Assembly: GCF_000193495.2 (NCBI RefSeq)
Contig: NZ_AP023410.1
Coordinates: 2,437,501-2,501,500, forward strand
Direction of reading: 5' to 3'
Length of the DNA stretch: 64,000 nt
From: Acetobacter aceti NBRC 14818
Lineage (GTDB): Bacteria > Pseudomonadota > Alphaproteobacteria > Acetobacterales > Acetobacteraceae
Part shown: piece after piece, positions 1 to 64,000 of the stretch
How positions within the stretch are numbered: the stretch's first letter is position 1
Layout of the letters: each line of letters starts with the position of its first letter
Notes under the pieces: model-generated
What the model saw: only the letters and a program-made list of their open reading frames with translations
The model's database searches: none
What the model was told of the DNA's origin: nothing
Program-made: the position numbers and the translations under genes

Positions 1-264
1 CTTTTATCTGACTGCGGTGCAGCGGGTTTTAGAAAGTGTCTGGTGATGTATTCTTTGTCAGTGTGAATCGGTTGGTGCGTATGTGGGCGTGCCGAAATCC
101 TGGGTTGGTCTGACCCATGAGCTGAGCAATCGGCTTGTGTTAAGGGATTTTGGCGGAAGCGTTCATATGCGATTTTGAAATGTGACGCGCTTGAATGAGC
201 TGTCGTGCATGTTTCCTGAGATATCGGGGTTCTGCCTTGGTATGGATGGTTTCTGTGCATGGGA
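1..264 (+). other. 3' part of the 16S-23S internal transcribed spacer
   Basis: This stretch directly precedes the 23S gene and contains no tRNA or protein gene I can support. Its last part (239-263) is complementary to 3027-3052 beyond the 23S gene and would form the long stalk around pre-23S rRNA. The 16S gene and any spacer tRNAs lie outside the window. Confidence 0.75.
239..263 (+). other. 5' arm of the pre-23S processing stalk
   Basis: This arm is nearly the exact reverse complement of 3027-3052, with only a couple of mismatches or wobble pairs over about 25 bp. In bacterial rRNA operons such a stalk is the RNase III cleavage site that releases pre-23S rRNA. The pairing is read from the sequence; the enzyme is inferred from general knowledge. 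Confidence 0.75.
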
Positions 265-3007
<2,743 letters not shown>

Positions 3008-3026
3008 AGCTTCTCCCAGAGAAGCA

Positions 3027-3052
3027 CCCCATGCACAGAAATCATCCATGCC
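3027..3052 (+). other. 3' arm of the pre-23S processing stalk
   Basis: Pairs with 239-263 across the 23S gene and lies about 20 bases past its 3' end, as expected for the RNase III processing stem. Confidence 0.75.
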
Positions 3053-3111
3053 GCACATTTCAAAAATAACACCAACCGTTAATCACTGACCTACTCAGAT
3101 GTGGGTTGGAT

Positions 3112-3230
3112 GACCTGGTGGCTATGGCGGGGAGAGATCCACCCGATCCCATCCCGAACTCGGCCGTGAAAACCCCCAGCGCCTATGATACTGCGGCTTA
3201 AGCCGTGGGAAAGTCGGTCGCCGCCAGGTC
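3112..3230 (+). rRNA. rrf: 5S ribosomal RNA
   Basis: About 119 nt. The ends GACCTGGTGG and CCGCCAGGTC pair as helix I, and the CCCATCCCGAACTCGG block typical of the 5S helix III/loop region is at about 3148-3163. It sits about 100 bases after 23S, in the usual place. Confidence 0.96.
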
Positions 3231-3266
3231 TTCCAATCCACATCATAATCACATCACATAAACCAC

Positions 3267-3343
<77 letters not shown>

Positions 3344-3373
3344 ACGATACTTGCGATACGAACGCATCACGAA

Positions 3374-3401
3374 CCCCAGTCCGGAAACGGGCTGGGTTTT
3401 T
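3374..3401 (+). terminator. Intrinsic terminator after the rRNA/tRNA-fMet transcript
   Basis: Stem CCCAGTCCG / CGGGCTGGG around a GAAA loop, followed by five T residues, 31 bases past the tRNA. It lies within the 3' end of the convergent serine recombinase gene, so it was probably brought in with the integrated element. Confidence 0.8.
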
Positions 3402-3957
3402 CGCGTTTCCATTGCCCGACGCGACTGCCAGGATACCAGCAAGATCGCCCCGGACATCGATCTGTAGCCCCTTGTCGGACGGGGTGAGAATGATGGCCTC
3501 GATCACCTCGGCCGCCTCCTGGCGCTTCTCGTCCAGCTCCGAATGCAGCATGTCGTGCAGGCGCGCGAGTTGCCGATGATAGAACTCTGCCATCTGCGGG
3601 TGCAGCAAAGGCGGGGGTGCCTCGGCGGTGGCGAGGAAGTCCTTGAGTTCTGTCTTGCGGGCTTCGAGCTTCGATCCGCGCTCTTTGACCGTCTCGATCG
3701 AGATGGCTTCCGAAAGATAGAGGTCCATCAGGCGCTGGATGTCGCGCTCGACCCGCTTCAGTTCTGATTCCGCTGCGCCGATGTCGGCCGACGCCTCCAT
3801 GCGCAGTCGGTTCATCTCGGTGGTGAAGGCGGCGCAGAATTCGGCGAACAGGTCCGGGTCCATGAGATGGTGGCGCAGGGCATCGAGGACGCGCCGCTCC
3901 AGCTCCTCGCGACGGATATTGGTGCGGTTGTCGCATGTGCCCTTGTTGCGCGCGGTC

Positions 3958-3978
3958 GAGCAGCCGAGCAGCCGAGCA
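3958..3978 (+). repeat. 8-bp tandem duplication GAGCAGCC x2 plus a partial copy
   Basis: Units at 3958-3965 and 3966-3973 are identical and followed by GAGCA. Reading the recombinase with one unit removed gives LLGCSTARNKG; with both, the frame runs into LLGCSAARPRAT. Confidence 0.9.
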
Positions 3979-4991
3979 ATGTGCCGGAGATCATCGAATA
4001 GCCACCACCACAGCAGCCGCATTTGCTCAGGCCGGAGAAGAGATAGCGGGGGCGGCGTTTCTCGCGGAAATGGTCGGGCGATGATGTGTCGCGTGTGTCC
4101 CGGCTGGCGCTGACGCTGGCCTGCCGCGCCTTGACCGCGTCCCACAGCTCCTGGTCGACGATCCGCAGCTCCGGCACCTCCTGGATCACCCATTCGGATT
4201 CAGGATTGAGGCGCGAGACGCGCTTGCCGGTATCGGGATCCTTGATGAAACGCTGGCGGTTCCAGACCAGGCGCCCCACGTACATCTCGTTGTTGAGGAT
4301 GCCGGTGCCGCGTTCCCGATTGCCGTGAATGGTCGAAAAACCCCAGGCGCCGCTGCCTGGGGCAGGGATGCGTTCGTCGTTGAGACGGAAGGCGATGGCG
4401 CGCGGTCCCAGTCCGGCCGCGAAGTCACGGAAGATGCGACGGACCACCTCGGCTTCCGCTGGATTGATGGTGCGGTCGCCCCGGATCGGCTCGCCGTTGG
4501 CGTCGAGCTTGCGCACCACGTCATAGCCGTAGGCATTGCCGCCGCCGGACTTGCCCTGTTCGACCCGGCCTCGCAGGCCGCGATGCGTCTTCTCGGCCAG
4601 GTCTTTCAGAAACAGGGCGTTCATCGTGCCCTTGAGGCCGACATGCAGATGCGACACCTCGCCCTCGGAGAGAGTGACGATCCGCACGCCGGCATAGTTC
4701 ATGCGCTTGAAGACGCCGGCGATGTCCTCCTGGTCGCGGGACAGGCGGTCCATCGCCTCGGCCAGCACGATCTGGAACCGTCCGCGCTGCGCATCCGCGA
4801 TCAGCGCCTGAATGCCGGGCCGCATCAGGGACGCGCCCGAAATGGCGTGGTCGGTATAGTCCTCAACGATGGTCCAGCTCTGTTTCTCCGCGTGGGTTCG
4901 GCAGACGCGAAGCTGGTCGGCGATCGAGGCGTCACGCTGGTTGTCGGAGGAATAGCGGGCGTAGAGCGCGACCTTCATGACGAGGCATCCC

Positions 4992-5180
4992 TTACGGTCC
5001 GGAGCGGCGGCGCTGCTCCTGTTGCTGCGACCGGAACCAGTCCCGTGCCGCACGGCGCGCCATGAGGCGGACCAGCGCTATCAGGCGCGGGTCGGGGGTA
5101 TTGGGTCGCAGGACGAGCCGCAACTCGGGCTCGGGCGGCCGATACGCCGGGACAATGGACTGGTTGGGTCTGTCCGTCAT
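4992..5180 (-). CDS. Small helical protein encoded just upstream of the serine recombinase
   Basis: 62 residues starting MTDRPNQS, ending 13 bases before the recombinase start, so probably co-transcribed. The C-terminal half is a basic amphipathic helix (LIALVRLMARRAARDW). A comparable small gene, also starting MTD and carrying ALILVLARLLGRQIAREEF, lies upstream of the second recombinase (25195-25440). This suggests a companion of this recombinase family, perhaps an accessory or directionality factor; that role is inference. I recognise no named family. Confidence 0.6.
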   Translation of the reverse strand: MTDRPNQSIVPAYRPPEPELRLVLRPNTPDPRLIALVRLMARRAARDWFRSQQQEQRRRSGP

Positions 5181-5460
5181 CGTTGCTCTCTTCCGACCGC
5201 ATGGCAAGGAAAACAGACACACGATCCGGACAGATGACTGTTATTTCAATGAAAAATGGTAATCTAGGAAGGTGTGCCCACGCGTGCTCCAGAGTGCGGA
5301 ATCGTAGTTATGGGTAGTCCCGGATACAGGCGCGTCGTACAAATACTGGCTTACGGCGGCGTTACGGGAGGGGAGGGCGAGTCATGAACGATACGGGAAT
5401 GTGGTCCTGCCAGCTGGGCGAATGACTGGCCGCGTTTATGACGCTTTTGCCCACAGAGCG

Positions 5461-5804
5461 CTGAACGGGCTTGTCGAGTGGCGACAATCCACCACGCTGA
5501 AACGGCTTCTGTGTCCTATGGATAATGGCGCGCGGCCAGAGGGATCTGGTCACTGTGGTCGGTTATGCTGCCCTGATTTTAGAGGGCGAATTCGTACAGA
5601 TGTTCGACCGATGGACCAACGGCCACACTCACGGGCTACAGTGAAGGCTAGCCAAAGACGCTCGAGTAGATCGAGTGGTATCTTGACTCGCGCCTGATCC
5701 GGAATATCAGTCCGGCTTATGCGAAGAAACTGATCCGGGCATTCGGCAAAGCCATCTTCGACCTGATTGACCAAGAGTTAAATTATTTCTCTCTGGCGAT
5801 ATGA
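5461..5804 (+). pseudogene. Remnant of a RecD2-like DNA helicase (N-terminal part)
   Basis: Three frames together give a recognisable RecD2 N-terminus: GLVEW, then NGFCVL and ARGQRDLVTVVG, then WTNGHTHGLQ, then IEWYLDSRLIRNISPAYAKK and IRAFGKAIFDLID. Family members carry comparable segments (GFCVL..ARGQRDLVTVVGHA, WVNDRTHG, GIEKYLGSGLIRGIGP). In-frame stops and at least two frame changes break it, and nothing of the helicase motor follows. It is a decayed fragment between the recombinase and the Dnd-type operon. Confidence 0.72.
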
Positions 5805-5901
5805 AAAACGATAGACCTACGCTGAAGTTTGTAAAAACCCACTATTCTAGCTTGGCCGAGACTCAAAATCTAAAATATATCTTGCATGCGGCTTCTCTCG
5901 A

Positions 5902-7449
5902 TCAGTCGTTCCGGCCGCCACGTAGGCTTTGCCGCTTGCCTTCGCTTTTCTTCCAAGCCAGAACGCGCTGCGTTCCACCGGCGCCCCGCATCTTCGCGTA
6001 GCACTCGCCGACTTGGAGGTTCGCAAGGTTGGAGCCTTTACCGAAGATCCGATTGACAGCAGTCGTTTTCGCATTCGTTGTGAAAGCCACGGTTAGGCCC
6101 ATTTCGTTGAGGAAATCATCCTCCTCGCCGAGGAAATCATCTGGAGACTGACTAACCAACATAACCATGCCACCCTTGGATCGTGATTGGCGGATCAGCG
6201 ACGACAGTGATGGAAGCTTTGTGCTGAGGATCCGATGCGCTTCATCTACCATGCACAAGACGCGTAGCGCGCGATTGCCGTTGTCATCCTTGTCGGAGTC
6301 CGGCAAACTGTTTAGATGTCGATCGAGAGCGTCCAGCAATAAGTTCACGGTCATTGTCTGCGTCGCCTCGGGAACGGACTTCGGCAGATTAATGATCCAG
6401 CTTTGTTTGAAAAACTCGGAAGGCGAGAGCATTGGCTCAAATAGCGGGAAGCGACAGAGGTCTGTGATGGAGGCCAATGCACCGTCGTGCTTCATTCCGG
6501 AGCTCTGATATTCGCGTGACATTGCATCGCGGATGTCCGACAATCGGGTTGGACGGCGGGTGCGAAGCGCTTGTTCTGCCGCAGCGGCAACAATCTCGCG
6601 CTGCTTGTCGCCAAGCCGGGTGCCCTTGAGACGTCCGAACGAATCTCTGAACTGGTCGGCGGCTATTTTGACGTCGTAAGGGTCGGTGGAATTCAAGTAC
6701 AACACGTCCAGTGGGACCGGTTCACGCGGTGGCGAGATCACCGTGGCACTGAAGGTTTCGTTAAGCTTGTAGTCGCCGACGAGGTCACCCTTGAAGTCAA
6801 ACGCGAGTATGGGGACGGCGACCTCTTTGCGGAGTTGACGCAGCATAGCCATGGCAGTCCGGGTCTTGCCAGATCCGACGCCTCCCATGATTGCGCAATG
6901 TGGGCTTCCGCCTTCACCGGTTGCCGTCCAGACAATACGTTCATTAGTGGCGACGTTAAGTCCAACCTCGCCAATAAGCAGTTCGATCGAGGTTGGACTC
7001 GGACCGTCTTCCGACGACTCTTCAGCTTGGCTGCCGCTCAACAGTCCGGCGGAGTCGGTCAATCGCCTAGTAAACCGGGCAAGGTCACCTTCTACAGCGG
7101 ACCAATGATCGTCGAGGATATCTAAGCCGCGGCTCCAATGGTCGGCGACAAGCGCTTGGAAATCGCGGAGCGAAACGTCTAGCCGCCCGGAACGCTCGAC
7201 GATGAGGGCCACCCACGCAGCCAAATCGGTTCCTTGTCCGAAAAGCGTATCGCCCTTGATTGCGAGGCCGAGTTCGCCTTCCACCCGTTTGGGAGGCTCA
7301 GGCAGCGCAAGGCTACAGGCGATCGCTAGCCTCGCAGGTGCATAGCGCGCCTTCAAAGTGAGGCGCTCCATGAATTTCCGGTTGAGAGTATCTTTGCTTT
7401 CGTCGGTTCGAAAATTGGCTCCGACGATGTCGATCAGCGAGACGCTCAT
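5902..7449 (-). CDS. DndE-like domain fused to a HerA/FtsK-type ATPase
   Basis: 515 residues from ATG 7449, which overlaps the dndD stop (ATGA). Residues about 20-115 resemble the small DNA-binding protein DndE: a short helical bundle, the segment GDTLFGQGTDL, and a conserved His/Arg stretch HWSRGLDIL. After a linker comes a P-loop ATPase with Walker A GGVGSGKT (189-196) and Walker B LCMVDEAH (398-405), followed by a QSRSKGGMVMLVSQ segment typical of HerA/VirB4-like motors. In standard Dnd systems DndE is separate and motor proteins belong to the restriction partner, so this fusion may combine both roles. Function beyond ATPase and DNA handling is inferred. Confidence 0.78.
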   Translation of the reverse strand: MSVSLIDIVGANFRTDESKDTLNRKFMERLTLKARYAPARLAIACSLALPEPPKRVEGELGLAIKGDTLFGQGTDLAAWVALIVERSGRLDVSLRDFQALVADHWSRGLDILDDHWSAVEGDLARFTRRLTDSAGLLSGSQAEESSEDGPSPTSIELLIGEVGLNVATNERIVWTATGEGGSPHCAIMGGVGSGKTRTAMAMLRQLRKEVAVPILAFDFKGDLVGDYKLNETFSATVISPPREPVPLDVLYLNSTDPYDVKIAADQFRDSFGRLKGTRLGDKQREIVAAAAEQALRTRRPTRLSDIRDAMSREYQSSGMKHDGALASITDLCRFPLFEPMLSPSEFFKQSWIINLPKSVPEATQTMTVNLLLDALDRHLNSLPDSDKDDNGNRALRVLCMVDEAHRILSTKLPSLSSLIRQSRSKGGMVMLVSQSPDDFLGEEDDFLNEMGLTVAFTTNAKTTAVNRIFGKGSNLANLQVGECYAKMRGAGGTQRVLAWKKSEGKRQSLRGGRND

Positions 7450-9524
7450 GAGCGGCGATCCGTAAAATAACCTTCGACCGGCCAACTATGCCCGAATTCC
7501 ACGTCGTCCTCATGCTGGATGGTATACGTCTTCAGAATGCGTGGTCGGATCACGTCGAAGTATTCGCCGACTACTTCGCTATCGGTGGAGAGTAGAATTA
7601 CTTGACCATTGTTCTTGGCTAAGTGCTTCAGTACGTTTTTCCGGTGCTCCTCATCGAGGCGACCCATCGGAGTGTCGACAATCATTGGGAAAGTGCGCCT
7701 CGATACTTGAACGACGGCCGTTATCAATGCCTGCGTGAAGACCTGTTTCTCGCCCGCCGAAGGAAGGACTTCTCGGACGTCGCGGCCGCTCTTCGAAAGC
7801 ATCCGCACATTGCAGTCGCCGTCAATGTCGATGTGATCGATGCGCGCGCCCTTATGGGCAATCGCTTTGTAAGCGGCGGTCATGGCCTCGGCGACGGCTC
7901 CAATCTGAGAGGGAACGGCGTCGGCTCCGATCGCGTCCAGAAGGGCGGCGATCTGCTCTGCCTTAGCTGCCCGGCGCAATCCGGGGGCCGCCGCTCCCAG
8001 TTCAGACCGCAGCTTGCCGAGTTGAGCGCGTTTTTTGTCCCGTTCAGTGCGGGCTAGTTCAAGGTGGCTACGCACGCCGCCGATGTCGCGTTGTAAGGAA
8101 CCAAGGGTCGCAGACATCTCGGCCAATCGCGCGCGTTTGATGTCGAGATCGGGGGCAACCGATTGTGTGCGGTTGACTTCACCTTCGAGGCGCTTGATTT
8201 GCGTCTCATGGACTGTCTCTTCATCCAGCACTGAAACCACGCGCCCGGCGGCGAGACCGTCGAGGGCAATGAGGCGTTCCCTGGTTTTCTGCCGCTCGAA
8301 CCCGGTGAGATATGGGTGCCGGAATTCAGGCGCTGTGTCGTCGTCCGGCGGGTTCCATAGCTTGTCCCAAACCAGACGAACCTTATCCATAACCGCATCA
8401 CGCTGCTCGTCAACCAACGGAGGAATCACGTCCTCGACTGTCTTGCCAAGCGCGCTGACGAATGTATCCAAGCGACTATCGCCTTGGGCTTTCCCAGCCT
8501 CCCATTGCTCTCGGCGGTCTTCCTTACGAAGGCGTTCGGCAGTCTCTGCTCGCAATTCACGCCCGCAGAGCGCTAGTGCCAGGTCGCCGACAAGCATCGC
8601 TTGCAGCCGGGAGCGAGCAGCATCCAGATCGCTTCGGTGCTGTTGAATTCGTTGCAAAAGTTCCTGCAAATTTGCCTGAGTGCCATTGCCGTAGCTCATC
8701 AGGTCGCGTGTCAGGCGGTCTTGTTCGGATTCCATTGAAGCGATGTGGGCTTCCATCGCGATGGCTTTCTCGTTCGAATCCAAAATATCCTTATCCAGAT
8801 CCTCGACTTCCTGTTCCAGCCGGACGACCGTGTCGCCCGTTGTGCCGGAAGGCTTCCCTTTCGATTTGGCGTAGTCCCGAAGGTCACTGGCAAGATCGCG
8901 CAAGACCGGCAGCCCAAGAAGACCTTCAACGCCGACCTTGACCTGAGTCGCCATCTCGCGTTCGGCGAATGTTCCGACCATCTCTCCGTCGAATAGAAAA
9001 AACCATCCGAGATAATAGGGGAGAAAAGTGGAGGCGACGTAGTCTTTAAACCAGTCAATTCGTTCTGCGCCAGTGAGCCTCGCAGGTCCGACGGCTTTGC
9101 GAACTGTCCCGGCGAAAGCGCGCGGATCCTCCTCAAATGGCTTGAATTGGCCGCCGGCGGTGAACCACCAAGTCCTTTGGAGCACAAGCGGCTGGCCTTC
9201 GTCGTCGTCGAAAACGAGTTCGACAGAACATGAAGTTCTGCCGTCGGCCAAGGCTCGTTTGTTCAGCACCCCTTGCATGAACGTCGAATAACTAACCTGG
9301 AGCCGGTCCGTGGTGGTGCCACCGAATTCTGCCGTAGCAATCAGTGGCATCCCGCTCTGGCCAAAGAGTCCAAGAACAATGGCGTGAAATAGCGAAGTCT
9401 TGCCATAGCCGTTCCTGGCACCGATCAGCACGACATTTTTGCGGTCAGTCGGCGCTGGGAAGTCGAAGCGAACGGCACCCGAGTATGCCCGCCAATCGCG
9501 GAGGACGATGGACCTCAGATGCAT
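7446..9524 (-). CDS. dndD: DndD-like SMC/Rad50-type ATPase of DNA phosphorothioation
   Basis: 692 residues, the usual DndD size. Walker A is split-SMC style at the N-terminus (GARNGYGKTS, 35-44). Long coiled-coil stretches follow around 230-310 and 430-520. The ABC signature and Walker B come at the C-terminus (LPSAGEKQVF, then FPMIVDTPMGRLD). DndD is thought to supply ATPase or nicking activity during sulfur incorporation into the DNA backbone. The start at 9524 overlaps the preceding small gene by ATGA, and the stop overlaps the next gene, so translation is probably coupled. Confidence 0.88.
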   Translation of the reverse strand: MHLRSIVLRDWRAYSGAVRFDFPAPTDRKNVVLIGARNGYGKTSLFHAIVLGLFGQSGMPLIATAEFGGTTTDRLQVSYSTFMQGVLNKRALADGRTSCSVELVFDDDEGQPLVLQRTWWFTAGGQFKPFEEDPRAFAGTVRKAVGPARLTGAERIDWFKDYVASTFLPYYLGWFFLFDGEMVGTFAEREMATQVKVGVEGLLGLPVLRDLASDLRDYAKSKGKPSGTTGDTVVRLEQEVEDLDKDILDSNEKAIAMEAHIASMESEQDRLTRDLMSYGNGTQANLQELLQRIQQHRSDLDAARSRLQAMLVGDLALALCGRELRAETAERLRKEDRREQWEAGKAQGDSRLDTFVSALGKTVEDVIPPLVDEQRDAVMDKVRLVWDKLWNPPDDDTAPEFRHPYLTGFERQKTRERLIALDGLAAGRVVSVLDEETVHETQIKRLEGEVNRTQSVAPDLDIKRARLAEMSATLGSLQRDIGGVRSHLELARTERDKKRAQLGKLRSELGAAAPGLRRAAKAEQIAALLDAIGADAVPSQIGAVAEAMTAAYKAIAHKGARIDHIDIDGDCNVRMLSKSGRDVREVLPSAGEKQVFTQALITAVVQVSRRTFPMIVDTPMGRLDEEHRKNVLKHLAKNNGQVILLSTDSEVVGEYFDVIRPRILKTYTIQHEDDVEFGHSWPVEGYFTDRRS

Positions 9525-9748
9525 CAGGCGGCATCCTCACTCATTCGGTCGATGATCTCGTCAAACTGATCCCAGAGGCCGGCCTTACGCTGACGTCCGA
9601 CCTGATCGGCCTCGATTTCCACCAGTTCACGTAAATCCGCGATGCGGATCCCGGCTGCACGACAATGTTTGCGCACAAGCGCTTCGCCCTCTTTGGTTGA
9701 GAATAGGACTACAGCATCCTTAGGCATGTCGATATCAGCCTTCCACAT
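9524..9748 (-). CDS. Small protein between dndC and dndD
   Basis: 74 residues (67 if started at the Met codon at 9727). It is acidic with a helix-rich pattern and no Cys pair typical of DndE. Its stop overlaps the dndD start by ATGA, and its first possible start lies 14 bases inside the dndC 3' end, which argues for a real translated gene. I recall that small proteins of unknown role are encoded in DNA-modification clusters of this kind, but cannot assign a function. DndE itself appears instead as the N-terminal domain of the protein at 5902-7449. Confidence 0.65.
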   Translation of the reverse strand: MWKADIDMPKDAVVLFSTKEGEALVRKHCRAAGIRIADLRELVEIEADQVGRQRKAGLWDQFDEIIDRMSEDAA

Positions 9749-10895
9749 GTGGGTCTTCGGCCCGTTCCGCCGCTACGCGGCCTGAATTATTCATTGCGTC
9801 ATCACGCCACACTTCGCGGATCCGGGCTATCTCTTCACTTGAAATGAGTTCGCGACCCATATGTTGCTGGATAGCAAGAAGCCGCCGCAGAATTTCAGCA
9901 CGCGTGTCCGGCGTGAACGGACCTGGCACAAAGGTTCCGGCTTCACTGACTGTGAATTTGCCATTGCGGCGACGAGCAGAACGAAGATTGGGATCGTTCC
10001 GGATCTGCGATAGCCAATCCCGGAATTCAAGCAGCGGCCCGAACTCCGCAAATCCGGCTTCGACGAAGCCTTCCAAACTCCGATCCTTCTCGACGACAGT
10101 GCAGGTCCAGCATCCGAACCGCGACGACGACGTTCCACAAGAAGGGGCATCCGATTTACCCGTGACCACCGGACACTCGCCCCCCAACGAGTTGCGGTAG
10201 AGAGAAATCAGTTCGGTATGCGAGGCTCCCCACGGCGGCGGGTACGTGCCGAGGAACTCCCACACGTTTTCAGTCGTCAAGTCGACAATCGGGCGAAATA
10301 CCATGCACCCTACCATGTCATTATGACGGTTTAGGCGCTGCCCATTGTCGTATTTGGCCACGGAAACAGCGCGCCTAGCGGACTCGTCCCGCCGGACGCC
10401 AAGCAGCAGGATGACCTGTCCGGTAGTGTCTACCTGCTCGCGAATATAGCGCGACGTTGGTTGGATTTTCATCCGGTCGGTGCACCACCGGAAGCTTCGA
10501 TTCGGGGACGGGTAGCCGCGTCCGATCAGATTCACCCAGAACGTGCCGTCCAAGGTTGGCTGGGTGGTCACGACTTTTACCGGCAAGTTGAAGGCTTCGG
10601 CGGCTTCCCGCATTTGGGCTTGCACCGTTTTGATGTGCCCGATTACTAGCGGCGACTCAACCAGGGTATCGTTCGCGACAATATGAACGGTGCGTCGACG
10701 CTGGCTAGGGGAAATATTTAGAAGCATCTCGAAGACGAGATGAGCTACCAGGGTCGAGTCTTTGCCACCAGAGAAGCCTACGATCCACGGATGCGGTAGG
10801 TCGGAGAAGTATTCGGATCTGATTTCCTCGCGAATTGCCTTGATCTTGATCTCCAGATCATCATCGGCATCCGCAAATAGTAGGGTTTGGCTCAT
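9735..10895 (-). CDS. dndC: DndC-like sulfurtransferase (PAPS-reductase fold)
   Basis: 386 residues. The P-loop SGGKDST (42-48) is that of ATP pyrophosphatases. WVNLIGRGYPSP then FRWCTDRMKI and GCWTCTVVEKD give the cysteine arrangement that holds an iron-sulfur cluster in DndC. The enzyme activates the DNA phosphate for sulfur transfer from a cysteine desulfurase (DndA or IscS). No dndA, dndB or dndFGH is nearby, so the sulfur donor would be a host IscS elsewhere. First gene of the operon dndC / small gene / dndD / dndE-HerA. Confidence 0.9.
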   Translation of the reverse strand: MSQTLLFADADDDLEIKIKAIREEIRSEYFSDLPHPWIVGFSGGKDSTLVAHLVFEMLLNISPSQRRRTVHIVANDTLVESPLVIGHIKTVQAQMREAAEAFNLPVKVVTTQPTLDGTFWVNLIGRGYPSPNRSFRWCTDRMKIQPTSRYIREQVDTTGQVILLLGVRRDESARRAVSVAKYDNGQRLNRHNDMVGCMVFRPIVDLTTENVWEFLGTYPPPWGASHTELISLYRNSLGGECPVVTGKSDAPSCGTSSSRFGCWTCTVVEKDRSLEGFVEAGFAEFGPLLEFRDWLSQIRNDPNLRSARRRNGKFTVSEAGTFVPGPFTPDTRAEILRRLLAIQQHMGRELISSEEIARIREVWRDDAMNNSGRVAAERAEDPHVEG

Positions 10896-11024
10896 GTCAG
10901 CCAGATTCGATCATTCATTCTAGTCAGCCCTTCCGCTCCGCTGGTCCGTCCGCCCCAACATCAGAGTTGCGCTTGACCCAATCACCTACCCTCATTGCTC
11001 TCAACGATACTCGACGCTTCTCCT

Positions 11025-11056
11025 TAGACTCAACCCTCTATAGACTCAACCCTCTA
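11025..11056 (+). repeat. Perfect 16-bp tandem direct repeat
   Basis: TAGACTCAACCCTCTA is repeated exactly, about 130 bases upstream of dndC. It could be a regulator site or a slippage product. Confidence 0.85.
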
Positions 11057-11189
11057 TGGCATCCGGCGCCCCCCGTTGCAATCTGAACGCTCTGGCCATT
11101 CTGTGTAGAACCCTGTCTCCGAAATGCTACAAAGTTTTGATCACCTTATCATAAACGTTTTCAGTATCTTGCACATCAAGATGGCTGAA

Positions 11190-11216
11190 TGGTAGAGTGG
11201 ATGATAAATTCTACCA
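11190..11216 (+). promoter_or_regulatory. Probable VapBC operator
   Basis: Inverted repeat TGGTAGA...TCTACCA with a 13-base spacer, 12 bases upstream of the vapB start. Type II toxin-antitoxin operons are usually autorepressed at such sites. Confidence 0.5.
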
Positions 11217-11228
11217 CCGGGTGATATC

Positions 11229-11483
11229 ATGCATCTCAACATCAAAAACGACGAGGCGCACAGGCTGGCCGCCGAACTGGCCCGCCTGACCGGCGAAAAC
11301 CTCACATCGGCCGTGACGACGGCCCTGCGTGAGCGCCTCGACCGGGAGCGGCGGCGCCATGCCCGCAACGACGTCGCCGAACGGCTTATGACGATCGGGC
11401 GGCGTTACGCGGCACTCCCTGACGGGGCGTCTACGGATCCCGATGCGATCCTCGGGTATGACGAGAACGGCGTGCCTGTATGA
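11229..11483 (+). CDS. vapB: VapB-type antitoxin (PSK/Rv0623-like)
   Basis: 84 residues. The N-terminal segment MHLNIKNDEAHRLAAELA and the following TSAVTTALRERLDRE match short VapB antitoxins with a ribbon-helix-helix-like DNA-binding part. The C-terminus is an unstructured toxin-binding tail. It overlaps the toxin gene by ATGA. It should neutralise VapC and repress the operon together with it. Confidence 0.85.
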   Translation: MHLNIKNDEAHRLAAELARLTGENLTSAVTTALRERLDRERRRHARNDVAERLMTIGRRYAALPDGASTDPDAILGYDENGVPV

Positions 11484-11905
11484 TCGTCGTCGATACGTCG
11501 GCAGTCATCGCCATTTTCCGACAGGAACCAGAGGCTGCCGATTTCGCCACGCGCATCGGAAACGATGACGACCCGGTGATTTCGGCCGCCACGGTGGTCG
11601 AAGCGTCCCTTGTGCTCCGGGGCCTGAAACAGATCAGTCCCACCAGGGCGGAAGCCTGGCTGGACGAGTTCATCCGTATCGCCGGAATGCGGATCGAGCC
11701 GGTAACACCAGAGCAGGCGGCTCTCGCACGGGACGCGCATATCCGGTTCGGAAAAGGCACGGGACATCCGGCGGGCCTGAATTACGGCGACTGTTTTTCC
11801 TACGCGCTGGCAAAAGCTATGGGGGCGCCCCTCCTGTTCAAGGGAGAGGATTTCACGAGAACCGATGTCTTGCGGCTCATTGTCGACCCGTCCGACAAGT
11901 TCTGA
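11480..11905 (+). CDS. vapC: VapC-type PIN-domain ribonuclease toxin
   Basis: 141 residues. PIN-domain acidic residues are visible in MIVVDTSAVIAI (Asp5), VVEASLVL (Glu) and LNYGDCFSYALA (Asp), with a final Asp-containing strand PLLFKGEDF. VapC toxins cleave tRNA or rRNA when the antitoxin is degraded. It is paired with vapB and probably stabilises this part of the island. Confidence 0.9.
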   Translation: MIVVDTSAVIAIFRQEPEAADFATRIGNDDDPVISAATVVEASLVLRGLKQISPTRAEAWLDEFIRIAGMRIEPVTPEQAALARDAHIRFGKGTGHPAGLNYGDCFSYALAKAMGAPLLFKGEDFTRTDVLRLIVDPSDKF

Positions 11906-11978
11906 TTACTTCCTGCCCAGACGTATAAAAACTTCGACCCGCCTCTTTTCCGGGCTGTCTTAACGTCCCAGCGGGAGG

Positions 11979-12271
11979 TCAATGGTATCGCGGCCACTCG
12001 GTTCCCGAGGCGAGTAGCAGGTGATGGCCCGTATGGGTCATCCACTCTGCTCGTGCGAGATGGGATTCCCACATCGCCTTGTTCTGGCGAGGTCGGCATC
12101 TGGATCACGACGCAGCACGATCCGGGCGACCTCTTTCCAGTTTGCTTCGTCTTCGGCTGCGTCGAGCAGGCGAAGATAGACGACCAGTATCTTGAAATCA
12201 TATGGCGTCAGGAATGGCTCCGTGGGGGCCAGATCCTGGAACGCGGGATTTATCTCGGGACGCGGAAACAT
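11979..12271 (-). pseudogene. DUF2285-family fragment with a frameshift
   Basis: The upstream part reads PFLTPYDFKILVVYLRLLD and NWKEVARIVLRRDPDADLAR, which fits the helical segment I associate with DUF2285-type proteins of alphaproteobacterial mobile elements. At about 12068-12078 a one-base shift is needed to continue into WESHLARAEWMTHTGHHLLL, the expected ending, with a stop at 11979. The unshifted frame stops early at 12038. It is either a broken gene or a sequencing slip. Confidence 0.65.
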
Positions 12272-12558
12272 AACAAGTCTCCTTGCGGCACGGGTATTCA
12301 GAATATCCTGAATCGTTTTTGTATTGCATCAAAATTTGACTGTTCCGATGTAGAAAATTCGAAAGACCATGAAAAAGAAGAGAAAAAACTTGGGGCGCTG
12401 CCCCCGGCGCACTTCGTAACGTCTTCCGCCCAGCTTCCTTCGCTGCGCTCCGTGCAGCCGGTTCCCCGCGAAGCCGTCACTCCGTTTTCACCCCCGCTGC
12501 TCGCCGCGAGGCAGTGGAACAGCGGGGGCTGTTCCTCGCGGAACAAAGGGCAAAGACC
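12272..12558. other. Intergenic region upstream of the methyltransferase gene
   Basis: No supported gene. It holds an inverted repeat CCCCCGCTG/CAGCGGGGG at 12491-12528, just before the methyltransferase start, which could form a hairpin in the mRNA leader. Confidence 0.5.
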
Positions 12559-13239
12559 ATGACCGGCAACACCAACACGGCAGCCGATTACCGCAATACC
12601 ATCCTCAATGGCGATAGCGTGCAGCTTATGCGCGGACTACCCCGCAATGCGGTGGATTTCATCCTGACAGACCCGCCTTACCTGGTGAACTATCAGGGCA
12701 GGGACGGGCGGAAGGTTCGCAACGACGACAATGCGCGTTGGCTCCGACCGGCCTTCAACCAGATGCACCGTGTCCTCAAATGCGGCGGCTTTGCCATTTC
12801 GTTCTATGGCTGGAACCGGATTGATCTGTTTGCCGATGCCTGGAAGGCGGCCGGGTTCCGCATGGTCGGGCATATCGTCTTTCGCATGTCCTATTCGTCC
12901 TCTTCCCGGTTTCTTCGGTATGAACATGAAAGCGCCTATCTGCTGGCCAAGGACAACGTGACACCGCCCGCAAAGCCCATCCCGGACGTGATTGACATGC
13001 CCTATTCGGGAAACAGGTTGCACCCGACGCAAAAGCCGGTGGCTTCACTCCTGCCCCTGGTGGAAGCCTTTTGCCCGGTGGGTGGGCTGGTTCTGGACCC
13101 GTTCGCCGGTTCGGGTTCATCCCTGGTGGCGGCGCAGCATCTTGGCCGCGACTGGCTGGGTATGGAACTGGACTCGGACCATGCAGCCACGGCAACCCGT
13201 CGGCTGGCCTGGCACGGGGCGGCGAGGGCGGCGGCTTAA
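12559..13239 (+). CDS. DNA adenine methyltransferase, DPPY type
   Basis: 226 residues from ATG 12559; an upstream GTG at 12514 lies in the hairpin region and is less likely. The catalytic motif TDPPY is at 37-41 and the AdoMet-binding motif LDPFAGSGSS near 180. This order (catalytic motif first) is that of the beta class of amino-methyltransferases such as CcrM. No restriction endonuclease is adjacent, so it looks like a solitary methylase of the mobile element, perhaps protecting it from host restriction. Target sequence unknown. Confidence 0.88.
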   Translation: MTGNTNTAADYRNTILNGDSVQLMRGLPRNAVDFILTDPPYLVNYQGRDGRKVRNDDNARWLRPAFNQMHRVLKCGGFAISFYGWNRIDLFADAWKAAGFRMVGHIVFRMSYSSSSRFLRYEHESAYLLAKDNVTPPAKPIPDVIDMPYSGNRLHPTQKPVASLLPLVEAFCPVGGLVLDPFAGSGSSLVAAQHLGRDWLGMELDSDHAATATRRLAWHGAARAAA

Positions 13240-13600
13240 AGCCGCCCCCTTCTTCCCGTTACCGGACACGGCCGGAAAATCGCGCTGGTCCCGACGGACC
13301 GGCGGCAAAGACGCGCCGCGACCCGGCGCGTGCGGCGCTCGCCGGCATGGCCGGCTCGCAAAGTTAATGTATGGCAGGACGTTGGTCCTTGGCCCATTCG
13401 CAACGCTGCCGGGACAACGCGCCGCGTCCACGGCGCGAGCGGAGGGCGCCGACAGGGGGCGCCCCGGTCGTAGTCCGGCGCGCTCCGCGCGCTGTCCTGA
13501 TCGTGAAACTAGTGTAGGAAAGTCCAATGCTATTTCATGGATATTCCTGAATCGTCGCGGCATGTGTGTGGTGTTCCTCCTCGTGGAAAGGACGCGATTC
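13240..13600. other. GC-rich intergenic region with a structured repeat
   Basis: No gene supported. At 13408-13448 it carries a hairpin with conserved flanks that recurs at 27664-27700. Other GC-rich inverted segments lie around it. Confidence 0.5.
13408..13448 (+). repeat. Hairpin repeat element, copy 1
   Basis: GGGACAAC, then stem GCGCCG (13419-13424) / CGGCGC (13431-13436), then GAGCGGA and GGGCG. Copy 2 at 27664-27702 has the same flanks but a stem GCGGCG/CGCCGC: one base pair has swapped with pairing kept. Confidence 0.6.
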
Positions 13601-14017
13601 ATGCTGCTCGGTCTCGGTATTGTCCTCGGCTTCGCCGGTATCGGTTTCCTGTGCTGGCTGCTGTTTCTGTGCGCGGTCTATGCCGCGCCCCTGTTCGTGG
13701 CGGCGATGGTCTCCACCATACTCTACGACCATGGCGTGCTGTCCGGCGCGCATGCAGCACTCGCGGGCATCGCCGCCGGGATCATGGTCCTGGCATGCGG
13801 CCAGACGATCCTGGCGTCCTCGCGCGATCCCGCGCTCCGGGCATCGGTGTCGCTCCTGCTCGCCCTGCCGGCCGCGCTGGCGGGATTTGGCACGACGCTG
13901 GGTTTCTGCGGCATGGGCGAGATGGGCGTCGTCCCCGGATACCTGTTCGCGACTTTCGGGGCGCTGTGCGTCGGTGGGTCCGCATGGACACGGCTCTGTG
14001 CCATTCAGCCAGCCTGA
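13601..14017 (+). CDS. Small integral membrane protein of unknown function
   Basis: 138 residues from ATG 13601, preceded by GGAAAGG about ten bases upstream; an in-frame ATG at 13562 is possible. Four hydrophobic segments are visible (about 2-22, 27-42, 48-66 and 80-105, the last broken), making it an inner-membrane protein. It lies between the methyltransferase and the first DUF736 gene in the mobile-element backbone. I recognise no family. Confidence 0.6.
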   Translation: MLLGLGIVLGFAGIGFLCWLLFLCAVYAAPLFVAAMVSTILYDHGVLSGAHAALAGIAAGIMVLACGQTILASSRDPALRASVSLLLALPAALAGFGTTLGFCGMGEMGVVPGYLFATFGALCVGGSAWTRLCAIQPA

Positions 14018-14629
14018 CGGAGTGCTCGGGGTCGGAGCGGGCGGTCAGTTCCCGTTGCGGGCGTGCGGTCGGCTTTGGACGGTGCAAACGCCTTTCCCTC
14101 TGTGGCAGCAGTCCGCACAGACCCAATCGGCTTGAAACGGCAGCCAGCTTTGATGCAGGGAACGCAGGCTATTGCCGGTGTGGCTGATGGGCAGCGTCCC
14201 GTCCCGTGTTCCGTTCCTGACCGAGTGGGGAAGGTTGCGGCGGCGTGGTGGGTCATTCCAGCGGCGGACATGATCGGGTTTCTCTCGCGACAGCAAACGA
14301 TCTCTCCCGACACCCCACGACCCTGTCACGGAACACGACGGGCTGACTTGTCTCCCACAATACTGACGGCGCCGCACACCATGGCCTCTCGATATGGCCG
14401 ATCTGCCCGAAGAGCGGCTTCGCCTCGCCCGGCTCTGGCGCAACGGCGTCCCGCAACTTTCTTCCTCTGCCGGCTGCGCCGTCATTCCTCGCGCATCAAC
14501 AAAGTTCCGCGCCGCCGTCCTCCGCGTTGCTCCGGCCTGCACGCAGGTGCGCCGCCGGTCGTCTCCGGGCTGGCGATGGCCATCGAGGCCACGGTGGTCG
14601 CGGCCCGATACAAGCCAGGAGACAGGACA
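14018..14629. other. 612-bp stretch without a supported gene
   Basis: Open frames exist on both strands but none shows a protein family, a plausible start with a ribosome-binding site, or consistent codon use. The last bases before 14630 hold the ribosome-binding site of the DUF736 gene. Confidence 0.5.
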
Positions 14630-14947
14630 ATGATCATCGGTTCATTCAAGAAGGTGGGCGAGGGGTACGAGGGCGAGATCGTCACCCTGACACAGAAAGT
14701 CCGGGGGATCCGCTTCGTGCCCGAAGGCAACCGGGCCAGCGACAATGTTCCCAACTTCCGGGTCCAGATCGGAAAACTCGAAGCCGGGGCCGCCTGGATC
14801 AAGCACACCACGGACTGGCGTGAATATCTCAGCGTGAAGCTGGACGATCCGACCCTTCCCGGTCCGATCTTCGCCAGCCTCTTCGAAGAGGAAGGTGGCG
14901 CCTACAACCTAGTCTGGAGCCGCCAGCGCCCGCGTAACGGGGACTGA
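14630..14947 (+). CDS. DUF736 protein, first copy
   Basis: 105 residues from ATG 14630 (MIIGSF), with an AGGAGACAGGA-like ribosome-binding stretch ahead. The small beta-rich family DUF736 is commonly encoded in alphaproteobacterial conjugative elements; pieces typical of it are GSFKK, KAGAAW-like GAAWIKHT and YLSVKLDDP. A second member is at 18911-19252. Molecular role unknown. Confidence 0.85.
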   Translation: MIIGSFKKVGEGYEGEIVTLTQKVRGIRFVPEGNRASDNVPNFRVQIGKLEAGAAWIKHTTDWREYLSVKLDDPTLPGPIFASLFEEEGGAYNLVWSRQRPRNGD

Positions 14948-15008
14948 CCACCCCCACACTGGCCCTTCCCGGCGCCGCCGGGAGGGGCTTTCCCTACCGC
15001 CAGGCGGC

Positions 15009-15257
15009 CTACCGTTCCTCACTGGCTGGCGTCACGGTCGCGGCGACATGACTTTCATCCAGCAGCACGGCTGGTCGTACGCCCAGCGCCTGCGACGCAT
15101 GCCACAGCGAGAGCAGCGTCGCGTTCTGGCGCCCGGTCTCGATCCAGCTGATATAGGCGCGGTCCACGCCCATCCGTTCCGCCAGGGCTTCCTGGCTGAG
15201 ACCGGCGGCGCGTCGCAGGCGCCTCACGTTCGCGCCGAAAAGTCCTCGGATGTCCAT
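15009..15257 (-). CDS. XRE-family helix-turn-helix regulator
   Basis: 82 residues. A Cro/CI-type HTH spans about 8-62 (VRRLRRAAGLSQEALAERMG, then YISWIETGRQNATL). The divergent region upstream holds a 9-bp inverted repeat GTGTATTAT/ATAATACAC at 15278-15308, a likely operator. It probably controls itself and the divergent DUF2285-HTH-repA genes. Confidence 0.88.
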   Translation of the reverse strand: MDIRGLFGANVRRLRRAAGLSQEALAERMGVDRAYISWIETGRQNATLLSLWHASQALGVRPAVLLDESHVAATVTPASEER

Positions 15258-15277
15258 CCGCAGGATAGGAACGATTT

Positions 15278-15308
15278 GTGTATTATCGCGCTACGTATTA
15301 TAATACAC
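15278..15308 (+). promoter_or_regulatory. Probable operator of the XRE regulator
   Basis: GTGTATTAT (15278-15286) and ATAATACAC (15300-15308) form a perfect 9-bp inverted repeat. A shorter 12-base palindrome GTATTATAATAC overlaps it at 15295-15306. It lies 20 bases upstream of the regulator start, in an otherwise GC-rich area. Confidence 0.55.
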
Positions 15309-15528
15309 GAACGGTTTCTCTCCCGCCAGAGTGATGTGCTGAGCGCATCACGTAATGCCGGAAAAACCGACATTTCCCGCCCGCGTGGCCTGAATCTTCC
15401 TCCCTCCTCCAAATAGTCCCTATCTGGTCAAAGATTTTCGGGATCACCTCCCTGAGTCTTCGGGACTACCCGTTCCGGTTCCGCACCGGATACTGGGTCG
15501 AATCCGTGACATATTGGGGGAGGGGGGC

Positions 15529-16314
15529 GTGCCGACAATCCGGCCGTGGGATGCCGACCCCTTCGTCGCGCCTTCGCCGGGCTCGACCCTGCCGGTCTCG
15601 CCCAGGAATGGCTGCGGCACAACCCGGCCTACCGGCACGATCATGCCGCAACCATGACGACGGGCAAGATTGACGCCGAGGCATGGCGCGCTTTCGCCCG
15701 TCGCTGGGGATTGCGTTTTCCCTGTCGACCCTGATCTCCCCGCCTGGCTTGCCCCTGCGTTCTGGGATCCGGACATCGCACCCGAGGTCGCCGTGCGTGG
15801 CGATGGGGGTGACATTCTGTCTCGTCTCACGCCGTACGCGCGGGCACGACACGACGGTCCCGATGGTATCCATCTTGTGCTGGACAGCGCAACAGGGCCG
15901 CTGCGCATCGTCATCGTCGTCGATCGGCAACCCGATGCGCCAGGAACCTGGTTTGTTATCGATGATGGGCACCTCGCGACCCGTCTCGCCTGCATTGCGC
16001 GCTTCGGCCGCCTGCTTGCCGGCCAGGCGCCTGGCCCTCTTCCCTCCACTTTGCGCCTGAGTTCCCAGCAGAAACTGCGCCAGGTTCGCATGCTTTGCAT
16101 CGTCGAAGGCCGGCACATAGGAATGGCGACACGCCGGATCGCGGCGGGCATCTACGGCGAGAGCATCCTGCACCTGTCCCGCAATGAATGGCGTGCCAGC
16201 TCATGGCACCGGGCTTTCTACCGCGATCTCGACGCTGCCGCATTCTATCAGAACGGCGGTCACATCGCTCTCCTTCAAGGGCTGAAGCAGGGGGGTGACA
16301 GTCTGGCGGCCTGA
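15529..16314 (+). pseudogene. DUF6499/DUF2285-type protein, apparently frameshifted
   Basis: A purine-rich ribosome-binding site (GGGGGAGGGGGG) precedes GTG 15529, giving PTIRPWDADPF. The expected continuation RRAFAGLDPAGLAQEWLRHN and WRAFARRWGLRFP is in another frame. After the T/C run at about 15715-15722 the frame changes again to VDPDLPAWLAPAFW and the C-terminal part (LRQVRMLCIVEGRHIGMATR...YQNGGHIALLQGLKQG). The whole matches the usual N- and C-terminal parts of these proteins, which sit upstream of HTH and RepA genes in such elements. Two one-base changes are needed; the second is at a homopolymer, so sequencing error is possible. Confidence 0.68.
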
Positions 16315-16410
16315 ACTTTGTCATCCCTCCCCAGGCTCCATTCTCCGGCAGCGTCTTTCCATGAGCCGCGATATTCCGCACGCGGCCCGATCCAACGGGA
16401 GGAACACCTC

Positions 16411-16707
16411 ATGCGTGTCCAGCCGACACTGCCACCGCGCTATCTGCGCACCCCGGACGCGGCCAATTTCGTTGGCCTGTCCATCCGCACCCTCGAAAAA
16501 CACCGGAGTTGCGGTACCGGTCCGCTCTACCGCCAGCTTGGCGGCCGGATCGTCTATGCCGTGGAAGATCTCTGTGCCTGGGCCGACCTGAACGTCCGGC
16601 TCTCCACCGGGGATGGTGGTGGCATTCCCATGCCGTCCGATCCCCGCGCCTATATCATCCGCTTGCAGGCCAGGGCTCGCAAGGCGCAGCGGAGTGCCGG
16701 ACGATGA
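16411..16707 (+). CDS. MerR/AlpA-type helix-turn-helix protein
   Basis: 98 residues from ATG 16411, with GGGAGGA ahead of the start. The region YLRTPDAANFVGLSIRTLEK is the winged HTH (HTH_17/excisionase-like) found in small regulators and excisionases. It overlaps repA by ATGA, so it is translationally coupled to it. Likely a transcription regulator of the replication/transfer module. Confidence 0.82.
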   Translation: MRVQPTLPPRYLRTPDAANFVGLSIRTLEKHRSCGTGPLYRQLGGRIVYAVEDLCAWADLNVRLSTGDGGGIPMPSDPRAYIIRLQARARKAQRSAGR

Positions 16708-17753
16708 TGCCGGCTGCCGATAGCTGGCGTCAGCCCGACCGCCGCTTTGTGGTCACGGGATCGGCTCGGCCCTGCGACATCCGCGATCTGATGGGGCGTC
16801 CGTTTTTCGCGCTGGGGCACATGGCGCGCCTTGAGCCCCTTCGCTACCGCTCGCGTCAGATGGAAATAGTTGTCGAAGCCTCGGCTCCTCTGGGAATGGC
16901 GACCATCCGGGACGCCGATATCCTGCTCTGGCTGACCGGCCAGATCGTCGATGCCCTCAACCACGATCTGTGGGTGTCGCGCCATGTGCGCTTCACGCCC
17001 TGGCGTCTGTTCCAGGATCTGGGATGGGCTGACGGCACCCACCAGTATCGCCGGCTTCATGGCGCCCTTGCACGTCTGGCGGAAACGCGCGTCACCACCA
17101 GCCTGCGGCAGGGGCCGGAGTGGCGCGAGAAGCCGTTCGCCTGGATCAGTGACGTCCGGATTTCCCGTGAGGATGGGGTAGCCCTGACCCTGCCGGACTG
17201 GCTCATGGAGATGGCCTGTGATCGCTCCCATGTCCTGAGCGTCGATCCCGCCTATTTCCGCCTTTATGGCGGCCTGGAGCGGTGGCTTTACCGTCTGGCG
17301 CGCCGACATGCCGGCCGGCAGAAAGATGGATGGCGTTTCGATCTTCGTGATCTCCATGCCCGGTCCGGCACCCTCTCTCCCTGGCGGAATTTCGTGATCG
17401 ACGTCGCCGGCATTGCCCGTCGCCAGGTCGTCCCAGGTTACGACTGCAAGGTCATTTATGGCGGAAAACAGCCAGTCCTGCGTATTTCGCCAACGGTATT
17501 ACCCACCGGTTCTGTGGATAACCGTGTGAATCCTACCATTGCTCACGGTGCGGAAATACCGTTGCTGACGGTGCAGAAAACGCCGCAGTGCGTTGTTTTC
17601 AAAAGCGGAATCAGTCCCGTAACTTATATAACTAATATAATAACTTATTATGTAGGGGATTCCGGTCTTTCGGTTTCCCTTCCGGCAGCTCAATCGGGGC
17701 ATGGAAAAAAGGCTCGGGAAACGGTCGCGGATCGCCTGGTTGGTGTTCCATGA
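16704..17753 (+). CDS. repA: RepA-type replication initiator
   Basis: 349 residues from ATG 16704, overlapping the HTH gene. Segments such as FFALGHMARLEP, IVVEASAPLGMATIRDADILLWLTGQI and RRLHGALARLAETRV are typical of the RepA/RPA initiators of alphaproteobacterial plasmids and ICEs, which bind origin iterons. I see no clear iterons and no adjacent parA. The C-terminal 60 residues are low in GC compared with the rest. The stop overlaps the DUF2840 start by ATGA. Confidence 0.83.
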   Translation: MMPAADSWRQPDRRFVVTGSARPCDIRDLMGRPFFALGHMARLEPLRYRSRQMEIVVEASAPLGMATIRDADILLWLTGQIVDALNHDLWVSRHVRFTPWRLFQDLGWADGTHQYRRLHGALARLAETRVTTSLRQGPEWREKPFAWISDVRISREDGVALTLPDWLMEMACDRSHVLSVDPAYFRLYGGLERWLYRLARRHAGRQKDGWRFDLRDLHARSGTLSPWRNFVIDVAGIARRQVVPGYDCKVIYGGKQPVLRISPTVLPTGSVDNRVNPTIAHGAEIPLLTVQKTPQCVVFKSGISPVTYITNIITYYVGDSGLSVSLPAAQSGHGKKARETVADRLVGVP

Positions 17754-18238
17754 GCGCCCCTTCTTTCCGGCCAGCAAACCATGCACTCACCACGGTCGAA
17801 CTGACCTGGATCGAGAAGCGCATCGAGCACTGGATCCGGTTCGGCCGTCCCGTCGAGGACCGCATCCTTGATCGCAGGCGCCGGCTGATGAGCTTCACGC
17901 CGGACAGTGTATTTGCGTTCATCCGCTGGGCCGCAAACGATTTCGGCACGGTGGTGTCCTGCATCGACATCGTGCGCGCGGTCGGAGCTTCGGAATCATG
18001 CCAGACCGTGCCGTTCGTGCGCCCCGGTGGCGAGAGTCTGCTGCGGCAGAACGGCTGGCCAAAGGTGCGTCGGGTGCTGGAGGCCATCGACGGCGTGGAG
18101 GCGCTGGGAATTGACCCTGCGGCCGCCTGCCCCGATCACTGGCGGCACCTGCATCACCGGCTCACAGTGGTGCAGGAGCCGCGTCCCTACACGCGTGAAC
18201 GCCACGAGGCGTGGCTGCGCAGGAGGGCCGCGTCATGA
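17750..18238 (+). CDS. DUF2840 protein, first copy
   Basis: 162 residues. Family hallmarks are TTVELTWIEKRIEHWIRFGRP, FAFIRWAANDFGTV, and the C-terminal HHRL and RHEAWLRRRA segments. It overlaps repA upstream and traF downstream, each by ATGA, which places it in the replication/transfer operon. A second, divergent copy at 27092-27568 shares about two thirds of its residues by eye. Function unknown. Confidence 0.87.
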   Translation: MSAPSFRPANHALTTVELTWIEKRIEHWIRFGRPVEDRILDRRRRLMSFTPDSVFAFIRWAANDFGTVVSCIDIVRAVGASESCQTVPFVRPGGESLLRQNGWPKVRRVLEAIDGVEALGIDPAAACPDHWRHLHHRLTVVQEPRPYTRERHEAWLRRRAAS

Positions 18239-18864
18239 CCCGTCGCGCCTGGTTTTTCGCCACGTATTTTGCCGTGCTCGGCGTGGGCGCCTCGCTGGCG
18301 TTTCATCCCACACCGCGCTGGGTCTGGAACGAGACGGCGAGCGTTCCGGTCGGGCTATATCGCATCCAGCCTACCACCCCGGTCCATGTCGGCGACATCG
18401 TCGCCATCCGCCTGCCGGAGCGCGAGGCCACGTTGCTGGCCACACGCGGCTACCTGCCGTTCGGCGTGCTGCTGCTCAAGCCTGTGGCAGCACTGGCGGG
18501 GCAGAGTGTCTGTCGCATCGGCGTCCACGTCACCATCGACGGCAAGGCGGTCGGCGACGCGAAGACCGTCGACCATCGGGGCCGCAAGCTGCCCGTCTGG
18601 CAGGGCTGTCAGCATCTCGGGCCAGGACAGGTCTTCGTCATGAACGCCGCTGTGCCAACCAGTCTGGATGGGCGGTATTTCGGTGTCCTGCCGATGGAAA
18701 CAGTGATCGGCCGCGCCGTGCCCGTGCATGTCCGGACCGGTGAAGCCGAGCCACCACCGCCGCATTTCGCTCCCCTTCCGGAACCGCCCGAGCCGATGCG
18801 GGAGCGACCGCTTCTGGCGCCGCCCATGATGCCCATGAAACCCGGTGAACCACCCATCCAATGA
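18235..18864 (+). CDS. traF: TraF-like S26 signal peptidase
   Basis: 209 residues. An N-terminal signal anchor (about 6-25) is followed by the serine-protease core: SVPVGLYRI with the nucleophile Ser, then VLLLKPVAALAGQSVC with the catalytic Lys, and FVMNAAVPTSLDGRYFG as the later S26 box. TraF peptidases mature the conjugative pilin. A proline-rich C-terminal tail follows. No pilin or other Trb gene remains in the window, so the protein may have lost its substrate. Confidence 0.87.
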   Translation: MTRRAWFFATYFAVLGVGASLAFHPTPRWVWNETASVPVGLYRIQPTTPVHVGDIVAIRLPEREATLLATRGYLPFGVLLLKPVAALAGQSVCRIGVHVTIDGKAVGDAKTVDHRGRKLPVWQGCQHLGPGQVFVMNAAVPTSLDGRYFGVLPMETVIGRAVPVHVRTGEAEPPPPHFAPLPEPPEPMRERPLLAPPMMPMKPGEPPIQ

Positions 18865-18910
18865 TGGTCGCCAGCCATTGAATTTTCATACACCCGAAAG
18901 GACTTCTCTC

Positions 18911-19252
18911 ATGAGCCAGATCGGTTTTTTCACCCGGACGTCGGATGGTTTCGCCGGACGGGTGCGCACCCTGTCGCTGGACGCTGAACTGACCTTCATG
19001 CCGGCGGAAAACAATGGCGCGGAACATGCACCCGATTATCGCATCCATCTCGGTGAAGGCGATTCAGCATTGGAGATCGGTGCCGGGTGGAAACGCACCG
19101 GGGAGCGTGCCGGCGAGTATGTTTCCGTTGTCCTGGACGATCCCTCTTTCATGCAACCGATACGCGCCACGCTGTTCCAGGCCGGGCGCGGCGGGCGTGA
19201 GTGGCAACTGGTCTGGAACCGGCCTGCAAAACGTCCAGGAGGTCGGGAATGA
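18911..19252 (+). CDS. DUF736 protein, second copy
   Basis: 113 residues from ATG 18911 (MSQIGFF), with AAAGGA ahead. Typical segments are GFAGRVRTLSLDAELTFMP, PDYRIHL and YVSVVLDDPSF. It overlaps the lytic transglycosylase gene by ATGA. More typical of the family than the copy at 14630; the two probably come from different copies of the same backbone. Confidence 0.88.
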   Translation: MSQIGFFTRTSDGFAGRVRTLSLDAELTFMPAENNGAEHAPDYRIHLGEGDSALEIGAGWKRTGERAGEYVSVVLDDPSFMQPIRATLFQAGRGGREWQLVWNRPAKRPGGRE

Positions 19253-19614
19253 ACACCCGGTTTTTCATGTCCGCCGGCGTGTTGGCCGTGCTCGCGCTGC
19301 CGCTCTCGCCGACCATTGTCCGGGCGCAGGATTTTGACGATCTGGTGCGTCAGGCAGCGAAGCAAAATGCGATCCCGGCGACGTGGGTACGGGCGGTCCT
19401 GCGGGCCGAAAGCGCTGGCGATCCGGACGCGGTATCCGGTGCCGGTGCGATGGGGCTGATGCAGCTCATGCCCGGCACCTGGAAGGACGTCCGCCGCACG
19501 CTCAATCTGGGGGCCGATCCCTTCGATCCGCACGACAATATCGCAGCCGGGGCAGCCTATCTGCGATGGCTGCACGACCGTTATGGCGATGCGGGTTTTC
19601 TGGCTGCCTACAAA
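19249..19614 (+). pseudogene. Lytic transglycosylase, truncated at its 3' end
   Basis: A signal peptide (MNTRFFMSAGVLAVLALPLS..RAQ) is followed by a SLT domain with the catalytic Glu in RAVLRAESAGDPDAVSG and the GAMGLMQLMPGTW and DPHDNIAAGAAYLRWL motifs. After FLAAYKE the expected AYNAGPG-type ending is replaced by foreign sequence, and an open frame runs on to 19800 through antisense GST coding DNA. Such enzymes open peptidoglycan for conjugation machinery. The break marks an insertion or deletion junction. Confidence 0.85.
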
Positions 19615-20088
19615 GAGAGCGCAGTCAGCGATCGTAGGGTGACCGAGGGCAAACCAGTCCTGTGTCTCGACATGCGCATTGAGCAGCGGCAGGAGTTTGT
19701 CGGTCCAGCGCGTGGCGGTTCTCATATCGAGAGGATATCCGAATTTCCGGATCAGACGGGCGGCATTGGGGCCGTTGCGAACCTCGCTCGACGCCACTGA
19801 AAGCCATTGTGTGATGGTGGCCTGTGACATGGCGTCTTCAGGCCACCAAGCGCGGTCCGCCAGCCGGGCGGCAAGGTAAACCAGGATGGCCTGAGAGTCC
19901 CGAAGTGTGAAGTCACCATCCACCAGAACCGGGACTTCCCCGAACGGGTTCAGTTTCCGGAAATCCGGATCATGGTTCTCACCTGCCGCGAGATCGACCG
20001 GAACCAGATCCAGCTTCGTATCGGTCAGGGCCGCGAAAAGCCGGATCTTGTAGCAGTTTCCGGAGACGTCCAGATCATAGAGAAGCAT
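19612..20088 (-). pseudogene. Glutathione S-transferase, truncated at its 3' end
   Basis: From ATG 20088 the protein has the N-terminal thioredoxin-fold GST domain (MLLYDLDVSGNCYKIRLFAA, then NPFGEVPVLVDGDFTLRDSQAIL) and most of the helical domain, up to GHPTIADCAL. There the frame enters the truncated transglycosylase on the other strand and the last helices are lost. The gene is divergent from the TetR regulator at 20197 and was probably its target. Confidence 0.82.
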
Positions 20089-20166
20089 CACGGGGTGTCC
20101 TGTGACCGGAGATAGAGGACAGGAGGTGGACGGGACTTGCCCGGCAGCACCATGCATCCTACTGTG

Positions 20167-20182
20167 ACGAACGACCGTTCGT
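20167..20182 (+). promoter_or_regulatory. Probable TetR operator
   Basis: ACGAACG-AC-CGTTCGT is a perfect palindrome located between the divergent GST and TetR genes, 14 bases ahead of the tetR start. Confidence 0.65.
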
Positions 20183-20196
20183 GAGTCAAAGGCGAA

Positions 20197-20751
20197 ATGA
20201 GAGAACCCGTTCCTATCCACCGGATCGTTGTCGAAGCCCGCGAACTGTTTCGCGAGTATGGCTACGAAGGGGCGTCCATGCGCGATCTGGCCGATCGCGT
20301 GGGCCTGCGTCCGCAAAGTCTCTACACGCGCTTTCCGTCAAAGGAATCGCTGGTGCGCGAGGTGCTGGCCATGACACTCGACGACACGCTGGCCGGTCTT
20401 CCGGATCCTGCGACGGACTGGCGTGCGGCTTGGCGGACGCTGATCAAACGGATCGCCGGGACATTCGAGGCGAGGGGGCGCTGCGTGGGATTGCATCTCG
20501 CGTATGGCGTGACGGCGCAGACACCGGACGCTCGGGACGCGGTGCGGGCGTTTTTCGCACGATTGCGCGATGCGATGGCCGGGATTCTGGAAGCTGGGAA
20601 GATTTCCGAACCGGTATCCGTCGCAACGGATACCCTCGCGCAACTCGAAGGGGCAACGCTCTGGATCACGACCGAAGGCGATATGGAACCTCTCCGGCAT
20701 GCTGTAGAGCGTGCCTTGCGTATTGGTGACCAGGAAGGGAGGGCCGTGTGA
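20197..20751 (+). CDS. TetR-family repressor
   Basis: 184 residues. The N-terminal HTH is clear: ARELFREYGYEGASMRDLAD, then VGLRPQSLYTRFPSKESLV. The C-terminal helices would bind an unknown ligand. It sits divergent to a GST gene, with a palindrome between them, so it probably senses a compound handled by GST. Confidence 0.9.
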   Translation: MREPVPIHRIVVEARELFREYGYEGASMRDLADRVGLRPQSLYTRFPSKESLVREVLAMTLDDTLAGLPDPATDWRAAWRTLIKRIAGTFEARGRCVGLHLAYGVTAQTPDARDAVRAFFARLRDAMAGILEAGKISEPVSVATDTLAQLEGATLWITTEGDMEPLRHAVERALRIGDQEGRAV

Positions 20752-20951
20752 TCGAAGCCGGAAGATTGCGTCTCTCGCCCCATCAGATGACGGATTGAAG
20801 CCGTAATGCCGGCGTGCCCGGTCACTCAGTGACGCGCGCGAGCTGAGTGTCCAAACTGTGTGAAGACTGACTTCAGACTGTCATCGATTCCGACGCGTAG
20901 ACTGATGACAGGAGTGCGGGGCGGAGAACATCCGGTTTCGATGAATAACCG

Positions 20952-21557
20952 TTACAAAGTCGCCGTTAAATGACGCTTCACTTCAATTGCAACGGCTTCG
21001 GAATGCGTTTGAGCGAGATCATGATCTGCACCGGGAAAAATGTCGAGGCGAGCATTGGGAAGAAGCGACAGCAGTCGTTCTCCGACTGCTAAGGGACTAA
21101 TAGGGTCTGCGTCCCCCCAGAGCAGCAATGTTGGCATATCAATGCTTGGTAACTGACTCGATAGATCAACTACGGGATCTGCAATCCATTTTGCTGCCTG
21201 CGGGAAGGTGGAAAAATAATCGGACTGCCATTCCGATCCACCTAAGTCCGCGACTGGCACTCCACCCGATGTTGCGGCGAGCACGAGAGATCTGACCATG
21301 CCCGGAAATTTCAGTGCCAGTTTCATCGCTATAAAACCGCCCATTGACTGGGCAACGATGCTTACTGGTTCGGTTATTTCATTAGCCACCAAAGTGGTCA
21401 AATCATTGATGCTGTTTATGCTAGGGAGAGGTGGCTCAGTGCCCAATCCCGGCCAAGCAAAAAAGATACCGTCAAGCTGGGCATGGGCTGCGACAGGTTT
21501 CCAAAAGGAAGCACTGCCACCTGCACCGGGAAGAAACAGCGTCTTAAACATAGCCAA
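20952..21557 (-). CDS. Alpha/beta hydrolase
   Basis: 201 residues (199 from the second Met). The nucleophile elbow is AQSMGG, the acid is in LLWGDADPIS and the His in GADHDLAQTH, so the catalytic triad is complete. LPGAGGSASFW near the start forms the oxyanion region. Substrate unknown. It is a single gene within the cargo region and has somewhat lower GC than its neighbours. Confidence 0.85.
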   Translation of the reverse strand: MAMFKTLFLPGAGGSASFWKPVAAHAQLDGIFFAWPGLGTEPPLPSINSINDLTTLVANEITEPVSIVAQSMGGFIAMKLALKFPGMVRSLVLAATSGGVPVADLGGSEWQSDYFSTFPQAAKWIADPVVDLSSQLPSIDMPTLLLWGDADPISPLAVGERLLSLLPNARLDIFPGADHDLAQTHSEAVAIEVKRHLTATL

Positions 21558-21621
21558 TTCTATCGTAGCTTTCGGCGATATGGAAGATAGCGCTGAATAA
21601 TCGACTTGAGGTAACTTCTGC

Positions 21622-21661
21622 CTGCCTACCCCGCTCTTACTAAGCAGATAGGCAGTCTTTT
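21622..21661 (+). terminator. Weak candidate intrinsic terminator
   Basis: CTGCCTA (21622-21628) and TAGGCAG (21649-21655) flank a 20-base loop, followed by TCTTTT. The long loop makes it weak, and no plus-strand gene ends nearby. Confidence 0.3.
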
Positions 21662-22004
21662 GGGGGATTCCCGCCAGTTCGCTGTCGGAAAGCGCGATCA
21701 GAGACAGGCCATTAATTGATTGCCGTTCATGATGGACGTGCCATTTGGTGATGAAGAGCTAGCCCTTCCAGAAAAGTCCGGGTCTCTGGGCTCAGCACGA
21801 CATGATGTGCCTGTTGTCTTACCATCAACCCGTTTCTCCGTCGTTGTGACTAGGGCCTTATATGGTGAGCAGCCCCCACTGGGTGGACCATCGAGTATGA
21901 TGGGAATCACCAGGAAACGGGGCAGTTCACACACGGGTGGAGCGGAAGGCTGCTCTTGCCAAAAGAAAGGTGGTTAGCTATATAGTTAGACAAAGAGATG
22001 CCCC
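21662..22004. other. Intergenic region without a supported gene
   Basis: Overlapping open frames of about 80 codons exist on both strands (for instance 21698-21934 minus), but I recognise no family and see no clear start signal. The final part should hold the promoter of the Phd/PIN gene pair. Confidence 0.45.
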
Positions 22005-22238
22005 ATGGCTCAGTTCTCGGTTCACGATGCCAAGACCAACCTGTCCCGTCTGATCGCCGACGCACTTGCGGGCGGTGAGGTGGTGATCGCGCGTGGTTCC
22101 GTACCAGTGGTGCGTCTTGTGCCGGTGGAACCGCAAGGTCGTCGCGTGTTTGGGGCGCTCAAAGGCAAGATCACCTTGGATAAGACCTTTAATGAAGTGC
22201 TGCCCGAGGATGAACTGGACGGGTGGAATCTCGTTTGA
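22005..22238 (+). CDS. Phd/YefM-family antitoxin
   Basis: 77 residues. The N-terminus FSVHDAKTNLSRLIADAL and VVIARGSVPVVRLVPV is the Phd fold; the C-terminal tail (LPEDELDGW) would wrap the toxin. Its stop overlaps the TTG start of the toxin. Antitoxin and autorepressor of the pair. Confidence 0.88.
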   Translation: MAQFSVHDAKTNLSRLIADALAGGEVVIARGSVPVVRLVPVEPQGRRVFGALKGKITLDKTFNEVLPEDELDGWNLV

Positions 22239-22621
22239 GGCTACTGCTTGATAGGCACGCGCTGATCTGGTGGCTGGCGGGCGATGAGCACCTGAGTCAC
22301 CGCGCCCAGGAGGCCATAGCGGATGAAGCCAATGTCATTGCCGTGAGCGCGGCTTCGGCCATGGAGGTCGCAACCAAGTTCCGCATCGGTAAACTGCCGG
22401 GGGCGGCGCTGCTGGCGCAGGACTTTGAAGCTATTGTTGCCGGGCAGGGGTTCGTGGAACTGCCAATCAGCGTGACTCACGCGCGCGTCGCAGGCGAGAT
22501 GAACATTGCTCATAAAGACCCGTTTGATCGTTTCCTGATTGCCCAAGCGCAGGCCGAGGGTATGACGTTGATCTCCAACGAGGCCTTGTTTGACAACTTC
22601 GCCGTCAATCGTCTTTGGTGA
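22235..22621 (+). CDS. PIN-domain toxin (VapC-like)
   Basis: 128 residues if started at TTG 22235 (RLLLDRHALIWWL), the normal beginning for this subfamily and coupled to the antitoxin by TTGA; a GTG at 22223 is the alternative. PIN acidic residues are in LLLDRHALIWW (Asp), ASAMEVATK (Glu), and HKDPFDRFLIAQA (Asp residues). It is a ribonuclease toxin acting on RNA. It stabilises the cargo region next to the second recombinase. Confidence 0.88.
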   Translation: MRLLLDRHALIWWLAGDEHLSHRAQEAIADEANVIAVSAASAMEVATKFRIGKLPGAALLAQDFEAIVAGQGFVELPISVTHARVAGEMNIAHKDPFDRFLIAQAQAEGMTLISNEALFDNFAVNRLW

Positions 22622-22647
22622 TCGAAGTTACTATGGTTATGAAAAGA

Positions 22648-24396
22648 TCAAGCGAGAGCAGAAAAAATCTTTTCAAAACAATTATCTAAACCCGCTTTAT
22701 TCTCACCTTGCGATTGTCGCAAATTGAGAACCAATCCTGCCCCCGCAATACCCGATACCGACACTCCCGAAGCCCTGGCTCCGGGAGTGTTCGTGTTTTT
22801 GGCTCCCTGACCGTGCGAGGCGGCGAAATCCAATAGCGTGCCCAGTTCGCCATGCAGCGTGGCGTGTATCTCGCCCCGAACCTTGCCGGGTGTGACGACG
22901 ATTTTCTCGATCAGTGCCCGGATGGCCTCTGAGGCTTCCTGCCGCTCCTCGGGATGGTTCAGGGTTTCCGCCAGCCGCTCGACCTTGTGTTTGAAGATTC
23001 CGGCAACGTTGGGATGGATATCCGGCACGTCCTGGGGCTGGGCAGCGAGCAGGGCGACCAGTTCATCCTCTCGGGTCTCCATCTCGCGCATGCGCTCGAC
23101 CATGCCGCGTGTATAGCCGCCATCCTCGATCACCTGGAGCATCTGTTTCAGCCCCTTGCGCAGTTTCGTCAGTTCCGTCTGCCAGCCCGCCGTACTGGCG
23201 CGACGCTCATGGTTGGCGCGATTGGTTTCCTCGACATAGGCGCGCATCGCCTCCGCCGCCGCTTCGGGCGTCATCAGTCGGTCCTTGAGACCCGACAGCA
23301 TGCGGTCTTCCAGTTCCGGACGGCGGATGGTGGTTTTGTTGGTGCAGGAGCGGTTGTCCATATGGGTGGAGCAGGCGAAGCGGTCGCCGCCCCGGATCGA
23401 GCAGGGACCGCCGCACACGCCACAGAACACCAGACCGGAGAGCAGGGATTTCGGGCGGCGCTGGCCATTGAGGCGATTGTTGGAGGCGCGGATACCGGCG
23501 CTGATGTTCACGCTCTTTTCCGCGATCAGTGCCTGCTGGGCACGGACGGCTTGCCAGAGATCATCGTCCATGATCCGTAGATCCGGAACCTCGGTGACGA
23601 TCCACTCTGATTGCGGGTTCAGTCGCGAGACGCGCTTGCCCGTCTGCGGGTCTTTCAGATAGCGCAGGCGGTTCCAGACCAGCCGACCGATATAAAGCTC
23701 GTTGTTGAGGATGCCGGTGCCGCGCAGGGCGTTGCCCCGTAGGGTGGTGTTGTTCCACTTACCGCCCGTGGGGCTGGGGATGCCTTCGTCGTTCAGGCGT
23801 CCGGCGATGGAAAGCGCACTGCGTCCGGACGCAAACTCACGAAAGATGCGGCGGACGATTTCCGCCTGCGCGTCGTCGATCTCGCGTTCGCCCCGGATCA
23901 GTTCGCCCCGTGCGTCCATCTGATGCACGACACGATAACCGTAGCAGATCCCGCCGCCGGATTTGCCAGCCTCGACGCGCCCGCGCAGCCCGCGATGGGT
24001 CTTCATGGCCAGATCCTTGAGGAACAGGGCGTTCATCGTTCCTTTCAGGCCGACGTGAAGCTCGCTGATCTCGCCTTCCGCCACGGTGACGATCTGCACT
24101 CCCGCGAATTGCAGGCGCTTGAACAGGGTGGCGACGTCGGCCTGATCGCGGGAAACGCGATCGAGCGCCTCAGCCAGCACAATATCGAATTGTCCGGCCT
24201 GGGCGTCGCGCAGCAGGGTCTGGATGCCGGGGCGCAGGATCATGCTGGCCCCGGAGATCGCCGCGTCGCGGTAGGTATCCACCACCCGCCAGCCCTCGCG
24301 CGTGGCGCGCTCTTCACAGAGCCGGAACTGGTCCTCGATCGAAGCCGCCCGCTGGTTGTCCGAGGAATAGCGGGCATAGAGCGCGACACGGGTCAT
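22648..24396 (-). CDS. Large serine recombinase, intact
   Basis: 582 residues. A catalytic resolvase domain (MTRVALYARYSSDNQ, probable nucleophile Ser11) is followed by the recombinase domain (GILNNELYIGRLVWNRLRY), a zinc ribbon (CGVCGGPC...CSTH...SCTN) and a coiled coil near 430-480. It integrates or excises DNA between short att sites. The last 40 residues differ from the relative at 3300-4978 and begin across the att-like core, so this tail is encoded by the DNA next to the integration point. Upstream on the same strand lie a Phd/PemK-like pair and a small helical gene. Confidence 0.93.
   Translation of the reverse strand: MTRVALYARYSSDNQRAASIEDQFRLCEERATREGWRVVDTYRDAAISGASMILRPGIQTLLRDAQAGQFDIVLAEALDRVSRDQADVATLFKRLQFAGVQIVTVAEGEISELHVGLKGTMNALFLKDLAMKTHRGLRGRVEAGKSGGGICYGYRVVHQMDARGELIRGEREIDDAQAEIVRRIFREFASGRSALSIAGRLNDEGIPSPTGGKWNNTTLRGNALRGTGILNNELYIGRLVWNRLRYLKDPQTGKRVSRLNPQSEWIVTEVPDLRIMDDDLWQAVRAQQALIAEKSVNISAGIRASNNRLNGQRRPKSLLSGLVFCGVCGGPCSIRGGDRFACSTHMDNRSCTNKTTIRRPELEDRMLSGLKDRLMTPEAAAEAMRAYVEETNRANHERRASTAGWQTELTKLRKGLKQMLQVIEDGGYTRGMVERMREMETREDELVALLAAQPQDVPDIHPNVAGIFKHKVERLAETLNHPEERQEASEAIRALIEKIVVTPGKVRGEIHATLHGELGTLLDFAASHGQGAKNTNTPGARASGVSVSGIAGAGLVLNLRQSQGENKAGLDNCFEKIFSALA
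22733..22748 (+). other. att-like core inside the second recombinase gene
   Basis: AATCCTGCCCCCGCAA differs by one base from the tRNA-fMet copy at 3325-3340. On the minus strand it encodes the IAGAGL stretch near the recombinase C-terminus. Confidence 0.6.
22761..22800 (+). terminator. Strong intrinsic terminator next to the second att-like core
   Basis: ACACTCCCG (22761-22769) pairs with CGGGAGTGT (22782-22790), followed by TCGTGTTTTT. Same placement relative to the core as the terminator at 3374-3401. Confidence 0.7.
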
Positions 24397-24432
24397 GACT
24401 TTACTTCCTTTATCCTTATAGGTTCTCCATGC

Positions 24433-24858
24433 TCAGCGACGCACGACGGCGCTTTTCTTCTGTCGGGCGAGGGCCACGAACTCCGCCTTGATCCGGGTGA
24501 ACAGGCCCGGAGGAATGAAGCCGTAAGCGAAAACACCCGCTTTGCCGGGGACCGGCGACACGCCGCTGCTCGGCCATTCATCGACGTTGTGCTCCGAGAC
24601 GATGACCCAGCTTGGGACATCATCCAGTCCGATCGCCGCCTTGACCTTCGCCGGTATCTCGATCCCGACCGTATCGCCGGAAGGCGGCGTATGCGTGATT
24701 GGCAGAAGCACGACGTAGCGGGGCCGCAGCACGCTGTCGCTGGCCGCAACGAGGCAGGCGGGACGATCCTTGCCCTGATCCTGTCCTCGCGCGGTCTCAT
24801 GCGTCCACAGATAATCGTAACGGATCACGAGGCCCGGCTTCGGTTCGGGAAACGACAC
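24433..24858 (-). CDS. PemK/MazF-like toxin candidate
   Basis: 141 residues. The core DRPACLVAASDSVLRPRYVV and LLPITHTPPSGDTVGIEIP resembles the PemK/MazF beta-barrel endoribonuclease family. It follows a Phd-type antitoxin gene by nine bases, which supports a toxin role. Divergent from the classical members, so less certain than the PIN toxins here. Confidence 0.65.
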   Translation of the reverse strand: MSFPEPKPGLVIRYDYLWTHETARGQDQGKDRPACLVAASDSVLRPRYVVLLPITHTPPSGDTVGIEIPAKVKAAIGLDDVPSWVIVSEHNVDEWPSSGVSPVPGKAGVFAYGFIPPGLFTRIKAEFVALARQKKSAVVRR

Positions 24859-24867
24859 CGACGGCCC

Positions 24868-25122
24868 TTATTTCAGCAACTCGTCGAGATGCGCATGTTC
24901 GGGGTCCATCTCGGCGCGCTCCACAGCAGCCAGCACCACGTCGGACACATCCTCCATCCGGTGGCTTCGCTGGGCCGCCGCGCGGAGCCAGTCATAATGA
25001 TCGGCGGACATCAGCACATATTCACGGCGGCCGTGCCGGGTGATCTCAACCGGCTCACGCTGGGCCTGATGCTGGAATTCGCCGAATTTGCGCTGGAATT
25101 CGAGGGCGCCGACGGTGGGCAT
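24868..25122 (-). CDS. Phd/YefM-like antitoxin
   Basis: 84 residues. ALEFQRKFGEFQHQAQREPVEITRHGRREYVLMSADHYDWL is the Phd N-terminal domain pattern. It precedes the PemK-like gene; both lie between the second recombinase and its small upstream gene. It probably neutralises the toxin and represses the operon. Confidence 0.8.
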   Translation of the reverse strand: MPTVGALEFQRKFGEFQHQAQREPVEITRHGRREYVLMSADHYDWLRAAAQRSHRMEDVSDVVLAAVERAEMDPEHAHLDELLK

Positions 25123-25194
25123 GAGCGGGGCATCCTGCTGATGGAGTGGTGATGCCCAAATTATACGTATAATACCTCTTTCTCAAGGATAATC

Positions 25195-25440
25195 TCATTC
25201 CTCCTGTTCCGGCCTGGCCCTGCTGGCGGGATCGTTGTCGTTGGCGATCTGGCCCAGCCGCCGCTCGAATTCCTCGCGGGCGATCTGCCGTCCCAGCAGG
25301 CGCGCCAGGACGAGGATCAGTGCGTCCGTTCGCGCCTTCATGGCCGGATTGGGAAGAGCGGACTGGATATTGTCCGTGGGTTCGTTATCGTTGGCCGGAG
25401 AATTCGGTCCGGCGTTCGATATGCGGTTTTCGTCCGTCAT
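25195..25440 (-). CDS. Small helical protein upstream of the second recombinase module
   Basis: 81 residues from ATG 25440 (MTDENRI). An Asn/Pro-rich head is followed by the helix ALILVLARLLGRQIAREEFE and an acidic tail. It corresponds in place and helix pattern to the 62-residue gene at 4992-5180. Here a toxin-antitoxin pair separates it from the recombinase. Function unknown. Confidence 0.65.
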   Translation of the reverse strand: MTDENRISNAGPNSPANDNEPTDNIQSALPNPAMKARTDALILVLARLLGRQIAREEFERRLGQIANDNDPASRARPEQEE

Positions 25441-25758
25441 CGTCCTGCCCTTTCCGTCTGGAGAGGGCAGCAGGATCACGCGCTGAAAATTGCCGCGCAA
25501 CCGAAAAAATATAGCCATTCCAATGGATTGTCGGCGTGTATCTGCTGCTGCGTACTGGGGCGTAGTCAGGCGTACATTTGGCGGTGTTTTGTACATAAAA
25601 CGGGAAATCACAAGTTGGTGAATGGTTGGTTTGAGGTTACGACTCGCTGATTGGGTGACTGCGGCTTCTGCCATTCATCAAACCGTCAAGCCCTCCCGCT
25701 AATGGACCATGTCCCGGTTTTTCTTGACGTAAAGCGCCTGAGCGGCCAGCGGAGGGGC
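25441..25758. other. Intergenic region with the promoters of the recombinase module and the antiporter
   Basis: Divergent arrangement, no supported gene. A ribosome-binding site GGAGGGG ends the region before the antiporter start. Confidence 0.45.
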
Positions 25759-27021
25759 ATGGATACGATCAGCCTCCTTGCCCTGCTGCTGAGCCTCTCG
25801 GCAGGCTTCAGCATTCTTAATCACCATACGTTCCGCGTTCCGGTCACGATTGGTGTGCTTGTCTTCTCGTTGCTGACATCGCTTCTGGTGATGGTCCTGA
25901 ATCCGCTGATTCCGGCCTATGATCTTCAGGCCCTTCCGCGATCTGTACTCGGCGCCATCAATCTGCCTGCGGCACTTCTGAATGGCGCGCTGTCGCTGCT
26001 GCTTTTTGCCGGCGCCATGCAGGTCAATGTCGGGCATCTGCGCGCAAAGCTTGCCTCCGTCACCGCCCTCTCTGTCCTGGGGACCGTGCTGGCCGTCGCC
26101 TTTCTGGCGATCGCGGCATGGTCTGTCTTCCCGCTGCTAGGCCATACCGTTCCCTTCGCATGGTGCATCGTGCTGGGTGCCATCCTCGCGCCCACCGACC
26201 CGGTTTCGGTCGTGGGAATGCTGAAACGTCTGGGACTACCGGGACCGCTTCAGGCTGTTTTTGCGGGAGAAAGCCTGTTCAATGATGGCGTGGGCGTTGT
26301 CATTTTCGGTGTAACGATCGGATTGGCGACCGGAGACAGTCAGGGAGTGGCCGCGTCCGGAATTGCCCTGAGCTTCTGCCGCGAGGCGCTCGGTGGCGGT
26401 TTTCTCGGAGCGCTCACGGGATGGATCGCGCTCCGTGTGCTCAAGGCGCAGCGGGATCCGCATATCGACCTGCTGACGTCGCTGGCTCTTGCGACCGGAA
26501 CTTTCAGCATCGCCAACCAGCTTGGCATGTCAGGCGCGATCGCGGTCGTTGTCGCCGGTCTTTGTTTCGGAACACGTTACAGCCATTCCATTTTTGATGA
26601 AGCGTCGCGCAAGGAACTCGACGTCGCATGGTCACTCATTGACGAGGTCCTGAACGTCCTGCTGTTCATGCTGATCGGCTTTGAAATCCTTGAGATCACG
26701 CCGCATCTGTTTACGGTTCTGGCGACACTTGCCGTAATCCCCCTGTCCATTGCCGTGCGGGCTTTGAGCGTGCTGTTCTCGACCCTTCCGGTCCATCTTC
26801 GTCAATGGGAACGGGGCCGCGTTCTCGGCGTCCTGACCTGGGGCGGGCTGCGAGGTGGTATTTCGGTCTCACTGGCGCTTGGTCTACCGCCCGGAGAACT
26901 GCGTGATCTGTTGCTGCCCGTCTGTTACGGTGTGGTGGTGTTCACCATCATCGTGCAGGGATTGACCATGGAACGGGTCGCCCGCCGGCTTTATCCGGCA
27001 TCTCCATCTCAACCTCAATAA
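25759..27021 (+). CDS. CPA1-family Na+/H+ antiporter
   Basis: 420 residues from ATG 25759, with GGAGGGG directly ahead. About 11-12 hydrophobic segments; the conserved GAILAPTDPVSV (ion-binding Asp region) and ESLFNDGVGVVIF motifs define the family, and VLTWGGLRGGISVSLAL is the later conserved helix. It exchanges cytoplasmic Na+ (or K+) for protons, which would help in an acid-producing host. It lies as cargo between the second recombinase module and the second DUF2840 gene. Confidence 0.92.
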   Translation: MDTISLLALLLSLSAGFSILNHHTFRVPVTIGVLVFSLLTSLLVMVLNPLIPAYDLQALPRSVLGAINLPAALLNGALSLLLFAGAMQVNVGHLRAKLASVTALSVLGTVLAVAFLAIAAWSVFPLLGHTVPFAWCIVLGAILAPTDPVSVVGMLKRLGLPGPLQAVFAGESLFNDGVGVVIFGVTIGLATGDSQGVAASGIALSFCREALGGGFLGALTGWIALRVLKAQRDPHIDLLTSLALATGTFSIANQLGMSGAIAVVVAGLCFGTRYSHSIFDEASRKELDVAWSLIDEVLNVLLFMLIGFEILEITPHLFTVLATLAVIPLSIAVRALSVLFSTLPVHLRQWERGRVLGVLTWGGLRGGISVSLALGLPPGELRDLLLPVCYGVVVFTIIVQGLTMERVARRLYPASPSQPQ

Positions 27022-27091
27022 CGGGTTCCTCCATTCTTCCATCGGCATTCGTGTCGTCTGATGAGCCGACCGTGAAGAGGAAACAGACGTG

Positions 27092-27568
27092 ATGCCCGAC
27101 GATCCGTCCGTCCTGATCACGACGGTTGAACTGACGTGGATCGAGAAGCAGGTGGAACGCTGGCTGCGCTTCGGGCGGCCGGTCGCGGACACGATCCTCG
27201 ACCGTCAGCGGCGCATGCTAAGCTTCGCGCCCGGCAGTGTGTTCGCCTTCGTCCGCTGGGCCGCCAACGAGTATGGCACGGTTGAATCGCACATCGACAT
27301 CGTGCGCACGGTCGGCTCCGGCGAAGACTACCAGACTGTCCCATGCGTGCGGCCGGGCGGCGAGGTGTTGCTGCACCAGACTTCATGGCCGCGCGTCCAG
27401 CGTGTACTGGGAGCGATCGACGCGATCGAGGCGCTGGACATCGACCCGACAGAGGTCAGTCCCGATTACTGGCGTCACCTGCACCATCGGCTGGAGGCAC
27501 GGCAGCAGCCCGATCCCTATACCAAAGCACGGCATCGGGCATGGCTGCGTCGTCGCGCGTTGCATTGA
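27092..27568 (+). CDS. DUF2840 protein, second copy
   Basis: 158 residues from ATG 27092 (GTG 27089 also possible), with GAAGAGGAA ahead. It parallels the copy at 17750-18238 (TTVELTWIEKQVERWLRFGRP, FAFVRWAANEYGTV). Unlike copy 1 it is not followed by traF; the relaxase gene starts about 760 bases further on. This duplicate suggests that pieces of two related elements are joined here. Confidence 0.87.
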   Translation: MPDDPSVLITTVELTWIEKQVERWLRFGRPVADTILDRQRRMLSFAPGSVFAFVRWAANEYGTVESHIDIVRTVGSGEDYQTVPCVRPGGEVLLHQTSWPRVQRVLGAIDAIEALDIDPTEVSPDYWRHLHHRLEARQQPDPYTKARHRAWLRRRALH

Positions 27569-28332
27569 GTGTGCTTCCCGCGTCTAGCTTACCGACGTTT
27601 GCCCGTGCCTTTCCCTTCTCTTTCCGGTCAGCTTTTCCATCCTCCTGTCGCGTTCGTTTTGTGCCGGGACAACGCGGCGCTTCGCGCCGCGAGCGGAAGG
27701 CGTCGGCTGTGCCGCCGCGTCTATTTCGGGTCGCCTTTGGCGCTCCTTCGAACACCCATTCGACGAACGATCCGACGTTCAGTGACACGCGTTTTCCCGC
27801 ATCCGGAACACCATACGCAGGGGGTGGATGGCCCGTCTGGATGCACAACGAGCGCAGGTTGACCGATTGGTCATCGTCACCGTGAGCGTCATCACTTTGA
27901 CAGTTCCCGATGATGTTCGGATGTCGCTTCCGATCACGTCCGACGCATGATTTTGACGTGTGTTCGGCACGTCATAAGATGCACCGAAGATAGGTCGCGG
28001 CAGCGTTTCGTCGTCCAGTTCGCGTGGTGGCGCGAGGCGCTTCGTGGCAGGTTTTGCCAGTCATTCCGGTCAGGTTGGCAAGGGGGCATCAGATTCGGAA
28101 AAGCCGAATTCAGAGGCCGGAAAGAAGAAAAAACGTGAGGGCAAGATTAAAGGAACCGGCACTCCAGCCGGTCCTGACCTGTGGTTTTCTCTGTCTGCAC
28201 ATGGGGTTAGAGAAAGTTTGTGTGGCACTCTGGATTTTGCTCTCCTGAGCCGTCATTTTTCAGGAGTGATGGTTTCCCGCCGTTTCTGACGGCACTGTCC
28301 CTGGAAAAACCCGGTTTTGGCGAGGTCCGGCC
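27569..28332. other. 764-bp region upstream of the relaxase, possible oriT
   Basis: No gene supported; an 81-codon frame at 28044-28289 rich in Lys has no recognised family. It contains hairpin repeat copy 2 (27664-27702) and the inverted repeat AGGAACCGGC/GCCGGTCCT at 28151-28175. Origins of transfer usually lie just upstream of the relaxase gene, so this is the natural place to look for one. Confidence 0.45.
27664..27702 (+). repeat. Hairpin repeat element, copy 2
   Basis: GGGACAAC, stem GCGGCGC (27674-27680) / GCGCCGC (27684-27690) with a TTC loop, then GAGCGGA and AGGCG. Partner of 13408-13448. Confidence 0.6.
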
Positions 28333-30444
28333 ATGGCGCAGGATGACGACACCGCGTTCCGTCCCCGGCCGGGACGCATCCGCTCGAAGGGTAGCGCGAC
28401 ACGCGGTCGCACGGACTTTCTGGCCAGCATCCGGACGCAGGTTCGCCGGCAATCGCTGCACCCCGGAAAGAGGGGCGGCAGCGGGGCGGGCGGCGGCAGT
28501 GGCCGCCGCTTCTCTTCCGGGTCTGGTGAGACCTCGCGTTCGGGGAGCGCAGCGCGTTCCGGTTCCACCCGTGGCGTGGGACGCGGGCGGGGCGCGTCCT
28601 TCGTCCGCGCGCGCGGGATCGCCGGCTGGCGGCATCAGGTTCCTGGTTCCCGGCGTGTGGCCGTGAAGGCGCGTGTGGTGCGTCAGGCCGGGAAGGGAGG
28701 CGGGGCCGCCGCCCATCTGCGCTACATCCAGCGCGATGGCACGTCCCGCGACGGCGAGCGTGGCGTCCTCTATGGTGCGGAGACCGACCGCGTCGATGCG
28801 AAAGCTTTCCTCGAACGCGGTGCGGACGACCGGCATCAGTTCCGTTTCATCGTCTCACCGGAAGACGCCGACCGGTTGGACGATCTGACGGACTTCACGC
28901 GCGACCTGATGACGCGGATGGAAGCCGATCTCGGCACACGGCTGGACTGGGTGGCGGTGAATCATTTCAACACCGGCCATCCCCATGTCCATGTCGTGGT
29001 CAATGGCCGCGACGACCAGGGCAAAGACCTCGTCATCGATGGCGGCTACATCACCCACGGCATTCGCGAACGCGCCTCCGAATTCGCGACGCTGGAACTC
29101 GGTCCCGTGTCCGAGATCGAGCAGCGGCAGAAGCTGGAAACCGAGATCGACCGCGGCCGCTTCACCCGCCTCGACCGTGCCCTGCTGGATCAGGCAACAG
29201 AAAACCATCTCGACATGCGCCCCGGCATTGAGACGCCGACCTCCGATCTGGTGGACCGGCGGCTGCGCCTGTCGCGCCTCGCGAAGCTTGAACGCATGGG
29301 ACTGGCCAGCCAGACGGAGCCGGGGAGATGGACGCTCGACGACCGGCTGGAAGAGCGTCTGCGCAATCTCGGTGAGCGCGACGACATCACGCGGCAGATG
29401 CACCGCGCCCTGAAGGCGCGCGACAAGGGAACAGCGCCGACGCGCGACCCGGCGCATTTCCGCCTTCATGGCGAGGTACCAGAGAGGCCGGTGACGGGAC
29501 GGCTGGTGGACAGGCACCTGACGGAAGAACTGGGGGAGAAGCTGTCGCTGGTGGTCGATGGGATCGACGGGCGGGTGCATCATCTGCGCGGCTTTGATCC
29601 TGCCCAGATGGAGGACATCCCCGGTGGCGCGATCGTGGAAATCGCGGCGGCCCCGGTCCCCGACAAGCCGCGCCCATCCGACCGGGCGATCCTCACCCAT
29701 ACCGAGGATGGGATCTATCGCCCTTCCGCCCATCTGGAGCGGATGCAGCTCGACCGCTGGAGCATCAAGGGTAACCCGGAAGACCTGATCAAGGGGCATA
29801 TCCGCCGTCTGGAGGCTCTACGTCGGGCGGGGATCGTGGAGCGGCTGGAGGCCGACCGCTGGCGCATCCCGGAAGACTTCCAGCAACGCTCCATCGCCTA
29901 TGACGCCGCCCGTGCGCCGAAGGCGACGGTGCGGCTGCTGTCGGCCTTCGATCTGGAAGCGCAGATCGGCTCAGATGGGGCGTCCTGGCTCGACCGGCGT
30001 CTGGTGGCCGGGATAAGCCGTGAGGGCGACCGGGTGGAGGCCGGGTTCGGAGGCGAAGTCGGTGACGCGCTGGCGAGACGGCAAAAGGCGCTGCTCGACC
30101 GTGGCGATGCCAGCCTTACCCCGGAGGGCATGGTCCGTTATCGGAAGAACCTGCTGGCGACGCTGGAAGGGCGGGAAGTGGAACGGGTCGGGCAGGCTAT
30201 GGCCGAGAAGCGGGGGAAATTATGGCGACCCCTCGACCGCTTCGAGACCATCCAGGGCACGATGAAAGGCCCGGTCGATCTGGCCAGCGGGCGCTTCGCG
30301 GTGCTGGAGAGCGGGCATGAATTCTCGCTGGTGCCCTGGCGGCCGGAGATCGGCAGACAGCACCAGAAGGAGATGGCCATTTCCATGGATGAGCATGGCG
30401 GCATCTCCTGGGAACTGGGACGGGGCAGGGGCCTTGGCCTGTAG
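28333..30444 (+). CDS. Relaxase/mobilisation nuclease with DUF3363
   Basis: 703 residues. An Arg/Gly/Ser-rich basic N-terminus (about 1-105) is followed by the VirD2/MobA-like nuclease: VRQAGKGGGAAAHLRYIQRDG and the metal-binding triad HPHVHV with His216, His218 and His220. The long DUF3363 C-terminal part follows and looks complete (ending FSLVPWRP...ISWELGRGRG). It nicks at oriT and pilots the strand in conjugation. With TraG and Trb absent, it could only act with helper functions. Confidence 0.92.
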   Translation: MAQDDDTAFRPRPGRIRSKGSATRGRTDFLASIRTQVRRQSLHPGKRGGSGAGGGSGRRFSSGSGETSRSGSAARSGSTRGVGRGRGASFVRARGIAGWRHQVPGSRRVAVKARVVRQAGKGGGAAAHLRYIQRDGTSRDGERGVLYGAETDRVDAKAFLERGADDRHQFRFIVSPEDADRLDDLTDFTRDLMTRMEADLGTRLDWVAVNHFNTGHPHVHVVVNGRDDQGKDLVIDGGYITHGIRERASEFATLELGPVSEIEQRQKLETEIDRGRFTRLDRALLDQATENHLDMRPGIETPTSDLVDRRLRLSRLAKLERMGLASQTEPGRWTLDDRLEERLRNLGERDDITRQMHRALKARDKGTAPTRDPAHFRLHGEVPERPVTGRLVDRHLTEELGEKLSLVVDGIDGRVHHLRGFDPAQMEDIPGGAIVEIAAAPVPDKPRPSDRAILTHTEDGIYRPSAHLERMQLDRWSIKGNPEDLIKGHIRRLEALRRAGIVERLEADRWRIPEDFQQRSIAYDAARAPKATVRLLSAFDLEAQIGSDGASWLDRRLVAGISREGDRVEAGFGGEVGDALARRQKALLDRGDASLTPEGMVRYRKNLLATLEGREVERVGQAMAEKRGKLWRPLDRFETIQGTMKGPVDLASGRFAVLESGHEFSLVPWRPEIGRQHQKEMAISMDEHGGISWELGRGRGLGL

Positions 30445-30606
30445 CGGGAAAGTATCACGAGTCGTTCCGGAACTCTGACAAACACCGACAAAAGCCGCCA
30501 ATTTTACGCTTGGCTACGCCCCGGTACTATGCCGACCAATCAGGGACTTGCGTCGGGAAAATTTCAGCGCACTCTGTCATCGGACCTCCAGATCGGGAAC
30601 ACGGCG

Positions 30607-31041
30607 ATGACCAGACGGCAGCGGATGAACGTGTATTTCGAGCCGGGCCTGCTGAAGCAGGTCGAGGCGCTGGCGGAGCGCCGGAAGGTGTCGAAATCGG
30701 CGGTGATCGAGGCGGCGGTGCTGTCGCTGGTTTCTGGCGAGGACGATGGACGCCGGGATGCCGCCCTGTCGAAGCGTCTGGACCGGCTCGGGCGGCGGAT
30801 CGACGATGTGGACGAGGCTGTCGCCGTGCTGGGCGAGGCGTTCGCGCTCTATACCCGTGCCTGGATGAGGCATCAGCTTCCCATCCCGGCGAACGAAAAC
30901 GAAGCCGCCAGGGATCGGGCGGCGGACATGTATGCCCAATTCAATGAGGTGCTCGTCCGGCGGCTGGCGAGGGGACAGCGGTTCCTTAACGAGCGGGTGC
31001 GGGATGTTGCAGGGCGGAAGGAGGCAGGTACGGGCTCATAA
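30607..31041 (+). CDS. CopG-like DNA-binding protein
   Basis: 144 residues from ATG 30607. The ribbon-helix-helix is RMNVYFEPGLLKQVEALAERRKVSKSAVIEAAV; the rest is charged and helical. In related elements this gene stands between the relaxase and traG. Here the order stops: about 110 bases later the sulfur block begins on the other strand, so traG and trb genes appear to have been lost or replaced. Confidence 0.85.
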   Translation: MTRRQRMNVYFEPGLLKQVEALAERRKVSKSAVIEAAVLSLVSGEDDGRRDAALSKRLDRLGRRIDDVDEAVAVLGEAFALYTRAWMRHQLPIPANENEAARDRAADMYAQFNEVLVRRLARGQRFLNERVRDVAGRKEAGTGS

Positions 31042-31153
31042 AGTGAGCGCACGTCGCGGCGATATTGCAGAAGGAAGCGCAAGCTTCGTACTTTGCGCGC
31101 ATGCGCTTATCTGCTTCAAGGCACTCTTAGGCGGGCGATCATGGATCGTCCTA

Positions 31154-31927
31154 TTAGAAACTGCGCCAAATCATATAGGTGGCTACACAAAAAATAACGC
31201 CAGAGAAGAAAACAGTCAGGGCGCCGGTGGTACCGGCCAGGGCCCGCGCCGCACGCATCCCGCCGAAGCTGCCGGCGATACCGCCGACGATGAACAGCAC
31301 GGCCAGGTTCCAGTCGATCAGGCCGGATGCCATGTAGCTGAGAGCGGTGCTGGCCCCGAACGCGGCCACGGCGACCAGCGAGGTGCCGATGGCGTTGAGG
31401 ATCGGCATCCCGGTGGAGGCGATCAGCGCCGGCACGATCAGAAACCCGCCGCCGATCCCGAAAAAGCCCGACAGCGCCCCCGTCCCCAGGCCATAGGTCA
31501 TGACGCGGCCTACATTCTCACGATTGCAGGCGGCCCCCGCGCACCCCTGGTTGCGCCGTCCGCGCACCATCAGAACGCCGACCACGATCATCAGCAGCGC
31601 AAAGCACAGCAGCAGGCGACGGCCGTCCATCGCCTTGCCCAACGTCGCCCCGCCGAACGCCCCCACAACGCCACAGGTGGCGAAAATTGCGGCACAGCGC
31701 CATTTGACCGTGCCCGCGCGCGCGTGCTGCGCCAGCCCCGCCAGCGCATTCACCGCAACGGCAAGGGCGCTGGTGCCGATGGCGACATGCGGGTTGGCAA
31801 CACCGACGACATAGACCATCAGCGGCACGGCCAGAATCGACCCCCCGCCGCCGATCAGCCCCAGCGTGAAGCCAACCACCGCACCGGAGAGAACCTCGAG
31901 CGCCAGATGTGTCAGGTCGGGCGGCAT
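31154..31927 (-). CDS. TauE/SafE-family membrane transporter
   Basis: 257 residues with seven to eight hydrophobic segments and Gly-rich motifs typical of TauE/SafE (GLIGGGGSILAVPLMVYV; GFFGIGGGFLIVPALI). The family exports sulfite or sulfoacetate-type anions. It starts one base after the SQR-fusion stop, in an operon with persulfide enzymes, which suggests export of sulfite or thiosulfate formed from sulfide. Confidence 0.88.
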   Translation of the reverse strand: MPPDLTHLALEVLSGAVVGFTLGLIGGGGSILAVPLMVYVVGVANPHVAIGTSALAVAVNALAGLAQHARAGTVKWRCAAIFATCGVVGAFGGATLGKAMDGRRLLLCFALLMIVVGVLMVRGRRNQGCAGAACNRENVGRVMTYGLGTGALSGFFGIGGGFLIVPALIASTGMPILNAIGTSLVAVAAFGASTALSYMASGLIDWNLAVLFIVGGIAGSFGGMRAARALAGTTGALTVFFSGVIFCVATYMIWRSF

Positions 31928-31928
31928 G

Positions 31929-33614
31929 TCACGCTCCTGAAGCGTTCCGGGGAGCGGCCAGCAGTTCGCGCCCGCGCAGCATGCCCCGCCAGTAGAGCTG
32001 GGGCATGACCTTCTCCTTGAGGAACCATGCCAGGCGCGTCGGCTGCGTGCCGCGCAGCAGCCACAGCGGCAAGGTCGGCGCCAGCCGCCCGCCGTAACCG
32101 AACTCGGCCAGCACGATCCGCCCGCGCTCCACCGTCAGCGGACAGGCGCCATACCCGTCATAGGTCGCGACGGGCGCCTTGCCGTCCAGCGCCGCCAGCA
32201 CATTGACCGCCACGACGGGGGCCTGCTTGCGCACGGCGGCGGCCGTCTTGGCGTTCGACGTGCCGGCAACGTCCCCCAGGGCGAAGACATCGGCAAAGGT
32301 CGCATGCCGCAGCGTCGCGGGATCGACGGCCACAAACCCGTCAGCCCCGGCCAGCGGGCTGGACCTGACCACCGCCGGCGCCACCTGGGGCGGCACCGCA
32401 TGCAGCATGTCGAATGTCTGCTCGACCCGCTCCGACCCACCTTCCGTCGCCCGCTCGAAAGTCGCCACGCGCCGCGCGCCATCCACCGCCACCAGCTTCG
32501 AACGCAGATGAAGGTCGATGCCGTAGCGTTCGATATAGGCCATCAGCGCGGGCACGAAGGCCGCGACGCCGAACAGGGCCGGCGTTGCGGTGTCGAAACC
32601 CACCGAGATATCCTTCAGCACGCCGCGCCGCCGCCAGGCATCGCAGGACAGGTACATCGCTTTCTGCGGCGCCCCGGCACATTTGATCGGCATGGGCGGT
32701 TGGGTGAACAGGGCCCTGCCGCGCGACAGGCCCTGCACCAGTTGCCAGGTATAGGGCGCAAGATCGTAGCGGTAGTTGGAGGTGACGCCGTTCCTGCCCA
32801 GCGTCTCCTCCAGGCCCGGAATCGCCGCCCAGTCCAGCGTCAGGCCGGTGGCCACCACCAGAACGTCGTAGGACAGCACCGTCCCGTCCTCCAGCGCGGT
32901 TTCACGCGCCTCCGGCAGAAAGCCCGCCACGGGCTGACGGATCCATGTCGCCCCAGCCGGAATCAGCCCCTCTTCCGGGCGGCGCGTCTGTTCGGGCGTA
33001 AAGATGCCGCCCCCCACCATGGTCCATCCCGGCTGATAATAATGGGTGGCCGACGGGTCCACGATGGCCAGCGCAATACCCGGCCTGCGGCGCAGGATGC
33101 TCGCGGCCGTGGCCAGTCCTGCCGCACCGCCACCCGCGATGACGACGTTGAAGCGTCGTGCACCCGGCCGCCCGGTCGCCGGCTGCGGCACATGCGGCGC
33201 GGCGTTCAGGTGGTCGCCCAGCGCGGACAGATCGACCCCCGCCGTCCGGCCGGCCGCCAGGATAGCATCCGCCGGCATGCTGCCCGCCTGCGCCAGGGCC
33301 CAGAGCCGCGCCGCCCTGTTCCCGCCCTGGCAATAGGCCAGAACCGGGCCCGGCATCCGCTCCAGCGCAGCACGCATGGCCTCCACCGCCCCGTCGCTCG
33401 GCAGGCTGCCCGAACGAACGGGAATGGCGAGGAAATCCAGCCCCCGGCAGCGCGCCGCCTGTTCGATCTCGGCGGAGGGCGTCTGGCTGGCCCCCTCACC
33501 ATCCGGGCGGGCACAGATGATGGTCCTGAAACCGTCCGACGCCGCCGCATTCACGTCGGCAACGGAAAGCTGGGGCGAAACGGCAAACTGGGGTGTCAGG
33601 AAACGAAAGGACAT
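31929..33614 (-). CDS. Sulfurtransferase/phosphatase-like domain fused to sulfide:quinone oxidoreductase
   Basis: 561 residues. Residues about 1-140 are the TIGR01244/DUF442 domain with the Cys loop AYCQGGNRAARLW. From about 152 an FAD-dependent oxidoreductase begins (FNVVIAGGGAAGLATAASIL) with the SQR hallmarks YYQPGWTMVGGG, PIKCAGAPQKAMYLSCDAWR and, near the end, a membrane-binding C-terminus. SQR oxidises sulfide to persulfide and feeds electrons to quinone. The fused domain probably passes the sulfane sulfur on. Downstream tauE and upstream persulfide dioxygenase complete the route. Confidence 0.9.
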   Translation of the reverse strand: MSFRFLTPQFAVSPQLSVADVNAAASDGFRTIICARPDGEGASQTPSAEIEQAARCRGLDFLAIPVRSGSLPSDGAVEAMRAALERMPGPVLAYCQGGNRAARLWALAQAGSMPADAILAAGRTAGVDLSALGDHLNAAPHVPQPATGRPGARRFNVVIAGGGAAGLATAASILRRRPGIALAIVDPSATHYYQPGWTMVGGGIFTPEQTRRPEEGLIPAGATWIRQPVAGFLPEARETALEDGTVLSYDVLVVATGLTLDWAAIPGLEETLGRNGVTSNYRYDLAPYTWQLVQGLSRGRALFTQPPMPIKCAGAPQKAMYLSCDAWRRRGVLKDISVGFDTATPALFGVAAFVPALMAYIERYGIDLHLRSKLVAVDGARRVATFERATEGGSERVEQTFDMLHAVPPQVAPAVVRSSPLAGADGFVAVDPATLRHATFADVFALGDVAGTSNAKTAAAVRKQAPVVAVNVLAALDGKAPVATYDGYGACPLTVERGRIVLAEFGYGGRLAPTLPLWLLRGTQPTRLAWFLKEKVMPQLYWRGMLRGRELLAAPRNASGA

Positions 33615-33669
33615 GGATCGGAATTCCCGGTCGGCGGAGAATGGAGAAAAGGCGTGCGGAAAATGGCGG

Positions 33670-34596
33670 TCAGAGCGCGTCGATCGGAATCTTGATGTAA
33701 CGGGTGCCGTTCGATTCCGGTTCGGGCATGCGCCCGCCGCGCATGTTGACCTGCACCGAAGGCATGATCAGGTTCGGCAGCGACAGCGTGGCGTCGCGCG
33801 CGGTCCGCATCGCGGCGAAGGCATCCTCGCCCACGCCATCATGCACATGGATATTGTCCCGCCGCTCGGCACCGATCGTGGTTTCCCACGCGAAATGGTC
33901 GCGACCGGGCGCCTTGTAGTCGTGGCACAGGAACACGCGCGTCGCGTCCGGCAGCGCCATCAGGCGACGGATCGAGCGGAAGAGCTGACGCGCTTCCCCG
34001 CCGGGAAAATCGGCCCGCGCCGTTCCGTAATCCGGCATGAACAGCGTATCCCCGATAAAGGCGGCATCGCCGATGACGAACGCCATGTCGGCGGGCGTAT
34101 GGCCGGGTACGTGCAGGGCGATCGCCTCAATCCCGCCGATCGCGAACCGGTCGCCGTCATGGAACAGCCGGTCGAACTGCGAGCCGTCACGCGCGAACTC
34201 GGTGCCGGCATTGAAGATCTTGCCGAAGACCGACTGCACCCGCACGATCTCGGCCCCGATGGCCAGCTTGCCGCCCAGTTGCGCCTGCAACCAGGGGGCC
34301 GCCGACAGATGGTCGGCATGGGCATGGGTTTCGAGCTGCCATTGCACCTCCAACCCCTCGGCCCGCACATAATCGACGACCTTCTGCGCCGTGGTATGGC
34401 TGGTCCGGCCCGATGCCGCCTCGTAATCCAGCACGCTGTCGATGACGGCGGCCTGGCGGGTGGCGGGGTCATGCACCACATGCGTAGCCGTAAAGGTCGC
34501 CTCATCGAAAAACGAGCGGACCACGGGGGCAGGAGCCTGTCCCCGCTCGACCTTCTCAACCTGGGCGATGGCGGTTTCCAGTGCGGAATCGGACAT
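33670..34596 (-). CDS. Persulfide dioxygenase-like metallo-beta-lactamase protein (ETHE1/Blh type)
   Basis: 308 residues. The metal motif THAHADHLSA gives HxHxDH; further ligands are in VPGHTPADM and FIGDTLFMPDYG, and CHDYK is near the active site as in ETHE1. It oxidises glutathione persulfide to sulfite and glutathione. Same strand and same operon direction as the SQR fusion and TauE. Its start region shares a palindromic AT-rich intergenic region with the divergent peroxiredoxin. Confidence 0.9.
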   Translation of the reverse strand: MSDSALETAIAQVEKVERGQAPAPVVRSFFDEATFTATHVVHDPATRQAAVIDSVLDYEAASGRTSHTTAQKVVDYVRAEGLEVQWQLETHAHADHLSAAPWLQAQLGGKLAIGAEIVRVQSVFGKIFNAGTEFARDGSQFDRLFHDGDRFAIGGIEAIALHVPGHTPADMAFVIGDAAFIGDTLFMPDYGTARADFPGGEARQLFRSIRRLMALPDATRVFLCHDYKAPGRDHFAWETTIGAERRDNIHVHDGVGEDAFAAMRTARDATLSLPNLIMPSVQVNMRGGRMPEPESNGTRYIKIPIDAL

Positions 34597-34611
34597 GACG
34601 GCCTCCCATTT

Positions 34612-34630
34612 GTTAAGTAAAATTCTTAAC
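34612..34630 (+). promoter_or_regulatory. Probable operator for the sulfur-responsive ArsR-type regulator
   Basis: GTTAAG (34612-34617) and CTTAAC (34625-34630) with a 7-base AT spacer, in the only AT-rich segment between the divergent persulfide dioxygenase and peroxiredoxin genes. Confidence 0.55.
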
Positions 34631-34702
34631 TAATGTATATCAATTTATTTAATAATGAAACATCCTTGCGTCAAGGCTGGCGGGCGATTTATGAAAGGAA
34701 TC

Positions 34703-35359
34703 ATGACCGACTCCGATTCGACGATCTGCGCCGCCGCGCCCGCATCCCTGCCGAAAATCGGCGACGAGGCCCCGGATTTCATCGCGCGGACCACGCATGG
34801 ACGCCTGCGCCTGAGCGACCTGCGAGGGCACTGGGTGCTGCTGTTTTCCCACCCGGCGGATTTCACACCTGTCTGCACCAGCGAATTTCTGGCCTTCGCG
34901 ACGGCCTTCGACCAGTTCCAGGCCCTGGACTGCGCCCTGGTCGGCCTGTCGGTGGACAGCCTGCCCGCCCACCTGGCGTGGATCGAGGCCATCCGTGCCC
35001 AGTTCAGGGTCACGATCCCCTTCCCCGTCATCGAAGACCCGTCGATGGCGATCGCACGCGCCTACGGCATGCTCGACCTGACGGCGGAAAGCAGCGCCAC
35101 GGTCCGGACCGTGCACGTCATCGACCCCGACGGCATCATTCGCGCCATCACATGGTACCCAATGTCTGTCGGCCGTTCGGTGGCGGAAATGCTGCGCCTG
35201 GTCGCCGCATTGCAGAAAGTCTCGACGGAAGACGTGCTGACGCCCGAAGGCTGGCAACCGGGCCACGATACGGTCCTGCCGGCCGTCCAGACCCAGCAGG
35301 ACGCAGCGGAAGCAGGCCTGGCGTGGTTCATGCGCACCCGGCCGGACGCCCGCGCGTGA
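34703..35359 (+). CDS. Peroxiredoxin, 1-Cys (Prx6) type
   Basis: 218 residues from ATG 34703, preceded by AAAGGA; earlier in-frame ATGs exist at 34655 and 34691. The active site is HPADFTPVCTSEF with the peroxidatic Cys; the C-terminal domain (GWQPGHDTVLP) is that of the Prx6 group. It reduces peroxides and may handle persulfides. Its stop overlaps the GTG of the regulator gene, and it is divergent to the persulfide dioxygenase. Confidence 0.9.
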   Translation: MTDSDSTICAAAPASLPKIGDEAPDFIARTTHGRLRLSDLRGHWVLLFSHPADFTPVCTSEFLAFATAFDQFQALDCALVGLSVDSLPAHLAWIEAIRAQFRVTIPFPVIEDPSMAIARAYGMLDLTAESSATVRTVHVIDPDGIIRAITWYPMSVGRSVAEMLRLVAALQKVSTEDVLTPEGWQPGHDTVLPAVQTQQDAAEAGLAWFMRTRPDARA

Positions 35360-35757
35360 CCATTCTGACGGCGGACGGCGCCCGAGAACTGGCCGAACGA
35401 CTGAAACTGTTCGCCCAGCCGCAACGGCTGCTGATCCTGGCCCAACTGCTCGACGGCCCCCGCGCCGTCAGCGCACTGGAAAGCAGCACGGGGATCGGCC
35501 AGCCGGTCCTCAGCCAGCAGCTCGGCATCCTGCGCCGCGCCGGCATCCTGCGCACCGAACGCGAATCCCGCGCCATATTCTACAGCTTCGCCGACACCGA
35601 AGAAGAGAAATGGGTGCGCCTCCTGCTGGGCATGCGGCCAACGCAATCCAGCACAGACACCCATAGCCACCCCGGCATCACCCACACGCCCCGCATCGCG
35701 CGCGAGGAAGCCGGGGCCGTCTTTGCCCGCGTCGGCGCGACAACCAGCCGGGAATAA
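35356..35757 (+). CDS. ArsR-family regulator (SqrR/BigR-like position, no cysteine)
   Basis: 133 residues from GTG 35356, overlapping the peroxiredoxin stop by GTGA. The winged HTH is clear (KLFAQPQRLLILAQLLDGPRAVSALE, then PVLSQQLGILRRAGIL). Location suggests it regulates sulfide genes like SqrR or BigR. Those sensors use two conserved Cys residues, yet I find no Cys in this protein, so it must sense differently or act as a plain repressor. The C-terminal 40 residues are His/Thr-rich. Confidence 0.85.
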   Translation: MTILTADGARELAERLKLFAQPQRLLILAQLLDGPRAVSALESSTGIGQPVLSQQLGILRRAGILRTERESRAIFYSFADTEEEKWVRLLLGMRPTQSSTDTHSHPGITHTPRIAREEAGAVFARVGATTSRE

Positions 35758-35983
35758 CCCCAGGCATCCCAACGGGGCCACATAACGGCCCCAGGGACGA
35801 CCTCGAAAAATACTGACGACAGAACGCACGTTCGCGCCGCCCACCAGGTGCGACGCGAACGCCAGCGGCCGTCCGCGCGCCCACTCCACCCAATTCCATC
35901 CGTCACCACGCAGGCCGCAGCTCCGCATGGGACGCGATCACGGTCCCTTGACCGCATATAATTTCATAATTATATTAAATTAC

Positions 35984-36004
35984 ACTTTCATAACTCATGA
36001 AAGT
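35984..36004 (+). promoter_or_regulatory. Perfect inverted repeat upstream of cydD
   Basis: ACTTTCAT (35984-35991) and ATGAAAGT (35997-36004) with a 5-base spacer, within an AT-rich stretch (35955-36010) 42 bases ahead of cydD. Likely promoter/operator region of the cyd operon. Confidence 0.55.
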
Positions 36005-36045
36005 ATTACCAATCCTGCCGTGCGGCAGGTGAAAGTGCGCAACCC

Positions 36046-37731
36046 ATGCGGACGGCGGACAGAGGGCTGAGCGGCCTGGCATCGCGCGCCGGCCTTTGGC
36101 TGGGCGTGGCGGTGGTCCTGAATGGCGCGGCGGCGGCCATGCTCGTGCTGCAACTGGTCGTCCTGGCACGCATCGTCGACAACCTGACCTTCCACGCCCA
36201 CCCGTTCGGCCAGGAAGCCGGCCGCGCGGGCTGGCTGGCGGCCCTGCTGGCCGGCCGCGCGATCCTGGGCTGGCTGGCGGACATGGCCGCCGTCACGGCG
36301 GGCATGAAAGTCACGGCCGCCCTGCGTGCCGACGTACTGGCCCACCTGCTGCGGGTCGGCTCCCCACGCATGGCCGGCCTGGGCACCGGCGAGACCGTCA
36401 CAACCCTGACCGACGGGATCGACGCCCTGGAGCCCTATGTCGCCCACTACTTGCCGCGCGCCGCGATGATGGTCGTCATGCCGTTGATGATCCTGGGCTG
36501 CGTGGCTGGCCTGGACGGCTGGAGCTTCGCAATCCTGGCCTGCACCGGGCCGCTGATCCCGCTGTTCATGGCGCTGGTCGGCTATCGCGCGCAGGCGATC
36601 ATGGACCGGCAATGGACCCAGCTTCTGCTGCTGGGGAACGGGTTTCTCGACTTCCTTCAGGGCATGACCACCCTGCGGCTGTTCGGCCACGCGCACCAGG
36701 CCGCAAGCACCGTCGGGCGCATGGCCGACGATTATCGCCGGACCACCCTGTCGGTCATGCGGGTGGCGTTCCTGACCTCGGCGGCGCTGGAGTTTTTCGC
36801 CAGCCTGTCGATCGCCCTGGTCGCGGTGGTGTTCGGCGCACGCCTGCTGTCCGGCCAAGCCGATTTTCGCACCGCCTTTCTGGTCCTGCTGCTGGCCCCG
36901 GAATATTTCATGCCGCTCCGCGCCTTTTCCGCCAGCTATCACGCGCGCCAGAACGCGACCGTCGCAATGCGTCGCATCGCCGCCCTGCTGGCCCTGCCTC
37001 AGGCGCCAATGGCGGCCACGAACACATCCCCCCCGCCATCCGGGCCGGTCGCCGGCATCGCCTGCATCAATCTCTCGGCCACCTACGGCACCGACGACGC
37101 GCCGGTCCTGGCCCATGCCTCCTGCCAGTTCCCCCGCAACGCGCTGACGGTGGTGGTCGGCGAAAGCGGAGCCGGCAAGACGACCCTGCTGCGCCTCCTG
37201 CTGGGCCTTCTGGCCCCGTCGGCGGGCGATATCGTCGCGCAGGGTGAAGCGGGGCAGCCGCTCGCAGGCCCCTGGCGCGACCGGATCGGCTGGGTGCCGC
37301 AATGCCCCTGCCTGCCGTCCGGCACCATTGCCGACATCCTGCGCCTGGGCGCTCCGGACGCCGATCTGGCCCAATTGCGCGCGGCGGCGACACAGGCCGA
37401 CGCACTGGCATTCATCGAGGCGCTGCCCCAGGGGTTCGATACGCCCATCGGCGAACGCGGCGCCCGCCTGTCGGGCGGGCAGGCGCGCCGCCTGGCCCTG
37501 ACGCGGGCCCTGATCCGCAATCCGGCCATCCTGATCCTGGACGAACCGACATCCGACCTGGACCCGGACAGCGAAAGACGGGTCGCGGATGCCATCCGGC
37601 GCGCCGTGCCGGGGCGGATCGTCATCGTCACGACGCACCGGCAGACGATCATCGGGCAGGCCGATCACCTGCTCTCGGTCGCAGACGGCACGATCCGCCC
37701 CCTGTCCGCCAGCGAAAGGGCGGCAGCATGA
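36046..37731 (+). CDS. cydD: CydD, subunit of the cysteine/glutathione ABC exporter
   Basis: 561 residues. Six membrane segments are followed by an ATP-binding domain with Walker A VVGESGAGKTTL, signature LSGGQARRLAL and Walker B ILILDEPTSDLD. CydDC exports reductant to the periplasm and is needed to assemble cytochrome bd. Gene order cydD-cydC-cydA-cydB on one strand with an ATGA overlap to cydC. Closely spaced, so one operon. Confidence 0.92.
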   Translation: MRTADRGLSGLASRAGLWLGVAVVLNGAAAAMLVLQLVVLARIVDNLTFHAHPFGQEAGRAGWLAALLAGRAILGWLADMAAVTAGMKVTAALRADVLAHLLRVGSPRMAGLGTGETVTTLTDGIDALEPYVAHYLPRAAMMVVMPLMILGCVAGLDGWSFAILACTGPLIPLFMALVGYRAQAIMDRQWTQLLLLGNGFLDFLQGMTTLRLFGHAHQAASTVGRMADDYRRTTLSVMRVAFLTSAALEFFASLSIALVAVVFGARLLSGQADFRTAFLVLLLAPEYFMPLRAFSASYHARQNATVAMRRIAALLALPQAPMAATNTSPPPSGPVAGIACINLSATYGTDDAPVLAHASCQFPRNALTVVVGESGAGKTTLLRLLLGLLAPSAGDIVAQGEAGQPLAGPWRDRIGWVPQCPCLPSGTIADILRLGAPDADLAQLRAAATQADALAFIEALPQGFDTPIGERGARLSGGQARRLALTRALIRNPAILILDEPTSDLDPDSERRVADAIRRAVPGRIVIVTTHRQTIIGQADHLLSVADGTIRPLSASERAAA

Positions 37732-39425
37732 GCCAGATCTCCCCCCTGTTCGCGCCGACACGGCCAATCCGCCGGCGGATGGCGGCCGGGCTGGCCCTGG
37801 CCTGCCTGGCGGCTCTGGCGAATATCGGCCTGCTGGCCCTGTCCGGCTGGCTGCTGGCGGCGGCGGCCACCGCCGGGCTGGTGGGGCTGGTGGCGGCCCA
37901 CGCCTTCAACATGGCCCTGCCGGCGGCGGGCGTCCGGTTCCTGGCCACGCTCCGCATCCTGGCCCGTTACGGCGAACGGGTCGTGACCCATGACGCAACG
38001 CTGGGCCTGGTCGGCCAGATCCGCGCCCGGAGCTTCGACCGGCTGGTCCGGCAACCGCCCGCGCACCTGTCGCGCCAGCGCAGCGGCGAACAGCTTTTCC
38101 GCTTCGTCTCGGACACCGAGCGCGCGGGCCATGCCTATCTGGATGCCGGCGTACCCTTCGTCACGGCGGCAATCTGCGGACTGGCCTCCGTCGGCCTCGT
38201 CGGCGCCTTCGTCCCCTCGGCCGGCCTCGTGCTGGCAACCGGCCTGCTGACCTGCGGCGTGCTCCTGCCGCTGGCGGCCGGATGGCTGTCGGATCGCGCG
38301 ACCGCCCGCATCGCCACCCAGCAGGACGCGATGCACGGCGACCTGGTGGACATCCTGCAAGGCGCGGACGAGATCGCCTTCCTGGGCGCGGAGGATGCGA
38401 TGCGCCGCCGCCTCGACACCCGACAGGCGGCGATCCGCCACGCCCGCCTGCATCTGGCGGCGATCGAGGGCGGCGCGCGGGCCCTGACCGGCGCAATGGC
38501 CATGCTGACCGCGCTGGGCGTGCTGGCCTGCGCATCCACGGCCCTGCATGCCGGCCTCCTGTCCGCCGCCTGCCTGCCGATGCTCGGTCTGGGGGCATTG
38601 GCGGCATTCGAAAGCGTGGCCCCGCTGCCGGCGGCGCGCCAGATGGCCCACCATGCCAGGCTGGCCGCCCGGCGCATGCGCGCGGCCTGCACCCTGCCGC
38701 CTCCGTCAAGCGGCGGGTCGCTGCTCCCGGTCGCCCCGCTGGACCTCGACATGCGCGCGGTCGGCATGCGCTACGCTCCGGACGAGGACTGGGTCCTGCG
38801 CCACGCCGACCTCACCATCCGCCAGGGCGAGCGCGTGGCCCTGGTCGGGCCGTCCGGCGCGGGCAAGAGCACGCTCGCCCGCCTGCTGTTCGGCTTCCAC
38901 GCCTACCAGGAAGGCACGATCCGCTTCGGCGGCGTGGAAGCACGCGCGCTGGACCCGGACGCGCTGCCCGGCCTGGTCGGCATCATGGCGCAGGACGCCC
39001 ACCTGTTCCAGGGCAGCATCCGCCGTAACCTGGCCATGGCCTGCCCCACGGCGAATGAAGCCGCGATGTGGTCGGCGCTCGAAACCACCCAACTGGCCGC
39101 CTTCGTACGCCAGGCGCCGGCCGGCCTGGACACGCTGATCGGCGAGGCCGGGCTGCGCCTGTCCGGCGGCCAGGGCCGGCGGCTGGCGCTGGCCTGCGTC
39201 CTGCTGCGCCGTCCCCGTTGGCTGATCCTCGACGAGCCGACCGAGGGGCTGGACGCGGCGACCGAACGAGCGGTGATGGCCGCCCTCATGGCCTCCCTGC
39301 CGCCGGATGCGACGCTCCTGTGCATCACGCATCGCACGGCCATCCTGCCCTTTCTGGACCGGGCGATCGCCATGACCGATCGCGGTTTCCATGACGTCGC
39401 GACACATCGCAGGAGGCCGCAATGA
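37728..39425 (+). CDS. cydC: CydC, partner subunit of the CydDC exporter
   Basis: 565 residues from ATG 37728, overlapping cydD. The membrane domain is followed by an ATPase with Walker A LVGPSGAGKSTL, signature LSGGQGRRLAL and Walker B WLILDEPTEGLD. With CydD it forms the heterodimeric exporter needed for cytochrome bd maturation. Confidence 0.92.
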   Translation: MSQISPLFAPTRPIRRRMAAGLALACLAALANIGLLALSGWLLAAAATAGLVGLVAAHAFNMALPAAGVRFLATLRILARYGERVVTHDATLGLVGQIRARSFDRLVRQPPAHLSRQRSGEQLFRFVSDTERAGHAYLDAGVPFVTAAICGLASVGLVGAFVPSAGLVLATGLLTCGVLLPLAAGWLSDRATARIATQQDAMHGDLVDILQGADEIAFLGAEDAMRRRLDTRQAAIRHARLHLAAIEGGARALTGAMAMLTALGVLACASTALHAGLLSAACLPMLGLGALAAFESVAPLPAARQMAHHARLAARRMRAACTLPPPSSGGSLLPVAPLDLDMRAVGMRYAPDEDWVLRHADLTIRQGERVALVGPSGAGKSTLARLLFGFHAYQEGTIRFGGVEARALDPDALPGLVGIMAQDAHLFQGSIRRNLAMACPTANEAAMWSALETTQLAAFVRQAPAGLDTLIGEAGLRLSGGQGRRLALACVLLRRPRWLILDEPTEGLDAATERAVMAALMASLPPDATLLCITHRTAILPFLDRAIAMTDRGFHDVATHRRRPQ

Positions 39426-39514
39426 CATGACGGCGGCCGCGTGTCCCAGGACACGACAATGACCCCCGCGCCGAAAACGCGCGGACCAGATTGCAGAAAT
39501 CAGGAGAATTGAGC

Positions 39515-41140
39515 GTGGAGCTTATCAATCCGGATGTCGTCGACCTGTCGCGATTCCAGTTCGCGCTGACGGCACTTTACCATTTCATGTTCGTGCCGCT
39601 CACATTGGGGCTGACCTTCATGCTGGCGGCGATGGAGACGGTGTACGTCGTCACCGGCCGGCAGATCTACAAGGACATGGCCCAGTTCTGGGGCAAGCTG
39701 TTCGGCATCAATTTCGCCATCGGCGTCGCGACCGGCATCACGATGGAATTCGAATTCGGCACCAACTGGTCGATGTATTCCCGCTTTTTCGGCGACATGT
39801 TCGGTACGCCACTGGCCATCGAGGGCCTGATGGCGTTCTTCATGGAATCCACCTTCGTCGGGCTGATGTTCTTCGGCTGGGACCGCCTCAGCCGCCCCGC
39901 CCACCTGGCCATCACCTATCTGGTCGCGCTGGGCTCCAACCTGTCGGCGCTGTGGATTCTGGTGGCCAACGCCAGCATGAACATGCCGGAAGGCGCGCAT
40001 TTCGACCCGGACACCATGCGGATGCAGTTCGACAGCGTGGTGAAGGTCATCTTCAACCCCGACGCACAGGCCAAGTTCGTCCACACGTCGGTCGCGGGCT
40101 ACGTCTCGGCGGCGATGTTCGTCATGGGCATCAGCGCGTTCTATATCCTGCGTGGCCAGCACAAGGCTTTCGCCGCACGCTCCTTTCGCATGGCGGCCCT
40201 GTTCGGCATCATCTCCACCGTCGCCGTCATCACGCTGGGCGACGTGCTGGGCAGGCTGGACTACGAACACCAGCCCACCAAGATCGCCGCGATCGAGGGG
40301 CTGTGGCACACCAGCAAGCCGCCATTCGAACCGTGGCTGGCCTTCGCCCTGCCCGATGACGCCAGACAGGAAAACCATCTGGAAATCGGCGTCCCCTTCG
40401 TGCTGACGCCGCTGGTCGCCCACAGTTTCGACACGCCGATCACCGGCATGACCGAACTGGAGGAACAGGCCGGCCCGCGCATCGCATCGGGTATCCAGGC
40501 CCTGTCGGCGCTGCGCCGCTACGGCCAGGGGCACGACCCGGCGGACCTGGCGCAGTTCAGGGCGCATGAGGCCGACATGGGCTTCGGCTTCCTGGCCATG
40601 CGCCACGCCCCCGGACAGGACGTCACCGCCATTTCCGCCGCCGAGATGGACAGCGTGGTGCGACAGACCGAGCCCGACATCCTGCCGAACGTGTTCGTCA
40701 CCTTCTGGTCGTTCCGGATCATGGTGTTCCTGTCACTGTGGTTCTTCGCCGTCTTCGCCCTTTCCGCCTATGTCAGCCTCACGAACCGGCTGGAACGCAA
40801 CCGCCTGCTGCTGAAGCTGTGCATGTGGTCCATCCCGCTGCCCATCCTGGCCACCGAGTTCGGCTGGATCACCGCCGAAGCCGGCCGCCAGCCCTGGACG
40901 GTGTTCAACCGCCTGCCCACCTTCCTGTCCGCCTCCAGCCACGGCGTCGGCTACATGATCTTCTCGCTGGCCGGCTTCGCGCTGCTCTACTCCACCTTCA
41001 TCGCCGCCGAACTGTTCCTGATGTTCAAATATGCCCGCCTCGGCCCCGATCACGGCGCGCATGGCGCGCAAGGGCCGCACCTGACGGTCGCACACGATCG
41101 GAAGGATGCGTTTTCCATCGCCTCCTCCCTGTCTTCGTAA
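39515..41140 (+). CDS. cydA: Cytochrome bd ubiquinol oxidase subunit I
   Basis: 541 residues from GTG 39515, with CAGGAG eight bases ahead. His23 lies in LTALYHFMFVPLTLG (heme b595 ligand position), a second heme His in FVHTSVAGY, and GRQPW is the conserved Q-loop-end motif. The Q loop between is of the short type. It oxidises quinol and reduces O2 with hemes b558, b595 and d. Bd oxidase tolerates sulfide, which suits the neighbouring sulfide genes. Confidence 0.96.
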   Translation: MELINPDVVDLSRFQFALTALYHFMFVPLTLGLTFMLAAMETVYVVTGRQIYKDMAQFWGKLFGINFAIGVATGITMEFEFGTNWSMYSRFFGDMFGTPLAIEGLMAFFMESTFVGLMFFGWDRLSRPAHLAITYLVALGSNLSALWILVANASMNMPEGAHFDPDTMRMQFDSVVKVIFNPDAQAKFVHTSVAGYVSAAMFVMGISAFYILRGQHKAFAARSFRMAALFGIISTVAVITLGDVLGRLDYEHQPTKIAAIEGLWHTSKPPFEPWLAFALPDDARQENHLEIGVPFVLTPLVAHSFDTPITGMTELEEQAGPRIASGIQALSALRRYGQGHDPADLAQFRAHEADMGFGFLAMRHAPGQDVTAISAAEMDSVVRQTEPDILPNVFVTFWSFRIMVFLSLWFFAVFALSAYVSLTNRLERNRLLLKLCMWSIPLPILATEFGWITAEAGRQPWTVFNRLPTFLSASSHGVGYMIFSLAGFALLYSTFIAAELFLMFKYARLGPDHGAHGAQGPHLTVAHDRKDAFSIASSLSS

Positions 41141-41154
41141 GGGAATTTCGTAAA

Positions 41155-42291
41155 ATGGACTCGTACGCAATTCTGAAACTGGTCTGGGCCGCCATCCTCG
41201 GCATCCTGTTCATCGGGCTGGGCACGATGGTCGGCATGGACATGGGCGTGGGCACGCTGCTGCGCTTCGTCGGCCGCAACGACGGCGAACGCCGCACGGC
41301 GCTGAACATCGTCGGCCCGCACTGGGACGGCAACCAGGTGTGGTTCATCCTGGGCGGCGGTGCGATCTTCGCCGCCTTCCCCACGCTGTACGCCACCTCG
41401 TTCTCGGTCTTCTACGTCGTCATGATCCTGCTGCTGTTCAGCATGATCCTGCGGCCTGTGGCGTTCGAATACCGCTCCAAGGCCGACAGCCGGCACTGGC
41501 GCGCCAGTTGGGACGTCGCGTTCCTGGTCTCCGGCACGCTGCCGATGTTCATCTACGGTGCTGCCTTCGGCAATGTGCTGGAGGGCGTGGGCTATCATTT
41601 CGGCTGGACCGGCCAGTATTACCAGGATGAATCGTTCCTGTCCTACCTGGTCAATCCGTTCGCGATCCTGTGCGGCCTGATGTCGGTCGCCCTCAGCGTC
41701 TACCAGGGCGGCGTCATGCTGATGCTGCGCTCCGAGGAACCGATCCACGGTCGCGCGCGGCGCTATGCGATGCGCGGCGGCATCGCCGCTGCAATCCTGT
41801 TCGCAACCGGCGGCGTGTGGATCAGCCGCCTGAACGGCTTCCGCCTGACCGATGCCGATCCCGGCATGCCCGCCAATCCGATCCAGGGCCAGCATGTCAC
41901 TGTCAGCGCCGGCGGATGGCTGGAAAACTTCCAGGCCCACCCGGCATTGTGGTTGATCCCGCTTCTGGGCGTCGCCTGTATGCTATTCGGCACGCTGATG
42001 GTGCGCGCCGACCGTCCGGTCCTTGCCTGGTGGACCGGTGTGGGGTCGTGGATCGGCACGATCGGCACCGTCGGCACCGCGATGTTTCCCTTCCTCATGC
42101 CCTCCGCCACCACGCCGGACCAGAGCCTGACGATCTGGAACAGCACCGCCAGCGCCTACGGCCTGGCCTGCATGCTGGTGGTGGCCGCGATCTTCGTGCC
42201 GATCATCCTGTCCTACACATCGTGGTGCTACTACGTCATGCGCGGCAAGGTCCGCACAGCCGACGTCATCCACGATACCCACAGCTACTAA
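41155..42291 (+). CDS. cydB: Cytochrome bd ubiquinol oxidase subunit II
   Basis: 378 residues with about nine hydrophobic segments. Family motifs are GMDMGVGTLL near the start and HWDGNQVWFILGGGAIFAAFP. It pairs with CydA in the inner membrane. 14 bases separate it from cydA. Confidence 0.96.
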   Translation: MDSYAILKLVWAAILGILFIGLGTMVGMDMGVGTLLRFVGRNDGERRTALNIVGPHWDGNQVWFILGGGAIFAAFPTLYATSFSVFYVVMILLLFSMILRPVAFEYRSKADSRHWRASWDVAFLVSGTLPMFIYGAAFGNVLEGVGYHFGWTGQYYQDESFLSYLVNPFAILCGLMSVALSVYQGGVMLMLRSEEPIHGRARRYAMRGGIAAAILFATGGVWISRLNGFRLTDADPGMPANPIQGQHVTVSAGGWLENFQAHPALWLIPLLGVACMLFGTLMVRADRPVLAWWTGVGSWIGTIGTVGTAMFPFLMPSATTPDQSLTIWNSTASAYGLACMLVVAAIFVPIILSYTSWCYYVMRGKVRTADVIHDTHSY

Positions 42292-42301
42292 GGACCCTGT
42301 C

Positions 42302-42493
42302 ATGAACATCATGCGCCTGGCCGGGCTGGCCGTCGCCCTGGTCGTCTCGCTTCTGTTCGCCGTCTTCGTCGGCGACCAGGGGCCATGGTATTTCGCCTGG
42401 GTAGTCGGCACGGTGATGATCATCCTCATCGCCGGCGCCGGCGCCATCCTGCTCGATGCGCAGGACGAACAGGCTTCGGAACGGGAGATCTGA
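42302..42493 (+). CDS. cydX: CydX-like small subunit with an extra N-terminal membrane segment
   Basis: 63 residues, AAGGA eight bases before the ATG. The second half GPWYFAWVVGTVMIILIAGAG resembles CydX (which begins with MWYFAWILG in typical 37-residue forms). Here it is preceded by a separate hydrophobic helix (about 5-23). CydX stabilises the bd oxidase hemes. The extension is unusual. Confidence 0.75.
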   Translation: MNIMRLAGLAVALVVSLLFAVFVGDQGPWYFAWVVGTVMIILIAGAGAILLDAQDEQASEREI

Positions 42494-42495
42494 TC

Positions 42496-42594
42496 ATGTT
42501 GGGCGATCTGGAACGCATCATCTTCTTTATTCCCGCGCTCTATCTTGCGCTTTACCTGCTGGCCGTCGCCTGCGCGCGCCGCCTGCTGCCGTGA
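42496..42594 (+). CDS. 32-residue membrane peptide in the cyd operon
   Basis: ATG 42496 follows a GGGAG site by eight bases and lies two bases after the cydX-like stop. One transmembrane helix (IIFFIPALYLALYLLAVA) with a basic C-terminus (CARRLLP), so inside-positive. It could be an extra bd-oxidase subunit like CydH/CydY-type peptides. No family recognised; short length limits certainty. Confidence 0.55.
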   Translation: MLGDLERIIFFIPALYLALYLLAVACARRLLP

Positions 42595-42616
42595 GCACAG
42601 GCAGGAGGAGACGCGC

Positions 42617-43048
42617 ATGAACTGGGCGCATGACATCCAGGCGGCTTGCGGAGGCATGCTGATCGGCCTCTCGGCGGCGCTCTTCCTGCTGCTCGACGGG
42701 CGGGTCGCCGGCATCAGCGGCATCCTCGGAGGCCTTCTCGGACCCCGGAACCGCGCGACCGCCGGCAACGCCGCTTTCATCGCGGGGCTCCTCCTGGCCG
42801 GGCCGCTCTATCGAGTTTTTACTGGAAGATGGCCGGCTGTCCATATCGCCGCGTCCTGGCCCGTGCTCGTGTTGGCTGGGCTGCTGGTCGGTTTCGGTAC
42901 GCGGCTGGGATCGGGCTGCACCAGCGGGCACGGTGTCTGTGGACTGGCTCGCCTGTCCAGGCGTTCGGCGGCGGCCGTCGCCACCTTCATGATCACGGCG
43001 TTTATCACCGTGTTCGTCACCCGGCACCTGATAGGGGGTGGATCGTGA
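42617..43048 (+). CDS. YeeE/YedE-family transporter half, first gene
   Basis: 143 residues from ATG 42617 with AGGAGG ahead. Four hydrophobic segments; the Cys motif LGSGCTSGHGVCGLARLS is that of YeeE/YedE sulfur-compound transporters (thiosulfate or persulfide uptake). Its stop overlaps the GTG of the next gene. It probably forms one transporter with that gene. It follows the cyd genes and links them to the sulfur functions upstream. Confidence 0.88.
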   Translation: MNWAHDIQAACGGMLIGLSAALFLLLDGRVAGISGILGGLLGPRNRATAGNAAFIAGLLLAGPLYRVFTGRWPAVHIAASWPVLVLAGLLVGFGTRLGSGCTSGHGVCGLARLSRRSAAAVATFMITAFITVFVTRHLIGGGS

Positions 43049-43446
43049 GCATCATCGTTGCCCTAGGCTGTGGGCTGTTGTTTGGCCTTGGCCTCGCCCT
43101 GTCCGGTATGGTCGATCCTACGCGCGTGCTGGGATTCCTCGACCTCGCCGGAGCGTGGGACTCAAGCCTGATCTTCGTATTGGGCGGCGCGGTCTCTGTC
43201 TCTTTTCTGGGTTATCGTCTGTCGCGCAGGATGAGTCGGCCCGTCTGCACCGAACATTTCGACCTGCCCACCCGAACCGCGATTGATCGCCGCCTCATCG
43301 GTGGGGCGGTATTGTTCGGGATCGGCTGGGGGTTGGCGGGGTTATGTCCTGGACCGGCGATCGTGTCACTGGGGCTCGCGCAAGGTGGCGGCGTGGTGTT
43401 CGCCGTTGCAATGATGGCCGGTATGTTGGCCGAATCACTGTCCTGA
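43045..43446 (+). CDS. YeeE/YedE-family transporter half, second gene (DUF6691 type)
   Basis: 133 residues from GTG 43045. LFGLGLALSGMVDPTRVLGFLDL and GIGWGLAGLCPGPAIVSL are characteristic of the second half, with the Cys in GLCPGP. Two-gene YeeE modules are often found with sulfide-responsive operons. Confidence 0.88.
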   Translation: MSIIVALGCGLLFGLGLALSGMVDPTRVLGFLDLAGAWDSSLIFVLGGAVSVSFLGYRLSRRMSRPVCTEHFDLPTRTAIDRRLIGGAVLFGIGWGLAGLCPGPAIVSLGLAQGGGVVFAVAMMAGMLAESLS

Positions 43447-43509
43447 GGGGATGTCGCGACGTTTTCGAACATATGGCCTCCGGCCGTGCTGCATCGTGTC
43501 GCTCATGCA

Positions 43510-43953
43510 TCAGGCGGGGTTGCGCAGTCGAGCCAGAACCGATGCGAGATCGTTGATCCCCCAATGTTCCGCATACCGCCCCTGTTCCACGCGAACGATG
43601 TCGATAACGTTGATGGTGACGGGCTTGCCGGTCGCGGAAACACCCATGAAGGGTCCAATATGGGCGCCATTGATGGTCTTGCGCGTCGTGACCTTGTCCC
43701 CTTCGGCGATCTGGTCGTGTATGTCCACGGTCAGGTTTCCCAATGCCGGACGAAGAATATTCTCGAAGGTATTCCACATGCTCTCCGGACCATCAGGTGC
43801 GCCGGGCGGGGCCGAGCGATTGACGAAATCTCGTCTCATAAGCGCGTCGAAAGCATCCCTGTTTCCCGCCACGATCACCTGCATGTTGAAGTCGAGTACG
43901 ACCTGTTTGTTCTTTTCAATCAAAAAATCGTCCCGCATTTTCAGTTCCTTCAT
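43510..43953 (-). CDS. SnoaL-like polyketide-cyclase-fold protein (ester cyclase family)
   Basis: 147 residues from Met at 43953; a shorter start at the following MRDDF, with AAGGA ahead, or a longer one at 44001 is possible. Segments VVLDFNMQVIVAGNRDAFDALMRRDFVNRSAP and GDKVTTRKTINGAHIGPFMGV are those of SnoaL-like NTF2-fold proteins. No substrate can be read. Lies downstream of the frameshifted kinase on the same strand. Confidence 0.82.
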   Translation of the reverse strand: MKELKMRDDFLIEKNKQVVLDFNMQVIVAGNRDAFDALMRRDFVNRSAPPGAPDGPESMWNTFENILRPALGNLTVDIHDQIAEGDKVTTRKTINGAHIGPFMGVSATGKPVTINVIDIVRVEQGRYAEHWGINDLASVLARLRNPA

Positions 43954-44001
43954 CGTGAAATTTTTTGGTATTGGAGCCGCATTGGCCGGTTTCTCCATCA
44001 A

Positions 44002-45422
44002 TTACTCGACCGCGATACCGTAATTGACATCGGACCACAGCATGTCGGTGTGCCGGCGGCCCCCCATCGTGTCCGGCCGCGACGCACCTGAAGAAAGAGT
44101 GCAGGGCAGAACAATTCGCACAATGAGGCCACATGGGTTCGCATCGAGCAGCGCCATGTGCCCCTGATGTCGGCGAACGATTTCAGCGACGATCGGCAAG
44201 CCGAGACCAAGATGCCCGTCGAAATCGGCGCGATCCGGAACCTTTCGCGTGTGTCCCAGCAGTGCCGCCCGCCGTTGCCGTGAAGGCATCCCAGGACCAT
44301 CATCGCTGACTTCCAGGACGACTTCGCAATCTTCTTCGCGCAGAGTGACAGACACGTTACTCGCATGCCGACATCCGTTTTCGATCAGATTTCCGAGTGC
44401 CCGCGTCATGGCCAATGGTTGGCAGCGCAGGAGGATCGGGTATTCAGCCAGGTTCCGCACCGAGCGGTCCACGGCGACGAAGTCGGCGCTCACCTCCTGC
44501 GCGAGGGCCGCAAGGTCGACGACTTGCCATTCTTCCGTCTCGTCATAGCCTCGGAACAGCGACATGGCGTTGTCCAACATGCGTTTCATCAGGCCTATGT
44601 CCCGTTTCATTCCCTCCCTTCGCGTATATTCGTCACCCATTTCCGCCCGCAATGCGAGGCGAGTCAGGGGCGTGCGAAGATCATGCGCGACACCCATGAG
44701 GGCACAGATCCGTGCCTCACTCGATCGGGCAAGACGCTCCTGAAGCGCATTGAATGCGCGGATGACGCCCCGGACCTCGGATGGCCCCGTCTCATCGATC
44801 GGTGCGGGTCGACCCTGAGCTTCGTACTGCGATACGGCGTCCGCCAACAGTCCCAGCGGGCGGCGGATAGACCGTGCCGACCATAGCAGCAGTACAGCAG
44901 TGCCGGCGGCAATCGTTCCGATCCAGAGCATGATGGGCAGCGTCGCCAGCATCATGCCCGGTCCGCTGACACGGGCGTAATTGCGGACGAGAAAAGTCGC
45001 CCTCGGGACGTCGAAGCTGACATGGGTAAATCCCGGGCGCCAGACGTCACTTGCGCAATTCATGACGAGGGGTGCTGGCGTGGCAGGCATCTCCAGTGCA
45101 TAGAGCGCGCGCCGCAGGGTCCGTGTCGCGAAAACGTCCGTTTCTGGCCGACAAGGCGTGTCGGTGTTCAGGACGACGATCAGGTCGGGCGTGGAGAGCG
45201 ACGACGCGATAGCGGACTGGTCCGGTGCCGGAACCGCCTTGATCGCACGGAGCGTGGTGGCGATGCCGATGGCGTCGGGCCCCACGGACCGGGCGGCGGC
45301 ATTGGTTCCTCAGTGCGCAGCGTCAGGAACGCTGCCGCCGCCATTGCCAGCATGACGACCGAGCTTCCGCCGAGCAGAAGCGCCATTTGCCCGCGCAGAG
45401 ATCCTGGTCGGGGGAATCTCAT
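44002..45422 (-). pseudogene. Sensor histidine kinase, frameshifted near its N-terminus
   Basis: From ATG 45422 the first frame gives a membrane helix (MALLLGGSSVVMLAMAAAAF). At about 45301-45308 one base appears to be missing; the other frame then continues to 44002. It holds a periplasmic sensor part, a second helix (MLWIGTIAAGTAVLLLW), HAMP, the H-box MGVAHDLRTPLTRL, the N-box NLIENGCRHA, and the G-boxes DDGPGMP and GLGLPIV. It overlaps the DUF4410 stop by ATGA. No response-regulator gene is adjacent. A sequencing slip cannot be ruled out. Confidence 0.8.
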
Positions 45423-46087
45423 GCGGGGACACTCCAGCCCATGGCCCGGTAACAGGCGAGAACTTCACGCGTGATGGCACCCGTCGCGTTGTGCAGATCG
45501 GCGTCCGTTCCCTGCCGGCGGCCGAGCAGCAGGTTGAGGCCACCCCCGATCGCCATGTGGATCGGGACGGCCGTTCCGAGCGTCACCGCCGCGGGCACGA
45601 TCAGTCCGGGCTTGCGGCCGCTGTCGGCGTTGATGTCGAAGGCGGTTGCCGGCGCGCGATCGACGCGACGCGGATCGTCAAGCCGGATATGGGCGGCGAG
45701 CGTCGATCGTCCCGCACCGAAACCGATCATCGTGCGTTCCATGGCGTTACCCGGATCGACGCGCGCGAGCGTTACACGTAAGATCGGGTATGCCGGGTCC
45801 GAGATACCGGGCATCTGCAATGCGGCGGGAATTCCCGCCTTCCGTAAGGCCGGGATCAGGCTGGATGCCAGGGTGGCGTCTGTCTGCGAGATCGTGGCGT
45901 CCGGTCCCGTCACTGCGACGAATACCACATCCGGCGGGGAAAGGGCGGCGAACGGAACCACGGCGCCGGGCTGGCGGTGGCTGACCGTGGCACTTGCACA
46001 GCCACCGAGGACCAGCAACGTCAGCATGCTGGCGACTTTGGCGAATGTCGTGCCACGGATCACTGAAGTGGGATGAGCGTGTGTCAT
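45419..46087 (-). CDS. DUF4410-like lipoprotein, first copy
   Basis: 222 residues. An N-terminal helix and lipobox LVLGGCAS mark a lipoprotein. The pattern of DAT..SSLIPALRKAGIPA, IGFGAGRSTLAAHIRL and a final helix ending MGW follows DUF4410. The second copy at 49367-50047 shows the same layout. Same operon as the histidine kinase; divergent from the ECF sigma operon, with about 220 bases between. Confidence 0.78.
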   Translation of the reverse strand: MTHAHPTSVIRGTTFAKVASMLTLLVLGGCASATVSHRQPGAVVPFAALSPPDVVFVAVTGPDATISQTDATLASSLIPALRKAGIPAALQMPGISDPAYPILRVTLARVDPGNAMERTMIGFGAGRSTLAAHIRLDDPRRVDRAPATAFDINADSGRKPGLIVPAAVTLGTAVPIHMAIGGGLNLLLGRRQGTDADLHNATGAITREVLACYRAMGWSVPA

Positions 46088-46310
46088 GCCATTGTTACGG
46101 TCTGTAAGGCTTGCTCCCCCGGTTCCAGCGTAAAAAATGCGTGGTTGGAGAATTTTGGTCCGCTGGCGGGGGATGGTCGATCATCCGCCGTATCATCGCG
46201 AACAGCGGACACGGCGGAATGGCATGACAGGATGGCGCTTCAGCAGGGTGATCGGCGTGCAGCTTGCCGAATGCGCGGCTCCAAGCCACACAGGGGCGGG
46301 ATATCGGTCG
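46088..46310. other. Divergent promoter region between DUF4410 and the ECF sigma gene
   Basis: No gene supported; a GC-rich leader with GGTTCC and related hexamers but no convincing ECF promoter match. Confidence 0.4.
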
Positions 46311-46895
46311 ATGGCGGATGAGCGTCGGCGCTATGGCGAGGCGTCCGATGACGATCTTCTGCGCTGGTCGGGAATGGGGGATCGTGACGCGTTCGATCAG
46401 ATCGTGCTCAGGCATGGTCCGTATGCGCTGCGCACGGCCTGTCGCCTGACTCGCAATGTCGAAGCGGCAGAGGATCTGGTGCAGGACGCCTTCGTGCGGG
46501 CATGGAGTCACGCGCGCGATTTCGACGGTTCGCGCGCTCGGTTTACCACCTGGCTCTACCGGGTCATCGTCAATCTCAGCATAGATCTTGCCCGCCGGAA
46601 GCAGCCAGAACCGCTGCCGGAAGGATTCGATATGACCGATGACGGACCGTCCGCTGAAAGTCGGCTGGATGCGATACAGGAACACCAGGCGCTCGTCACA
46701 GCGCTTCAGGCGGTACCGCCGAGGCAACGGGCGGCGATGGCGCTGGTGTATGACGAAGGTCTGTCCGGCGCGGAAGCGGCACGCCGCATGGGGCTTTCGG
46801 CCAAGGCGGTGGAACGGCTGCTCGCGCGGGGACGCGCACTCCTGCGGGAGACGCTGGGGAGGGATGGACGCACGGAAGGGGGGCAAAGCTCATGA
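46311..46895 (+). CDS. ECF-type RNA polymerase sigma factor
   Basis: 194 residues from ATG 46311. Region 2: FDQIVLRHGPYALRTACRLT, VEAAEDLVQDAFVRAW and RFTTWLYRVIVNLSIDLARR. Region 4: LQAVPPRQRAAMALVYDEGLSGAEAARRMGLSAKAVERLLARGR. It redirects RNA polymerase to a stress regulon. Followed by ATGA-coupled genes for a candidate anti-sigma protein and a metal-sensor-like protein. Confidence 0.92.
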   Translation: MADERRRYGEASDDDLLRWSGMGDRDAFDQIVLRHGPYALRTACRLTRNVEAAEDLVQDAFVRAWSHARDFDGSRARFTTWLYRVIVNLSIDLARRKQPEPLPEGFDMTDDGPSAESRLDAIQEHQALVTALQAVPPRQRAAMALVYDEGLSGAEAARRMGLSAKAVERLLARGRALLRETLGRDGRTEGGQSS

Positions 46896-47404
46896 TGACG
46901 CAGAAAAGATTCCGCACTCTGGCGGAGTGCTACGGCGCGGATCTCTCCCGCTGGTCTGCGGCCGATCGTGGACTGGCGGAAACGCTTCTCGCACAGTCTC
47001 CGGAGGCCCGTGCCGTCTTGCGGGAACAGCAGGAGGTGGATGCCGTCATTGCCCGTGCGTTCGATGCTCAGGACGCGGAGCTGCATGCCCGGAGCGCTCA
47101 TGAAGACACGCATGCCGCCCTGACACGCCTGCGCGCCGGGGTAGCCGGACGGATCGCTGAGCAAAGTGGAAAAATGAGCCCATCGCGTGGATGGCGGCGT
47201 TTTATTTTCCATCGGCCCCTCGCGCAGCCAGCCTGGGCGATGACAGCAGACGGCCTTGTCATCGTCCGTCGCGCGGGATTGGTACTCGGCTGCGCCTTTG
47301 CCGTGACAGGTGGTCTGTGGCTGGGATGGGTGCAGTCGTCCGGCGGGGCGGGCGACCTGTTCAATTCGCTTCTTGTGATTCCAGTAAGTGGTGGCGGATC
47401 ATGA
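46892..47404 (+). CDS. Candidate anti-sigma factor
   Basis: 170 residues. A soluble N-terminal part (CYGADLSRWSAADRGLAETLL, about 12-60), a linker, then one membrane helix (about 130-148, AGLVLGCAFAVTGGLWLGW) and a short periplasmic end. This topology and the coupling to the sigma gene by ATGA fit a membrane anti-sigma factor. No zinc-binding Cys motif is visible. Confidence 0.68.
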   Translation: MMTQKRFRTLAECYGADLSRWSAADRGLAETLLAQSPEARAVLREQQEVDAVIARAFDAQDAELHARSAHEDTHAALTRLRAGVAGRIAEQSGKMSPSRGWRRFIFHRPLAQPAWAMTADGLVIVRRAGLVLGCAFAVTGGLWLGWVQSSGGAGDLFNSLLVIPVSGGGS

Positions 47405-47853
47405 TTTTTTACGACGCGAACGGCGAGCCTCGCCGATGGCTGCTGGTCGGTTCGCTTCTGCTGAATCTCTTTCTTGTTGCCGTCGTCGGCGGTCAATATC
47501 TGCGCCATCGTGAGGGTAATGCGCCTGTTCTCATGCGCGTTCTGCAGCATGTGACGTCTCGGCTCGATGCCAAGGACGCGGAGGCTTTCCGCACGGTATT
47601 GCGCCAGGAAGCGCCACGCTATGCCCAGGCACAGGAAAACCTCGCGCGGGCCCGCGCGGAAATCGACCGTCAATTGCTGGCGCCGCAATTCGACCCGGTG
47701 GCGACACGCGCCGCCATGCAACAATGGCGGGCCGCGTGGAATGTCTTCGTCGGCACGTTCAGCGACGCTCTGGTCGAGGCCATGGGCCGTCTGTCTCCAG
47801 CGGGGCGTCGTGCGCTGGTCAATGCCGCGCCACACCAGCGGCCGGATATCTGA
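47401..47853 (+). CDS. Periplasmic heavy-metal-sensor-like protein
   Basis: 150 residues from ATG 47401, coupled to the preceding gene by ATGA. A signal anchor (WLLVGSLLLNLFLVAVVGGQYL) is followed by a long helical region, Glu/Arg/Gln-rich, resembling CpxP/CnrX-like metal-resistance proteins (ARAEIDRQLLAPQFDP, FSDALVEAMGRLSPAGR). Probably modulates the sigma pathway in the periplasm. Confidence 0.72.
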   Translation: MIFYDANGEPRRWLLVGSLLLNLFLVAVVGGQYLRHREGNAPVLMRVLQHVTSRLDAKDAEAFRTVLRQEAPRYAQAQENLARARAEIDRQLLAPQFDPVATRAAMQQWRAAWNVFVGTFSDALVEAMGRLSPAGRRALVNAAPHQRPDI

Positions 47854-47980
47854 TCCTTTTTTTGACGAAGCAGGACACTGCTGAAACGCCTGATCCGGGG
47901 GACGCCGATCCGTCGTCCGTAGAACGCATGGTCGCCAGCGCGACCATGGTTTCTACCTCAACCCTGGTGGGTCAGGCTTC

Positions 47981-48532
47981 ATGTTTCAAAGACAATTCTC
48001 CACGCGTAAGCCACTCTTCTCCTACGGGCGGACCGTGATCCCCCTGCTTGGCGCTCTCACGCTTGCGGCATGCACGTCGCCCGCTCCGGTCGCACCGAGT
48101 TTCGCGGTCATGCCTCGTCCCGACGAAAACTTCGCGACGTTCCAGAAGAATGACGCCCAATGCCGTCTCTACGCACAGACGCAGACGGGCGAGACGCCGT
48201 CGCAGGGTGCTGCATCGAGCGGCCTGAAAAGCGCCGTTCTCGGCACTGGCGTCGGCGCCGCTTCGGGCGCTTTGCTCGGAAGCGTGACCGGCAACGCCGG
48301 GAACGGCGCAGCGATCGGTGCGGGAAGCGGCCTCCTGGTCGGTTCGGTCATCGGGGCGGGTCGCGCGCGGCAGACCAGCCAGACGCTCCAGCATCGTTAT
48401 GACGGCGCGTATGCCCAATGCATGGTCGGCCATGGCGAGCAATTGCCCCCACCACCGATGGCCTATGGACCGCCGCCCATTATCGCCTATCCGCCACCAG
48501 CCGTGATCTACCCGGTGCCTGTCGGTCCTTAA
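47981..48532 (+). CDS. Lipoprotein with a glycine-zipper domain
   Basis: 183 residues. A signal peptide with lipobox LTLAACTS; a Cys pair around 60-150; a glycine-zipper (GTGVGAASGALLGSVTGNAG, GAAIGAGSGLLVGSVIGAG) that packs into membranes; and a Pro/Tyr-rich end. Common envelope protein in acetic acid bacteria. About 130 bases after the sigma operon. Confidence 0.75.
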   Translation: MFQRQFSTRKPLFSYGRTVIPLLGALTLAACTSPAPVAPSFAVMPRPDENFATFQKNDAQCRLYAQTQTGETPSQGAASSGLKSAVLGTGVGAASGALLGSVTGNAGNGAAIGAGSGLLVGSVIGAGRARQTSQTLQHRYDGAYAQCMVGHGEQLPPPPMAYGPPPIIAYPPPAVIYPVPVGP

Positions 48533-48604
48533 AAAATTATGCCGACCCCGTCGTATTCCGGTCCTCCGTCCGTAACAGCATTGGACAATCGAACGGAGGT
48601 CAGC

Positions 48605-48964
48605 ATGTTCGACGCTTTCAAAGAGTTCGCGATCAGGATCGGAGCTTTTGCTCTTCTGTCACCTCTCATCCTGGGCATGGTCGGACCGGCTCTGAGTGAC
48701 ATGGCGTTCGCGCAGGACGGTTCCGGCGACCGACGCATGGCGAGCTTCCAGGCAGCTGATGCGAATCACGACGGGCGCATCTCGCAAGATGAATTCGAGG
48801 CGTTTGCCAAGGCCCGGATGGCGTCGTCCGGCGGCATGCGCGCCGCCATGTTCAGCCGGCTCGCGCCCGAGGACCAGAAGGCACGGCTCGACGAAAAATT
48901 CGCCCAGATGGATACCAGCGGCAAAGGATATCTGACGCCCGACGACTGGCATCCGCAGTCCTGA
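48605..48964 (+). CDS. Secreted EF-hand protein
   Basis: 119 residues from ATG 48605 with GGAGG-like signal ahead. An N-terminal export signal ends near MAFAQDG. Two EF-hand loops are visible: DANHDGRISQDE (complete) and DTSGKGYLTPDD. It should bind Ca2+ in the periplasm. Confidence 0.82.
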   Translation: MFDAFKEFAIRIGAFALLSPLILGMVGPALSDMAFAQDGSGDRRMASFQAADANHDGRISQDEFEAFAKARMASSGGMRAAMFSRLAPEDQKARLDEKFAQMDTSGKGYLTPDDWHPQS

Positions 48965-49001
48965 AGAAAAACAAAGCGACCTTGAATATTGGAGGAAAAG
49001 A

Positions 49002-49370
49002 ATGTCAAAAATCTCTCATGCGCTTGGTGGCGCCATTAGCATCGCGGCTTCTATCGCTTTCGCCGCTCCGGCCGGAGCCGGAACGGCGACCTACTGGGGG
49101 CCGCATGGCGGCGTGGCTGCGGTGCATACGCCCGGCCCATATGTTCACCCGGTGCCCGGTCCCTGCTGCTACGCCCCCTGGCGCGGGGCGGGGGCTGTTG
49201 CGGCCGGCGTCGCGGCGGGTGCCGCGATCGGTGCGGCAGCGCATCCTTATCCCTATCCTTACGGTTATCCTTATCCGGTCTATGTCGCACCGCGCCCGGT
49301 CGTCTATCCGCCTGCGGTCATCGTAGCGCCAGCTCCTGCCTATGTGTATCCGGCGCGCCCGATGCCATGA
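49002..49370 (+). CDS. Small secreted Pro/Tyr/Val-rich protein
   Basis: 122 residues. Signal peptide MSKISHALGGAISIAASIAFAAPAGAG; a His/Pro/Gly-rich middle with CC; a GAGAVAAGVAAGAAIGAA glycine-rich segment; and a PYPYPYGYPYPV repeat-like C-terminus. Its stop overlaps the start of the DUF4410 gene. Function unknown. Confidence 0.62.
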   Translation: MSKISHALGGAISIAASIAFAAPAGAGTATYWGPHGGVAAVHTPGPYVHPVPGPCCYAPWRGAGAVAAGVAAGAAIGAAAHPYPYPYGYPYPVYVAPRPVVYPPAVIVAPAPAYVYPARPMP

Positions 49371-50047
49371 CGCCGTTCTTTTTGAAGGACTGCTCCACGG
49401 CGGTCGCAGGAAAATTCCCAGTGATCGGAGCGGTTCTGCTCCTCACGTCCTGTGCCGGCGCTCATGTCCAGAATCCCGTGACCATGACCGATAGACAACC
49501 TGTCGCCCCGGTTGCCGTGACCGTGACGACCAGCATGTCCCGGACGACGGAGAATGCACCGCGCCTGGATCGCAACACGCAGGCTTTGGCCGCTGGCCTG
49601 GCGAAAAGCCTGGAGAAGGCACATATCGTCGCTTACCCTGCCGACCCATCGGAGGCGACGCCTCATGCGAACGGTAGTGAACTTGCGCTCGTGGTCGATA
49701 TCGGTACACTCCAGGCTGGCAGTGTCTGGACGCGTGAACTGGTCGGCTTCGGGACCGGCAAAAGCCGCCTGCAATCCCATATTATATTATATGATGAACG
49801 TGGAACACAATTGACGGATCTTCTGGACTTTACCGTCAAGGCCGATAGCGGTTCCATGCCTGGGGTCATCGTCAGCGCCTGGAACCCGATCGGGTTTGGC
49901 ATCCACAGCGCGCGTGCCATCACAAAGGAGGCGTTGAGCGACGGCCATGAAGACGCGGACAGGACCGCAAAAGCTATCGTCAAGAAAATGGTGGAGTACT
50001 ATCGAGCGAACGGATGGTTGCCGCCTGAAAATGTGGGAAGCGAATAA
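49367..50047 (+). CDS. DUF4410-like lipoprotein, second copy
   Basis: 226 residues. Lipobox LLLTSCAG; the core NTQALAAGLAKSLEKAHIVAY, VGFGTGKSRLQSHIILYDE and the helix AIVKKMVEYYRANGW match the copy at 45419-46087. Last gene of the envelope block; a recombinase stump follows on the other strand. Confidence 0.75.
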   Translation: MTPFFLKDCSTAVAGKFPVIGAVLLLTSCAGAHVQNPVTMTDRQPVAPVAVTVTTSMSRTTENAPRLDRNTQALAAGLAKSLEKAHIVAYPADPSEATPHANGSELALVVDIGTLQAGSVWTRELVGFGTGKSRLQSHIILYDERGTQLTDLLDFTVKADSGSMPGVIVSAWNPIGFGIHSARAITKEALSDGHEDADRTAKAIVKKMVEYYRANGWLPPENVGSE

Positions 50048-50119
50048 TTCCGTTGTCCCAGTCCTTTTCCAAGCCACTCAAATCGCGATTTCGAGCGTGT
50101 GTCGGTATCGGCCAGACCG

Positions 50120-50133
50120 TGCCCCCGCAACCA
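50120..50133 (+). other. Third att-like core
   Basis: TGCCCCCGCAACCA, matching the end of tRNA-fMet (TGTCCCCGCAACCA at 3330-3343) in 13 of 14 bases, inside the recombinase stump. Confidence 0.6.
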
Positions 50134-50173
50134 TCTTTAACGAAATCTCCGATAGAACAGTCGCCTGGGTCTC

Positions 50174-50192
50174 AGCCCGTGCGGCTTTTTTT
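50174..50192 (+). terminator. Intrinsic terminator next to the third att-like core
   Basis: AGCC-CGTGC-GGCT followed by a run of seven T, 41 bases after the core; same arrangement as at 3374 and 22761. Confidence 0.65.
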
Positions 50193-50434
50193 GTGCCCAA
50201 AGCCTGGGAAACGTGGAGAAGAGCCGCGAGACGGCCTTCCAGCTCAATCATGTGCCGCTTGTGGTCCGTGTCCCACAATACGATCACGCGGTCGATCAGA
50301 CCGCGCAGGGATTCGGCGGATTCAAGAACCATCTCGGGGCAGCTCAGGCTCTCCGTCAGAGCAATCACCTCGGCCAGATAAAAATCTGCCAGATCAAAAC
50401 TTTATACCGTCGTTTCATTCGCTACTGCATGTTC

Positions 50435-52753
50435 TCAGAAGTTGTAATGAAGCTCGCAGCCAATCCAGCGGGGTGACTGGATATACTGGATACGATTGTT
50501 GTCACTTCCGGTAAACGAATAGGTATTGCCTTTTCTATTCTGCAGGTTGTCGACATATACAGCAGCATTCCATTTTCCCGTTTGAGGGCCGAATTCCATG
50601 CGCAGACCCAGAGAACTGATCTTGCTGGTCTTGGCATTATTATCGCCCAATGCTGCCCACATGTTGTCTTTCCATGTGTAGCTGGCCTGTAGTGTGACCC
50701 GATAACGATCCACATTAATATTGTAGCGTGTGACCGCGCTCCACGAGAAGCGAGGGGAAAAGGGGAGTGACGAATTACGTGTTACCGGTGGGTCAAGAGA
50801 CAGTCCATTGATGTAGTTGACCGGACTTTTGGCTCGTGCATCAAGATAGGCAAAAGAGCCTCGGAGATCGAGGTTGGGTACAAGGTTGTGTAATGTTGTG
50901 GAAAGTTCACCACCGCGTGTGCGGGCACGAGGAATGGTGCCAAGCGTCAGGGAGTTTGCAGTTGGTGTAATCGGCGCAAAAAACAGTGTCTGGCGATTAT
51001 GATATTCGTAATCAAATAGGGAGCCTTCCACCATAAGTTTGTTATGGAAGAGGGAGGATTTGATACCGATTTCATAAGCGATCAGATTTTCCGGCTTGAC
51101 GTAATCAAGGGCGCCGGCCGCTAGAACAGGGGCCGCAAAATATGAGCCTGCCTTGTATCCGTTTGAAATTGTGCCGTAGGCGTAAGTATCTGGTGCAATC
51201 TTGTAGCGTAGCCCCACGCGACCGGTGAAGCGATGATACTCATGGCGCGCATTCACACCGGTTAGGGCGTCGCCGACCTGCGCATAGTAAGGGGCGAAAA
51301 GTCTTGGGCTGTCGGAAGCGATGGCCGAATATCGGGAACCACCGTTAAAGCCACGCTCATCATAAGAGAAACGACCCGAGGCGATGAAATCCAGTTTTTT
51401 GGTTATGTTGGTTACTGTATTGACGTAAACGCCTGTGGACAGGTTCTGCTGCGAAAAATGATTGTTCAGATTGATCGCGCTGCTGGATTGCAGACGCAGG
51501 CTGGTATAGTCGCCGTCAATCTTGTCGTAAGATTCGAAAACACCAACGGTAAGATGGAAGATCTTTGCCAGTTTCATACGCAAATGCATGTCGTGGGACT
51601 GTACAATGGCTGTATCATTCCATCTGTAATCGGAAATGTGCAGGGCTGAGCCATCATAATTATCGGTATCATCGCGACGATAGAAATCGATCGCTGTCGT
51701 GGATGAGAATGTTCCGAAATTGAACTCTTTCGTATAATTGACAGAAAGACCGCCACCGTTCTCGTTTCTCTGTCCGGATGTGTTGCCTGCACTTACGGCG
51801 TTGGCCGCCGGATGCAGGCCTGTATCGCCTTTGGATACCGGTCCCAGATCCTGCGGAGAAGTAGAGGTGCCTTTGTCACGTGTGTAATGCAGGTTGAGCA
51901 GCACGGACGATGTGTCATCCACTTCAAATTTTGTCAGATTGCGAATGGCCAGAAGATCCTGCGCACCATAGCGCTTGCCTGTATTGATATCTTTCTGCCA
52001 GCCATCACCATTTACGTAATTGAAAGCCAGTCGATTGGATATTTTGCTGGTGATGGGAGTGTTGATGGCGAAACGGCCGCGATTGGTATTATAGCTGCTG
52101 TAACCCCATTCCGCATAACCGCCGAACTTGTCAGAGGGTTTTACTGACTGGATATTGATGCTGCCACCAGTGGTGCTGCGACCCATGTCAAAGCCCTGTG
52201 GACCTTTTTCCGTGGCGACACTGTCGATATCAAGCATCTGCCCCGTATAGAACACGGGGAAGGGAGCGAATACACCATCCAGATAAATGCCGATTCCACC
52301 CATGTTGGTGCCGACATAGTCATCAAGACCGACACCGCGAATGGAAAAAATCGGAGCCGAACCAGAAACGGCGTTAGTTGCCGTCACGCCTGGCGTAAAT
52401 GCTGCGATATCCTTTGGGCTTTCAAGGTGAAGAGAGCGAAGCTCCTTGCCACTGATCACATTGACTGTGCCTGGAGTAGAAAGATGACGCTGCGCCCGTG
52501 AACGGGTGACCCTTATCTGTTCAGCCTCGCCCTTATGCGCGATCGCTTTCGGATGATGCTGCGTGGAGAGAGTGCGTGTGCGTCCTGCGGCAACATGTTT
52601 TGCATCGACCGGTTGAGAACCGGTAACAGTTGTTGCTGTTGCAGCCAAAGACGATGTCGATGCCAGAAGCAGGCAGGGGAGGGTCGGCAGCACAATATAT
52701 GCTGGAACTGTAGCCAGAAGACGGGAGGAATGACGTAAAAAATATGATTTCAT
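50435..52753 (-). CDS. TonB-dependent outer-membrane receptor
   Basis: 772 residues. Signal peptide about 1-38, a TonB-box-like EQIRVTRS near 80, the plug domain (VNVISGKELRSLHLESPKDIAAFTPGVTATN) and a 22-strand barrel ending in the terminal Phe (ELHYNF). It takes up a ligand such as a siderophore or other organic compound with TonB energy. Lower in GC than the flanking DNA, suggesting separate acquisition. It lies downstream of the opine-type operon on the same strand, but 700 bases and a hairpin separate them. Confidence 0.93.
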   Translation of the reverse strand: MKSYFLRHSSRLLATVPAYIVLPTLPCLLLASTSSLAATATTVTGSQPVDAKHVAAGRTRTLSTQHHPKAIAHKGEAEQIRVTRSRAQRHLSTPGTVNVISGKELRSLHLESPKDIAAFTPGVTATNAVSGSAPIFSIRGVGLDDYVGTNMGGIGIYLDGVFAPFPVFYTGQMLDIDSVATEKGPQGFDMGRSTTGGSINIQSVKPSDKFGGYAEWGYSSYNTNRGRFAINTPITSKISNRLAFNYVNGDGWQKDINTGKRYGAQDLLAIRNLTKFEVDDTSSVLLNLHYTRDKGTSTSPQDLGPVSKGDTGLHPAANAVSAGNTSGQRNENGGGLSVNYTKEFNFGTFSSTTAIDFYRRDDTDNYDGSALHISDYRWNDTAIVQSHDMHLRMKLAKIFHLTVGVFESYDKIDGDYTSLRLQSSSAINLNNHFSQQNLSTGVYVNTVTNITKKLDFIASGRFSYDERGFNGGSRYSAIASDSPRLFAPYYAQVGDALTGVNARHEYHRFTGRVGLRYKIAPDTYAYGTISNGYKAGSYFAAPVLAAGALDYVKPENLIAYEIGIKSSLFHNKLMVEGSLFDYEYHNRQTLFFAPITPTANSLTLGTIPRARTRGGELSTTLHNLVPNLDLRGSFAYLDARAKSPVNYINGLSLDPPVTRNSSLPFSPRFSWSAVTRYNINVDRYRVTLQASYTWKDNMWAALGDNNAKTSKISSLGLRMEFGPQTGKWNAAVYVDNLQNRKGNTYSFTGSDNNRIQYIQSPRWIGCELHYNF

Positions 52754-53427
52754 GAGAGTGTTCCTATTTCATTCCTGCTTGGACCGATTTCTGGGTTGAA
52801 TGGAGCTCGGTTGAGTGGCTGTGGATTAGTGAGGGTGTATGTGTCTTTTGCGTTTCAGATGATCAGGTCACCATTTTTGTTGAGGGAATTGTTCGGATTT
52901 GTTGTTCCTGTATTCATTTTGGATTCTATTTTATTGTTCTGTATTTTGTAGTTTTTATGTTTTTTATAAAAATACATCATGCCTTTTGCGTGGAATCGGC
53001 ATCTTCCATAGATATCCGGGCTATGTAGAAACACCTTTAAATTGTTCTGATTTTGTAAAGATTTTGAAGTTGTATTTTGGTTTCACCTATAGCGTTCGAA
53101 AAGATGTTCATGCTTTTCTCATTGCGTTTGTTGTATCAGATCTATGAAGCCTTTTTAGATTTTTTAATTCGATATCGGAATGTATTTTTTCTTGATAGCA
53201 AGCGTAAGGCTAGCTTACGGTCGATATACGTAACTGTGTTTTTCTTCACTGGATTGCTTCCGCGGTTTTGCATCCGTTATGTGAAGCCGATGCGCCATGG
53301 AAGGATAGAAATTGGGTGGTGTTAGATTAAGAATATTCTTGTTTTTCAAAAAAGTGTTGATGTTCCCATCAGTGTGGCGAAGTCCTGTCAGGCTCCAGCT
53401 TTGAGGCGTGAATCGGCTCGCTTGTTG
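52754..53427. other. AT-rich intergenic region upstream of the TonB receptor
   Basis: No gene supported; open frames here are low-complexity Phe/Leu/Tyr-rich. At 53155-53226 it carries a degenerate copy of the LysR promoter region (61735-61806). Its AT content is far above the window average. Confidence 0.55.
53155..53226 (+). repeat. Degenerate copy of the LysR promoter/operator region
   Basis: TTAGATTTTTTAATTCGATA, then CGGAATGTATTTTTTCTTG and a palindromic AAGCGTAAGGCTAGCTTACG. About 80 percent identical by eye to 61735-61806, with the palindrome kept but its bases changed. Confidence 0.7.
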
Positions 53428-53465
53428 TCAGGCTGACTGCACAGGCCATCATGCAGTCAGCCTGA
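53428..53465 (-). terminator. Strong hairpin after the opine-type operon
   Basis: TCAGGCTGACTGCA (53428-53441) and TGCAGTCAGCCTGA (53452-53465) are perfect 14-bp arms with a 10-base loop, 15 bases past the last gene of the minus-strand operon. No U-run follows, so it may end transcription with Rho or protect the mRNA 3' end. Confidence 0.6.
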
Positions 53466-53480
53466 ATCACTTCTTGATGG

Positions 53481-54551
53481 TCAGGATGCGACCGCCATTT
53501 TGGAACGCTGAAGCATGCCGAACAGATCGCGCGGATCATCAGGATCCGCCACCATGTCCAGCTTCTCAAACAATCCGGTCTCTTCCAGCTTGTCGCGAAC
53601 GTAGCGGAGCGCCGAGAAATCCTCGATTGCAAAACCGACTGAATCGAACAGGGTGATCTGGCTTTTCCCTGTCCGTCCTGCTGTTTTTCCTGCGATGACC
53701 TCCCAGAGTTCGGTCACGGGATGATCTTCCGGAAGTTGCTGGATCTCGCCTTCGATACGGGTCTGTGACGGATATTCGACAAAAATGGAGGACCGCAACA
53801 GGATGTCCCGATGGAGTTCGGTCTTGCCGGGGCAGTCGCCTCCGACAGCGTTGATATGAACGCCCGCGCCGACCATATTGTCGGTCAGTATCGTGGCGCA
53901 CTGCTTGTCTGCGGTGACGGTCGTGATGATGTCCGCATCTTCTACAGCCACTTCGATTGTGTCGCAGATGGTGATGTCAAAACCCATGCCTGCCAGATTA
54001 CGAGCGCATTTTTCCGAAGCGGTACGATCAATATCATAAAGACGCAGAGCGCGGATGCCGACCAGTTCACGGAACGCGATGGCCTGGAATTCCGACTGCG
54101 CGCCGTTTCCGATAATGGCCATTGTGCGTGAATTGGCTGGGGCCAGATGCCGGGCCGCCATGGCGGACGTTGCGGCCGTGCGCAGGGCTGTCAGGATGGT
54201 CATTTCCGAGAGAAGAGTGGGATAACCGGAGCTGACATCAGCAAGCATACCGAAAGCTGTTACGGTCTGCAGTCCTTCCTTCATGTTCTTCGGATGGCCG
54301 TTCACATATTTGAAGCCATAAAGGCTGCTGTCACTTGTCGGCATCAGTTCAATGACGCCTTCAGCGGAATGCGCTGCAATACGCGGGGTTTTGTCGAATT
54401 CCGGCCACCGTTTGAAGTCGGCCTCAAGGTAGTCGGCCAGTTCCCGCAGGAATGTGTCGATGCCGATGCGATGCACAAGCGCCATCATGTTCTCAACCGA
54501 GACGAACGGCACGAAGGCGAGGTGTGAGGGTGCAGGAGCAGAGGACGACAT
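53481..54551 (-). CDS. Ornithine cyclodeaminase
   Basis: 356 residues. The OCD/mu-crystallin family pattern is clear: LLSEMTILTALRTAATSAMAARHLAP, then the Rossmann motif MAIIGNGAQSEFQAIAF, and GAGVHINAVGGDCPGKTEL. It converts ornithine to proline and ammonia, with internal NAD recycling. Its gene starts one base after arginase, so the two steps arginine to ornithine to proline are encoded together. A degenerate copy of its 3' end is at 62724-62780. Confidence 0.92.
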   Translation of the reverse strand: MSSSAPAPSHLAFVPFVSVENMMALVHRIGIDTFLRELADYLEADFKRWPEFDKTPRIAAHSAEGVIELMPTSDSSLYGFKYVNGHPKNMKEGLQTVTAFGMLADVSSGYPTLLSEMTILTALRTAATSAMAARHLAPANSRTMAIIGNGAQSEFQAIAFRELVGIRALRLYDIDRTASEKCARNLAGMGFDITICDTIEVAVEDADIITTVTADKQCATILTDNMVGAGVHINAVGGDCPGKTELHRDILLRSSIFVEYPSQTRIEGEIQQLPEDHPVTELWEVIAGKTAGRTGKSQITLFDSVGFAIEDFSALRYVRDKLEETGLFEKLDMVADPDDPRDLFGMLQRSKMAVAS

Positions 54552-54552
54552 A

Positions 54553-55476
54553 TCAATAAGTCCTTGTCTTGTGTTCGAGAACGCGTCGGCCCAGCAGGCT
54601 TGCTGCGAGATCGGTCATGAGACGTGCCGTCTTGGCCCGTACGTCGAGGAACGGGTTGAGTTCCGCCAGATCCAGAGAGGTGACGAGGCCGCTGTCATGG
54701 AGGATTTCCATGATGAGGTGCGCCTCCCGGAATGTTGCGCCTCCGGCGACGGTCGTGCCGACGGCAGGTGCGATTTCGGGATCGAGAAAGTCCACGTCGA
54801 GACTGACATGCAAACGACCGTTGGCGTGTCTGACACGATCAAGAAAACTGTTCAGCGGTGCGACGATGCCCTGTTCATCAATGGTGCGCATGTCAAAGAC
54901 GGTCATACCGATGGCTGCGACATGGCGTTTTTCCGCCTGATCGACCGAGCGGATACCCATCATGCAGACATTGCGCGGATCGACGGTAGCGGCGGGAACC
55001 GGGAAACCCTCGAAGCCGGGCTGTCCCGTAAAGTAGGCGACAGGCGTGCCGTGCAGATTGCCGCTTGTGGTCGTGTGGAGGGTATGCAGATCGGTGTGAG
55101 CGTCCAGCCACAGCACGAATTGCGGCTGGCCCAGTTCCTGCGCCCTGCACGCCACGCCGGGGATCGTGCCCGCAGACATGGAATGGTCGCCACCGAGGAA
55201 AATCGGCAGATCACATGTGCTGGCCATCTCGTAGGCCCGGCGGGTCACGCTTTCAGTCCACGCTATGATCGCATCCAGATTGCGCACGGCGGGATTGGGG
55301 TGACTGACGGCGGGAGGCTGCGCGGGTACTGCATCACCCACATCGGTCACTTCCCATCCAAGATTTTGCAAAATTTCCGGCAGGCCCGCGATGCGAAAGG
55401 CCGTAGGGCCCATGATGCATCCTCGTTCGGATGTTCCGCTCTGTGTCGGGATGCCCAGAATCTGGCATGTTTTCAT
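54553..55476 (-). CDS. rocF: Arginase
   Basis: 307 residues. The Mn-binding signatures of ureohydrolases are GGDHSMSAGT, LWLDAHTDLHT and SLDVDFLDPEIAPAVGT. It hydrolyses arginine to ornithine and urea. In this operon arginine would come from an opine such as octopine or nopaline. No urease gene is seen in the window. Confidence 0.93.
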   Translation of the reverse strand: MKTCQILGIPTQSGTSERGCIMGPTAFRIAGLPEILQNLGWEVTDVGDAVPAQPPAVSHPNPAVRNLDAIIAWTESVTRRAYEMASTCDLPIFLGGDHSMSAGTIPGVACRAQELGQPQFVLWLDAHTDLHTLHTTTSGNLHGTPVAYFTGQPGFEGFPVPAATVDPRNVCMMGIRSVDQAEKRHVAAIGMTVFDMRTIDEQGIVAPLNSFLDRVRHANGRLHVSLDVDFLDPEIAPAVGTTVAGGATFREAHLIMEILHDSGLVTSLDLAELNPFLDVRAKTARLMTDLAASLLGRRVLEHKTRTY

Positions 55477-55559
55477 ATCATTTCCTTTTCCTGTTCATGG
55501 TCACTGACCGCTAAATGCGGACAAGCCGGGCCTGTCCGTCTCTCTCTCGATTCAGTATG

Positions 55560-56375
55560 TCAGGTCTTGCGCATGAAATGGCTGACAAACTGGTCAAATC
55601 GTTCGTCCATGCCGCCCTGAAACAGGGCCTGTGGCGTTCCCTGCGCTCGCACTGTGCCCTGCTCCAGAAAAACGATCCGGCTTGAGACATCCCGTGCAAA
55701 AGCCATTTCATGTGTCACAATCAGCATTGTTCGGCCTTCTGCGGCCAGATCCTGCATGACTTTCAGGACTTCTCCCACCAGCTGCGGGTCCAGTGCTGAG
55801 GTCGGTTCGTCGAACAGCAGCACACGCGGTTGCATGACGAGGGCTCGCGCAATGGCGATGCGCTGCTGCTGTCCACCGGAAAGCTGGCTGGGGTAATAGT
55901 CAGCACGGTTCAGCATGCCGACGCGGTCGAGGGCTTTCTGCGCCTCATCCCTGACTTCCTGCCGGTTTCGCCCCTGAACGTGGATCGGCGCTTCCATCAC
56001 GTTCTGCAAAACCGTCTTGTGGCTCCACAGACAGAAGTTCTGAAACACCATGCCAACCTGCGACCGCAACCGGTTGACCTGCTTCTGATCGGCAATACGC
56101 AGTTCGTTCCCCTGCTGACGAAATCTGATGTTTTCATCCAGAACAGTCAGAGAGCCGCTGGTGGGGATCTCCAGAAGATTGAGGCATCTCAGGAAAGTCG
56201 ACTTGCCGGAACCGGATGCGCCCAGAATGGAAATGACTTCACCCTCGTGCGCATCGAGATCAATGCCGCGCAGCACTTCCAGCGCGCCATAGCGCTTGGT
56301 CAACTGTCGCGTCGTGATGACCGGTGCAGTCGTGGTAGCGCTGGCCGGTATGATGTGTGGCTGGGTCGTTTCCAT
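55560..56375 (-). CDS. ATPase of a polar amino-acid/opine ABC importer
   Basis: 271 residues. Walker A GASGSGKST, Q-loop MVFQNFCLWSHKTV, signature LSGGQQQRIAIARAL and Walker B VLLFDEPTSALDP. The protein belongs to the HisP/OccP group (HAAT family). It powers uptake of a basic amino acid or opine with the two permeases just upstream. Confidence 0.92.
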   Translation of the reverse strand: METTQPHIIPASATTTAPVITTRQLTKRYGALEVLRGIDLDAHEGEVISILGASGSGKSTFLRCLNLLEIPTSGSLTVLDENIRFRQQGNELRIADQKQVNRLRSQVGMVFQNFCLWSHKTVLQNVMEAPIHVQGRNRQEVRDEAQKALDRVGMLNRADYYPSQLSGGQQQRIAIARALVMQPRVLLFDEPTSALDPQLVGEVLKVMQDLAAEGRTMLIVTHEMAFARDVSSRIVFLEQGTVRAQGTPQALFQGGMDERFDQFVSHFMRKT

Positions 56376-56405
56376 GAAAACTCCGAATAAGATCGTTTGC
56401 GTGGG

Positions 56406-57107
56406 TCAGACCCGGTTGCGGGGAAGAAGCCAGCGTTCCAGCATGTGGACGCAGCCGACAATCACGAAGGTCAGTGAAAGATAGATCATGCCGGCAATGG
56501 TAAAGATCTCCTCGGATCGGTAGGTTTTCGAAACCAGTCTGTAGGCAATGCCGGTCACATCCATCAAAGTGATGACGCTGGCGAGGGAGGTGGCCTTGAG
56601 CAGCAGAATCGCTTCATTGCCGTAATTCGCGAGCCCATAGCGCAGGGCCTGCGGCCAGATGATCCGGCGACGCAGCAGGAAACCGGACATGCCCATGGCC
56701 TGTGCGGCCTCGATCTCGTTCCGGGGAACCGCTGCGATGGCGCCACGAATGATCTCGGCCCCATAGGCGGAAGTGTTCAGGGACAGCGCGAGAATGGCGC
56801 ACCAGTAGGCCTGTGCCAGAAATGGCCACAGGAAAGAGGAGCGCAGATATTCGATCTGTCCGAAGCCGTAATATATAATGAAGATCTGGACCAGCAGGGG
56901 TGTTCCCTGAAACAGCCCGACATAGAGACGCGCCAGCCAGCGCAAAGGAGCAAGCCGATTGTGCGCTAGCGCGGCGACACTCGCGGCAAGGACAAATCCT
57001 GCACACAGCGCGATGCCGGTCAGCTGGAGGGTAAGGGGAACGCCGGTCAGAAGTTCCCCTGCTGTGCGAGCAAGGAATGGCCAGTCCATTTCTATCGCTC
57101 CCAGCAT
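56406..57107 (-). CDS. Permease of the polar amino-acid/opine ABC importer (HisM/OccM-like)
   Basis: 233 residues (a start at 57089 is also possible). Five or so membrane segments and the EAA loop (GAEIIRGAIAAVPRNEIEAAQAMGMSG region). Overlaps the other permease gene. Confidence 0.9.
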   Translation of the reverse strand: MLGAIEMDWPFLARTAGELLTGVPLTLQLTGIALCAGFVLAASVAALAHNRLAPLRWLARLYVGLFQGTPLLVQIFIIYYGFGQIEYLRSSFLWPFLAQAYWCAILALSLNTSAYGAEIIRGAIAAVPRNEIEAAQAMGMSGFLLRRRIIWPQALRYGLANYGNEAILLLKATSLASVITLMDVTGIAYRLVSKTYRSEEIFTIAGMIYLSLTFVIVGCVHMLERWLLPRNRV

Positions 57108-57805
57108 CGGCCAAGACGTTTTTCAACGGACCTGATTCCGAAACCCGTGAGTTGCCCCATGAGCAGATACAGCAACGCGGCGGTGCCATAGAAAAGAAGC
57201 GGCTGTCGGGTCGCGCCGGAAGCGATGGTTGATTGCCGCAGGAGTTCCACGAGACCGATAATGGACAGCAGCGCGGTCTCCTTCAGGACGGATTGCCAGA
57301 TGTTCCCGAGTGCGGGCAAAGCGAAACGGAGCGTCTGGGGAGCGATGACGCGCCACAGAAGAACAGGTCGGCTCATGCCGCAGGCTTTACCGGCTTCGAT
57401 CTGGCCTCGATCAAGACGCAGATACGCGCTGCGATAGGCTTCGGTCTGATAGGCACCCGAGACCAGGCCGATGGCGATAACCCCGATGACGAAGGATGGC
57501 AGCGAGAAGAACCCCGGAAAACCTGCCAGATGCATGAGGTGGATCAGTGCCAGCGAGCCGCCGAAATAGAAGAGATAGACAACCAGTATTTCAGGTATTC
57601 CCCGCAATACGGTTGTGTAGAAAGTGCCGATCCAGCGCAGGATGGGTGTGGATGACAGTTTCAATGCGGCTCCGGCAGTACCCAGCAGACCTCCGATCGC
57701 AAAGCTGCACAAAGCGGCGATCAGAGTCAGGCCAGCCGCGATGACCAGCAGTTTGCCCCAGCCATCCGGCCCGAAACCGACAAGGGTAAGGGACGAAGTA
57801 TTCAT
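57092..57805 (-). CDS. Permease of the polar amino-acid/opine ABC importer (HisQ/OccQ-like)
   Basis: 237 residues with five membrane segments and the EAA loop (EAYRSAYLRLDRGQIEAGKA). It overlaps the oxidase B-type gene by ATGA. Together with the neighbouring permease and ATPase it forms the importer; the binding protein is encoded first in the operon. Confidence 0.9.
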   Translation of the reverse strand: MNTSSLTLVGFGPDGWGKLLVIAAGLTLIAALCSFAIGGLLGTAGAALKLSSTPILRWIGTFYTTVLRGIPEILVVYLFYFGGSLALIHLMHLAGFPGFFSLPSFVIGVIAIGLVSGAYQTEAYRSAYLRLDRGQIEAGKACGMSRPVLLWRVIAPQTLRFALPALGNIWQSVLKETALLSIIGLVELLRQSTIASGATRQPLLFYGTAALLYLLMGQLTGFGIRSVEKRLGRCWER

Positions 57806-58947
57806 GCGGCCACTCTGGAGGCAAAGCGTCCGCAGTCAAAGGGAGCCAGCGTGGCTTCAAGGGTGCCGCTGACAAGGGATTTGGCGACAGCCTCACCAAC
57901 AGCTGGAGAAAGCTGGAATCCATGTCCGCAGAAGCCGAAAACATGCCAGAGATCTGGCGTGCCCTGACCGGGACCGATGACGGGAATACCGTCAGGCGTT
58001 GCGCCTTCCAGCCCGGTCCAAGTCCGCAGGACCGGCACATGCGCCAGCGCCGGAAAGGCTTCGAGTGTCGCGGCTGCACTCTGCGGCATGCGGTCCATGA
58101 CCGTGAACGATGTATCCTGATCGGGACAGGGCTTTCCCAGAATGCCGCCACCGATAACCAGCGATCCGACAGCGCTCTGCTTGAAGGAGAGCGGCCTGTC
58201 GATGCCGATGACGACGGGCGTGAGAAACGGTTGTGTCCGTGCCGTGACCATCATCGACGGCGCGACGGTCTTGAGCGGCAGCGTCTGTCCGGCCATCGCC
58301 GCCACCCGCGCACCCCATGCGCCACCACAGTTGATGAGAACGCCGCCTTCATGCTGGCCAAACGATGTTTCCGCCCGCCATCCTCCACCCCGGACGCGCT
58401 CCAGTCCCAACACGCGGCAATTCTCCACGATCCGCGCACCCGCCGCGACGGCAGCTTCCCGAAATGCGCGTGTGGCGGCGGCCGGATTGGCGTGACCATC
58501 CCGTCGGGAGATGAGACCGCCAAGGGCGTTCTCCGAGACGCCGGGAAGCAGGGTACGTACGTCTTCGCGTGAAAGAAGCTCTTCTTCTCCAAGCCCGCGC
58601 TTTTTCATGTCTTCAGCACGGCCAACGGCCCATGACATTTCGGCCTCATCAAGCGCAAGGCCGATCTGGCTGACCCCGAGGCGAACCTCACAGGCATCAG
58701 CAGCTTTTTCTCCGACCAGTCGGTCGAGATGCACCCAGTGTTCCATGGCGCGCTGCGAGAGAGGGTATTCCCGCCAGTCGCGCATCAGCATTCTCAACCC
58801 GCCCGCGTTGACGCTGGAAGCGTGTCGGCCCGCGACATTTTTATCGAGCAGCGTGACGTTCCATCCGGCTCTCGCCAGAAACAGCGCGATCGAGCAGCCC
58901 TGAAGCCCGGCACCGATGATAAGGGCGGTTTCACTCTGCCGGGACAT
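57802..58947 (-). CDS. FAD-dependent oxidase subunit B (opine oxidase/DAO-like)
   Basis: 381 residues from ATG 58947. The FAD-binding N-terminus ALIIGAGLQGCSIALFLARAGWNVTLLDK and the DAO fold continue to a C-terminal GFCGHGFQLSPAVGEAVAK. Similar in layout to the B subunits of octopine/nopaline oxidase (OoxB/NoxB) and HcnC. It would split an opine oxidatively into arginine and an oxo-acid, with the A and small iron-sulfur subunits encoded next to it. Substrate is inferred from the operon. Confidence 0.83.
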   Translation of the reverse strand: MSRQSETALIIGAGLQGCSIALFLARAGWNVTLLDKNVAGRHASSVNAGGLRMLMRDWREYPLSQRAMEHWVHLDRLVGEKAADACEVRLGVSQIGLALDEAEMSWAVGRAEDMKKRGLGEEELLSREDVRTLLPGVSENALGGLISRRDGHANPAAATRAFREAAVAAGARIVENCRVLGLERVRGGGWRAETSFGQHEGGVLINCGGAWGARVAAMAGQTLPLKTVAPSMMVTARTQPFLTPVVIGIDRPLSFKQSAVGSLVIGGGILGKPCPDQDTSFTVMDRMPQSAAATLEAFPALAHVPVLRTWTGLEGATPDGIPVIGPGQGTPDLWHVFGFCGHGFQLSPAVGEAVAKSLVSGTLEATLAPFDCGRFASRVAA

Positions 58948-60457
58948 CGCTCGTCGCCTCCACATCATGTTCAGGCTTGTCTTCCAGTGTGAGCAGCTCG
59001 GTCGCGCTGGGGTCCAGACCGGTCAGACCGGCGAGTGCCCCTAGTGGGAGGGGGCGTATCGGAGGTCGTCCCCTGAAAACCGGTGGCGTGGAGCCGCAGG
59101 CACCGCGATCTTCCTCGATCAGGCGTGCTGCGGTGATCATGCAGTTGCGTCCCTGACAGGGCCCCATGCCGCACCGCGTTTCACCGCGCAGGGCGTCCAT
59201 GTTGCCAAATCCGGCGCGGATTTTCTCGCGTAGAGCGCCGGCGGTCAGTTCCTCGCAACGACAGACGATTGTGTTGTCGTCCGGCAGTTTGGCGGACAGA
59301 CCCGGTGGGAAAGCTGCATCCAGAAAGGGGCGGACGGACAGGGTTCTGTCAACGGCCTGCTGACTCTTGCTGGAGATGCCATCTCCTTTGCGAAGTTCGG
59401 CGAGAATGGCCTGTGCTGTCAGTCGTCCATGCGCAATGGTGGCCTCTGCTCCCCCGATCCTTCTGGCGTCACCCGTGATGCGGACAACGCAGCGCTCCGG
59501 CTGAAGGTCAGGCGGCAAGGCGGATGAGGCGAGACCGTCCGATGTTGTGCGCGGACGCCAGCTGGCGTTGGTCTGATCCCATTGCAAAGCCAGACCGGCT
59601 CCATTGGGAATATCGATAGCGGGCACGATGCCGTCATGCACGACCAGCAGATCGCAGGGCTGACGCACTCTCCGCCCTTTGACCGTAAAGCTGACAGCCT
59701 CGACTTTCCGTTCACCCTCTGCGGCGAGGTCAGACACACCGGACGTCATGCGCACGCCTGAGCGTTTCAGCTGTGCCAGCCATCCCAGTCCCTTGACCAC
59801 TGGAAGAAGGCCATTCCTGCGTAGATAACGCATAGCCCGCAGACCATCGGAAAAACGGTCGGTGCGTGCAATGAGAGTTGGTTTCACGCCCAGCTTGTGA
59901 AGCTGTGTCGCCAGCAACAGCAGCAAAGGGCCTGTTCCTGCCAGAACGACATTGCCAGTCGGCTTGAGATTGCCCGCTTTCAGGAGTGTCTGGACGCTCC
60001 CCGCCGTCATGACGCCGGGAAGTGTCCAGCCGGGAAAAGGCACGGGTCGTTCCATTGCGCCGTGGGCCAGAATGACAGTGGTGGCACGGAGGTAGCCTGC
60101 GTCCATCCCACGCAGCCATCCCACGGTTCCATCCGGTCGAACCTCCCACACGGTTGTCAGGGGGCGATAGTCGATGCGTGAGCTGGCGCGGAACCGTCGG
60201 ATCAGGTCCGCTCCGGCGCGGTAGGCAGGACCAAGTGCAGCAAGCAGCGCCTGTCTGTCAGAGCTCTGTTGAGAAATGTTGTCTTCCAGATTGCGGAAGA
60301 TCTGACCGCCCGGTGTCGGCTGCATGTCCAGAACGATGACCGAGCGGTTTGCTTCGGCCAGTTCGATGGCGGCTGTCATGCCTGCCGGGCCGCATCCCAC
60401 AATGATGATGTCAGCATCCATTGGCACGGAGGGGCGCATGTCGGTTGCCTGCGTCAT
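58931..60457 (-). CDS. FAD- and iron-sulfur-containing oxidase subunit A (OoxA/NoxA/HcnB-like)
   Basis: 508 residues. Rossmann motif IIIVGCGPAGMTAAIELAEA; the segment VILAHGAMERPVPFPGWTLPGVMTAG is typical of these subunits. A C-terminal BFD-like [2Fe-2S] region has CRCEE and RCGMGPCQGRNC. Overlaps the small iron-sulfur gene by ATGA and the B gene by about 17 bases. Operon order small FeS, A, B matches opine-oxidase and HCN-synthase-like complexes; arginase and OCD favour the opine role. Confidence 0.85.
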   Translation of the reverse strand: MTQATDMRPSVPMDADIIIVGCGPAGMTAAIELAEANRSVIVLDMQPTPGGQIFRNLEDNISQQSSDRQALLAALGPAYRAGADLIRRFRASSRIDYRPLTTVWEVRPDGTVGWLRGMDAGYLRATTVILAHGAMERPVPFPGWTLPGVMTAGSVQTLLKAGNLKPTGNVVLAGTGPLLLLLATQLHKLGVKPTLIARTDRFSDGLRAMRYLRRNGLLPVVKGLGWLAQLKRSGVRMTSGVSDLAAEGERKVEAVSFTVKGRRVRQPCDLLVVHDGIVPAIDIPNGAGLALQWDQTNASWRPRTTSDGLASSALPPDLQPERCVVRITGDARRIGGAEATIAHGRLTAQAILAELRKGDGISSKSQQAVDRTLSVRPFLDAAFPPGLSAKLPDDNTIVCRCEELTAGALREKIRAGFGNMDALRGETRCGMGPCQGRNCMITAARLIEEDRGACGSTPPVFRGRPPIRPLPLGALAGLTGLDPSATELLTLEDKPEHDVEATSDVPAE

Positions 60458-60759
60458 TGTGCGGAGTGTTCCAGAGCGATGGCGGCACCATTCTGACGAC
60501 GGACCCGCATGCGGTCGCGGACGATTGTCAGGCAGGCCTGCTGATTGCCGATGCCGTCAATTTCCACCAGACAGTCGAAGCACTGACCGATCATGCAATA
60601 AGGCAGACGGGGCGCGCCGGACACGGGCGTCAGTCGGTTGAATGGGACACCAGCGCGCAGCAGACAGGCGGCAACGCTTTCCCCTTTGCTGGCGGAGATC
60701 GGTTGGTCATCCAGATAAACCGTTATGCTGTGCGTGAGTGGTGCGATGGGAGAAAACAT
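60454..60759 (-). CDS. Small [2Fe-2S] protein (HcnA-like), third oxidase subunit
   Basis: 101 residues. The cluster motif is PYCMIGQCFDCLVEIDG with a further Cys in GNQQACLT; the fold is that of ferredoxin-like small subunits. It overlaps the A gene by ATGA. Confidence 0.85.
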   Translation of the reverse strand: MFSPIAPLTHSITVYLDDQPISASKGESVAACLLRAGVPFNRLTPVSGAPRLPYCMIGQCFDCLVEIDGIGNQQACLTIVRDRMRVRRQNGAAIALEHSAQ

Positions 60760-60836
60760 CTTAACTCTGCAATCGGAATGAGGAAGCGTGACCGGACGGT
60801 GTCCGTGAGAAAATCTATCGGAATATTCAGAATTTT

Positions 60837-61688
60837 TCAGTCATGGATCGAAATATCCGTGCCAAACCATTTTTCAGACAGGGCCTGGTTCGTGCCGTCC
60901 CTGTTGACGGAAGCAAGTGCGGCATTGAAAGCGTTGCGGAGGGCGTCATCGTCGGGACGGAACGCCATGTTGGTTGTGTCTGACCCGAGAACGCCGCCGG
61001 AAAATGTCGGACCCGTCATCACGAGGGAGCCCTTGGGAGCCGCTTCCATAAGGGTTTTGAAAGTTGTGACGTTGGCAATTGCGATGTTTATGCGTCCGGC
61101 CGCGAGTTCGAGACCAAGTTGCTCGAAAGAAGGATATTCCCGGACTGTCAGCCCCTGAAGATAGGCTTCGGCAAAGACGGCGGCTGTTGACCCGGTCTGA
61201 ACGCCGATCACCTTGCCAGCAAAGGCGGCTTTCAGGGCGTCCAGCGCCGATCGTGCTGTCTGTGGTTCCTGCGTGAGATCGAAAGAACTTTCCCCGTATG
61301 GCAGATGCGCCAATGGATCGGTGGCTGTTGTCAGAAAGCCATTGGGTGCGCGTGTATAGGGAATGGAAAAAGAGACGACCTTGCTGCGCTCTTCCGTGAC
61401 GCCCATTGAAGCGATGATGGCGTCGTACTGCCCGACGCGCAGTCCGGGGATCAGGCCGTTCCAGTCCTGCGTCACAACCCGGCACGTTACCTTCATGCGC
61501 AGGCAGAGAATGTTCACAAGATCCATTTCATAACCGGCATATGAACCATCCGGTTTTGCAAAAGCCCAGGGAGGATAGGTGCCTTCCGTGGCGATGGTGA
61601 GTGTGCGCGAATACTCTTCAGCCCGACTGGAACCCGACCATGTCAGGAACATTCCTGCTATCGCAAGACAGGTCGCACGAAGAGGCAT
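60837..61688 (-). CDS. Periplasmic binding protein of the polar amino-acid/opine importer
   Basis: 283 residues. Signal peptide to about 23 (SGSSRA), then the family-3 solute-binding pattern LTIATEGTYPPWAFAKPDGSYAGYEMDLVNIL. HisJ/ArgT/OccT type. First gene of the minus-strand operon, divergent from lysR with 119 bases between. Confidence 0.92.
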   Translation of the reverse strand: MPLRATCLAIAGMFLTWSGSSRAEEYSRTLTIATEGTYPPWAFAKPDGSYAGYEMDLVNILCLRMKVTCRVVTQDWNGLIPGLRVGQYDAIIASMGVTEERSKVVSFSIPYTRAPNGFLTTATDPLAHLPYGESSFDLTQEPQTARSALDALKAAFAGKVIGVQTGSTAAVFAEAYLQGLTVREYPSFEQLGLELAAGRINIAIANVTTFKTLMEAAPKGSLVMTGPTFSGGVLGSDTTNMAFRPDDDALRNAFNAALASVNRDGTNQALSEKWFGTDISIHD

Positions 61689-61734
61689 TCATGATTTCCT
61701 GTTGATGAGTATGACAAAAAACTACGTAACTTCA

Positions 61735-61806
61735 TTAGATTTTTAAATGCGATATCGGAACATATTTTTTCTTGGCAGAAAGCATAAGCTCAGCTTAAGC
61801 TTGATG
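61735..61806 (+). promoter_or_regulatory. Promoter/operator region between the importer operon and lysR
   Basis: AT-rich stretch with an 11-bp inverted repeat AAGCATAAGCT/AGCTTAAGCTT (one mismatch) just ahead of lysR, a likely LysR binding site. A diverged copy is at 53155-53226. Confidence 0.6.
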
Positions 61807-61807
61807 A

Positions 61808-62695
61808 ATGCAGCCATCCCGTATTCCGTCCCTGAACTGGCTACGCGTTTTCGATGCGGCGGCGCGGCATCAGAGTTTTGCCTCGGCGGGGCGTGAGTTG
61901 AACATGTCGGCGGCTGCGGTCAGCCAGCAGATCCTTGCCCTTGAGACCTATCTTAGAAAGCCGCTGTTTGTCAGAAGTCCCAACAGGGTCCGATTGACCG
62001 TGGAGGGGAACGAGTTTCTGCCGACTGTGCAGGTGTCCTTGCGAGCCATTGAGTCGAAGACGGCTTCCCTTTTTCCCAGAAAAAATGAAGAGCGGATTTC
62101 TCTCGTTGCCAGTCAGTTGATGGCCATGAGCTGGTTGCCACGTCGTCTGGTCGCTTTCGAGCAGGCACATCCGTCGGTTCGCATTGATCTGATCATAGAG
62201 GACATACAGCGTCACGCCGAACCGGATCTCGCGATCCGGTTTGATCATGGTATGTCCACGCTCTCACATCCGGGCTGGCTGATGGGTATAACGCATGTTG
62301 TTGTTGGCAAGGCGTCGGATATTGAGGCTATAACAGATGCCAGTGACATAACGGATTTCAGATTGCTGGATGTGCGGTCTCATGCGGTCGGGTGGAATAC
62401 GTTGCTGACGCGATATGCGGGTATGGCTGATGATCCTGCTCTGACAGTTGAATCCGTTGATACAACGCCTCTTGCGCTCATGATGATCAAGGAAAGTCAC
62501 GCATTGGCGCTGGTGCCCTGGCCTGCGTCCGAAAATCTGGTGCAGGCGCTTGGGCTGGAAATCTGTAAAACCATTCCGGCCATTCCGGGACTGGGCAATT
62601 ATTATATAGAGCAGTTTACGGGGCATGGCGCCCGGCCGATCATACACACGCTGTGTGAAGAGCTTCGCAAGGCGGCACGGGATACAGACTGTTGA
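61808..62695 (+). CDS. LysR-family regulator (GcvA-like)
   Basis: 295 residues. N-terminal HTH: SLNWLRVFDAAARHQSFASA, LNMSAAAVSQQILALETYL and LFVRSPNRVRLTVEG. The effector domain follows. Divergent from the importer/oxidase operon, so it probably activates that operon when the opine or a product is present, as OccR and NocR do on Ti plasmids. Confidence 0.92.
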   Translation: MQPSRIPSLNWLRVFDAAARHQSFASAGRELNMSAAAVSQQILALETYLRKPLFVRSPNRVRLTVEGNEFLPTVQVSLRAIESKTASLFPRKNEERISLVASQLMAMSWLPRRLVAFEQAHPSVRIDLIIEDIQRHAEPDLAIRFDHGMSTLSHPGWLMGITHVVVGKASDIEAITDASDITDFRLLDVRSHAVGWNTLLTRYAGMADDPALTVESVDTTPLALMMIKESHALALVPWPASENLVQALGLEICKTIPAIPGLGNYYIEQFTGHGARPIIHTLCEELRKAARDTDC

Positions 62696-62723
62696 GTGTC
62701 TGGGAATGATAGACTGTAAGTTC

Positions 62724-62780
62724 GACGATCCACGCGATCTGTTCGGTATACTTCAGCGTTCCAAAATGGCGATATCGCAT
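62724..62780 (+). pseudogene. Fragment of an ornithine cyclodeaminase gene (3' end)
   Basis: The reading DDPRDLFGILQRSKMAISH matches the C-terminus of the intact enzyme (DDPRDLFGMLQRSKMAVAS) on the opposite strand at 53481-53545. No further part of the gene remains. Confidence 0.75.
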
Positions 62781-62845
62781 GGCACCGCCATGCCACAGAT
62801 CGCTGAACACCTCTCTCGGATCATGACGCCACTGTTCCGTTTCTT

Positions 62846-63580
62846 CTATTCATCAACACCAAGATGTTTCAGAAGCGCTGAACGCAAGTGCACAAAAGCG
62901 GGATCGTAATGGCGTCGTGGGCGAGGGAGCGAAATGGATACTTCAGCCCGGATATGTCCTTTTTCAAGCACGACCGCCCGATCCGCCAGCAGAAGCGCTT
63001 CGTCCACATCATGTGTTACCAGTAGCACCGCGCTTTTGTGACGTTGCCAGAGGGCTGACACCAGATTCTGCATGTGCAGACGTGTCAGCGCGTCCAGTGC
63101 GGCAAACGGCTCATCCAGCATCAGGAATTTCGGTTCCCGAATGAGTGCACGTGCAAGTGCGGCACGTTGAGCTTCTCCTCCGGACAAGGTCAGTGGCCAC
63201 GCGTCCGTGCGATGTCCAAGTCCCACTTCCTCCAGAACCTGGCGTGCGTCAGAACGTGTCGCGCCAGCTTTTCCGAGCATTACGTTCTGCCAGACTTTTT
63301 TCCATGGCAGGAGGCGGCTTTCCTGAAACACCACCGCAGATTCCTGCGGGCAGGAAATCTGTCCTTCCCTGACAGGGTCAAGTCCTGAGAGCGCGCGCAG
63401 TAATGTCGATTTTCCCGAACCGCTCCGGCCAAGCAGGGCGACAAACTCGCCTTGGGCAATATCCAGATTCAGTTTATCCAGCACGGGAGAACCATTTCCG
63501 AAGCGACGGCTCAGACCGCGCACACTGACTGCCGGCTGGAGATCAGTAGCCACTGTAGCCAGAGAAGAGATGTAGTTCAT
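62846..63580 (-). CDS. ssuB: ATPase of a sulfonate/nitrate-type ABC importer (SsuB/TauB-like)
   Basis: 244 residues from ATG 63580, overlapping the permease stop by ATGA. Walker A GRSGSGKST, signature LSGGEAQRAALARAL, Walker B FLMLDEPFAALDAL. Substrate could be alkanesulfonates; the symbol is by similarity only. Confidence 0.82.
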   Translation of the reverse strand: MNYISSLATVATDLQPAVSVRGLSRRFGNGSPVLDKLNLDIAQGEFVALLGRSGSGKSTLLRALSGLDPVREGQISCPQESAVVFQESRLLPWKKVWQNVMLGKAGATRSDARQVLEEVGLGHRTDAWPLTLSGGEAQRAALARALIREPKFLMLDEPFAALDALTRLHMQNLVSALWQRHKSAVLLVTHDVDEALLLADRAVVLEKGHIRAEVSISLPRPRRHYDPAFVHLRSALLKHLGVDE

Positions 63581-64000
63581 CCGATGTTCCCCGGCCGCTG
63601 GGCATGAGCAGGACGCCAGACCAGCGCCCGATGTTCCAGTATCCGCACGCACTGGTCAGAGATCAGTCCGAGAAGCCCGTAGATGGCAAGACCTACGAAG
63701 ATGATGTCGGTGCGCAGAAAGTCCTGTGCATCCATCATCATGTGTCCGATACCACTGTCAGCGTTGACCTGCTCAGCCACGACAAGCATCAGCCATGAAA
63801 TGCCGACTGCAAAACGGACGCCGACCAGCAGATCGGGCAGAGCGCCCGGAAGGATCACATCGCGGATCGTCTGGCTACGCGACAGGCGCAGGGTGCGTGT
63901 CATCTCCAGCAGCTTGGGGTCGATCGAACGGATGCCCTTGTGAAGGTTGAGATAGATTGGAAACGTGGAACCAAGAGCCACCAGAAGGATCTTTGGCGTT
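63577..64000 (-). CDS. ssuC: Permease of a sulfonate/nitrate-type ABC importer, cut by the window edge
   Basis: At least 140 residues; the 5' part lies beyond the window. The stretch TPKILLVALGSTFPIYLNLH and the EAA loop (LRLSRSQTIRDVILPGALPDLLVGVR) are typical of SsuC/TauC permeases. Coupled to the ATPase gene by ATGA. Confidence 0.82.
   Translation of the reverse strand, partial: TPKILLVALGSTFPIYLNLHKGIRSIDPKLLEMTRTLRLSRSQTIRDVILPGALPDLLVGVRFAVGISWLMLVVAEQVNADSGIGHMMMDAQDFLRTDIIFVGLAIYGLLGLISDQCVRILEHRALVWRPAHAQRPGNIG

Follow-up and report, generated by a model that had tools for sequence, protein, structure and literature searches.

Does a phosphorothioation-type operon that joins DndE to a HerA motor in one protein, and has no restriction genes beside it, act in defence by itself, and what does the short gene between its dndC and dndD contribute? 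We addressed this for an operon in a 64-kb stretch of the Acetobacter aceti NBRC 14818 genome (the window), whose minus strand carries, from position 10895 to 5902, a row of four genes: dndC, the gene of a small protein (SP), dndD and dndE-herA. An initial annotation had named these four genes here and a phosphorothioation-like operon with no dndA, dndB or dndFGH; all four were found on this strand, and none of the absent genes lies beside them. The 74-residue gene, left unexplained in that annotation, was the most informative part of the operon. The operon and its flanks comprise the following features.

9735 to 10895, minus strand: dndC, short form, 386 aa (TIGR03183, SGGKDS motif, conserved cysteines)
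9524 to 9748, minus strand: SP gene, 74 codons (probable start 9727, giving 67 aa), with apparent homology to the DndD-docking region at the C-terminus of full-length DndC
7446 to 9524, minus strand: dndD, 692 aa, ABC ATPase with coiled coil and without CxC (TIGR03185, SAGEKQ and VDTP)
5902 to 7449, minus strand: dndE-herA, 515 aa, DndEi type (DndE domain at about 1–125, HerA motor at about 153–500)
11229 to 11905, plus strand: vapBC-type pair adjoining the operon, divergent (PF07704 and PF01850)
3812 to 5053, minus strand: large serine recombinase (PF00239, PF07508) beside tRNA-Met (3267–3343)

The initial annotation had described the genes as coupled by ATGA or longer overlaps, which is correct for dndD and dndE-herA (4 nt, ATGA at 7449). 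SP and dndD share 1 nt (TGATG), and dndC and SP overlap by 14 nt only if the 74-codon start (9748) is used, the overlap being zero with a start at Met8 (9727). The latter start is preferred because several homologues begin there and GGAAGG lies upstream. The listed TTG start of the fusion (7485) only adds 12 residues before the ATG at 7449, so the fusion was taken as 515 rather than 527 residues; it most likely starts at this ATG inside the overlap with dndD. The four-gene row is not a chance arrangement, because the identical order recurs in records of other organisms, with a HerA motor in Methylorubrum extorquens AM1 (L006, where the operon is on the megaplasmid), locus L001, genome G155 and viral contig L035, and with an FtsK motor in Rhizobium phaseoli, Aureimonas and Burkholderia glumae. 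The G + C content of the operon region is 0.57 versus 0.64–0.71 in the stretch at 32–40 kb, and plasmid-type genes (RepA, DUF736, DUF2840, a relaxase-like protein and a second serine recombinase) occur farther out. Judged from composition and gene content, the region looks like a mobile island, of which the serine recombinase/tRNA-Met site is possibly the edge.

The window DndC matched TIGR03183 with 370.5 bits (cut-off 290.4) over model positions 2–366 of 447, and its match to a DndC profile stopped at position 375 of 472. Its SGGKDS motif and Cys138, 241, 253, 262 and 265 are intact, and these features identify it as a PP-loop sulfurtransferase that lacks the C-terminal segment found in full-length DndC. 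A frameshift or sequencing error in dndC was ruled out, as the dndC/SP split is conserved across loci. In a tree of 23 DndC rows, given a midpoint root for display only, nine DndCs of the SP type formed one side of a branch with support 94/94, within which three FtsK rows (100/100) and five HerA rows (95/94) separated. The DndC of M. amorphae, whose first DndE is separate and which has a second ABC ATPase followed by a DndE-FtsK fusion, fell outside these eight FtsK/HerA rows (98/96).

The window DndD matched TIGR03185 over positions 1–687 with 231.9 bits (E 1.5e-68), a full-length match to an ABC ATPase family just below the curated cut-off of 245.85. It carries SAGEKQ and VDTP, and its P-loop, in which N38, G39, G41, K42 and T43 are invariant, reads ARNGYGKT and does not fit the simple pattern G....GK[TS]. 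The best PADLOC model for this protein is labelled PbeC (1108 bits); despite this label, membership among the CxC ATPases or PbeABCD systems was ruled out by the absence of a CxC motif, which the CxC ATPase of R. leguminosarum, used as a control, does show. The relatives of the window DndD in R. phaseoli and Aureimonas are named dndD by NCBI. No protein of the PbeA type (HKD nuclease-SF2 helicase) was matched among 17 window proteins scanned with Pfam, a subset of the ORFs within 140–20316.

The DndE-HerA fusion proposed in the initial annotation proved real, though the Pfam search for its DndE domain gave 19.4 bits, below the cut-off of 25, with the window protein itself; the HerA-type homologues of M. 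extorquens AM1 (31.8 bits) and L035 (28.8 bits) passed. Proteins of the "DndE family" on Rhizobium and Mesorhizobium plasmids matched residues 3–113 and 2–115 with 52% and 45% identity, respectively. An AlphaFold2 model built from three sequences had a mean pLDDT of 64.4, mostly 70–90 over residues 1–130 (moderate confidence), and its N-terminal part runs strand-helix-helix, twice. Against the objection that the N-terminal domain might have no DndE-like fold, model residues 3–123 aligned with solved DndE 7x4e (Z 13.9, rmsd 2.4, 111 aligned) and residues 3–114 with solved DndE 4lrv (Z 11.7, rmsd 2.1, 101 aligned), consistent with the double ribbon-helix-helix fold of DndE. Residues 153–498 aligned with the DndH C-terminal domain 7es4 (Z 22.0, rmsd 4.0, 316 aligned). 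The DndE matches came from VIA-align; a Foldseek search with the whole model gave only motor matches among the 50 best rows. PF01935 and PF10412 both scored above cut-off, and the motor carries a Walker A motif at 189–196 and VDEAH at 401–405. As modelled, the protein is a true DndE domain followed by a HerA motor nearest to the C-terminal domain of DndH, that is, DndE and a helicase-type motor in one polypeptide (DndEi type).

Across 385 genomes of the class, the fusion protein was found convincingly in three, one of them the window's own, with a fourth match (G293, E 6.2e-4) that covers 69 residues; among near relatives it was found in 1 of 41 genomes, the window's own, and in the phylum in 2 of 398, the window's own and G626, the latter matching profile residues 134–448 only. 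These three genome draws overlap. The fused motor of R. phaseoli and Aureimonas consists of FtsK_alpha and FtsK/SpoIIIE, with Pfam DndE scores of 27.5 bits (above cut-off) and 21.4 bits (below), respectively. B. glumae has the same motor and no Pfam DndE match at E 0.01; its DndE was detected by a profile built partly from the B. glumae sequence. The viral locus L056 also has an FtsK motor, with DndE at 25.2 bits.

The window SP, scanned as a single sequence, matched PADLOC DndC models at positions 389–457 (E 5.8e-4 and 1.3e-3), and six of the seven other SPs scanned with PADLOC matched the same C-terminal part of DndC, the exception being that of L035. With NCBIfam, the end of TIGR03183 was matched by five of seven SPs (window, L009, L023, L024 and L025; E 0.003–0.03), and those of L006 and L008 had no match. 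An SP profile compared with a profile of nine full-length DndC proteins aligned to columns 405–459 (probability 94.7, E 6.4e-8) with a score of 53.6, the best of 200 column shuffles reaching 27.5. When a profile of ten SPs was searched against 5360 six-frame ORFs, the SPs ranked first, including that of L007, which was absent from profile building, and the next nine matches fell on the C-terminal ends of full-length DndC proteins (E 2e-6 to 1.3e-3 for six, a weak 0.02–0.74 for three), followed by a 35-aa ORF at 0.84; four loci with full-length DndC (L026, L032, L040 and L041) gave no match in this search. In reverse, a profile of the nine DndC tails searched against 10919 ORFs (some loci overlap) recovered eight different SPs with E between 1e-7 and 2.4e-3 (L056, L024, L023, L009, L008, L025, L055/L059 and L007) and those of L006 and L062 at 0.09–0.1, the first ORF that is neither SP nor DndC appearing at 0.25. 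The window SP was not significant in this reverse search (E 5.5), nor were those of L001, L020 and L035, so its link to DndC rests on the SP family and on the PADLOC DndC models. The window SP therefore looks like a homologue of the DndD-docking C-terminal segment of full-length DndC, with significance in only some of the tests. Of the small proteins of CxC systems, considered as possible relatives of this SP, the two scanned (L027 and L030) matched no PADLOC model, and that of L027 no NCBIfam model either. The Aureimonas SP had one weak PADLOC match to PbeB (E 0.0035).

The docking segment itself has been mapped in Escherichia coli B7A, where DndC residues 433–482 were modelled on the DndD globular domain and the triple substitution L458D/E462A/R471A disrupted DndD binding in pull-downs (PMC12193691). 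The E. coli DndC of L034 has L458, E462 and R471 at exactly those numbers. All 14 SPs have Leu where the alignment places residue 458; at the counterpart of 462 they have Glu in six cases, Gln in six and another residue in two, and at that of 471 Lys or Arg in nine, Ala in four and Asn in one. The operon would hence supply the DndD-docking segment of DndC as a separate gene, the docking being predicted from homology. The SP model has three helices with a mean pLDDT of 82.5, an ordered structure unlike the small proteins of CxC systems, which were described as mostly disordered (PMC10853773).

The occurrence of SP follows the length of DndC. Of 22 loci with both dndC and dndD, 11 had a short DndC with SP and 11 a full-length DndC without SP, with no mixed cases. 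This count was drawn from 28 loci picked from earlier matches, many of them from DndC searches, and six were dropped beforehand: L021, which ends at a contig edge and shows no dndC; L026 and L033, which have a full-length DndC but lack dndD in the stretch; and L047–L049, with a short DndC and neither SP nor dndD. SP presence was already known at profile building in 10 of the 11 SP loci; the independent cases are L007 and, later, L055/L059, L056/L061 and L062. Because the two groups separate along a single branch of the DndC tree, the 11/11 division may represent one evolutionary event, not eleven.

Related genes occur in viruses. In L035, a 15.5-kb portion of a 43.1-kb viral contig, the operon is flanked by a replication-initiation-type gene and a gene for a small terminase, and PF03354 did not find TerL on that contig. 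On L056, a separate contig of 39.8 kb, an integrase, a repressor and a tail protein are encoded alongside the operon. The operon of L055/L059 is cut by the contig end, and in L062 dndC and SP stand among phage-family genes with no dndD within the 15-kb stretch. Among 31 viral loci surveyed, several of which are the same contig, two more with dndD have a full DndC (L064 and L068); a long DndC occurs without visible dndD in L067, L069, L070 and L072, and a short DndC with neither SP nor dndD in, for example, L065, L071 and L074. The long DndCs without dndD, together with L062, argue against a strict rule that the docking segment always accompanies dndD. Among 50,697 named phage records, three matched the window DndD and 20 the window DndC, two short "Bacteriophage sp." records (MT838064 and MT838014) matching both. 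The presence of dndC on phages is not new, since single dndC genes on rhizobial phages have been published (PMC12429752, PMC13299392). The phage-borne copies raise the question of whether sulfur serves phages as a mark on their own DNA.

Taken from sequence and homology, the locus is probably a DndEi-type DNA phosphorothioation (modification) operon in which SP is the detached docking segment of DndC and the fused motor serves modification. A housekeeping cysteine desulfurase would load sulfur onto DndC, and SP would tie DndC to the ATPase head of DndD, as its homology to the E. coli docking segment suggests. The DndE domain would read the DNA and bind the coiled coil of DndD, and the HerA motor, by analogy with published DndEi, could open DNA or travel on it and thereby bring the complex to its sites, where sulfur would be transferred. 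For the sulfur supply, PF00266 (cysteine-desulfurase/aminotransferase class V fold) had 10 matches elsewhere in the genome, counted for the fold as a whole. An annotated TusA gene lies behind the fusion in R. phaseoli and Aureimonas, and one (PF01206) is convergent to the fusion on L035. The operon showed no restriction component; should the mark serve defence, the effector would be elsewhere or missing.

The initial annotation had instead suggested that the motor also provides the defence action, making a self-contained variant in which the DndE-HerA protein would take hold of foreign DNA and be the agent that blocks or destroys it. HerA motors do occur in other defence complexes (DndH 7es4, SIR2-HerA and DUF4297-HerA were among the structure matches), and the operon lies in the apparent mobile island. 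However, scans with Pfam, NCBIfam and PADLOC matched no nuclease or other effector domain in the four operon proteins, which leaves self-contained defence unsupported, and the whole genome gave no match to DndB (PF14072), DGQHR or GmrSD_N, with positive controls in each case. TIGR03238 (dnd_assoc_3) also had no genome match, but its controls were silent too. The DndH model PDLC02684 had as its sole genome-wide match the HerA domain of the window fusion, and that search gave no multi-domain DndH with a nuclease domain. Published DndEi, moreover, acts in modification, its helicase activity being reportedly essential for phosphorothioation (PMID 26631733), and we consider a self-contained defence system improbable.

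It is similarly improbable that the operon makes a modification other than backbone sulfur or is an inactive relic. Other chemistry has a precedent in methylase-linked systems, for which a DndDE core was proposed to recruit it (PMC10853773), and both the PbeC label of the window DndD and a DNA-methylase-like ORF at 12514–13239 would fit; yet that ORF lies on the opposite strand beyond the vapBC pair, the DndD has no CxC motif, and dndC, with its motifs intact, belongs to the same tight gene row. A further view takes SP as what a frameshift has left of an ordinary DndC, or as an unrelated regulator (a negative regulator or viral sensor). A frameshift would yield just such a match to the missing C-terminal part, and the SP of CxC systems has been proposed as a regulator (PMC10853773). 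Against both versions, SP is a separate gene right behind dndC in twelve distinct loci (window, L001, L006, L009, L020, L023, L024, L025, L035, L055/L059, L056/L061 and L062) and stands after dndE in L007 and L008, the nine DndCs with SP share one side of the tree branch, and the SP model is ordered and helical; this view is unlikely.

Within the modification reading, we regard as evenly balanced the more specific proposal that SP is a free-standing DndD adaptor, a DndC docking tail turned into its own gene, so that an exchangeable clip connects the sulfurtransferase with the DNA-scanning ATPase. If so, the modifying enzyme could be attached to or freed from one ATPase-DndE-motor engine, at least some "DNA modification system-associated small proteins" would be recast from regulators to adaptors, and a phage dndC with an adaptor and no visible dndD could plug into the engine of its host. 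Reading SP as a DndC tail would account for some DndC proteins being about 100 residues shorter and gives the "associated small protein" a testable role in which partner, surface and residues are all specified. The same operon in M. extorquens AM1, a laboratory strain, makes this role practical to test. The statement that SP corresponds to a DndC tail was not found in the literature searched, which included parts of PMC10853773, and the link is apparently an insight not yet remarked in print.

The operon can be placed among known systems as follows. It has DndC, DndD and DndE in common with classical DndBCDE, in which DndC is full length, DndE is separate and no SP lies between dndC and dndD. 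Its HerA part is related to the C-terminal domain of DndH in DndFGH (DptFGH), with no other DndH domain found. The plasmid operons of R. phaseoli, Aureimonas and B. glumae, annotated as dndC, "DNA modification system-associated small protein", dndD and "DNA translocase FtsK", share the four-gene order, the short DndC and SP, and differ in having the FtsK_alpha and FtsK/SpoIIIE motor, not HerA, and then an annotated TusA gene in two of the three. The initial annotation held that known systems keep DndE separate, which the literature contradicts. DndEi, in which DndE carries a further helicase domain, was described by Zheng et al. (2016, JBC, PMID 26631733), and dndEi was reported in Bacteroidales (PMC7464106). 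For some phosphorothioation systems, Rakesh, Aravind and Krishnan (2024, PMC10853773) described a HerA/FtsK clade whose domains are fused to DndE, with a DndD-related ATPase next to them. A DndE-HerA fusion is accordingly not new. Likened by description rather than by sequence, DndEi and the window protein both join DndE to an additional helicase domain within a phosphorothioation gene set, and DndE-clade-3 HerA/FtsK of PMC10853773 has the same architecture and neighbours, the window HerA being closest to that of DndH. The parts of PMC10853773 considered here contain neither a link between SP and DndC nor a DndE fused to FtsK-alpha plus an FtsK motor. The operon is a further member of the published DndE-motor type, and its fusion adds one more chromosomal example of that architecture.

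The top PADLOC label for DndD was PbeC, both for the window protein (7446-9524) and for that of R. phaseoli. The CxC motif, which marks the ABC ATPase of CxC ATPase/PbeABCD systems, was absent from both, and a PbeC label on a DndD lacking this motif may mislead counts of defence systems.

A TusA sulfur-carrier gene adjoined the fusion gene in several comparison loci (L numbers, own coordinates); its product might relay sulfur in the absence of dndA:
L009 9554-9757, TusA gene
L023 12857-13093, TusA gene
L035 8550-8792, TusA gene

L047, L048 and L049, loci in three genomes of the class, encoded a short DndC without SP (the small protein gene) or dndD; its gene adjoined others whose proteins, judged by eye, resemble DUF262, and an ORF that by eye is desulfurase-like lay upstream in L047.

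Complete or partial dndC-SP-dndD-dndE-motor operons were found on viral contigs (L035, L056, L055/L059 and L062), one of them with a replication gene on one side and a small-terminase gene on the other; in L062, dndC-SP was present and dndD was not visible. Pairs of vapBC type lay close to three operons of this kind, in the window, L008 and L009.
L035 3418-8545, dndC-SP-dndD-dndE-motor operon (IMGVR_UViG_3300003965_000020)
window 11229-11905, vapBC-type pair
L008 640-1283, vapBC-type pair
L009 1-399, vapBC-type pair
window 3267-31041, features suggestive of a mobile island (tRNA-Met, two serine recombinases, RepA, DUF736, DUF2840, S26 peptidase, relaxase-like DUF3363 protein)

Unlike in the window, DndE was fused to an FtsK-type motor rather than HerA in the following loci, whose operons were otherwise alike or had a second ABC ATPase:
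L009 7995-9521, DndE-FtsK-type fusion
L023 11337-12860, DndE-FtsK-type fusion
L024 11323-12864, DndE-FtsK-type fusion
L056 8158-9687, DndE-FtsK-type fusion
L008 10693-12183, DndE-FtsK-type fusion
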